Shown: positions 1 through 26,426 of the stretch, in pieces | How the letters are laid out: each line of letters begins with the position of its first letter | Position numbering within the stretch: the stretch's first letter is position 1 | Virus record (IMG/VR): IMGVR_UViG_3300047451_000020 | Location: 1-26,426 of that record | Reading direction: 5' to 3' (one strand) | DNA length: 26,426 nucleotides | Source: a virus | The notes under the pieces: generated by a model | Database searches by the model: none | The model's input: only the letters and a program-made list of their open reading frames with translations | What the model was told of the DNA's origin: nothing | Position numbers and translations under genes: made by a program

Positions 1-483
1 AAAAACCAGTACAAGGGTAAAGAAACAAATTTAAATTTAGCTAACCATTGGACATTAGCAAGAGAAACAGCACCAGCTTCAAAAGATTGGTGGCATAAAT
101 GTTTTCCTTCTGAAAAATATAACTTTGTTAAAGTAAACTTCATTGAACCATTGCAAGGATTAGGACCACGTATTGATTTAGGTCCTAAAGGTGATAATGT
201 ATTTGAAGTAATTGATCACGGACTACCTGTTCATTTAGCTATGAAGCGACCTGGACATGATTGTAAGTTAGTAGTAGAAGATTGTGGCATTGTACCAATG
301 AATGAAGGATCAATGTATCTATTAAATCCTACTAAACAATATGCATACATTAACACATCATCAACTCAAGATGCACATACACACATTGCTAGTGTTACCT
401 TAGGAGACCAGTTTACAAGATTTTGTGATCTTATAGCTAGAAGCTACGACATACAAAGTAGGTTACACAATGACCATCAGTAA
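1..483 (+). CDS. Oxygenase-like hypothetical protein, 5' end cut off
   Basis: The reading frame is open from the first base of the window to a TAA at 481-483, so the N-terminus lies outside. About 160 residues are visible. A central block (PRIDLG..., then DHGLPVHLAMKRPGH, then GSMYLLNPTKQYAYINTSS...THIASV) has the rhythm of the aspartyl/asparaginyl beta-hydroxylase type of double-stranded beta-helix 2-oxoglutarate oxygenase. The usual second metal histidine and the arginine are not clearly placed, so this is only a resemblance. The TTG at 151 is an unlikely start because the homology-like pattern continues upstream of it. The next gene starts 14 nt inside its 3' end, which points to the same transcript as the AbrB/kdsA/kdsB run. 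It could equally be an unrelated cupin-fold protein. Confidence 0.55.
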   Translation, partial: KNQYKGKETNLNLANHWTLARETAPASKDWWHKCFPSEKYNFVKVNFIEPLQGLGPRIDLGPKGDNVFEVIDHGLPVHLAMKRPGHDCKLVVEDCGIVPMNEGSMYLLNPTKQYAYINTSSTQDAHTHIASVTLGDQFTRFCDLIARSYDIQSRLHNDHQ

Positions 484-655
484 AGAATACAAGTACGAAG
501 ACCTATTTCACGTTGAAACCAAAGGACCACGTGCAGGTGAAACTATTTTAACTCTTCCTCCAGAGCTTCTTAAAGAAAAAGGATGGGACGAAGGAACTAA
601 ACTTAAAATTGAAGTAGGTGATATGGGTACTCTAATATTAACGGAGATAACATGA
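470..655 (+). CDS. SpoVT/AbrB-domain protein (antitoxin-like)
   Basis: The product is a 61-residue protein. Its second half (TILTLPPELLKEKGWDEGTK, then LKIEVGDMGTLILTEI) follows the swapped-hairpin AbrB/MazE fold pattern: LP.E.L...GW..G..L.......G.L.L. Such domains bind DNA as dimers and are found in transition-state regulators and in antitoxins of type II toxin-antitoxin modules. No toxin-like partner is evident next to it: the upstream gene is oxygenase-like and the downstream gene is KdsA. It overlaps the upstream gene by 14 nt and shares an ATGA-type overlap with kdsA (start at 652, stop at 653-655), so it is translationally coupled to the Kdo genes. A role as a small regulator is inferred from the fold only. 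Confidence 0.75.
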   Translation: MTISKEYKYEDLFHVETKGPRAGETILTLPPELLKEKGWDEGTKLKIEVGDMGTLILTEIT

Positions 656-1431
656 GAATTATTGCAGGGCCTTGCCAACACGAATCATACGAACACAGTT
701 TAATGATTGCCAAACATTGCAAAGCAATTTGTGATAAGTTAGGTATTGACTATTACTTCAAAGCAAGTTTTGACAAAGCAAATAGAAGTAGTATGCAAGG
801 TAAACGTGGTGTTGGACTTATTAATACACTAAACGACTTTAGAAGATTAAAAGATGCAATACCAAATCTTAAAATTCTTACAGATGTACATGATGTAGAC
901 CAAATTGAAAAGTTAGAGATGGATGAATTCTGTGACTTAGTAGACGTATTACAAATACCCGCATTCCTTTGTAGGCAAACTGACTTGGTACAAGCGGCAT
1001 GCGAAACAGGCAAAATTGTTAACATCAAAAAAGGACAGTTCTTAGCACCTTGGGACATGAAAGGTATTCTAAGCAAGTGTACTGATGCTAAACAAGTTTG
1101 GATAACCGAAAGGGGAACAAGTTTTGGATATAATACTTTGGTGGTTGATTTCACCGGCCTTAATTATATGCTTGATAATTTTAGCAATCCTATTATATTG
1201 GATGCCACACACTCAGTACAGAAGCCAGGCGGTAATGGAAGTAGTAGTGGCGGTAATCGCGATTATGTGCCTGGCTTATGTAGGGCAGGTAGTGCTTTGG
1301 GTATTACAGACTTCTTCTTAGAAGTACATGATGACCCTGATAATGCCCCAAGTGATGGTCCTAACATGCTACACTTAGATAATTTTGAAAGGGTTATAAA
1401 TGACATCGTCAGCTATTCTTATTCCGGCTAG
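652..1431 (+). CDS. kdsA: 3-deoxy-8-phosphooctulonate synthase (Kdo-8-P synthase)
   Basis: Condenses phosphoenolpyruvate with arabinose-5-phosphate to Kdo-8-phosphate, the first committed step to the Kdo sugar of lipopolysaccharide and capsule. The 259 residues carry the family signatures in order: AGPC near residue 5, KANRSS at 42-47, TDVHD at 77-81, NIKKGQFLAPWDM around 124-136, TERGTSFGY at 152-160, DATHSVQ at 184-190 and EVHDDPDNAPSDGPN at 224-238. Cys8, His187, Glu224 and Asp235 sit at the four metal-ligand positions known from the metal-dependent (Aquifex-type) class. Metal-independent E. coli KdsA has Asn in place of the Cys, so this copy is predicted to be metal dependent. It is slightly shorter than the roughly 280-residue bacterial enzymes. 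It overlaps the preceding gene by 4 nt and kdsB by 32 nt. The partner steps KdsD and KdsC are not in the window and would have to come from the host or from elsewhere in the genome. Confidence 0.95.
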   Translation: MRIIAGPCQHESYEHSLMIAKHCKAICDKLGIDYYFKASFDKANRSSMQGKRGVGLINTLNDFRRLKDAIPNLKILTDVHDVDQIEKLEMDEFCDLVDVLQIPAFLCRQTDLVQAACETGKIVNIKKGQFLAPWDMKGILSKCTDAKQVWITERGTSFGYNTLVVDFTGLNYMLDNFSNPIILDATHSVQKPGGNGSSSGGNRDYVPGLCRAGSALGITDFFLEVHDDPDNAPSDGPNMLHLDNFERVINDIVSYSYSG

Positions 1432-2095
1432 ATTTGCTAGTACACGTTTTCCTGGCAAGCCATTAGCTATGTTGGGCAAAAAGACTATGATCAGACGTGT
1501 GTATGACGCTTGTATTGCGTCTAAGATACCAACATATGTAGTAACTGACAGTATGCAGATATACAACCAGTTCAATGCAGACACTTGTTTTATTGAAGAA
1601 ACGGAGTATGAAAACGGAACTGCAAGATGTGCAGGTGCAATTAAGCACGAGTTTTTTAGCAAGTACGATACATTTATTAACGTACAAGGTGACATGCCAG
1701 ATGTTACACTAGACATGATTGAAGGAACATTAAGCAACTTAAAAGACTATGATGTGTCCACAATGTGTGCAATGATGCCAGAAGAAAAACAGAACGACCC
1801 TCACACAGTTAAACTAGTTAGAGGTGCAGGTAAGTGTTTATGGTTTGGTAGAGGCATGACCGGCTACGGTGATTGGCATTTAGGTATTTACGGTTACAAA
1901 CGTAAAGCATTAGAACAATACGATAACTTAATTGTTACAAAAGAAGAACGCCACGAAAGTTTAGAACAGCTTCGTTGGTTAAAGAACGGATGGAATATTG
2001 GTGTACTTCCTTGTGAGTTTAGCGGAATGGAAATTAATACACCAGAAGAATTAGAACAATGGAACGAACTGAATGGCAATAATAGTAAAAGATAA
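1400..2095 (+). CDS. kdsB: CMP-Kdo synthetase (3-deoxy-manno-octulosonate cytidylyltransferase)
   Basis: Activates Kdo with CTP to CMP-Kdo, the donor for Kdo transferases. The 231 residues begin with the cytidylyltransferase signature IPARFASTRFPGKPL (about residues 7-21), followed by a Rossmann-like GT-A fold, TYVVTDS near residue 45, and NVQGDMPDV, the counterpart of the usual VQGDEP metal/nucleotide motif with Met in place of Glu. The C-terminal part has GIYGYKRKALEQY and NTPEELE, both typical of KdsB. It starts inside the 3' end of kdsA (32-nt overlap) behind an AAGGG ribosome-binding site at about 1389-1393. The following oxygenase gene starts 23 nt before its end. With kdsA it lets the phage boost CMP-Kdo supply provided Kdo-8-P phosphatase is available. 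Confidence 0.93.
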   Translation: MTSSAILIPARFASTRFPGKPLAMLGKKTMIRRVYDACIASKIPTYVVTDSMQIYNQFNADTCFIEETEYENGTARCAGAIKHEFFSKYDTFINVQGDMPDVTLDMIEGTLSNLKDYDVSTMCAMMPEEKQNDPHTVKLVRGAGKCLWFGRGMTGYGDWHLGIYGYKRKALEQYDNLIVTKEERHESLEQLRWLKNGWNIGVLPCEFSGMEINTPEELEQWNELNGNNSKR

Positions 2096-2585
2096 CTTCT
2101 TAGATCAAAAACTAATTGATACTATTGCAACTGAGATCAAAACAAAGATCCAGTCGTCAGAAGCTGTCTGGGCTACTAGTCATAGTTGGGAAGGTATAGT
2201 TGTTGAAGGATCTAATAGTGCTAACATGAGTCCTTTGAAAAACGGTATACATGAACTACGTCAAAAGTTTGTAAACTTAAATCCGTTTTATAGTGGGTTA
2301 CAGTTCGAAGCATTTATATACTTATGGAATAGAAACAGTATGCTAGACTGGCATGATGATTCAGGATATGTAGCAAGTGGTACAATTTATCTTAATCAAC
2401 ATTGGGATTCAGCAGACGGTGGGTTATTCTTATACAAAGAAGATGAACAAATTCTAGCACAAGAACCAAAGTTTAATAGATTGATACTAAACGACAATAG
2501 AAAAAATTCAACAATGCATAGTGTAAGTGCTATTACTCCTTGGGCTAAACAAACAAGAGTAACTGTACAAGCGAGGTTTAAATAA
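2073..2585 (+). CDS. Fe(II)/2-oxoglutarate-dependent oxygenase
   Basis: The product has 170 residues with the non-heme iron triad of 2OG oxygenases: an HxD in WHDDSGY (His94, Asp96), a distal His149 in TMHSV, and Arg162 in TRVTVQARF, which would bind the 2-oxoglutarate carboxylate. GGLFLYKEDEQ between the metal ligands matches the prolyl-4-hydroxylase-like subgroup. The substrate cannot be read from the sequence. It lies in the same overlapping run as kdsA and kdsB (23-nt overlap with kdsB) and is followed after a TAATG junction by a second oxygenase. This placement suggests, but does not prove, that it acts on a sugar or cell-surface product of the Kdo module. A protein or nucleotide substrate is also possible. 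Confidence 0.85.
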   Translation: MAIIVKDNFLDQKLIDTIATEIKTKIQSSEAVWATSHSWEGIVVEGSNSANMSPLKNGIHELRQKFVNLNPFYSGLQFEAFIYLWNRNSMLDWHDDSGYVASGTIYLNQHWDSADGGLFLYKEDEQILAQEPKFNRLILNDNRKNSTMHSVSAITPWAKQTRVTVQARFK

Positions 2586-3172
2586 TGTATCAACTAACTC
2601 CGCCTAACATACGTAATAACCCAATGCCGTACTTTAAGTTACAGGAATGGGGTCTTGAACAATCAATGATTGATGCTATTGAAGACCAAATTAATGTTCA
2701 ACCTGCAAAGTATATTACTGATAATGGTAAAGATGATGACACATCAATACGTAGTACAGACATTGATTGGATTGATACTCGTATGCAACCAGACTTTTAT
2801 GCACTACTAGGTAATGTTGTCCATTATGCAAACAACACATTATTCAAATATGCAATTACAGATTTAGAACCTTGCCAGTACGGAGTATATGACGCTGACA
2901 AGAAAGGACACTACGACACTCATTCGGACGGGGCCTTTAAAGGACAACACGGCCAGGTTCGGAAGATATCTTTTAGTATTCTTCTTAGTGATCCAAAAGA
3001 TTTTGAAGGCGGCGAGTTATTACTAATGCCAGACTTTCAAGGTATTAAGACAGATTTACAAAAGCATGAGATCTGTTTCTTCCCAAGTTGGTTACCTCAC
3101 AAAGTAACTCCTGTTACTAAAGGCATTCGCAAAAGTATTGTTGGGTGGGTACATGGACCCGATTTTGTGTAA
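2585..3172 (+). CDS. PKHD-type 2-oxoglutarate/Fe(II) oxygenase
   Basis: The 195-residue protein carries the PKHD-type hydroxylase pattern: HYDTHSD (His113, Asp115), RKISFSILLSDP, FEGGELLL, FFPSWLPHKVTPV with His172 as the third iron ligand, and GIRKSIVGWVHGP, where Arg182 would contact 2-oxoglutarate. The family hydroxylates protein side chains or small molecules, and the target here is unknown. It starts on the last base of the preceding stop (TAATG at 2583-2587), so the two oxygenases are translationally coupled. It is the last gene of the first run: downstream lies an intergenic region with a new promoter. Its identity as a 2OG oxygenase is secure; the substrate is not. Confidence 0.88.
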   Translation: MYQLTPPNIRNNPMPYFKLQEWGLEQSMIDAIEDQINVQPAKYITDNGKDDDTSIRSTDIDWIDTRMQPDFYALLGNVVHYANNTLFKYAITDLEPCQYGVYDADKKGHYDTHSDGAFKGQHGQVRKISFSILLSDPKDFEGGELLLMPDFQGIKTDLQKHEICFFPSWLPHKVTPVTKGIRKSIVGWVHGPDFV

Positions 3173-3188
3173 TTGGTTACATAAGTAT

Positions 3189-3217
3189 TTGACTTCTTAA
3201 TAAACTCCTGTTATAAT
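3189..3217 (+). promoter_or_regulatory. Sigma-70-type promoter
   Basis: TTGACT at 3189-3194 and TATAAT at 3212-3217 are separated by 17 nt. This is a near-perfect vegetative promoter upstream of the small winged-helix gene, with a leader of about 60 nt. It resembles host RNA polymerase promoters and so may drive early transcription. Confidence 0.8.
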
Positions 3218-3282
3218 ATATAAACTTAAGGCTGTAACGGCTTTATGTGTGACGTTTTTATAATTATAAAAGGAGAAAACAT

Positions 3283-3531
3283 ATGAAAACAACTATCCAA
3301 GATAGTGTGCTAACAGCACTTCAAAGCGGCAAAGAGTATACTTCAGCTGAACTTAAATCAAGATTCAAAGCTGGTAATCCTCAAGCTGTAATCCAATCAC
3401 TAAGATTCGCAGGACACCCTGTGTATTTGAACACTAAGAAAAATGGTGTTAAAAAGTACAGATTGGGAACACCGTCAAGAGCAATCGTAGCCGCTGGTTA
3501 CAAAGCACTTGCAAAAGGTTTAGTAAGCTAA
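3283..3531 (+). CDS. Small winged-helix-like DNA-binding protein
   Basis: The product has 82 residues and is basic. The first part (TTIQDSVLTALQSGKEYTSA then ELKSRF) has the helix-strand-helix rhythm of a winged-helix domain. AGNPQAVIQSLRFAGHPVYL would be the recognition helix and wing, and NGVKKYRLG looks like the closing strand. This fold assignment comes from pattern only. The gene has its own consensus promoter, a strong ribosome-binding site (AAAGGAG, ending about 8 nt before the ATG) and a hairpin just after its stop, so it is a single-gene unit, unlike the overlapping genes around it. It might be an early phage regulator. No metal-binding or catalytic residues are apparent. Confidence 0.75.
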   Translation: MKTTIQDSVLTALQSGKEYTSAELKSRFKAGNPQAVIQSLRFAGHPVYLNTKKNGVKKYRLGTPSRAIVAAGYKALAKGLVS

Positions 3532-3552
3532 TATAACGTTAGTTTTACTAGG

Positions 3553-3590
3553 AAACAGGCGGCTCATTAATTTGTGTCGCCTGTTTTCAT
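3553..3590 (+). terminator. Rho-independent terminator-like hairpin
   Basis: AAACAGGCG at 3553-3561 pairs perfectly with CGCCTGTTT at 3578-3586 (9 bp, 16-nt loop), followed by TCATTT. It closes the winged-helix gene. The tRNA begins only about 9 nt after the stem, so read-through or processing must supply the tRNA unless another promoter exists. Confidence 0.75.
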
Positions 3591-3594
3591 TTAC

Positions 3595-3671
3595 GCACCC
3601 GTAGCTCAGCTGGATAGAGCACAACTTTGCGGAAGTTGGGGTCAGAGGTTCGAATCCTTTCGGGTGCGCCA
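3595..3671 (+). tRNA. tRNA-Arg (anticodon GCG), CCA encoded
   Basis: The 77-nt cloverleaf has acceptor GCACCCG/CGGGTGC, D-stem GCTC/GAGC, anticodon stem CAACT/AGTTG with loop TTGCGGA (anticodon GCG), T-stem AGAGG/CCTTT with loop TTCGAAT, discriminator G and an encoded CCA at 3669-3671. The body is very similar to bacterial tRNA-Arg(ACG), including the A in the D-loop GGATA. Anticodon GCG would read CGC and CGU arginine codons; CGT is frequent in the phage genes here. It stands between the hairpin of the winged-helix gene and the promoter of the ligase gene. Confidence 0.93.
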
Positions 3672-3680
3672 ATAAAGAGG

Positions 3681-3709
3681 TTGACAAAAGCCACATTTGA
3701 CTGTATTAT
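3681..3709 (+). promoter_or_regulatory. Sigma-70-type promoter for DNA ligase
   Basis: TTGACA at 3681-3686 and TATTAT at 3704-3709 are separated by 17 nt. It begins 9 nt after the tRNA CCA end and would give the ligase mRNA a leader of about 30 nt. Confidence 0.8.
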
Positions 3710-3748
3710 GTATATAACAATTAATTATTAAGGCAACAGAGGCACAAT

Positions 3749-5083
3749 ATGAGAACACAACCACAAGAAATTATTGCAAAATTAGAGGCAGACAACAGTC
3801 GCCTAGCAAAAGAAGAAGTTATCGTAGAAGCGATGGAAGAAGAACTAGATGAGTTTTTCGAAGGTGTAAAAATGGCACTTGACCCGCTTGTAACTTTTGG
3901 TGTTAAACAAGTACCACAAAAAGAAGAAAACGAAGTACTTTCAGCACAAGGTCTTGCATGGCCTACATTTAAAGAATTAGCACGTAACTTAATTGATAGA
4001 AAACTTACAGGTCATAATGCTAGAGATGCCATTATACTTTGTAAAGACCTTGCAACGGCAGAGCAATGGAATATGTTCTATCGTAGAATCCTTATTAAAG
4101 ATTTACGTTGTGGCGTTAGTGAAAAAACAGTAAACAAGGTTGCTAAGAAAATTGGAATGCCACAGTACAGTATTCCTACATTTACTTGTTCACTTGCACA
4201 CGACTCAGCTAACCATGAAAAGAAAATGGTTGGTAAGAAACAAATTGAAGTTAAACTAGATGGTGTACGTGTACTAACTATTATACGTGGTAACAAAGTA
4301 GAAATGTTTAGCCGTAATGGAAAACAGTTTCATAACTTTGATCACATCATTGAAGAAATTAAAGAAGTACTCAAAGACAACCAAGCACCATATGATCTTG
4401 TGCTAGACGGAGAAGTAATGAGTGCTAACTTCCAAGACTTAATGAAACAGATACATCGTAAAGAAACTGTCCAAAATAGTGATGCAGTATTACATTTGTT
4501 TGACATTTGTCCGTTAGAGGATTTTAAGAAAGGCAAATGGGATAAACCACAGAGTTTTAGAAGTGCGGCAACCAAGGCTTGGGTAGAAAAACACTCAAGC
4601 GTTTTAAAGCACGTACAAGCACTTGAGTGGGAGGAGGTAGACCTAAGTACTCCTGAAGGCAATAAACGCTTTGTAGAGCTTAATAAGACGGCTGTAGACG
4701 GTGGTTATGAAGGTGTTATGATCAAAGATATTGATGCACCCTATGAATGTAAGCGAACTCATGCTTGGTTAAAGGCAAAACCATTTATCGAAATTACACT
4801 AAAAGTCGTAGACGTTGAAGAAGGCACTGGACGTAATGAAGGCCGACTTGGTGCCATAATAGTAGAAGGAGAGGACGATGGATACAATTATCACCTTAAC
4901 TGTGGAAGTGGTTTCACTGACGATCAACGTAGTAGCTTCTGGGCTGACCGTACTAACATCATTGGTTCTTTAGTAGAAATAAGAGCAGATGCTCGTACTA
5001 AATCACAAGATAGTGAAACGTATAGTTTACGTTTTCCACGATTTAAAACGTTTCGTGGCTTTGACTCTAATGAAAAACTTTGA
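3749..5083 (+). CDS. ATP-dependent DNA ligase, T4 gp30-like
   Basis: Seals nicks in duplex DNA during replication and repair through an enzyme-adenylate. The 444 residues hold an N-terminal helical domain (about 1-150) and the nucleotidyltransferase core. Motif I is EVKLDGVR with Lys169 as the AMP-accepting lysine. FSRNGKQF follows, motif III is DLVLDGEVM with Glu222, motif IV is EGVMIKD at about 321-327, and motif V is WLKAKP at about 340-345. The C-terminal OB-fold begins near LKVVDVEEGTGRNEGRLGAI. The length is close to T4 ligase (487 aa). ATP-dependent enzymes of this layout are typical of T-even-like phages, while bacterial replication uses NAD-dependent LigA. Its own consensus promoter lies just upstream; the ribosome-binding site is AGAGG shortly before the ATG. 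Confidence 0.94.
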   Translation: MRTQPQEIIAKLEADNSRLAKEEVIVEAMEEELDEFFEGVKMALDPLVTFGVKQVPQKEENEVLSAQGLAWPTFKELARNLIDRKLTGHNARDAIILCKDLATAEQWNMFYRRILIKDLRCGVSEKTVNKVAKKIGMPQYSIPTFTCSLAHDSANHEKKMVGKKQIEVKLDGVRVLTIIRGNKVEMFSRNGKQFHNFDHIIEEIKEVLKDNQAPYDLVLDGEVMSANFQDLMKQIHRKETVQNSDAVLHLFDICPLEDFKKGKWDKPQSFRSAATKAWVEKHSSVLKHVQALEWEEVDLSTPEGNKRFVELNKTAVDGGYEGVMIKDIDAPYECKRTHAWLKAKPFIEITLKVVDVEEGTGRNEGRLGAIIVEGEDDGYNYHLNCGSGFTDDQRSSFWADRTNIIGSLVEIRADARTKSQDSETYSLRFPRFKTFRGFDSNEKL

Positions 5084-5105
5084 TAACACAAGTCATCATT
5101 TTTAG

Positions 5106-5133
5106 TTGACTTTTTATCTTTTTGCTATATAGT
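5106..5133 (+). promoter_or_regulatory. Probable sigma-70-type promoter
   Basis: TTGACT at 5106-5111 is followed by TGCTATATAGT, which offers either an extended -10 (TGC then TATATA at 5126-5131, short spacing) or TATAGT at 5128-5133 with a 16-nt spacer. It lies in the 85-nt gap after the ligase and before a gene with a good AAGGAG ribosome-binding site. Confidence 0.55.
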
Positions 5134-5168
5134 TACTGTTACACGAGATTTTTGAAGGAGAACGTCCG

Positions 5169-6461
5169 ATGGGCATAGGAATAAAAATTCCAAAAAGAAA
5201 GAAGCCAGTTACTAGGCGAGTGTCTAATAAAGGTGGAGAGCCAAACTACGAAGGCGCGGCAGACTTAACTGGTGAACAGTTTGGTCGGCTTAGGTCATCA
5301 GCAATGGACTTCTACCGAATGGAGTTTAAGCCTAGCGATTTTAAACTTTGGGTATTAGCATACTGCAAAGAAAGTCCAAAGTGGAAAGACAAAGTAGACA
5401 GTCTTAAAAAACTTCCTGATCATGAATTTCGTTCTTCATTGGGCGGGGCTTGTCGAATGGCAACTAAAGGCTTTCCAGACTTTCACGAAGGATATGCAAA
5501 ACACTGGCTTGGCCTTGCAGGTACAATGGGCGAGATTAAACCTACTTCAGATTTTATTAACAAATATCTTAAAGAACTAGAAGTTAAAGCAAATGAAGTT
5601 GTTGTTGAGCTAAAAGAAAAAGCTGAAGAAGAAGCTAAAAAAGAAAAGAAGAAGCCAACTATACAACAACGTATCTATGCACAAGCATGTATGATGTCTG
5701 AAGAGATTGATTATTGGTTAGACAGTTGGTGCGAAACACAAGAGAAGTTTGACAAGAAAGGCCTAGACATAGGTAAGCATCTACGTAAAGTTGGTTGTAC
5801 ACAAGCACATGCTCGTAAGATTAAAGACTTTTACATTGGAGAAATTGAAGAACTTGACAATGTTGTAAACTTTCCAAGCAAAGCACAACTGGCTAAGATG
5901 AGTGAATATGATCAAGAAACATATCAACAGTACAAAGAAGCATATTCTTGTTACAGTACAAAAGCACTTAAAATAAAACTAGAAGCGTTCCGTAATTTAA
6001 TGGGCTCACTTGAAGTTGTTGTTGAAACTGCTAAAGCTACACGTAAACCACGTAAGCGTGTTATAAACAAAGAGAAGCTTGTTAAAAAATTAAAGTATGC
6101 AAAACAAGATGACAAGTTTAATTTAGCAAGTATTAATCCACAAGATATTATATATGCTTCAGAGCTTTGGGTGTTTAATGTTAAGACACGTAAGATAGGA
6201 CGTTATCTTGCACAGAACTTAGATCCAATGCGTCAAGGACGTGAAGGTAGTGGATTAAGTGTTAAGGGAACTACTATCATTGGCTTCAACGAAGAACAAA
6301 GTATACAGAAAACTATACGTAAACCTGAAGAAAAACTTGCAGAAATCAAAGGTGCAGGTACACGTAAACTAAACAAGTTCTTAGAAGAAATCAATGCTGT
6401 AGACATTAAATTAAACGGTCGTATAAATCCAGATACAATACTTTTAAAAGTCGTTCAATAA
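5169..6461 (+). CDS. Conserved hypothetical protein of marine T4-like phages
   Basis: The product is a 430-residue, lysine-rich soluble protein without signal peptide or membrane segment. I recognise its C-terminal region (ASELWVFNVKTRKIGRYLA, LSVKGTTIIGFNEEQS, KTIRKPEEKL, LNGRINPDTILLKV) as a type repeatedly seen in marine T4-like phages, but I know of no assigned function. The middle has a highly charged, probably coiled-coil stretch (about residues 136-163, rich in EK and EEAKK) followed by a helical region. The N-terminus is very basic (KIPKRKKPVTRR). It is preceded by a probable promoter and a strong AAGGAG ribosome-binding site. It sits between DNA ligase and a structural gene, so it could belong to either the replication or the structural set. 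Nucleic-acid binding is possible from its charge but is not shown. Confidence 0.8.
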   Translation: MGIGIKIPKRKKPVTRRVSNKGGEPNYEGAADLTGEQFGRLRSSAMDFYRMEFKPSDFKLWVLAYCKESPKWKDKVDSLKKLPDHEFRSSLGGACRMATKGFPDFHEGYAKHWLGLAGTMGEIKPTSDFINKYLKELEVKANEVVVELKEKAEEEAKKEKKKPTIQQRIYAQACMMSEEIDYWLDSWCETQEKFDKKGLDIGKHLRKVGCTQAHARKIKDFYIGEIEELDNVVNFPSKAQLAKMSEYDQETYQQYKEAYSCYSTKALKIKLEAFRNLMGSLEVVVETAKATRKPRKRVINKEKLVKKLKYAKQDDKFNLASINPQDIIYASELWVFNVKTRKIGRYLAQNLDPMRQGREGSGLSVKGTTIIGFNEEQSIQKTIRKPEEKLAEIKGAGTRKLNKFLEEINAVDIKLNGRINPDTILLKVVQ

Positions 6462-6469
6462 GTTGATCG

Positions 6470-6477
6470 GATAAATA
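6470..6477 (+). promoter_or_regulatory. T4-late-like promoter octamer
   Basis: GATAAATA differs from the T4 late consensus TATAAATA at the first base only. By T4 geometry the transcript would begin about 6 nt after the last A, at or next to the ATG at 6483. This suggests a nearly leaderless mRNA; no good Shine-Dalgarno sequence is visible. Confidence 0.5.
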
Positions 6478-6482
6478 ATAGT

Positions 6483-7613
6483 ATGAACAACAGTGATATT
6501 CCAAATAACGACCTATTAGTAATCAAAAATGGCTTGAATCAGCTTAACCAAGTAATTGAAACTATAGCCAATAGAGAGAGCGTTGCACCATCTGTAGAAG
6601 GTATGGCTAACGATTCTATTTCCGGAGACTTAGTACATGGTGGCACTATTTCAGCATTTAAAAGTGTTGGCATATACGACCAAGCATCAAAAGTAAGTGT
6701 AATAGTCAAAGACGACAGACTTGTTGTAGACTATGTTGATGCTGTAGAGTTAAAGGGTGATATTAAAGTTGAAAAAGATTTAAACGTTGGTGGTACTATT
6801 ACTGCACAACGTATTGACGCAGTAGAAATTAATGCGGAAGTAAGGCATGAAAGAACAAGTCCTTTAGAGTTTAAGTGTAGCGAAAGCGATACTATGTACG
6901 GAAAAGGATTGATGTGGACAGGTAATGGACATACTAGACAACTAGTAATGCAAGCCAATCCAGATCGTTTATGGACTAGTGAATCATTAGATTTGCATAC
7001 AGATCAACATTATATGATCGCAAATACTAGTGTACTAAGTTCAGATACATTAGGCCCAGGTGTTATGCACTCTAGTTTAACTAGTGTGGGTACACTAAGA
7101 AATTTAAGAACTGAAGGCAATATGAACATAGATCAGTTCATCTTCTACGATGGAGATGGAATGAGATTAGGGGTTGGCATCGATGCTCCAAACGGACAAC
7201 TAAGTGTTGCGAGTAATGAAGCAGAATACATCATTGATCCTGGATACGATAGTATCAAAGCAGGAACATATACGACACACGATTTAGAATTAATCACAGA
7301 TGATATTACAAGGATCAAACTTAAATCAACTAATAAGATTGAAGTTGGTTCAGATACTGAAACAGTTACAACTTTTAAAGGGAAAGTTGGAATTGGTATT
7401 AACAACCCAGACACCGCGTTAAGTGTTGCGTCTCCGATCAAAGTTCAAGGTAAGAAAATAGAATTTGGAGAACAAGTACCAGACAATGGTATATATAACA
7501 GAGGTGATTTGATATTCAACACACAACCTAGTCCAACAGGATATGTAGGGTGGGTGTGTATTAGAGAAGGCACCCCAGGAGAGTGGAAACCCTTTGGTGC
7601 TATTGGAGCATAA
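6483..7613 (+). CDS. Fibre-like virion structural protein
   Basis: The product has 376 residues, is beta-rich and has no membrane segments. It shows fibre-type features: a short N-terminal helical segment (LVIKNGLNQLNQVIETIA), a long series of short strands and glycine/asparagine turns (VEKDLNVGGTITAQRIDAVE, VGIGINNPDTALSVAS), and a C-terminus ending in GYVGWVCIREGTPGEWKPFG, a tip motif common in tail-fibre and appendage proteins of T4-like marine phages. The 'VGIG...P...L.V' element resembles the repeats that precede chaperone tips in other fibres. A late-type promoter octamer stands directly before the start codon, as expected for a structural gene. Which appendage it belongs to (long fibre, short fibre or baseplate decoration) cannot be told. 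Confidence 0.75.
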   Translation: MNNSDIPNNDLLVIKNGLNQLNQVIETIANRESVAPSVEGMANDSISGDLVHGGTISAFKSVGIYDQASKVSVIVKDDRLVVDYVDAVELKGDIKVEKDLNVGGTITAQRIDAVEINAEVRHERTSPLEFKCSESDTMYGKGLMWTGNGHTRQLVMQANPDRLWTSESLDLHTDQHYMIANTSVLSSDTLGPGVMHSSLTSVGTLRNLRTEGNMNIDQFIFYDGDGMRLGVGIDAPNGQLSVASNEAEYIIDPGYDSIKAGTYTTHDLELITDDITRIKLKSTNKIEVGSDTETVTTFKGKVGIGINNPDTALSVASPIKVQGKKIEFGEQVPDNGIYNRGDLIFNTQPSPTGYVGWVCIREGTPGEWKPFGAIGA

Positions 7614-7618
7614 AAGCG

Positions 7619-7972
7619 GTGGACATTAAAAGTAAAAAATTCGATAGAGAAGTAACACTATGGGCGTGGTTAGGACGTATTGCTCCAATGACTGCACTAT
7701 TAGTATTAGCCATAGTATCAACTACAGAATATAACGATTATACAGATATATTAGTTACAGGTATTGCTGTTTCTTTTGGAACTATTGCGTTCTTTTGGTG
7801 GTGGTGGGTACTAAGATCTGTAGGCATACTTACTAACCTATTAGATACTACTTCTGAAAGGTTTACAGAAGTTGTTAAAGAATTAAAAGAGATTAGGAAA
7901 GATGTAAAAGATCTTCCGATCAAAAAAATTCCTAAGCGTAAGTACGAACGTAAGCCTAAAAGTCAAAGTTAA
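7619..7972 (+). CDS. Two-helix membrane protein with coiled coil (holin-like candidate)
   Basis: I choose the GTG at 7619 (117 residues) because it follows the upstream stop and has GGAG nearby. The in-frame ATG at 7583 lies inside the structural gene and adds a poorly hydrophobic tail. The protein has two hydrophobic segments (MTALLVLAIVST, about 24-35, and TGIAVSFGTIAFFWWWWVL, about 47-66). A predicted coiled coil follows (LTNLLDTTSERFTEVVKELK), then a strongly basic C-terminus (KIPKRKYERKPK). Two transmembrane helices plus a charged tail, next to structural genes, fits a class II holin or another small inner-membrane protein. No lysis partner is adjacent; the nearest muralytic gene is at 16765. 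Its 3' end overlaps the convergent minus-strand gene by 17 nt. Confidence 0.65.
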   Translation: MDIKSKKFDREVTLWAWLGRIAPMTALLVLAIVSTTEYNDYTDILVTGIAVSFGTIAFFWWWWVLRSVGILTNLLDTTSERFTEVVKELKEIRKDVKDLPIKKIPKRKYERKPKSQS

Positions 7973-8297
7973 AACCAAATACTAAACCTTTTGTGTCGCC
8001 TTCAAGTGCAGGCATAACAAACATATTGTTATAGTTTAATCTTACCATTGGTGCAACATCATACTTCCATAAGTAACCTGATACAAGTCCTACATCAATA
8101 GATAGTTCTTCTTCTGTATACTTGTTGACTAATGGAAAGTTAACTGCTCCAAATGCACTCAGCGTATCTAGACTGTTATAATAAAGTCCTGTAACTGTTC
8201 TTTCTGTTTCACATTTTACGTATGGATGAATTTGATTATAATCTTGTTCTAATCCAAAGTGTAAAGACAAGGCAAGTCCTACTGCTAGGCAACTCAT
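7956..8297 (-). CDS. Probable outer-membrane beta-barrel protein
   Basis: The 113 residues contain a hydrophobic N-terminus (MSCLAVGLALSLHFG) resembling the core of a signal peptide. Alternating polar and aromatic strands follow (TGLYYNS, DVGLVSGYLWKYDVAPMVRL, NYNNMFVMPALE), ending GLVFGFNFDF with the terminal Phe usual for Bam-inserted barrels. The ATG at 8297 has no convincing ribosome-binding site. A 10-codon frame with a good AGGA site starts at 8326 (MKNTIRTARP) and ends in an ATGA overlap with this ATG; joined by a -1 shift it would supply exactly the missing basic N-region of a signal peptide. The function is unknown; receptor masking or superinfection exclusion is speculation. It is the last gene of the minus-strand fibre block and is convergent with the membrane protein gene. 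Confidence 0.65.
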   Translation of the reverse strand: MSCLAVGLALSLHFGLEQDYNQIHPYVKCETERTVTGLYYNSLDTLSAFGAVNFPLVNKYTEEELSIDVGLVSGYLWKYDVAPMVRLNYNNMFVMPALEGDTKGLVFGFNFDF

Positions 8298-8326
8298 GGT
8301 CGTGCCGTCCGTATTGTATTTTTCAT
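8297..8326 (-). promoter_or_regulatory. Short leader frame coupled by ATGA to the barrel gene
   Basis: ATG at 8326 has CAGGA about 7 nt upstream and reads MKNTIRTARP before a TGA that overlaps the ATG of the next gene (CCATGAG). Either translation is coupled through this overlap, or a base is missing and these residues belong to the signal peptide of the barrel protein. Confidence 0.45.
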
Positions 8327-8327
8327 A

Positions 8328-8453
8328 TTATTCCTGTGGTTTGTTATCGGGTGGTAAAAGTGGTGGAGTGTTTATCGGTTGATACATCTCGGGTATCTCA
8401 CCGTTTGGCAAACTTCCGTCAGGCTGTCTAAGTTTTTCTTTATCCTGATCCAA
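8328..8453 (-). CDS. 41-residue proline-rich hypothetical protein, TTG start
   Basis: The frame runs from TTG at 8453 to TAA at 8328-8330 and overlaps the end of the fibre gene by 14 nt. GGGAG lies about 8 nt before the TTG, and a stop lies two codons upstream in frame. The product starts with a charged stretch (DQDKEKLRQPDG) and continues with a proline-rich segment (PINTPPLLPPDNKPQE). No signal peptide or hydrophobic segment is present. It fills the otherwise empty gap between the fibre and the barrel gene, with the barrel leader frame starting 2 nt after its stop, a packing typical of real phage genes. I do not recognise it; codon content alone cannot prove that it is expressed. Confidence 0.45.
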   Translation of the reverse strand: MDQDKEKLRQPDGSLPNGEIPEMYQPINTPPLLPPDNKPQE

Positions 8454-10053
8454 GTGTTAAACTCCCTCTGCCATTATAATAATCACTCATGCTCATATTA
8501 ATTAGTTGTTTCTTTACACCAAAGTTTCCGTTAGGTGCACTTGTTAATAACTCATCAGACTTGAATACTGCAATGCTATCATTTTGCTGTCCTTGAGTTG
8601 CTCCATCATGAACATCATTAACAACTCCTTGACTGTATCCATATACCAAGTATTCACCAACAACTCTAAGTTGTCCTGCTAGGTAATATTGAAACTCAAC
8701 TGAGTCGCCAACTACTGTAGTTCGGATATATTTATATAACTCACTTGTGTCAAGTGCATTGTGGAAGTATCCATCATTGTCTGTTTTGATTTTATTCAAA
8801 CAGTTTGCTTCAGTCATACCATCATCAAATTGATGTATAAACCCACCTATGTTAGTTTCTGATCCACCTATTGGAGTAAAATAGTATTGGAGTCGTAGTC
8901 TTGTTGGATACCCGTAATGTTCTCTAAGGTGGTTAGTAAATGTAGGTGCTGTAGCATGTGAGTTAACAAAATTACTACCACTGTCTGCCCAAAGAAGACT
9001 CCACAAGCTACTTCTATCTGGAGCAGAGCCACTTGCCTTTTGCCATCTGTATAATGCAATATCTGATCCAGTATTATTTGTTATAGTACCATTGAGTACT
9101 GACATACTATTTGTCATCAGTAGTGAAACACTTTCTGTGGTACCTAGATAGTTAGGATTACGTGCTACATTATAACCTGCCGTATTAGCAAGTAAGTTTG
9201 CAACTGTAGCCGCATCATTATTAACCCCATTGATTACTACTCCTGATCCGTTTGTGTAACCAACGTTGTTTGTCCATGCAATATTTCTAAAATTACTAAA
9301 CGAAGTTAGTTTAGTGCTACTGTCATATGTAGTATCGTACAACTGGAAATACATATAATGATAAGTTCCGCCTGAAGCTACTGTTGGTAGTGCATTTATT
9401 TGACTTGTAAAATCAATACTGCCACCGGCAGGAATAAGTACACCAAACTCATCATCTGTAATTTGTCTTTTTGTAGTTACTTTTTGACTTCTACTTCCGC
9501 CAACATATGCTCCTGCATCAGAAAATTGAAACTTAGCTTTTCCGTATAAGAAGTTTACTCTGTTGGCTACGTTGCCTGGATCTGATACAACATAAACAGG
9601 TACAGCAGTTCCGCCTGTTGTGTTATCTGATTTAATATATCCGGCTAGTACTCCTGTCTCTGAACCTGTATATTGAGAAAGATCAATGGTCATTATATTG
9701 CCATCAGCTGTACCGTTGTTAGTTACTCCTGTTGTAAGTAAGTTAACGTTACCTGGGTCAGCTGTTGAACTCCAGTATAAATTACTGTTATCCCAAGTTC
9801 CAGAAGTCTTTGCCAAAACAATAGTCATGTCATCGTTTAATGCTAATCCTGCTGTGTATTCTTGAGCATTAAACTGTAATCTATCATTGGAGCTGTTAAA
9901 TGCCATTGAAGCTAAGAAATAGGCTGGGCCACCGTCTGTTGCACTAGAGTTAGAATTTTGTGATCTAAACTCTGACATGGATATAGGATTAGATCCGCCG
10001 TACTCTGTTTGTAGATCTGAAAAACTAATTTGACCACTACTTGGTAAAGCCAT
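8440..10053 (-). CDS. Fibre-like virion structural protein
   Basis: The product has 537 residues and starts with MALPSSGQISFSDLQTEYGG and PISMSEFR, an N-terminal motif I recognise from structural and fibre proteins of marine T4-like phages, where it may serve attachment or assembly. The rest is rich in Ser, Thr, Asn and Gly with many short strands, and includes segments such as YHYMYFQLYDTTYDSST and LRLQYYFTPIGG that look like a receptor-binding or carbohydrate-binding beta-sandwich. It has no signal peptide. It starts immediately after the stop of the S74 fibre gene (stop 10054-10056, ATG at 10053), with AAGGTAAGAG serving as ribosome-binding region, so the two are co-transcribed from the late promoter near 12256. 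A tip protein or adhesin bound to the S74 fibre is a reasonable inference. Confidence 0.75.
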   Translation of the reverse strand: MALPSSGQISFSDLQTEYGGSNPISMSEFRSQNSNSSATDGGPAYFLASMAFNSSNDRLQFNAQEYTAGLALNDDMTIVLAKTSGTWDNSNLYWSSTADPGNVNLLTTGVTNNGTADGNIMTIDLSQYTGSETGVLAGYIKSDNTTGGTAVPVYVVSDPGNVANRVNFLYGKAKFQFSDAGAYVGGSRSQKVTTKRQITDDEFGVLIPAGGSIDFTSQINALPTVASGGTYHYMYFQLYDTTYDSSTKLTSFSNFRNIAWTNNVGYTNGSGVVINGVNNDAATVANLLANTAGYNVARNPNYLGTTESVSLLMTNSMSVLNGTITNNTGSDIALYRWQKASGSAPDRSSLWSLLWADSGSNFVNSHATAPTFTNHLREHYGYPTRLRLQYYFTPIGGSETNIGGFIHQFDDGMTEANCLNKIKTDNDGYFHNALDTSELYKYIRTTVVGDSVEFQYYLAGQLRVVGEYLVYGYSQGVVNDVHDGATQGQQNDSIAVFKSDELLTSAPNGNFGVKKQLINMSMSDYYNGRGSLTLGSG

Positions 10054-12228
10054 TTATCTCTTACCTTTTAAAAATTCTATTTCGTGCTTTAATTCTTTGA
10101 TTGCTTCTACCAGCAGTCCTACAACTTTATCGTATTGTACACCTAAGTATCCGTCTTTGTTACTACGAACAATTTCTGGTAACACTTGTTCTACGTCTTG
10201 TGCAATTAGTCCTGTGTCGTTTTTCTTAACAAAGTAACCATCTTCGCCACCGTGTTGTTTCATGTATGCTTCAGTCCAATCAAATGTTACACCATTGAGT
10301 TGATTAACTTTGTCTAGTGCATTTGGAATGTTAGAAATGTTTTCTTTAAGTCGTCTGTCTGATGAATAGTATGCTGTGATGTTGTTAGTAGCTCTAATCT
10401 CTCCAGTAGTTCCTGAAGCGGCTGTGCCAACACCTAATGAATCGTGTTGTACATCATCATCTGTGTCAAGTGTTAATAATTTACGTTGTGAACTTGCACC
10501 TGTTACTGTAGATGCCGCTAACAATGTTCTTGCTTGAGCAGGTAAAGCAAATACAGAAGCAGTACCTGATCCTGTAAAATATATTCCTTTGTCTGCCGCA
10601 GAAGTTAATCCTGCTATTGCGGCTAAGTCTGCATCATATGCTTGTACGTTTACTCCAATGTCTGCGTCAACTACCATAGTTGCATCGTAAGCCATTACGT
10701 CTGAGCCAATAGCAAGTCCTAATGCTGTTCTAGCGTCACTTGCAGATGTGCTACCTGTTCCACCTGAAGCAACTGGAACTGTTCCTAAACTAATATCACC
10801 TGCCGCGGATACTGAGATTGGACTTGTACCACTAACTGCTACTGTGCCTGTTGCGGCTGGCAATGTAATAGTTACATCGGCAGTACTTGCAGGACCTATT
10901 AGTGTTGCTTTATTAGTACCGTTGTTTGTTCCTTCTAAAAACTCAATCTTACCACCTGTTGTAGCAGTAGGAGATAGAATAGGATCAGTTAACGTTTTGT
11001 TTGTTAGTGTTTGTGTTGCCGCAATACCAACAAGTGTTTCATCACTAACCGCAGTATTAAATTCCGCAAAGGTTCCTGTTACAGTATTATCAGTTAGATC
11101 AATACTTTTATTTGTAAGTGTATCAGTTGTATCTCTACCTACTACAGTTTCATCACTAACTGCGGTATTAAGTTCTGCTATTGTACCTGTTACTGTATTA
11201 TCAGTTAAACTGATTGACTTGTTTGTAAGTGTGTCTGTTGTATCTCTAGCTACTACACTTTCGTCACTAACGGCTGTATTCAATTGTGCTATAGTTGTCG
11301 TTAGTGTATTGTTTGCTAAGTTAACACTTTTATTAGTCAACGTATCTGTTGTGGCTTTGCCTACGAATGTGTCGTTGCTATCGGGCAATGCCCAACTGTT
11401 ACTTGCACTAGGTTTAATAGCGGCTATGATTGGTGATGTTAAAGTTTTGTTTGTTAAAGTTTGTGAACCTACAAGTGTTGTTACAGTACTGTCTATTGCC
11501 CATTCAATAGTGTCTGTTCCAGGTGTTGTTGTAATATCAATACCTGTTCCACCTGTTAGGTTTAAAATATCTTGGATGTTGTCAGCAACAACAGGACTTG
11601 CTCCTGATACTTGAATAGTTTTAAATGCGTTCTTTGCTCCACCGTAATCAGCAGTAGCAACTCCGCCACTTGTATATGCACTAAATCCTGTGCCGTCTAT
11701 TGATGTTGTTAATTGTGCATCTGAATACAAAGCAAATGTAGTACTAGTTAGTACGTCCATAAAGTATTCATTACCGTTAACATTGGTCATTCCAACTACA
11801 TCAACTAGTGTTACTTCTGTACCATCTGTAAATGCGTGAGCGTTAGTTGTTGTAACTACAACAGGATTAGCCGCTGTAATATTACTAATTGATTTACTAA
11901 CACCTCCTACTAGTGCCGCAATAGTCATCTGATTTGCGTTATCTCTAGTAATGATCATGTTACCACCAGCAACTAAATTAATATCGCTTGAAACGTTATT
12001 AACATCAGTTAATCTAATTGCAGTAGTTGACAACGGAACACTTAAATTATATTCAACATCAAACTTAAATGTATCTGTTGCTAAGTCTACACTATTCCAT
12101 GCTACACCATTTCCACGTATAAAGTTAATACTATCAGTTACATTATCCGCCTCAATAGTCTGCTCAAGAGTCGTTCCATCAGGTGAATAAAGTTTAACAT
12201 ATCTAAAAAAATCGTAATAAGCAGTCAT
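10054..12228 (-). CDS. Tail-fibre protein with C-terminal Peptidase_S74 chaperone domain
   Basis: The product has 724 residues. The N-terminus (about 1-100) gives an attachment region, [20 protein letters not shown] onward. The shaft holds three exact-length 37-residue repeats of [12 protein letters not shown]..(T/G)T.A..NTAVSDE.(V/L) and further [10 protein letters not shown](I) elements, typical of trimeric fibres. The last 100 or so residues are a Peptidase_S74 intramolecular chaperone: SDRRLKENI with the Ser/Lys pair that cuts the chain, [24 protein letters not shown], and [19 protein letters not shown], a terminal coiled coil. After trimerisation the domain is expected to release itself. 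A late-type promoter lies on the minus strand at 12256-12263 with AAGGAA before the start. It is divergent from the gene at 12274. Confidence 0.9.
11020..11352 (-). repeat. Three tandem 111-bp repeats in the S74 fibre shaft
   Basis: Units run on the minus strand from 11352, 11241 and 11130, each 111 bp (37 codons), beginning with codons for TTDTLTNKS and ending before the next copy. They differ by scattered substitutions and have no length changes, so the periodicity is kept by the protein fold. Confidence 0.85.
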
Positions 12229-12255
12229 GTTCGTATTTGTTCCTTTTGTATATTG

Positions 12256-12268
12256 TATTTATTAAATA
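12256..12268. promoter_or_regulatory. Overlapping divergent late-like promoters
   Basis: The 46-bp space between the S74 fibre gene and the gene at 12274 contains TATTTATT (12256-12263), which reads AATAAATA on the minus strand toward the fibre gene, and ATTAAATA (12261-12268) on the plus strand. The minus-strand element leaves a 22-nt leader with AAGGAA. The plus-strand element is a weaker match and ends only 6 nt before the ATG. Confidence 0.45.
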
Positions 12269-12273
12269 ATGTT

Positions 12274-12828
12274 ATGCTTGTAATTGGCAACGGTGAAACT
12301 AGATATAACATTGATTTAGGTCTGTTTAGAGATACTAAAGTAGGATGTAATGCCCTGTATAGAGATTATACAGTAGATCATTTAGTCTGTTGCGACAAGC
12401 GAATGGTTAAAGAAGTACTAGAAGCAAACACATTTAAGGGTACTTTATATACCCGTAAAGACTGGTTTGAAGATTTCAAAGGAGTTGAGTGTTTACCTGA
12501 CTTACCTTACAAAGGTACAGCAAGACCAGATGATCCTTGGCATTGGGGCAGTGGTCCTTTTGCTGTACTAATTGGAGCAAGATTAGCATATGAATGGAAA
12601 GAACCTGTTAACCTAGTAGGGTTTGATTTGTACAATGGAAATATTTACAAGGATACTAAAAACTACGCCAAATCAGATGCAAGACCAGTAGATCCTAGTT
12701 ATTGGATACACCAAATGAACAAAGTATTTGAACACTTTCCTAGTGTTACGTTCAATTATTATTCTACAAAAAAATGGCCAGATAAGTATAGTAACATAAA
12801 GAATTTTAATTTAGAGGAACTTAAATGA
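12274..12828 (+). CDS. Rossmann-like hypothetical protein
   Basis: The 184 residues start at the ATG at 12274; an in-frame TTG at 12253 lies within the promoter octamers and is less likely. The N-terminus MLVIGNGETRYNIDLGLF then TKVGCNALYRDYTVDHLVCC has the glycine loop, the buried strand and the 'GCNA.YRD' element seen in Rossmann-type motility-accessory/DUF115-like and sialyltransferase-like proteins. Downstream blocks are LYTRKDW, DDPWHWGSGPFAVLIGARLA, NLVGFDLYNGNIYKDT and DPSYWIHQM. I remember similar proteins in marine T4-like phages but know no proven activity. A nucleotide-sugar role is possible given the neighbouring glycosyltransferase but remains a guess. It overlaps the next oxygenase gene by 4 nt. 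Confidence 0.7.
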   Translation: MLVIGNGETRYNIDLGLFRDTKVGCNALYRDYTVDHLVCCDKRMVKEVLEANTFKGTLYTRKDWFEDFKGVECLPDLPYKGTARPDDPWHWGSGPFAVLIGARLAYEWKEPVNLVGFDLYNGNIYKDTKNYAKSDARPVDPSYWIHQMNKVFEHFPSVTFNYYSTKKWPDKYSNIKNFNLEELK

Positions 12829-13475
12829 ACTACGAACCAAAACATCATAATGCGTTCCCTTCACTGATCACTAGTTTTGATATTGAAGGACACGAAAGTG
12901 AGCAGACTTGTGTAGACATGATTGATGCGTTTAATGAGTATGGTCCCGACCATCCGTTAGTTGCAAAAGGAAAAAGTAGTTATCAAAAAGGAGACGAACA
13001 GTTTTTAAACGATCACAAACTTGTTCCTCTTTGGAAAACTGTACAAGAATGTATTGACGTATACACACAGCATCTTGGTGTTGATTATACTCTATTGTCA
13101 ACTAGCTGGTTTAATTCTTTATTCGAAGGTGGTGCAGTCGACGCCCACAGACATGAACGCAGTATTATTAGTGGCGCATACTATCCGTATGTAGACAAAG
13201 GTAGTTCGCCTATTGTATTTAGAAATCCTAACCAAGTAAACTTTATGAACTATTCACCAATGGGGTTAACAGACTACAATAGATATGAATTAGAATGTTT
13301 TCCTAAAACAGGATTATTAGTTTTGTTTCCAAGTTGGATGGAACATCGTGTTATTCCAAACCAAACAGAAAAAAGATACACAGTTAGTTTTAACACAATT
13401 AGACATAGTGACAGAGCCGCATTTATGAACATAAGAGATTATAGGATTGACCCGCATGAAAGCACAGATAGTTGA
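12825..13475 (+). CDS. 2OG-Fe(II) oxygenase, TIGR02466-like (copy 1)
   Basis: The 216-residue protein matches the TIGR02466 type of putative 2OG oxygenase. AHRHERSIISGAYYPYV holds the iron ligand region (His108/His110), SSPIVFRNP follows, LLVLFPSWMEHRVIPN supplies the distal His174, and KRYTVSFNT contains Arg184 for 2-oxoglutarate. The substrate is unknown. It starts 4 nt inside the preceding gene (ATGA overlap) and is followed by a paralogue that begins 20 nt before its end. The two share the blocks H-R-H-E-x-SIISGAYYP, LVLFPSW and VSFN or LSFN in the same order, so they arose by duplication, probably long ago given the low identity elsewhere. Confidence 0.85.
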   Translation: MNYEPKHHNAFPSLITSFDIEGHESEQTCVDMIDAFNEYGPDHPLVAKGKSSYQKGDEQFLNDHKLVPLWKTVQECIDVYTQHLGVDYTLLSTSWFNSLFEGGAVDAHRHERSIISGAYYPYVDKGSSPIVFRNPNQVNFMNYSPMGLTDYNRYELECFPKTGLLVLFPSWMEHRVIPNQTEKRYTVSFNTIRHSDRAAFMNIRDYRIDPHESTDS

Positions 13476-14058
13476 TGGACCGTTTAGGAAAGCAAACTAT
13501 CCTGTCTTTCCTACACTAGTACAAGTTTACGATTTACAAGACAACCCTAGTAACATTGAGATAATCAATTACATTGACGAGCAAGAATTAACCGAATGGC
13601 CAAAAGACATTGGTGATGGTGCTTCAACTAGTCAAAACGAAATGAACATACTTGATAACTTTGACATTAAAAAAGATATTGAAAATTGTGTAAATGAATA
13701 TTGCATTGACGTTGGACTAGACAGATTAGAAATTGGAAAGAGTTGGCTTAACGTACAAAGACAAAAAGGCTACATTGCTTCACACAGACACGAACTCAGT
13801 ATTATAAGTGGAGCCTACTATCCGTTTGTAGAACCAAACAGTTCACCATTAGTTTTTGGAAGTCCAATACTAGGTCCTAAAATGAGTGAGATACACAATC
13901 AAGCTACAGAGTATACTGCTAACGAAATGGAATTTGATGTACGTACAGGCTTCCTTGTATTATTTCCAAGTTGGTTATATCATTATACAATTCCAAACCC
14001 TTCATTAAAACGAGTAACCTTAAGTTTCAATACCTACCACAAAACACTTGACAAGTAG
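13456..14058 (+). CDS. 2OG-Fe(II) oxygenase, TIGR02466-like (copy 2)
   Basis: The 200-residue paralogue of the preceding gene has SHRHELSIISGAYYPFV (His110/His112), SSPLVFGSP, FLVLFPSWLYHYTIPN with His176, and KRVTLSFNT with Arg186. I start it at the ATG at 13456, which has AGGA about 10 nt upstream; the in-frame TTG at 13447 sits almost on top of that AGGA. It overlaps copy 1 by 20 nt. The 3' end of the gene contains the -35 box of the promoter for the QueD-like gene. Two different but related oxygenases kept side by side suggest a heteromer or two successive hydroxylations, which is inference only. Confidence 0.85.
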   Translation: MKAQIVDGPFRKANYPVFPTLVQVYDLQDNPSNIEIINYIDEQELTEWPKDIGDGASTSQNEMNILDNFDIKKDIENCVNEYCIDVGLDRLEIGKSWLNVQRQKGYIASHRHELSIISGAYYPFVEPNSSPLVFGSPILGPKMSEIHNQATEYTANEMEFDVRTGFLVLFPSWLYHYTIPNPSLKRVTLSFNTYHKTLDK

Positions 14059-14076
14059 TAATTTTTAATATATAAT
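14048..14076 (+). promoter_or_regulatory. Consensus sigma-70 promoter for the QueD-like gene
   Basis: TTGACA at 14048-14053 and TATAAT at 14071-14076, 17 nt apart, are identical to the consensus. The -35 box is inside the last codons of the upstream oxygenase gene. The -10 lies in a TATAATATTA block (14071-14080) that is repeated in inverted form as TAATATTATA at 14131-14140. Confidence 0.85.
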
Positions 14077-14140
14077 ATTACACATGTTAGAGGACTTTAA
14101 TACGTCGACCCTCTTTAAATACTCCGCCGTTAATATTATA
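14071..14140. repeat. 10-bp perfect inverted repeat flanking the queD leader
   Basis: TATAATATTA (14071-14080) and TAATATTATA (14131-14140) are exact reverse complements. The left arm covers the -10 box and the right arm touches the GGAG ribosome-binding site. Between them AGAGG (14089-14093) can pair with CCTCT (14110-14114). Confidence 0.6.
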
Positions 14141-14150
14141 GGAGAAATAT

Positions 14151-14597
14151 ATGGCTTATTATAGCACTAAACATTACGGACACAACATTGGACTGTCAGC
14201 AGTCTTTAGACAACCAAATGCAGATCATTCACATTGTCATTTACTACATGGCTACAGTTTAGCATTTACATTTAAGTTTGGTTGTAATGAATTAGATAAT
14301 AAAAACTGGGCAGTTGACTTTGGTGGACTAAAGCCTTTAAAGAAGTGGTTAGAGGATCACTTCGATCACAAGACAGCAATTGATAAAAACGATCCACACT
14401 TGGACAAGTTTATGGAACTACAAGAACTTGACCTAGCAGAGATTGTTGTAATGGATGGTGTTGGTGCAGAGAAGTTTGCCGAACATGCATTTAATTTTGC
14501 AGACAAGCTAGTACGTGAAGCAAGTAATGATCGTTGCTATTGCGTAAGTGCAGAATGTGCAGAGCATGGAGCAAATTCTGCAATCTATGAGAGATAG
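14151..14597 (+). CDS. QueD-like 6-carboxy/6-pyruvoyl-tetrahydropterin synthase homologue
   Basis: The T-fold 148-residue protein belongs to the QueD/PTPS superfamily, whose QueD members turn dihydroneopterin triphosphate into 6-carboxytetrahydropterin on the way to queuosine and 7-deazaguanines. The metal-site region reads ADHSHCHLLHGYS (about residues 24-36), with Cys29 and His33. The usual HGH is HGY, a change I also remember from an alphaproteobacterial subfamily. Other family blocks are NWAVDFGGLKPLKKWLEDHF, FDHKT at 71-75 and AEHGANSAIY at 137-146. No queC, queE or folE is in the window. The gene has its own consensus promoter, a roughly 70-nt leader and a strong AGGAG site. Whether it makes the QueD product or a related pterin reaction is uncertain. 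Confidence 0.85.
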   Translation: MAYYSTKHYGHNIGLSAVFRQPNADHSHCHLLHGYSLAFTFKFGCNELDNKNWAVDFGGLKPLKKWLEDHFDHKTAIDKNDPHLDKFMELQELDLAEIVVMDGVGAEKFAEHAFNFADKLVREASNDRCYCVSAECAEHGANSAIYER

Positions 14598-14606
14598 GAA
14601 TTATAA

Positions 14607-15158
14607 ATGATTTGGGAACAAGTAAACGAGGATCGTAAAAAACTTAAGGTAGCACATTATAAAAATGCGTTTCCAGAAGCAGTAAATGATATTAACTTTA
14701 CAACACTAGTAGAAGTAAATCAATATAAGTCTACAGTTACAAACGTAGATGAATTTGTAAAAGGAAGTACACATATTTCTGACATCGGGTCAGACAAGCG
14801 TATACAAAAATATTTGTTAGAGTTTCAAAAGAACTATGACAGACATGAAACTGAAGCTCACTTCAATGCTAGTTTGTTCTTTTCATTAAGTGACGGACAT
14901 AATAGCTTGTTCCTACATAATGATTACGAAACTGTTTTGCTTATACAAGGATACGGTGAAACTGCATATCTTGTAACAGATGGAGATACAATGAACAAAC
15001 AAATTTATCATTGTAAAACAGGAGATGCTTTACTGTTACCAAGACTTACAAATCATAAACCTTTAATCTTAGGTCCAAGAGTTACATTAAGTTTGGGTGC
15101 TAATCCTTTAAAAGCAATGACCAGTAAAAACTATGGTCCAGTTAATTCATCAATGTAG
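14607..15158 (+). CDS. Cupin/JmjC-like protein
   Basis: The product has 183 residues. The second half looks like a cupin or JmjC-type beta-barrel: LFLHNDYETVLLIQGYGETA gives an HxD pair, then GDALLLPRLTNHKPLILGPR supplies the 'GD..L.P....H' metal-site strand, ending RVTLSLGANPL. This is the order expected for Fe(II)/2OG oxygenases (HxD...H...R), so a hydroxylase is likely. The N-terminal 90 residues are not recognisable. It follows the QueD-like gene by 9 nt and precedes the glycosyltransferase by 11 nt, so all three share a transcript. The substrate is unknown. Confidence 0.7.
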   Translation: MIWEQVNEDRKKLKVAHYKNAFPEAVNDINFTTLVEVNQYKSTVTNVDEFVKGSTHISDIGSDKRIQKYLLEFQKNYDRHETEAHFNASLFFSLSDGHNSLFLHNDYETVLLIQGYGETAYLVTDGDTMNKQIYHCKTGDALLLPRLTNHKPLILGPRVTLSLGANPLKAMTSKNYGPVNSSM

Positions 15159-15169
15159 AGGAAGTTAAA

Positions 15170-15871
15170 TTGCCCAACCATGTAGTTTGTTTAAAACACG
15201 GTAAGAAATATTCAGCAGAATATGTTAACGTTCTTTACAGAATGGTAACACGTAATCTTACAGTACCACATAACTTTGTTTGCTTTACAGAAGATCCTAA
15301 AGGACTTGATATGGGTATTCAAGTTAAGCCTTTACAATTAAACAGCGACATCAATGGTTGGTGGTATAAGACAATGTTCTTTAATCCAGACTTTGGGTGT
15401 TACGGTACTGTATTGTTTTTAGATTTAGATGTTATTGTGTTTGGAAACATTGATAAGTTGTTTACTTACAAGCCAGGAGAGTTTTGTGTAATACGTGATT
15501 TTAATCGTAGTGTACAAAGCCATTGGGACAGAATGAATTCAAGTTGTTTTAGATTAGAAACAGGACAACATGCAAATGTATATCAAGAGTTTATGACTAA
15601 CCCAGGACAGAATGCACGTAAGTATCACGGAGATCAAGATTGGTTGTATGCTAATGTAAAATCTCAATATAACTTTTGGCCAGATGAATGGATACAAAGT
15701 TATAAATGGGAAATGCGTGGACGACCTGAGATGAATAGATACAACGGTAAACGTAACTTTGTTACTCCAGGTGATCCTAAGATTTTACCTGAAACAAGTA
15801 TTGCAGTATTCCACGGTGATCCTAATCCTAAAGATTGTATTGACCCTTGGTGCAAGGAAAATTGGCGATGA
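15170..15871 (+). CDS. GT-A glycosyltransferase, TTG start
   Basis: The 233-residue protein resembles a GT8-like or phage-type nucleotide-sugar transferase. The N-terminus HVVCLKHGKKYSAEYVNVLY then TVPHNFVCFTEDPKG forms the donor-binding fold. TVLFLDLDVIVFGNIDKLF near residues 80-98 contains the DxD metal site (DLD). HGDQDWLYANV and AVFHGDPNP are typical acceptor-side and C-terminal metal elements. The start is a TTG at 15170 placed behind AGAGGAAG (about 15157-15164); the first in-frame ATG would remove the donor-binding strand. The acceptor could be host surface glycan or a virion component. Its end overlaps the next gene by 4 nt. Confidence 0.85.
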   Translation: MPNHVVCLKHGKKYSAEYVNVLYRMVTRNLTVPHNFVCFTEDPKGLDMGIQVKPLQLNSDINGWWYKTMFFNPDFGCYGTVLFLDLDVIVFGNIDKLFTYKPGEFCVIRDFNRSVQSHWDRMNSSCFRLETGQHANVYQEFMTNPGQNARKYHGDQDWLYANVKSQYNFWPDEWIQSYKWEMRGRPEMNRYNGKRNFVTPGDPKILPETSIAVFHGDPNPKDCIDPWCKENWR

Positions 15872-16077
15872 GTGGACAAAGAAGATTTTTAAAATTATGG
15901 AGTAGAACTGTTGGTATGCCTGTAGGGCTTGATGACGATGACAAGCCAGAGTTCTTACCTATTACACAAGACGATGTTCATAAAGCATTATGGTTTAGAA
16001 CTTTTTGGATTGTCTTGCATATATTAACGTGTGGATTTATAATTGTAGGCAACGGAAGGATGTTAAATTTATGGTAG
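15868..16077 (+). CDS. Small membrane protein
   Basis: The 69-residue protein starts at the ATG at 15868 in an ATGA overlap with the glycosyltransferase stop; an upstream TTG at 15847 lies within that gene. The N-terminus is basic (GQRRFLKLWSR), an acidic stretch DDDDKPEFLP follows, and one hydrophobic segment (FWIVLHILTCGFIIVGNG) lies near the C-terminus. This would be a single-span membrane protein. Function is not recognisable. The phosphomannomutase gene begins 7 nt before its end. Confidence 0.65.
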   Translation: MSGQRRFLKLWSRTVGMPVGLDDDDKPEFLPITQDDVHKALWFRTFWIVLHILTCGFIIVGNGRMLNLW

Positions 16078-16778
16078 ATAAGTTTATTTTTGATGTTGAC
16101 GGTACACTAACACCAAGTCGTGGATTAATTGATTTAGAATTTAAAGCGTTCTTTAATACATTTTGTTTGACAAATGATGTGTATCTAGTAACAGGTAGCG
16201 ACCGTGCTAAGACTGTAGAACAATTAAGTGAACCTACGTACAACCTAGCAAAACGTGTATACAACTGTTCAGGCAGTGATGTATATGAAGGTAGAATCAA
16301 TGTTCATCGTAGCGATTGGGCTTTACCACGCAAGTGCAATAATTGGTTAGAAGATAAACTAGAAGAAAGTACGTTTGAACTTCGTACAGGATTACATATT
16401 GAAGCAAGACCAGGTATGGTTAACTTCAGCGTAGTAGGACGTAAAGCAACGCCCGAACAACGTCAGCAATATGTTAAGTACGATACGAAATACAACGAAC
16501 GAGTGAACATTGCCGCTTTGTTCAATTTAGAATTTCCAGAATTAAAAGCAGTAGTAGGTGGAGAAACGGGTATTGATATATTCCCAAAAGGATACGACAA
16601 AAGCCAAATTATAAGAGATTTTGATCCAACCGATACACTACACTTTTTTGGTGATGCAATGGAACCTACAGGAAATGATTATCCTTTGAAGAAAGTAATC
16701 ATTGACAATGATCTAGGAATGTGCTATAATGTAAACAGTTGGAAGGATACCCGAGAACTGTTGTATGAAAAAAAATAG
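16071..16778 (+). CDS. Phosphomannomutase, eukaryotic PMM (HAD) type
   Basis: Predicted to interconvert mannose-6-phosphate and mannose-1-phosphate toward GDP-mannose. The 235 residues begin at the ATG at 16071 (MVDKFIFDVDGTLTPSRG), where Asp8 and Asp10 form the HAD catalytic pair. The PMM pattern continues with LVTGSDRAKTVEQL, YNCSGSDVYEGR, IEARPGMVNFSVVGRKATPE, QYVKYDTKYNERVNI, GGETGIDIFPKGYDKSQII and FFGDAMEPTGNDYPL. These are signatures of the alpha/PMM1 family common in eukaryotes and scattered in bacteria and viruses, not of the large bacterial ManB/AlgC mutase. The longer frame from 16005 lies over the preceding gene and is unlikely. GGAAGGA at about 16054 may serve as ribosome-binding site. 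It overlaps the next gene by 14 nt. A broad HAD phosphatase role is the main alternative. Confidence 0.9.
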   Translation: MVDKFIFDVDGTLTPSRGLIDLEFKAFFNTFCLTNDVYLVTGSDRAKTVEQLSEPTYNLAKRVYNCSGSDVYEGRINVHRSDWALPRKCNNWLEDKLEESTFELRTGLHIEARPGMVNFSVVGRKATPEQRQQYVKYDTKYNERVNIAALFNLEFPELKAVVGGETGIDIFPKGYDKSQIIRDFDPTDTLHFFGDAMEPTGNDYPLKKVIIDNDLGMCYNVNSWKDTRELLYEKK

Positions 16779-17418
16779 TAACTTTATAAAATATACAAAA
16801 ATAGGTGCAGTAGCAGTCCTAGGACTAGGTCTTAGCTATGGCGTTGGTACCTTTACACCCAACACTTGGACTATAAATGATATAGTTGCAAAAGCAGAAG
16901 AAAAGATTATAGGAGAATGGAACGAGTTTGGGTTTCATGAACCTTCAATAGAATATACAAACAATGCTCAATTCGTAGTCGGTGTATCACGTTGTATTGA
17001 CTTCCTTAACTTACATACAGAAATAGGTAAACGTGTTCCACGAGATATTATTGTTGCGATGGCTATATTAGAAACAGGATATGGCAAAAGTAGATTTGCA
17101 CTTGAAGGCAATAACTTATTTGGTATACGTACATGGGATAAAAATACACCACAATTGAAACCTTTAGAGTTGCCCAATGCGGCGTTTGGTGTTAAAATGT
17201 ATAAAACAAAGTGTGCTTCTGTAAAAGATATGATTCACACTATTAATACGCATCGTGCGTATGTAGACTATAGAGATGAACGTGACAGACAAGAAGCAAC
17301 AGGAGTTTTAGATATTAATGCACAAGTAGATCAATTACACAAGTGGAGTACAAATCCAAACTACACAGCATTAGTAAAAGAAAAGATTTTAATATTACAA
17401 GGCAAACAACATGACTAA
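16765..17418 (+). CDS. Bax-like glucosaminidase (peptidoglycan hydrolase), membrane anchored
   Basis: The 217 residues have an N-terminal basic stretch plus a hydrophobic segment (about 13-32, IGAVAVLGLGLSYGVGTF), which serves as an uncleaved anchor or signal peptide. The catalytic domain matches the mannosyl-glycoprotein endo-beta-N-acetylglucosaminidase family: RVPRDIIVAMAILETGYGKS with the likely catalytic Glu103, EGNNLFGIRTW, then AAFGVKMYKTKCASVKDMIH and a C-terminal KWSTNPNYTALVKEKIL. Bax is the E. coli relative. The domain cuts glycan strands of peptidoglycan. Its position between phosphomannomutase and UvdE, with 14-nt and 8-nt overlaps, does not show whether it serves lysis, DNA entry or envelope remodelling. 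Confidence 0.85.
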   Translation: MKKNSNFIKYTKIGAVAVLGLGLSYGVGTFTPNTWTINDIVAKAEEKIIGEWNEFGFHEPSIEYTNNAQFVVGVSRCIDFLNLHTEIGKRVPRDIIVAMAILETGYGKSRFALEGNNLFGIRTWDKNTPQLKPLELPNAAFGVKMYKTKCASVKDMIHTINTHRAYVDYRDERDRQEATGVLDINAQVDQLHKWSTNPNYTALVKEKILILQGKQHD

Positions 17419-18430
17419 ACGTATAGGCTTCGCATGTAAGTACATGCACTCAGATCAAACGCAGAAGAAGAAACTGCTAGAAGAAATTCAACGACCACTA
17501 AATACACGTAGTACGACAGTACAATGGCTTAACAGGCAAACACGTGAAGTAGCAGAAGAACGCTTGTGGGACATTATGGTACACAACATTCAATCGTACT
17601 CTAACTTGATCGAATACGTAGGAGGATTACCTAATGAACTTAGAATGGTTAGACTCGGTAGCGATTGCCTTCCGGTATACACGCAACAAGATTGGTCATA
17701 TTTTTGGCGAAAGCCTGACGTCCGTGATTACTGTAGTAAACATCTCGCTCCCGTCGGCGACAAGGCAAGAGCCCTCAATGTCCGACTATCGATGCACCCA
17801 GGCCAATTTACTGTACTTGCGAGCGACAACCCCGAAATTGTAGATAGGAGCATAGAAGAATTTGAATATCACACCGACATCATACGCTGGATGGGATACG
17901 GCAAGACCTTCCAAGACTTTAAATGCAATGTCCATATATCAGGTAGACAAGGTCCAACCGGTATCATCAATGTCCTGCCAAGACTATCTCAAGAGGCGAG
18001 AAACTGTATTACGATCGAGAACGACGAGAACTCGTGGGGGCTCGACGCATCGCTCGAACTTGAAAAACATGTCGCATTGGTTCTTGACATACACCACCAC
18101 TGGGTGCGTACAGGTGAATACATACAGCCCACCGACGATAGATTTTCTCGCGTAGTAGATAGCTGGCGTGGTGTACGACCTGCAATGCATTACAGCTACA
18201 GTCGTAACGAACATTTACCACAAGACTTTGCACATGACACTATGCCTAATATGGAACAACTGCTAGAAGCAGGCCATAAGAAACAGAAACTTAGAGCCCA
18301 TAGTGACTACTATCCTAACAAACTTGTTAATGATTGGGCATTGAGCTTCTTAGAACATGCTGACATTATGTGCGAAAGCAAGTGCAAAAACCTAGCCAGC
18401 ATTGAGCTATACGAACAATATAAAGCGTAA
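17411..18430 (+). CDS. uvdE: UV damage endonuclease UvdE
   Basis: The 339-residue TIM-barrel enzyme nicks DNA 5' to UV photoproducts and some abasic sites, starting alternative excision repair. Family blocks are IGFACKYMHSD at the start, MVRLGSDCLPVY, VRLSMHPGQFTVLASDNPEI with metal-binding His, EFEYHTDIIRWMG, NVHISGRQG, ITIENDENSWG with metal-binding Glu, LVLDIHHHWV, and PAMHYSYSR, followed by RAHSDYYPNKLVNDW. The length fits bacterial UvdE. DNA repair by this route suits a phage in sunlit water. Base use changes inside the gene: from about 17640 to 18180 codons are richer in C and G (hand count 53% GC at 18001-18060, 52% at 17761-17820, against 37% at 18301-18360). Confidence 0.93.
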   Translation: MTKRIGFACKYMHSDQTQKKKLLEEIQRPLNTRSTTVQWLNRQTREVAEERLWDIMVHNIQSYSNLIEYVGGLPNELRMVRLGSDCLPVYTQQDWSYFWRKPDVRDYCSKHLAPVGDKARALNVRLSMHPGQFTVLASDNPEIVDRSIEEFEYHTDIIRWMGYGKTFQDFKCNVHISGRQGPTGIINVLPRLSQEARNCITIENDENSWGLDASLELEKHVALVLDIHHHWVRTGEYIQPTDDRFSRVVDSWRGVRPAMHYSYSRNEHLPQDFAHDTMPNMEQLLEAGHKKQKLRAHSDYYPNKLVNDWALSFLEHADIMCESKCKNLASIELYEQYKA

Positions 18431-18461
18431 ATACTGTACATTAACTTTTAAGGAGATTATA

Positions 18462-18635
18462 ATGATCGATACTATTAAAGAATGGGTAAGTGAACGTTTT
18501 GAAGAACGTACATCTTGGGATGGAGCAATGCTTATTGCTATTGGCGTAATTGTACTAATCGCAGGACCATTTGCAAAACTAGCGGCTTATGCGGCAATCG
18601 CATATGGTGCTTGGACTTTATTCAAATCTGAATAA
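18462..18635 (+). CDS. Small hydrophobic membrane protein
   Basis: The 57 residues start at the ATG at 18462 behind a strong AAGGAG site; a longer frame from 18402 is inside uvdE. An amphipathic, charged N-terminus (IKEWVSERFEERTSWDG) is followed by a long hydrophobic stretch (AMLIAIGVIVLIAGPFAKLA, then AYAAIAYGAWTLF) that could make two short membrane helices with a Gly-Pro break. The function is unknown. It ends just before a 15-bp stem-loop and faces the minus-strand zinc-ribbon gene. Confidence 0.7.
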   Translation: MIDTIKEWVSERFEERTSWDGAMLIAIGVIVLIAGPFAKLAAYAAIAYGAWTLFKSE

Positions 18636-18646
18636 TCACTTTAGAC

Positions 18647-18684
18647 CAATGATTGACATCACAATTTGCTGATGTCGGTCATTG
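18647..18684 (+). terminator. 15-bp stem-loop between convergent genes
   Basis: CAATGATTGACATCA (18647-18661) pairs with TGATGTCGGTCATTG (18670-18684) with an 8-nt loop. Two of the pairs are G-U only in the plus-strand RNA and become mismatches in the minus RNA, so the hairpin is made for the plus transcript. It covers the stop codon of the minus-strand gene. No run of T follows, so it may protect the 3' end rather than be a classic terminator. Confidence 0.6.
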
Positions 18685-18943
18685 TATCTACCCTAACATT
18701 GAGTTTTTTGCGTTGTAATACGCCAGCTTTTTGAGCAAAACGTTTAGGATCGCATTTTTCACATACATGTGAGTAGTCATTTGTTAGGCGCTTAGGGTCT
18801 ACTTGTCCTTTGTCGCGTGAGAATTCTTCATGGCAGTTATCACATTCAAAGAATACAATCGTTTTTTTACGCTTGTATGGATGATGTCCACGCTTACCTT
18901 TACGCATATAGTATTGAATTTTCTTTTCAGTTCGTAAAAACAT
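18659..18943 (-). CDS. Zinc-ribbon-like small protein
   Basis: The 94 residues start at the ATG at 18943, 8 nt after a perfect T4-late octamer; the frame extends further upstream but those codons lie across the divergent promoter region. The protein is basic at the N-terminus (MRKGKRGHHPYKRKK) and carries two CxxC pairs, FFECDNCHEEF and HVCEKCDPK, about 20 residues apart, giving a probable zinc ribbon. The C-terminal part is basic (GVLQRKKLNVRV). This suggests a nucleic-acid binding protein or a phage transcription or HNH-related factor, without catalytic HNH residues visible. No Shine-Dalgarno sequence precedes the ATG. Confidence 0.75.
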   Translation of the reverse strand: MFLRTEKKIQYYMRKGKRGHHPYKRKKTIVFFECDNCHEEFSRDKGQVDPKRLTNDYSHVCEKCDPKRFAQKAGVLQRKKLNVRVDTMTDISKL

Positions 18944-18951
18944 AGTAATAG

Positions 18952-18959
18952 TATTTATA
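18952..18959 (-). promoter_or_regulatory. Perfect T4-late promoter octamer
   Basis: On the minus strand it reads TATAAATA, the exact T4 late consensus, followed by CTATTACT and the ATG. By T4 geometry the transcript would start about 3 nt before the start codon. Confidence 0.7.
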
Positions 18960-18984
18960 ATCACATTCGGATTATAGATTAACA

Positions 18985-18992
18985 GATAAATA
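18985..18992 (+). promoter_or_regulatory. T4-late-like promoter octamer for the iscA/fibre genes
   Basis: GATAAATA, the same variant as at 6470, is divergent from the octamer at 18952. The expected start near 18998 leaves a short leader that still contains AGGA for the ATG at 19011. Confidence 0.55.
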
Positions 18993-19010
18993 ATAATGAT
19001 AGGAACAACA

Positions 19011-19334
19011 ATGTCAATAGTTACTTTAACAGACTCAGCCAAAGAACAGATGTGTAATATGGTTGAAGAACATAAAAAGCCAGCAGTTAGGCTTTCATTA
19101 AAGGGTGGCGGTTGTGCTGGTTTTAAATATGAATGGACTATGGAAGACAACGTGAACACAGAAGACGAAGTAGTTGATTTCGATAAAGGTAAATTTGTAG
19201 TAGATCCATCTAGTGTGATGTATTTGCTAGGTAGTACAATAGACTACAAGAAAGAAATGTTTGGATCTTACTTTGCAGTAGAGAATCCAGGAAGTACATC
19301 AAGTTGCGGGTGCGGCGAATCAATAGGATTTTAG
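19011..19334 (+). CDS. A-type Fe-S cluster carrier, IscA-like
   Basis: The 107-residue protein shows the IscA/ErpA/HesB pattern with three conserved cysteines: Cys35 in KGGGCAGFKYEW and Cys99/Cys101 in SSCGCGES, an exact C-X63-C-G-C spacing. Length and cysteine positions agree with bacterial IscA. Such proteins carry iron or [4Fe-4S] clusters to apo-enzymes. Choice of start: ATG at 19011 has AGGA 7 nt upstream, and the ATG at 18996 lies in the expected -1/+1 region of the late-like promoter. It is followed after 10 nt by the giant structural gene, so it would be transcribed late with it. An assembly or enzyme-activation role in infected cells is inference. Confidence 0.93.
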   Translation: MSIVTLTDSAKEQMCNMVEEHKKPAVRLSLKGGGCAGFKYEWTMEDNVNTEDEVVDFDKGKFVVDPSSVMYLLGSTIDYKKEMFGSYFAVENPGSTSSCGCGESIGF

Positions 19335-19344
19335 GGAATAATAC

Positions 19345-22300
19345 ATGTCAAAATTAAATATTAATATTGGTACAGAGGGTAATGATAATACTGGTGATAG
19401 TATTAGAGAAGCCTTTAGAAAAGCCAATGAAAACTTTACTGAACTATATGCTGTTTTTGGTATTGGTGGACAAATTAGCTTTACAAGTTTAAGCGATGTT
19501 CCAGATGTACTAACTGCATACACAGTACCACAAGCTAACGCAGAAGGATCAGCAATTGACTTCAAGACGCTAGTTGGTGGAACTGGAATGACTATTAATT
19601 CAACTAGTCCAAACCAAATTGTTATTAGCAACACATCAAGTATTATTAGTACAGACGGTACTCCAAGTTTAGGTGGTCCACTTAATGCGGCCAACCAGGC
19701 TATAGCAAACGCACCTGTTTCCCTAAGTGCAGTTAACGCCTTAAATTCTACACACGGTACTAACTTTATTATTGACGACTTAGTTATTAATAAAGGTTAT
19801 GCTGACGGACGTTATTTGCGTTCAACAGGTTCACCAGGTGGTGACGGACAAATTAGAGTTAGAGAAGAACCAGTTGATGCCGCGGCATACACTCTTACTA
19901 TTACAAGTTTTGCAAACGGTAACGTTGTTGTAAGTGGCGGACATGGCTTCTCAACAACTGCAAACGGTATTAGCTACATTTACAATTCAACAGGTGCAGA
20001 TGCAACAGGCTTAACATCTGGTACTAAGTATTTCCTACGTTATGTAAGTGATACGCAATTAAGTGTTCACACAACACTATCAGAAGCACAGAATGATGAT
20101 GACTTAACAAGAGTTAAAATTGGTATTACTTCAGGTTCAGGTACTGGCACACAAACAATGGTTGATGCAGAGTATGATGCAACCTTAGCAGGATATTGGA
20201 TTAGTACTGAAGCAATGCCACGTAAGAGTATTACTAGACGAGAAGGTGATACAATGGCAGGTGCATTGTACTTGCATGATCATCCAGGATCACAAGCAGG
20301 AGCAGGAGCACCAGGTGGTATTACAGACATGCAGGCGGCTACAAAATACTATGTAGACAATAGTGCATATCCTTCTAAAACAAATTTATTCGTAAGTACC
20401 AAAGGTGACGATGCAATGACTAACGTTCCAGTTGGTCAAGAAGGTCGTTCATGGAACTATTCATATGCTTCTATTGCGGCGGCTTGTGCTAAAGCAGAAG
20501 AAGTTATTGCAACAAGTCCTATTAAGATTGGACCTTACGCACAACGTATTACATATGCTTCAGGACAGAATAATTCAACAGTTGCTTCAACAGGTGTTAC
20601 AAGTTCAAGTGGTTACGAAGAAGTTAAAATTCTTACAGACGCAAACAAGCAATTCATAATTGATGAAACTATTGCTTACTTGGCGGCTACATATCCTACT
20701 TTACTTTATGATGAAACTTTATGTCGCAGAGACTTAGGTCTTATTGCAGAAGGTATTGTATTAGATATACTAGACGGAACATTTGCAAACTACCACAGTA
20801 GAAATGCTGGATTAAGATATTACAGTAGTGCAAGTGGACAGATTGCTAGACGTACACAGTACACAGAAACAATAGCATCACTTAACTTTGCTAAAGCTCT
20901 ACATGCTAAAGTTATTACTAACACAGTAGAAACTAACTTATACCAAAGTGTTACTACACAGACTACAATTCCAGCACAAGTAGTTGACTTAGTTGGGCAA
21001 ACAGCAGTTGCGGCTAAATGGGATATTATTAAAACAATAGTAACAGGACCAACTATAGCAAGTGCTCCACAACTAGTTGAAGGTAGTAGTTGGACTATTA
21101 CTATTACTAATGGTGGACAAGGATTTGTTGATCAAAACATAGTTTCAAACCAAGACTTAGTTCCTGGTAAGATTATAACTTTTGAAACAAGTGGCGCAGT
21201 TGGTAGAATTGTATCAACAACAAGAGGTGCATCAGTTGACACTATTGAATTAGAATTACTTGAACCAATTACTCCAGTAGTTGGTGATGAAATGGATTAC
21301 GGTAATGCATTTTCAATTAAAGATATTAGTGTGCATGTTGAATCAGGAACATACTACGAACAGTTTCCAATTAAGATTCCAAACGGTGTATCAGTAAAAG
21401 GTGATGAGTTTAGACGTGTTAATGTTAAACCAGCACCAGGTGTAAGTACATCAATTTGGGCTGACAGTTATTTTTATAGAGAGCCAACGTTTGACGGAAT
21501 TGCATTAAAACCAGAATACAATCCAAATGCTGTTGAACTATTAACAGTTAATAAAGAATTCCTTAAAGACGAAGTTGTAGCTTGGATTGATGCACAGATT
21601 GTTATTAACACAGGTATATGGAACGGCTTTACATACGATAGTCAAAAATGTGAAAGAGATGCAGGAATTATCATTGACGGATTGATATACGATCTTAAAT
21701 GGAGTGGTAACGAAAAGACTCACTATAATGCATCAAGATATTATAATGGTGTAGTAAGTTTAGTAGCTGGCCAACAAGCACAAACTACTGCGGCAATGGC
21801 ACAGTTAAAAGCAATTATTCAAAGCTATATTTTTGCTAACGCAACATACACAAGTTTACAAAGCCCTGTAAGAACAACACAAACAATTGATTCTACAGCA
21901 GGTGAAACATCGGCAAGTACACAGGTTGGTACATTAATTGACATGGTTGGAGACGTTATTACTAACGGACTACCTAACTTACCACCACTTGACTCACCAA
22001 GTTATGGTTATCATTACTTAACAGATTACACTAACGGTTCAAGTACACCTAAACACAACAAAGACATGGACGTCTTCTTAATGAATGACGCAACTATCAT
22101 ACGTAACATGAGTGTCCAAGGACACGGTGGGTTTATGTGTGTATTAGATCCAGAAGGTGTTGTACTTACTAAGTCACCATACATACAAACAGGTTCAAGT
22201 TTCTCACAGAGTATTAATAAACAAGCGTTTAGAGGCGGTATGTTTATTGACGGATTTGTTGGTAACTTAAGAACTGTTGTAAACAGTAAAACAGATAACT

Positions 22301-25300
22301 TCACAATAAACGTACAAAGTGCGGCAGGTGAAGGATTAAGAATTAAACGTCCGCAAGTACCAAGTCCGTTTTATATTAACGGCAAACGTCATCAAGTAAA
22401 TGCTATTACTAGTTATGACCAAGCGGCAGGTACTGCAACACTTATACTAGATCCAACATCAAATGATGGAACTGGTTTTGATCAACCAATGCCAACTAAC
22501 ATTGTATTACAAACAGCTGGTAACAGATCAATGTTGGCAAACGACTTTACACAAGTTAACGATTTAGGTTATGGTACTGTAGCTGTTAACACAGGACTTT
22601 CAGAGCTTGTTTCACAGTTTACATATTATTGTCAAGCGGCATACTATGCAGGCAGTGGTTCAGAGATTAGATCACTTAACGGTTCTAACGCTTATGGTGA
22701 ATACGGACTAGTAAGTACAGGTTCAGATCCAAACGAAATTCCAGACATTATTACAACAACTAATAGATTTACATCACCATTTAAAATCTTTGATGATGGT
22801 TCAACTTTTGACCACCCAGAAGATCAGTTGTTTATATATGCATACGACTTTGACGGTGTTCCAAGAACTAATTCAGAAGTAGAAATTGATCATGGTGGAT
22901 CACTAGGAACTACTAGATACGAAATTACAACTGTTGAAGCAATAACACAACCTGGGTCACCTCCAACTGGTGTTATTAGTAACACAGTTTATAAATTAAA
23001 CATGGCAACAACAGGTGCCAATCAAACTAGTACTACAGGACTTAAGGCAGTATTAACAAACGGCCAAATTGGTACTATTAGAGTTGGACAAACTATAGAA
23101 CTATCAGGTGTTGAAGTTGCTACAACTAGACCAAGTAGTGCATTAATATTTGATCAAGAAGTTGATTCAATCTACAGAGTTATTAGTTTTAACACAACAA
23201 ACGCACTAGGTACAGCATTACCAAGTGGTACACAACAAGTTAGACTTGATAGTACATACGAATATATTAAACTAGTTGTTGATGAAACAAATTCACAGTT
23301 AACTACATTTGCTGGTACAGGTACTACAATGGGTAATACAGCAGGCGATAATGTTATTGCTGTTGTTAGTATTTTCTCACAGAAACAATTAGATCAACTT
23401 AATGCAGGTGATATGATCTTTACCTGGAATGGTAAAACACATACTGTTCAAGGATACACACAAAGAACAGGCTTTGGTACAATTAGTATCCAAGACTTAG
23501 CTGGTACAGATATTAATTCACCGGCATCAAGTCCAGGACTTGTAAGTTCAGTTTACAATGCAACCAACACAGTTACACTAAGAGTAGGTTTACGTGATGG
23601 TGAAGGTGGTAACATTACTGTTAACATTTCAACAACTAGAGCAACAGGACATGACTTCTTAAGTATTGGTACAGGTGGATTTAACACAAGTAACTATCCA
23701 AACGTTGTATTAGGTGCTCCAACGCAACCTAAGGATGTATCAAGACAAGTTGATGAAAGAGATAAAGGTAGAGTATTCTACGTAAGTACAGACGAAGACG
23801 GATTCTTTAGAGTTGGTAAGTTCTTTACAGTTGACCAAGGTACTGGTACAGTTACATTTAGTGCTTCGATTGCATTGAGTAACTTAGATGGTATTGGATT
23901 TAAACGTGGTGTTGTTGTAGCAGAATTTAGTGCTGATGACGGCATGACTGATAACGCTACTGATACTGTTCCAGTTGAATCAGCAGTACGTGGTTACGTT
24001 GCAAGAAGATTAGGTTGGGACCACGGTGGTAATCCATACGCTAACATTATTGGCCCAGGTGCATTAGCAAGAGATGGAACAACTTCTCTAACTGGTAATA
24101 TTAATGCAGGTGGTAACACATTTACAAACTTATCAGATCCAGCTAACCCACAAGAAGCGGCAACTAAGAGTTACGTTGATAGCTTAATTGATTCAGGTGA
24201 TACAATACCTGAAAACATTGACTTTGAAACTAATGGATTAGCCGGCAATCAAATGATTGCTACAACAGGATTGTTTAGACTTTATACACAACCAGCAACT
24301 GGTGGAAACTTCCAAAACGGTGATACTATCACAGGTAACGGTTCAAGTGCAACAGGTACTATTGTAGATATTACAAACGTTACACGTAATGGAGTTGCAG
24401 AAAACTTAATTGTATACACAGCAGTAACAGGAACAATATTAAATTCAGATATTGTTGCAACAGCAGGCGGAGTGTCAGCACAAGTTACAACTGGTCCTAT
24501 TATGGAGTTTGCAAACTTAGTTGAAACAGCAAGTTCAGATATTAATGTTATTGTTGCAAGAGATGTAAGTGGTGCAACAGTTGACTTTAGACTTAGAGCA
24601 GATAGTATTATTAATGCTGATGTAAATGCAAGTGCAGGTATACAGCAAAGTAAACTAGCATTAGAAAGTGCAAGTACAAGAGCCAATGCAACAGGTATTA
24701 CACAAAATGATTTAGGTAGTGCTAGTTTTGATAGTGATATATTTACAGCAGACAGTGGTTGGATTACAATTGATAATGGTGCATTAGACTACAGAAAACT
24801 TATTAATATTGCAGACGGTACTGTAATTGGTAGAGCGGCAGGTGACTCAAGTACAGGTGATGTAAGTGAAGTTCCATTTGCTACTATTGTTAGTGAAGGT
24901 GGCGGTGTACAAGAAACTGTTAGTACAACAGGAGCAATAAACGCTCTTGTTAAAACAGATGCTTCAGGTGTAGCAACAGTACAAGGACTTAAAGTTGACA
25001 GTTACTTAGTAATGGATACAAGTGGTACAGAGTTACAACTTTCAACTCCAGGTGGTGCATTGTTTATGACATCAGCAGGTACTGTTACACCAACAGTTGA
25101 AATACCAGGTTCAGTCAACATTGGAGCAACAGGTGTTACACAAGGATTCTTCCAAACTAACTCAGCACTAGCAGGCGAAAGTAGACTAGCTGTTGATTGG
25201 ATACACAGTAGCTTTATTGAAGCACCAAGTGAACTTGATGCAAACTCAACAGGTATTGGTATTGGCGCTAACACAGGTTATAGTGCGGCAGGACAAATTG

Positions 25301-25830
25301 CTTTAATTAGTGACGGTGCTGTAATTATTAAAACAACATCAACAGGATTTGAACCAGGATTAGATAACACATATAACATTGGTACAAGTTCAGCTAGATA
25401 CAACACAGTTTATGCAGGTGTACTAAACGGTACATCAACACAATCACGTTACGCTGACTTGGCAGAGAATTATTTGGCAGATGCAGAATATGAAACAGGT
25501 ACAGTATTAGTGTTTGGTGGTGATGAAGAAATTACAACAACAACTGCAAAAGGCGACAGACGAGTAGCTGGTGTTGTTTCTGAGAAACCGGGTTACTTAA
25601 TGAACGGTGACTTAGAAGGTAGCTTTGTAACTGCTATTGCACTACAAGGTAGAGTTCCAGTTAAGGTACTTGGCACAGTTGAGCCAGGAGACTTAGTTGT
25701 AACATCAAGTATACCAGGATACGGAATTGTCGATAACGATCCTAAAGTAGGAACTATTATAGGTAAGGCACTAGGGGCTAAGGAAGATCCCGAACGTGGA
25801 ATTGTCGAAGTAGTTGTGGGGAGAGTATAA
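19345..25830 (+). CDS. Giant fibre/virion structural protein (2161 aa)
   Basis: The very long fibre-type protein has an N-terminus reading LNINIGTEGNDNTGDSIREA then FRKANENFTELY. This is shared with the next gene and typical of marine T4-like fibre proteins, so it is likely the attachment region. Domains further on: two divergent copies of a helical 'DE..A.....YDE..C.RD.G.I..G...D...G' domain (about residues 432-522 and 736-829), with a stretch between them (about 659-692, VHVESGTYYEQFPIKIPNGV) that looks like a pectate-lyase-type beta-helix. The shaft is long and rich in Thr, Gly and Asn. The C-terminus (about 2030-2161) runs RYADLAENYLADAEYETGTV, RRVAGVVSEKPGYLMN and GTIIGKALG, similar in pattern to the Peptidase_G2 or related self-processing tip domains. 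The gene is followed by a TAATG junction. No membrane segment is present. Confidence 0.85.
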   Translation: MSKLNINIGTEGNDNTGDSIREAFRKANENFTELYAVFGIGGQISFTSLSDVPDVLTAYTVPQANAEGSAIDFKTLVGGTGMTINSTSPNQIVISNTSSIISTDGTPSLGGPLNAANQAIANAPVSLSAVNALNSTHGTNFIIDDLVINKGYADGRYLRSTGSPGGDGQIRVREEPVDAAAYTLTITSFANGNVVVSGGHGFSTTANGISYIYNSTGADATGLTSGTKYFLRYVSDTQLSVHTTLSEAQNDDDLTRVKIGITSGSGTGTQTMVDAEYDATLAGYWISTEAMPRKSITRREGDTMAGALYLHDHPGSQAGAGAPGGITDMQAATKYYVDNSAYPSKTNLFVSTKGDDAMTNVPVGQEGRSWNYSYASIAAACAKAEEVIATSPIKIGPYAQRITYASGQNNSTVASTGVTSSSGYEEVKILTDANKQFIIDETIAYLAATYPTLLYDETLCRRDLGLIAEGIVLDILDGTFANYHSRNAGLRYYSSASGQIARRTQYTETIASLNFAKALHAKVITNTVETNLYQSVTTQTTIPAQVVDLVGQTAVAAKWDIIKTIVTGPTIASAPQLVEGSSWTITITNGGQGFVDQNIVSNQDLVPGKIITFETSGAVGRIVSTTRGASVDTIELELLEPITPVVGDEMDYGNAFSIKDISVHVESGTYYEQFPIKIPNGVSVKGDEFRRVNVKPAPGVSTSIWADSYFYREPTFDGIALKPEYNPNAVELLTVNKEFLKDEVVAWIDAQIVINTGIWNGFTYDSQKCERDAGIIIDGLIYDLKWSGNEKTHYNASRYYNGVVSLVAGQQAQTTAAMAQLKAIIQSYIFANATYTSLQSPVRTTQTIDSTAGETSASTQVGTLIDMVGDVITNGLPNLPPLDSPSYGYHYLTDYTNGSSTPKHNKDMDVFLMNDATIIRNMSVQGHGGFMCVLDPEGVVLTKSPYIQTGSSFSQSINKQAFRGGMFIDGFVGNLRTVVNSKTDNFTINVQSAAGEGLRIKRPQVPSPFYINGKRHQVNAITSYDQAAGTATLILDPTSNDGTGFDQPMPTNIVLQTAGNRSMLANDFTQVNDLGYGTVAVNTGLSELVSQFTYYCQAAYYAGSGSEIRSLNGSNAYGEYGLVSTGSDPNEIPDIITTTNRFTSPFKIFDDGSTFDHPEDQLFIYAYDFDGVPRTNSEVEIDHGGSLGTTRYEITTVEAITQPGSPPTGVISNTVYKLNMATTGANQTSTTGLKAVLTNGQIGTIRVGQTIELSGVEVATTRPSSALIFDQEVDSIYRVISFNTTNALGTALPSGTQQVRLDSTYEYIKLVVDETNSQLTTFAGTGTTMGNTAGDNVIAVVSIFSQKQLDQLNAGDMIFTWNGKTHTVQGYTQRTGFGTISIQDLAGTDINSPASSPGLVSSVYNATNTVTLRVGLRDGEGGNITVNISTTRATGHDFLSIGTGGFNTSNYPNVVLGAPTQPKDVSRQVDERDKGRVFYVSTDEDGFFRVGKFFTVDQGTGTVTFSASIALSNLDGIGFKRGVVVAEFSADDGMTDNATDTVPVESAVRGYVARRLGWDHGGNPYANIIGPGALARDGTTSLTGNINAGGNTFTNLSDPANPQEAATKSYVDSLIDSGDTIPENIDFETNGLAGNQMIATTGLFRLYTQPATGGNFQNGDTITGNGSSATGTIVDITNVTRNGVAENLIVYTAVTGTILNSDIVATAGGVSAQVTTGPIMEFANLVETASSDINVIVARDVSGATVDFRLRADSIINADVNASAGIQQSKLALESASTRANATGITQNDLGSASFDSDIFTADSGWITIDNGALDYRKLINIADGTVIGRAAGDSSTGDVSEVPFATIVSEGGGVQETVSTTGAINALVKTDASGVATVQGLKVDSYLVMDTSGTELQLSTPGGALFMTSAGTVTPTVEIPGSVNIGATGVTQGFFQTNSALAGESRLAVDWIHSSFIEAPSELDANSTGIGIGANTGYSAAGQIALISDGAVIIKTTSTGFEPGLDNTYNIGTSSARYNTVYAGVLNGTSTQSRYADLAENYLADAEYETGTVLVFGGDEEITTTTAKGDRRVAGVVSEKPGYLMNGDLEGSFVTAIALQGRVPVKVLGTVEPGDLVVTSSIPGYGIVDNDPKVGTIIGKALGAKEDPERGIVEVVVGRV
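20638..21840 (+). repeat. Duplicated domain inside the giant fibre protein
   Basis: Copy 1 (about 20638-20910) starts NKQFIIDETIAYLAATYPTL then DETLCRRDLGLIAEGIVLDI and includes an RYY motif. Copy 2 (about 21550-21832) starts NKEFLKDEVVAWIDAQ and continues with SQKCERDAGIIIDGLIYDLK, also with ASRYYNG. Order of C-RD-G and RYY elements is the same in both; nucleotide identity is low. Confidence 0.6.
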
Positions 25831-26426
25831 TGGCACAACAAAACATAAACATTGGTTCAAGTGCTAACAAGGGTGATGGCGATCCGATTAGAGTTGCATT
25901 TACAAAAGTTAATGCAAACTTTACAGATTTATTTGCAAGAGTTATTGTACTTGAAGGTGGTGGCGTTGCAGTTGCACAAGATATACAAGGTGATATTTTT
26001 GCACAAGATAGTTCATTAGCATACAACTCAGCTACTAATACACACTACGGATCATTTGTAGGTGCATTAGCCGGTGATGTAACAGGTTCAGTATTTGCAG
26101 ACAACAGTACTGTAATAATTGACGGTGTTGCAGGTACTGTTAGTTCTAGTGCGTTATCTGGTAACTTACCAGCATTAGATGGTTCAGCATTAACAAACTT
26201 AACTATTCCAGCACAAACATTTGCTAGTTTAACAAGCAAGCCAACTACGATAGCAGGGTATGGAATTACTGATGCATTGTCTGGTGCTGTAACAGGTTCT
26301 AACACAGGAACAGTTAACTTCACAGGTGCTACATTAAATTTTGTAAGCACTACATTTAACGGCTTAAACTTTGATGACTTAGGAACGACACCAACCACAA
26401 TAGCAGGTTATGGAATTACTGATGCA
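25830..26426 (+). CDS. Fibre-like structural protein, 3' end cut off
   Basis: The frame is open from ATG at 25830 to the last base (199 codons, no stop). The start shares a base with the preceding stop (TAATG) and has GGGGAGAG upstream. The N-terminus (MAQQNINIGSSANKGDGDPI then RVAFTKVNANFTDLFARV) is a homologue of the giant protein's N-terminus. The rest is a fibre shaft with GDVTGSVFADNSTVI and the widespread 'P-T-T-I-A-G-Y-G-I-T-D-A' phage tail-fibre repeat twice. The remaining length is unknown. Confidence 0.85.
   Translation, partial: MAQQNINIGSSANKGDGDPIRVAFTKVNANFTDLFARVIVLEGGGVAVAQDIQGDIFAQDSSLAYNSATNTHYGSFVGALAGDVTGSVFADNSTVIIDGVAGTVSSSALSGNLPALDGSALTNLTIPAQTFASLTSKPTTIAGYGITDALSGAVTGSNTGTVNFTGATLNFVSTTFNGLNFDDLGTTPTTIAGYGITDA
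26241..26426 (+). repeat. Two 36-bp repeats coding for PTTIAGYGITDA
   Basis: Copies at 26241-26276 and 26391-26426 start exactly 150 bp (50 codons) apart and encode the same 12 residues, with a few synonymous changes. The second copy ends at the window edge, so more may follow. Confidence 0.85.

Follow-up and report, generated by a model that had tools for sequence, protein, structure and literature searches.

What brings a CMP-Kdo synthesis gene pair into one tightly packed run with two Fe(II)/2OG oxygenase genes in a phage, and do the four enzymes serve one pathway? The window analysed here, a 26,426-base virus record, opens with such a run (Table 1), which the original prediction read as a surface-modification cassette whose oxygenases may act on Kdo or a Kdo-bearing glycan. 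The gene order AbrB–kdsA–kdsB–Ox1–Ox2 and the 32-nt overlap of kdsA with kdsB are as claimed there, according to coordinates and profile searches, and the other neighbours overlap as well: Q0 and AbrB by 14 nt, AbrB and kdsA by 4 nt (ATGA), kdsB and Ox1 by 23 nt and Ox1 and Ox2 by 1 nt. We posit, with a probability of about 0.7, that kdsA–kdsB, joined here by the AbrB-like gene, form a relocatable two-gene module for CMP-Kdo supply in a family of marine jumbo phages, a module that usually resides in the replication locus, has come to lie here in a slot beside unrelated oxygenases and feeds the host envelope pathway, while the oxygenases are older at this site and probably protein hydroxylases. 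The phage itself is probably of a marine giant (jumbo) type; its relatives (cyanophages and marine virus records), rather than sample data, point to the marine origin.

Table 1. Genes at the start of the window, with the evidence for each assignment
Feature	Coordinates	Strand	Evidence or remarks
Q0, truncated ORF	1..483	+	C-terminal part of a 241-aa protein, family unknown
AbrB/MazE-like small protein, 61 aa	470..655	+	Weak profile matches
kdsA, Kdo-8-phosphate synthase, metal-dependent type	652..1431	+	TIGR01362; phage-only clade
kdsB, CMP-Kdo synthetase-like	1400..2095	+	kdsB models; PDB matches
Ox1, Fe(II)/2OG oxygenase, prolyl-hydroxylase-like fold	2073..2585	+	PF13640/PF13661; AlphaFold model
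Ox2, Fe(II)/2OG oxygenase, PKHD/PiuC-like	2585..3172	+	PF13640, phrog_61; PiuC match
w37, 82-aa conserved gene	3283..3531	+	Found 3' of Ox2 whether kdsAB is present or absent; backbone marker
ATP-dependent DNA ligase	3749..5083	+	PF01068, phrog_114; backbone marker of the Q0–Ox1–Ox2 locus

The identities of the kds genes are unequal in strength. KdsA scores above the curated cut-off for Kdo-8-phosphate synthase (TIGR01362, 324.5 versus 314 bits), and Cys8, His187, Glu224 and Asp235, which we take from their role in Aquifex KdsA to be the metal-dependent active site, are invariant across 14 phage KdsA proteins. Marine phage KdsA forms a single clade separate from cellular KdsA (SH-aLRT 100), and the window protein falls inside it; the closest cellular KdsA proteins are at most 55% identical and spread over many phyla, for which reason we dropped any call of host or donor from KdsA. 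Freshwater-type jumbo phages (G052 and G054) carry a different, cell-like KdsA. KdsB is clearly related to CMP-Kdo synthetases, yet divergent: it lies under the curated cut-off (TIGR00466, 102.6 versus 155.2 bits; best subfamily NF003952, 162.7 bits versus a cut-off of 193), kdsB models are its sole strong profile matches, and every PDB match at E<=0.001 is a CMP-Kdo synthetase. It has the nucleotide loop IPARxxSTRxPGKPL (IPARFASTRFPGKPL), and Asp98 in VQGDMPD, equivalent to D95 in Aquifex, is invariant. The identity of the AbrB-like protein is weak (MazE_antitoxin at 22.4 bits, under the 24.7 cut-off; phrog_661 at E 1e-10). Q0, the conserved gene directly upstream of Ox1/Ox2 in related phages, is found at full length elsewhere (L003:7107-7832) and had no match in a Pfam profile search.

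The whole AbrB–kdsA–kdsB–Ox1–Ox2 run is repeated in a sister phage, whose four enzymes share 77–93% protein identity with those of the window. Codon comparison with this phage gives pN/pS values of 0.31 for kdsA, 0.20 for kdsB, 0.14 for Ox1 and 0.18 for Ox2, and all four genes are therefore maintained by purifying selection; a chance arrangement is excluded because the sister phage has the same five-gene run at these ratios. Since all five genes overlap and follow the same order in both lineages, co-expression of the kds genes with Ox1/Ox2 is likely in these two. Between the two lineages (window versus L009), KdsA is 77% and KdsB 93% identical, with dS of 0.75 versus 0.19, a mosaic divergence that perhaps arose through recombination.

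Reading the neighbourhoods of viral contigs that were searched with Ox1 and Ox2 reveals a conserved order of Q0, Ox1 where present, Ox2 and w37, followed in most contigs by the ligase, w41 and w42. This locus occurs without kdsAB in 24 related viral contigs, counted by hand from the tables (8 with Ox1 and Ox2, 16 with Ox2 only), most of the oxygenase-only records being fragments without the replication locus, so that kdsAB could sit elsewhere in those phages. Where the pair is missing, the space between Q0 and Ox1 is empty (L088) or holds an ORF of 81 (L089) or 96 (L090) amino acids. AbrB–kdsA–kdsB fills it only in the window type (contigs G001–G004) and in the sister (G005 and G006), and as G001–G004 are nearly identical over this stretch, we count the insertion as two lineages only. 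The Q0–Ox1 gap is a variable slot, and Ox1 and Ox2 are, on our reading, an older part of the locus, not belonging to the kds module.

The kds pair, for its part, has another usual home. A KdsA scan yielded 165 related stretches, 80 of which were kept; KdsB is present in 74 of the 80 loci, and Ox1 adjoins in five. Together with the 24 contigs above, about 70 KdsA loci that lack Ox1/Ox2 contradict the expectation that the oxygenases are kept beside kdsA/kdsB in related phages. The kdsA/kdsB overlap varies over 80 other KdsA loci, 32 nt being the commonest length (15 loci), and the usual order in most is helicase–c6–cupin–c8–kdsA–kdsB–c3–c4–DNA polymerase domain. Scanning with c4, relatives of which occur in jumbo phages of 285–470 kb, gave 79 replication loci; 41 of them contain kdsA, kdsB or both, placed between cupin/c8 and c3–c4, and some of the other c4 loci are cut fragments. 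In sister G005 (267.8 kb), c3 and cupin stand about 450 bases apart in a replication locus devoid of kds genes, and kdsAB adjoins Ox1 at 266 kb; the pair has therefore moved, in either direction, or been re-acquired. Larger records separate the two gene sets in both ways: a 330-kb record (G047) has KdsA and KdsB without Ox2, and a 200-kb record (G058) has Ox2 without KdsA. A 275-kb record (G048) has neither KdsA nor Ox2.

Several genes travel close to the pair. We considered the cupin as a missing Kdo enzyme and rejected it: although the two co-occur in many loci, the cupin is retained where no kdsAB lies next to it, in G005 and in other phages. In G047 kdsA and kdsB are separated by a gene for a Pal-like OmpA lipoprotein (L350:9073-9585), an arrangement consistent with an envelope role. 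Other genes inserted around kdsA/kdsB are unrelated, namely uroporphyrinogen decarboxylase (L021:8764-9741), PEP carboxykinase (L073:9467-10666) and SAM synthetase (L019:6618-7712), and, taken over the different phages, these inserts form a metabolic gene island. In a 462-kb uncultured phage record (L353:7986-10951), KdsA, KdsB and a KdsD-like gene, SIS-looking by eye, follow one another in a row.

We suggest that the module supplies an activated sugar to a pathway otherwise run by the host. KdsC, SIS-domain KdsD and WaaA were none of them recognisable in 34 records, in line with the earlier observation that neither KdsC nor a Kdo transferase can be recognised in the window, and host enzymes would therefore have to supply the other steps. 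KdsA would condense PEP and arabinose-5-phosphate to Kdo-8-P, the host phosphatase KdsC would dephosphorylate it, phage KdsB would convert Kdo to CMP-Kdo, and host transferases would place Kdo in LPS or capsule, with upkeep or change of the host envelope during infection as the outcome. Judged from the gene pair, CMP-Kdo synthesis in infection is plausible, as originally proposed, and CMP-Kdo formation has been described as rate-limiting for LPS synthesis (PMC3149649). A PMM-like HAD-IIB protein of the window (16005-16778; PF03332, E 1e-24), considered as a substitute for KdsC, is also present in related phages, whether or not their records contain kdsA.

Alternatively, the phage could make CMP-Kdo for glycosyltransferases of its own and thereby decorate either the virion or the host surface with a Kdo glycan, in the latter case blocking re-infection; we regard this reading as unlikely. 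Most kdsAB jumbo phages and G005 do encode tandem proteins of ~300 aa with similarity to Capsule_synth (KpsC/KpsS, PF05159; best E 0.003, in 3 of 14 members), and GT8-like proteins are present too. But the PF05159 scores lie under the curated cut-off, the profile matches no solved Kdo transferase, related GT-like genes occur likewise in loci without kdsAB, and the search for WaaA came back empty. With sub-threshold similarity and no solved-structure match, the tandem proteins were rejected as Kdo transferases. In most of these phages they are encoded 5' of the replication helicase (L354:2049-3023; L116:8598-9527).

A further twist concerns the metal site of KdsB. The second Mg-binding aspartate of the Aquifex enzyme, D219, which has been called strictly conserved (PMC3149649), is absent from the window protein, where Asn213 takes its place. 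Among 70 distinct phage KdsB proteins, 65 have Asn at this position and the other five show no readable motif; cellular KdsB mostly has Asp. The marine jumbo-phage proteins share the motif E-x-N-[TSA], in which the Glu two residues ahead of the Asn is invariant; Glu-x-Asn likewise occurs in two Rhodobacteraceae KdsB proteins adjoining KdsA (L143 and L157), and the phage KdsB proteins of S-SCSM2R and LR756500 retain Asp. With its score under the curated cut-offs and one metal-ligand Asp missing, the predicted phage enzyme may make a product other than CMP-Kdo. Taken further, the phage-only KdsA clade and the Glu-x-Asn KdsB could represent a distinct CMP-ulosonate pathway owned by marine jumbo phages, possibly altered in metal use or in its choice of sugar, that feeds phage capsule-type glycosyltransferases coating host or virion; we hold this to be rather improbable, and keep supply of the host envelope pathway as our preferred reading.

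What, then, do the oxygenases do? Ox1 (32.7 bits) and Ox2 (49.7 bits) both exceed the gathering score of 27 for Pfam 2OG-FeII_Oxy_3 (PF13640) and retain HxD...H...R across close relatives. The AlphaFold model of Ox1 (pLDDT 77.5) has PHD2 and Pseudomonas P4H, the latter also solved with EF-Tu, as its nearest solved folds at TM-scores of about 0.7–0.78; the low-confidence Ox2 model (pLDDT 61.5) falls on the same folds, the matches of both proteins being at about 14–21% identity. By sequence, Ox2 resembles the PKHD hydroxylase PiuC (phmmer E 8e-10), although it stays below the NCBIfam cut-off of the PKHD type (PiuC/YbiX; 62.3 versus 143 bits), and this match would outweigh the fold match, given the weak support from a low-confidence model. 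The nearest solved structures are thus PHD2, Pseudomonas P4H and, for Ox2 by sequence, PiuC, rather than sugar oxygenases, a second result that speaks against action on Kdo, and the substrate is probably a protein of phage or host that undergoes hydroxylation.

KdoO is a Kdo 3-hydroxylase (Kdo_hydroxy, PF11004) with which Ox1 and Ox2 share only Fe(II)/2OG oxygenase chemistry. Neither protein matched PF11004 at E<=0.1, on which ground we rejected kinship with KdoO; the profile found nothing in 14 records scanned, control genomes having given no match either. A KdoO-like action of the oxygenases on Kdo, on CMP-Kdo or on a glycan that bears Kdo, with the five genes as one surface-modification operon, is in our estimate very unlikely. 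Tight overlaps and an identical order in two lineages at 77–93% protein identity speak for such an operon, as do 2OG oxygenases within a few kb of kdsA/kdsB in the cultured Synechococcus phage S-SCSM2R and a different 2OG oxygenase, of another family than Ox1/Ox2, near kdsA in six jumbo loci and 5' of it in several (for example L014). But the Q0–Ox locus and most kdsAB loci do without each other, KdsA and Ox2 occur one without the other in the 330-kb and 200-kb records, the fold neighbours hydroxylate proteins, and oxygenases abound in these genomes: of the 297 ORFs of G005, at least 10 encode oxygenase-like proteins, and 24 oxygenases are reported for S-SCSM1 (PMC9602691). With so many in G005, adjacency to kdsAB by chance would not be rare. 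The remaining idea, that the genes are functionless passive cargo filling the capsid, finds some comfort in slots that carry different genes in different phages but is highly improbable in view of the pN/pS values of all four genes, the recurrence of the kds pair in dozens of contigs and its conserved active-site residues.

Both enzyme groups have precedents. KdsA and KdsB are known marine viral auxiliary metabolic genes, with kdsB and kdsA among the commonest glycan genes at surface and subsurface depths (PMC10653327), and KdsA occurs in a 179-kb T4-like ocean virus (PMC5332604). The two enzymes are the same here, but their genes adjoin, have a customary place in the replication locus of a jumbo-phage family and a second site beside oxygenases, and the KdsA proteins form a clade of their own. 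Similarly, 2OG-Fe(II) oxygenases are known from marine T4-like phages (phrog_61 and phrog_81; PMC3037559, PMC9602691), and, according to PMC9602691, the functions of phage oxygenases have not been specifically investigated. Two more in the window (12825-13475 and 13447-14058) belong to phrog_81; like Ox2 they match the T4-like phage families, with several copies per genome. QueD (at 14151) and a JmjC-like protein (14607-15158) are encoded nearby. Ox2 relatives occur in 349 phage records, mostly of Synechococcus phages, whereas Ox1, found by tblastn in 6 phage records, differs from those families in being rarer. A literature search turned up no paper on kdsAB together with oxygenases in phages. 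With both kdsAB and 2OG oxygenases already known in marine phages, the details that merit attention are the shifting site of kdsAB and the altered KdsB.

What appears to be a single operon resolves into a CMP-Kdo module common to many marine jumbo phages and a set of unrelated oxygenases, illustrating that closely overlapping phage genes need not share a function: the overlap can reflect the arrival of genes in a variable slot. Provided that the Kdo module is functional, these phages would feed or alter the host outer membrane at the committed and activation steps.

Follow-up and report, generated by a model that had tools for sequence, protein, structure and literature searches.

Genome sequences point, with a probability that we put at about 0.85, to a class of T4-type late promoters that start their mRNA at or near the AUG codon, giving leaderless late genes beside genes whose mRNAs carry a Shine-Dalgarno (SD) sequence. 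The sequence evidence that transcription begins on these start codons, or right beside them, is strong: the spacing between promoter and ATG is fixed at 5 nt, a pyrimidine-A signature marks the start, SD sequences are few, the start codons are exclusively ATG, orthologues keep the arrangement and control phages are clean.

In the proposed mechanism, the octamers would be T4-type late promoters read, late in infection, by a gp55-like late sigma factor on the host RNA polymerase. Hereafter, the gap is the number of nucleotides between the end of the octamer (or of its TAAATA core) and the ATG; genes with gaps of 4-6 are called short-gap and those with gaps of 15-29 leadered. At gap 5 (sometimes 4), transcription would begin on the A of AUG, and at gap 7-8 about 1-3 nt ahead of it. 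Since an mRNA of this kind would have neither leader nor SD sequence, initiation would have to occur on the 5'-terminal AUG, which would presumably be used by 70S ribosomes to yield the protein. Other late genes, including that of the major capsid protein, would be expressed from SD-bearing mRNAs of the same genomes.

Putative promoters and start codons in the window

The window, i.e. the whole stretch of DNA that was analysed, is a 26,426-base IMG/VR virus fragment with 37% G+C. It is a piece of an uncultured T4-like marine phage genome, and its gene content (DNA ligase, tail fibres, 2OG-Fe(II) oxygenases, UvdE, Fe-S carrier) is typical of large T4-like phages. The features concerned are the following.

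6470-6477, plus strand: putative T4-type late promoter octamer GATAAATA, leaderless class; gap 5 common to family 236
6478-6482, plus strand: 5-nt spacer ATAGT ending in T (-1); transcription is predicted to start at the A of ATG (T4 octamer numbering, PMC2988020)
6483-7613, plus strand: predicted leaderless late gene of 376 aa; its product resembles virion/tail-fibre proteins (head and tail matches in PHROG)
10054-12228, minus strand: putative leadered late gene, long tail fibre/baseplate-like protein
12256-12263, minus strand: putative late octamer AATAAATA facing the other way, leadered; the tail-fibre start follows after 27 nt that include an SD-like AAGG
12261-12268, plus strand: putative late promoter octamer ATTAAATA, leaderless class, overlapping the opposite octamer; gap 5 in relatives
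12269-12273, plus strand: 5-nt spacer ATGTT, pyrimidine at -1
12274-12828, plus strand: predicted leaderless late gene, 184 aa, function unassigned (phrog_30607)
18659-18943, minus strand: predicted near-leaderless late gene, 94 aa, function unassigned; no match in PHROG and Pfam searches
18944-18946, minus strand: predicted 3-nt leader ACU; ACT-ATG arrangement also in the G001 orthologue
18952-18959, minus strand: putative late promoter octamer TATAAATA, 8 nt before ATG
18985-18992, plus strand: putative late octamer GATAAATA, leadered, 18 nt with SD-like AGGA to the ATG at 19011
19011-19334, plus strand: putative leadered gene, A-type Fe-S carrier-like protein (PF01521; start chosen by SD)

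The earlier note had placed three late-like octamers just before start codons, and the positions are correct: GATAAATA at 6470-6477 precedes the ATG at 6483, ATTAAATA at 12261-12268 that at 12274 and TATAAATA at 18959-18952 (minus strand) that at 18943. The spacings that it gave (6, 6 and 8) mixed two conventions, the intervening bases being 5, 5 and 8. According to PMC2988020, the T4 late promoter octamer begins at -13. With this numbering, a 5-nt gap would therefore put +1 on the A of ATG and a gap of 8 would leave a 3-nt leader, in agreement with the earlier prediction of a start on the ATG or about 3 nt from it at most. Leaderless expression is thus supported, as a prediction, for the two gap-5 genes; the third gene is instead predicted to have a 3-nt leader. 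As also claimed earlier, none of the three genes has an SD-like word and most other genes have one (18 of the 25 others listed, by a hand count in which AAGG was accepted and the better of two candidate starts was used for three genes).

The octamers at 12261-12268 and 12256-12263 form a single 13-bp two-way promoter, TATTTATTAAATA (12256-12268), that is leadered with an SD-like word toward the tail fibre gene and predicted leaderless toward the 12274 gene. Near the third gene, the mechanically assigned start of the Fe-S carrier-like gene, at 18996, probably lies too far upstream, since the ATG at 19011 is preceded by an SD-like word and, 18 nt away, by a late octamer. On the minus strand, at about 18961-18977, TATAATCCGAATGT lies upstream of the octamer of the third gene and is kept in the G001, G002 and G003 orthologues; it is possibly an additional early promoter. 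TATAAT occurs upstream of the third gene and of these orthologues, and a second promoter giving a real leader is possible there.

Enrichment of the octamer per se was rejected: 52 matches with one mismatch occur in the window, fewer than the 70.4 expected from shuffles. The non-random feature is the spacing to the ATG and not the abundance of the octamer. Indeed, gap 5 is found in 2 of 24 called ATG genes versus 0.09 expected (P 0.004), and the excess is also seen without gene calls (P 0.018).

Besides these features, the window carries (652-2095 and 7956-8297) a DAHP_synth_1 (KdsA-like) gene with an adjoining cytidylyltransferase (KdsB-like) gene, and also a PagP-like match. These genes are possibly a set that alters the host lipopolysaccharide. 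Relatives of KdsA in genomes have at most 56% identity among the 80 matches listed; among these, titles are mostly alphaproteobacterial and a Pelagibacteraceae genome ranks second, which is no more than suggestive as to the host.

A fixed spacing in uncultured relatives

The genome-wide comparison of octamer-to-ATG spacing with SD presence, proposed in the earlier note as a check, strongly favours leaderless late mRNAs. The set consisted of the window and relatives G001-G005 and G007, of which G001 (267,783 bases) was read whole; pooled counts exclude G006, which is almost the same phage as G001. The census scored hexamer-by-position enrichment upstream of called ATG genes with no motif named beforehand, and the TAAATA core arose from it unprompted. 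In G001, TAAATA at gap 5 is the most position-enriched hexamer, above SD words (12 vs 1.11 expected; P 2.8e-10 with gene calls and 2.7e-12 without). The remaining TAAATA copies within 54 nt of a start in this genome have gaps of 0-9 (5 copies), 10-14 (none), 15-29 (33) or 30-54 (11), and copies at the leadered distance of 15-29 nt are mostly accompanied by SD sequences. Called genes also peak at gap 5 in G002 (4 vs 0.45), G003 (5 vs 0.40), G004 (4 vs 0.31), G005 (14 vs 1.40) and G006 (7 vs 0.71), and weakly in G007 (3 genes, P 0.026).

The gene caller missed two genes of the window (18659-18943 on the minus strand and 17411-18430). In a caller-independent test, each TAAATA followed by an ATG and at least 60 open codons was counted and compared with a mean. 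It gave 17 vs 1.64 at gap 5 in G001, 19 vs 1.72 in G005 (plus 9 at gap 4), 6 vs 0.49 in G004, 5 vs 0.46 in G003 and 4 vs 0.54 in G002; the count in G007 was not significant (3 vs 1.26, P 0.13). The spacing thus differs from random expectation with and without gene calls. Class members were chosen on TAAATA, so that its presence in them is by construction, and the full TATAAATA octamer is found in only some of them. The variant TAAGTA also peaks at gap 5 (7 vs 0.89 expected in G001-G005, G007 and the window); therefore, the class is larger than the exact hexamer reveals.

Signature of the predicted start site and shortage of SD words

A pyrimidine occupies position -1 in all 53 non-redundant short-gap genes. 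With one representative per protein family, the proportion is 30/30, versus 0.418 of 828 motif-less genes (p 4e-12). Bacterial polymerases prefer to start on a purine (+1) that follows a pyrimidine (-1). Taken with this preference, the invariant pyrimidine points to the A of ATG as the probable +1. Among leadered genes, a mild peak of the pyrimidine-purine step lies at the same distance from the octamer (52/111, the next position having 45). As judged by eye, most of the seven genes with gaps of 7-9 have an A where transcription would be expected to start, 1-3 nt ahead of the ATG.

Furthermore, strong SD words precede only 4 of 54 short-gap genes, versus 77 of 109 genes with gaps of 15-29 (Fisher p 2e-15) and 409 of 828 genes without TAAATA (p 1e-10). 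In the four exceptions, the word lies upstream of the octamer or overlaps it. A laxer three-base definition gives 20/54, 105/109 and 595/828, respectively. Moreover, all 44 gap-5 starts are ATG, GTG or TTG being used by 57 of the 1,123 genes of the whole set.

Conservation among orthologues

Each of the six members of the 6483 gene family in the set has TAAATA at gap 5, down to 40% identity. For the 12274 gene, which has 31 relatives in IMG/VR, TAAATA lies exactly 5 nt before the ATG in 27 of 30 loci (hand count that includes many near-copies and leaves out L030); one other locus has TAAGTA at the same place and two (L029 and L032) have neither. The DNA farther upstream of these loci is unrelated between groups, yet gap 5 is kept. 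Orthologues of the third gene have gap 5 in G002 and G003 and gap 8 in G001, and that of G004 has no TAAATA within 60 nt upstream. More generally, the gap is not constant in some orthologues (4 to 9), and others are devoid of a nearby TAAATA.

The terminase gene was compared in 51 distinct upstream contexts, from 80 loci, among the matches listed. TAAATA is at gap 5 in 32 of these listed contexts and TAAGTA at gap 5 in eight; seven have gap 4, three gap 7 or 8, and one has neither motif. All 50 motif-bearing contexts have T or C before the ATG.

Some genes with short gaps in these phages have a leader in the jumbo phages phi30-2 and fENko-Kae01 (Kae01). For instance, s213162 has gap 5 in G001, G003, G004 and G005, versus 22 in phi30-2 and 32 in Kae01, both with GAGG. 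The s49550 gene has gaps of 8, 5 and 5 in G001, G007 and G005, versus 19 with AGGAG and 29 with GGAG in phi30-2 and Kae01, and a gp25-like gene has gaps of 5, 4 and 4 versus 23 with AGGA in phi30-2. By hand count, none of the ten orthologues of five short-gap genes in these two phages has a gap below 19; seven combine an octamer 19-46 nt upstream with an SD-like word, and TAAATA is absent from the 60 nt before the other three. The leader may have been lost in the marine lineage or gained in phi30-2 and Kae01.

It could be argued that longer read-through mRNAs are translated and that the TAAATA close to the ATG acts as an A/U-rich enhancer of ribosome binding and not as a promoter. A/U-rich unstructured starts aid initiation without SD, and a co-directional gene lies upstream of 40 of the 54 short-gap genes. 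However, an enhancer would need no exact spacing, the pyrimidine at -1 is invariant and several orthologues, as above, pair the same hexamer with a leader. In addition, a strand switch precedes 14 of 54 short-gap genes and 22 of 110 leadered ones, versus 24 of 824 TAAATA-less genes; short-gap and leadered genes thus stand first in transcription units at similar frequencies, and a 39-bp divergent region of G005 has a putative promoter each way, with gaps 4 and 5. Lastly, 41 of the 51 terminase contexts among the matches listed have a terminator-like hairpin just before the octamer and no more than 30 nt from the ATG, which hardly leaves room for a leader. Over all genes, such hairpins precede 6 of 61 genes with gaps of 4-9, 1 of 109 leadered and 5 of 828 motif-less genes (Fisher p 3e-5). 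We thus consider the enhancer explanation improbable and retain that of promoters abutting the start codon.

Control phages and cultured marine phages

No gap-5 excess was found in seven controls (T6, three cyanophages, two jumbo phages and phiM12): counts were 4 vs 2.49 in phi30-2, 2 vs 2.0 in Kae01, 3 vs 1.74 in T6, 1 vs 1.0 in ACG-2014f, 0 vs 1.26 in the cyanophage S-8S56, 0 vs 0.62 in phiM12 and 2 vs 1.56 in P-TIM68. The only gap-5 gene of ACG-2014f has AGGAG directly before the octamer and resembles the tail-tube-associated gene of HTVC008M. For three other phages, only bare-pattern counts were obtained (control in brackets): Phosso 3 (2), Vibrio 2.275.O 3 (3) and Atu_ph07 15 (9).

HTVC008M, a cultured Pelagibacter (SAR11) phage of the Kyanoviridae, has 12 gap-5 sites vs 0.87. 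Nine called genes have gap 5, each beginning at its deposited codon; their annotations include DNA end protector, tail completion, base plate wedge, tail-tube-associated baseplate, tape measure and CsgF. Gap 5 is also found, at the deposited starts, for the head-completion gene (18943) and a cyclase gene (11972) of this phage. The T4 gene numbers gp2, gp3, gp4 and gp25 that we use for HTVC008M are labels assigned in this analysis; for gp4, the gene caller chose a start other than that of the deposited record. At 18917-18942, a 26-bp divergent region between the end-protector and head-completion genes has a gap-5 octamer both ways. As a counter-example to the start-site signature, one of the nine called genes has A at -1. 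Mosig also shows an excess (6 vs 1.08, P 9e-4) and Melnitz a non-significant count (3 vs 1.13), and the end-protector gene has gap 5 in all three phages.

These results bear on the explanation by chance in A+T-rich DNA or by misannotated start codons. It would fit the lack of octamer enrichment in the window, but it is contradicted by the caller-independent excess and by the agreement of the deposited starts of HTVC008M. Moreover, A+T-rich controls show no excess; therefore, composition is not the cause. In the three window genes, the next in-frame ATGs (40, 43 and 12 codons downstream) have no well-placed SD, nor has a TTG at codon 17 of the first. We regard this explanation as extremely unlikely.

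Transcription and translation machinery

A protein of the gp55 family (phrog_12791) is encoded by G001, G005, G006 and G007; none was found in G002-G004, all of which are fragments. The G001 protein matches T4 gp55 in PDB 7d7c (E 7e-5), and family members are also present in phi30-2, Kae01 and ACG-2014f. This homologue is consistent with gp55-dependent transcription of the class. It also weighs against the motif being a Deinococcus-like -10 box of host sigma-70, in which case the genes would be leaderless but early or constitutive. Leaderless -10 boxes adjoining ORFs do exist in bacteria, as PMC12340547 and PMC3160421 describe, but the hexamer is TAAATA and not TANNNT, it is common to leadered genes too, and class members include genes of terminase, baseplate and head-completion type. 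A host -10 box is thus hardly probable, and we favour late promoters of T4 type.

The profile of the T4 sliding clamp (phrog_223) matched ACG-2014f only, of ten records, with no match in the seven uncultured records, phi30-2 or Kae01, for which clamp-activated late transcription is therefore not shown. The annotation of HTVC008M lists a late sigma factor, a late promoter transcription factor, a clamp and S21. Homologues of ribosomal protein S21 (L250-L253) occur in G002, G004, G005 and the Pseudomonas phage phi30-2, and were not found in G001, G003, G006, G007, Kae01 and ACG-2014f. IF3_C was found only in fENko-Kae01, of six records searched. This jumbo Klebsiella phage protein (L254, 239956-240216) has an IF3 C-terminal domain in a 169-aa open frame. 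Given their patchy presence, neither S21 nor IF3_C tracks the distribution of the class, and phage-encoded translation factors were rejected as its cause.

Possible role and significance

Tentatively, one may imagine a two-track late programme, an idea that we hold to be possible but rather doubtful. Few-copy parts (terminase, end protector, head and tail completion proteins, baseplate wedge) would be expressed from leaderless mRNAs and abundant parts (capsid, sheath, tube) from SD-bearing ones, the mode of ribosome entry setting virion stoichiometry or timing. The arrangement would have separate origins in the jumbo lineage and in pelagimyophages, whose hosts' ribosomes would accept leaderless mRNAs. 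The capsid, sheath and tube genes of HTVC008M and the capsid genes of G001, G005 and G007 have SD-like words and no gap-5 octamer. In HTVC008M, leaders with SD-like words precede the few-copy portal and protease genes, and the terminase gene is devoid of both octamer and SD; therefore, the link with copy number is an idea drawn from few genes.

If the leaderless reading is true, a T4-type late promoter can be fused to a translation start, dispensing with leader and SD. Start-abutting promoters might explain why late-promoter prediction was unsuccessful in a pelagimyophage study (PMC7029224), though 15 late promoters, found with TATAAAT, are reported for Melnitz in PMC9004378. In the latter, the main text does not mention leaderless genes, the word appearing only in the reference list. 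HTVC008M and Mosig would provide a cultured, testable case of leaderless virion-gene expression in ocean phages, and the gap-5 spacing gives a rule for correcting gene starts.

Comparison with known systems

The middle and late transcripts of the Thermus phage phiYS40 were reportedly found to be leaderless by Sevostyanova and colleagues in 2007. The resemblance lies in leaderless phage late mRNAs and in a promoter with a single -10-like element; phiYS40 differs in using host sigma-A in a thermophile, whereas here the element is of T4 late type in marine T4-like phages. Precedent for leaderless phage late mRNAs thus exists in Thermus phages. Leaderless genes behind T4-type late promoters were not found described in the literature searched, which was mostly short of full texts and included few subscription journals. 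The AR9 paper states that phage transcripts are often leaderless, yet gives leaders of 26 nt or more for AR9 itself; a P23-45 paper does not mention leaderless transcripts.

Among cellular genes, the Deinococcus-Thermus -10 box adjoining ORFs (PMC12340547) and TA-led leaderless genes of bacteria (PMC3160421) follow a similar logic, a promoter element some 12 bp ahead of the start codon making the gene leaderless, but they are cellular and of the sigma-70 class TANNNT. In Caulobacter, 375 leaderless mRNAs are described (PMC4117421); 70S ribosomes initiate on them, and they are translated with about the efficiency of leadered mRNAs. These are host genes, and they show only that an alphaproteobacterium can translate leaderless mRNAs. 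There is also a likeness with the T4 late promoters (gp55/gp33/gp45), with which the present phages share the octamer core, a gp55 homologue and other late-type genes having a leader and SD. T6 and the six further controls show no gap-5 excess, whereas here one class of putative late promoters adjoins the AUG.
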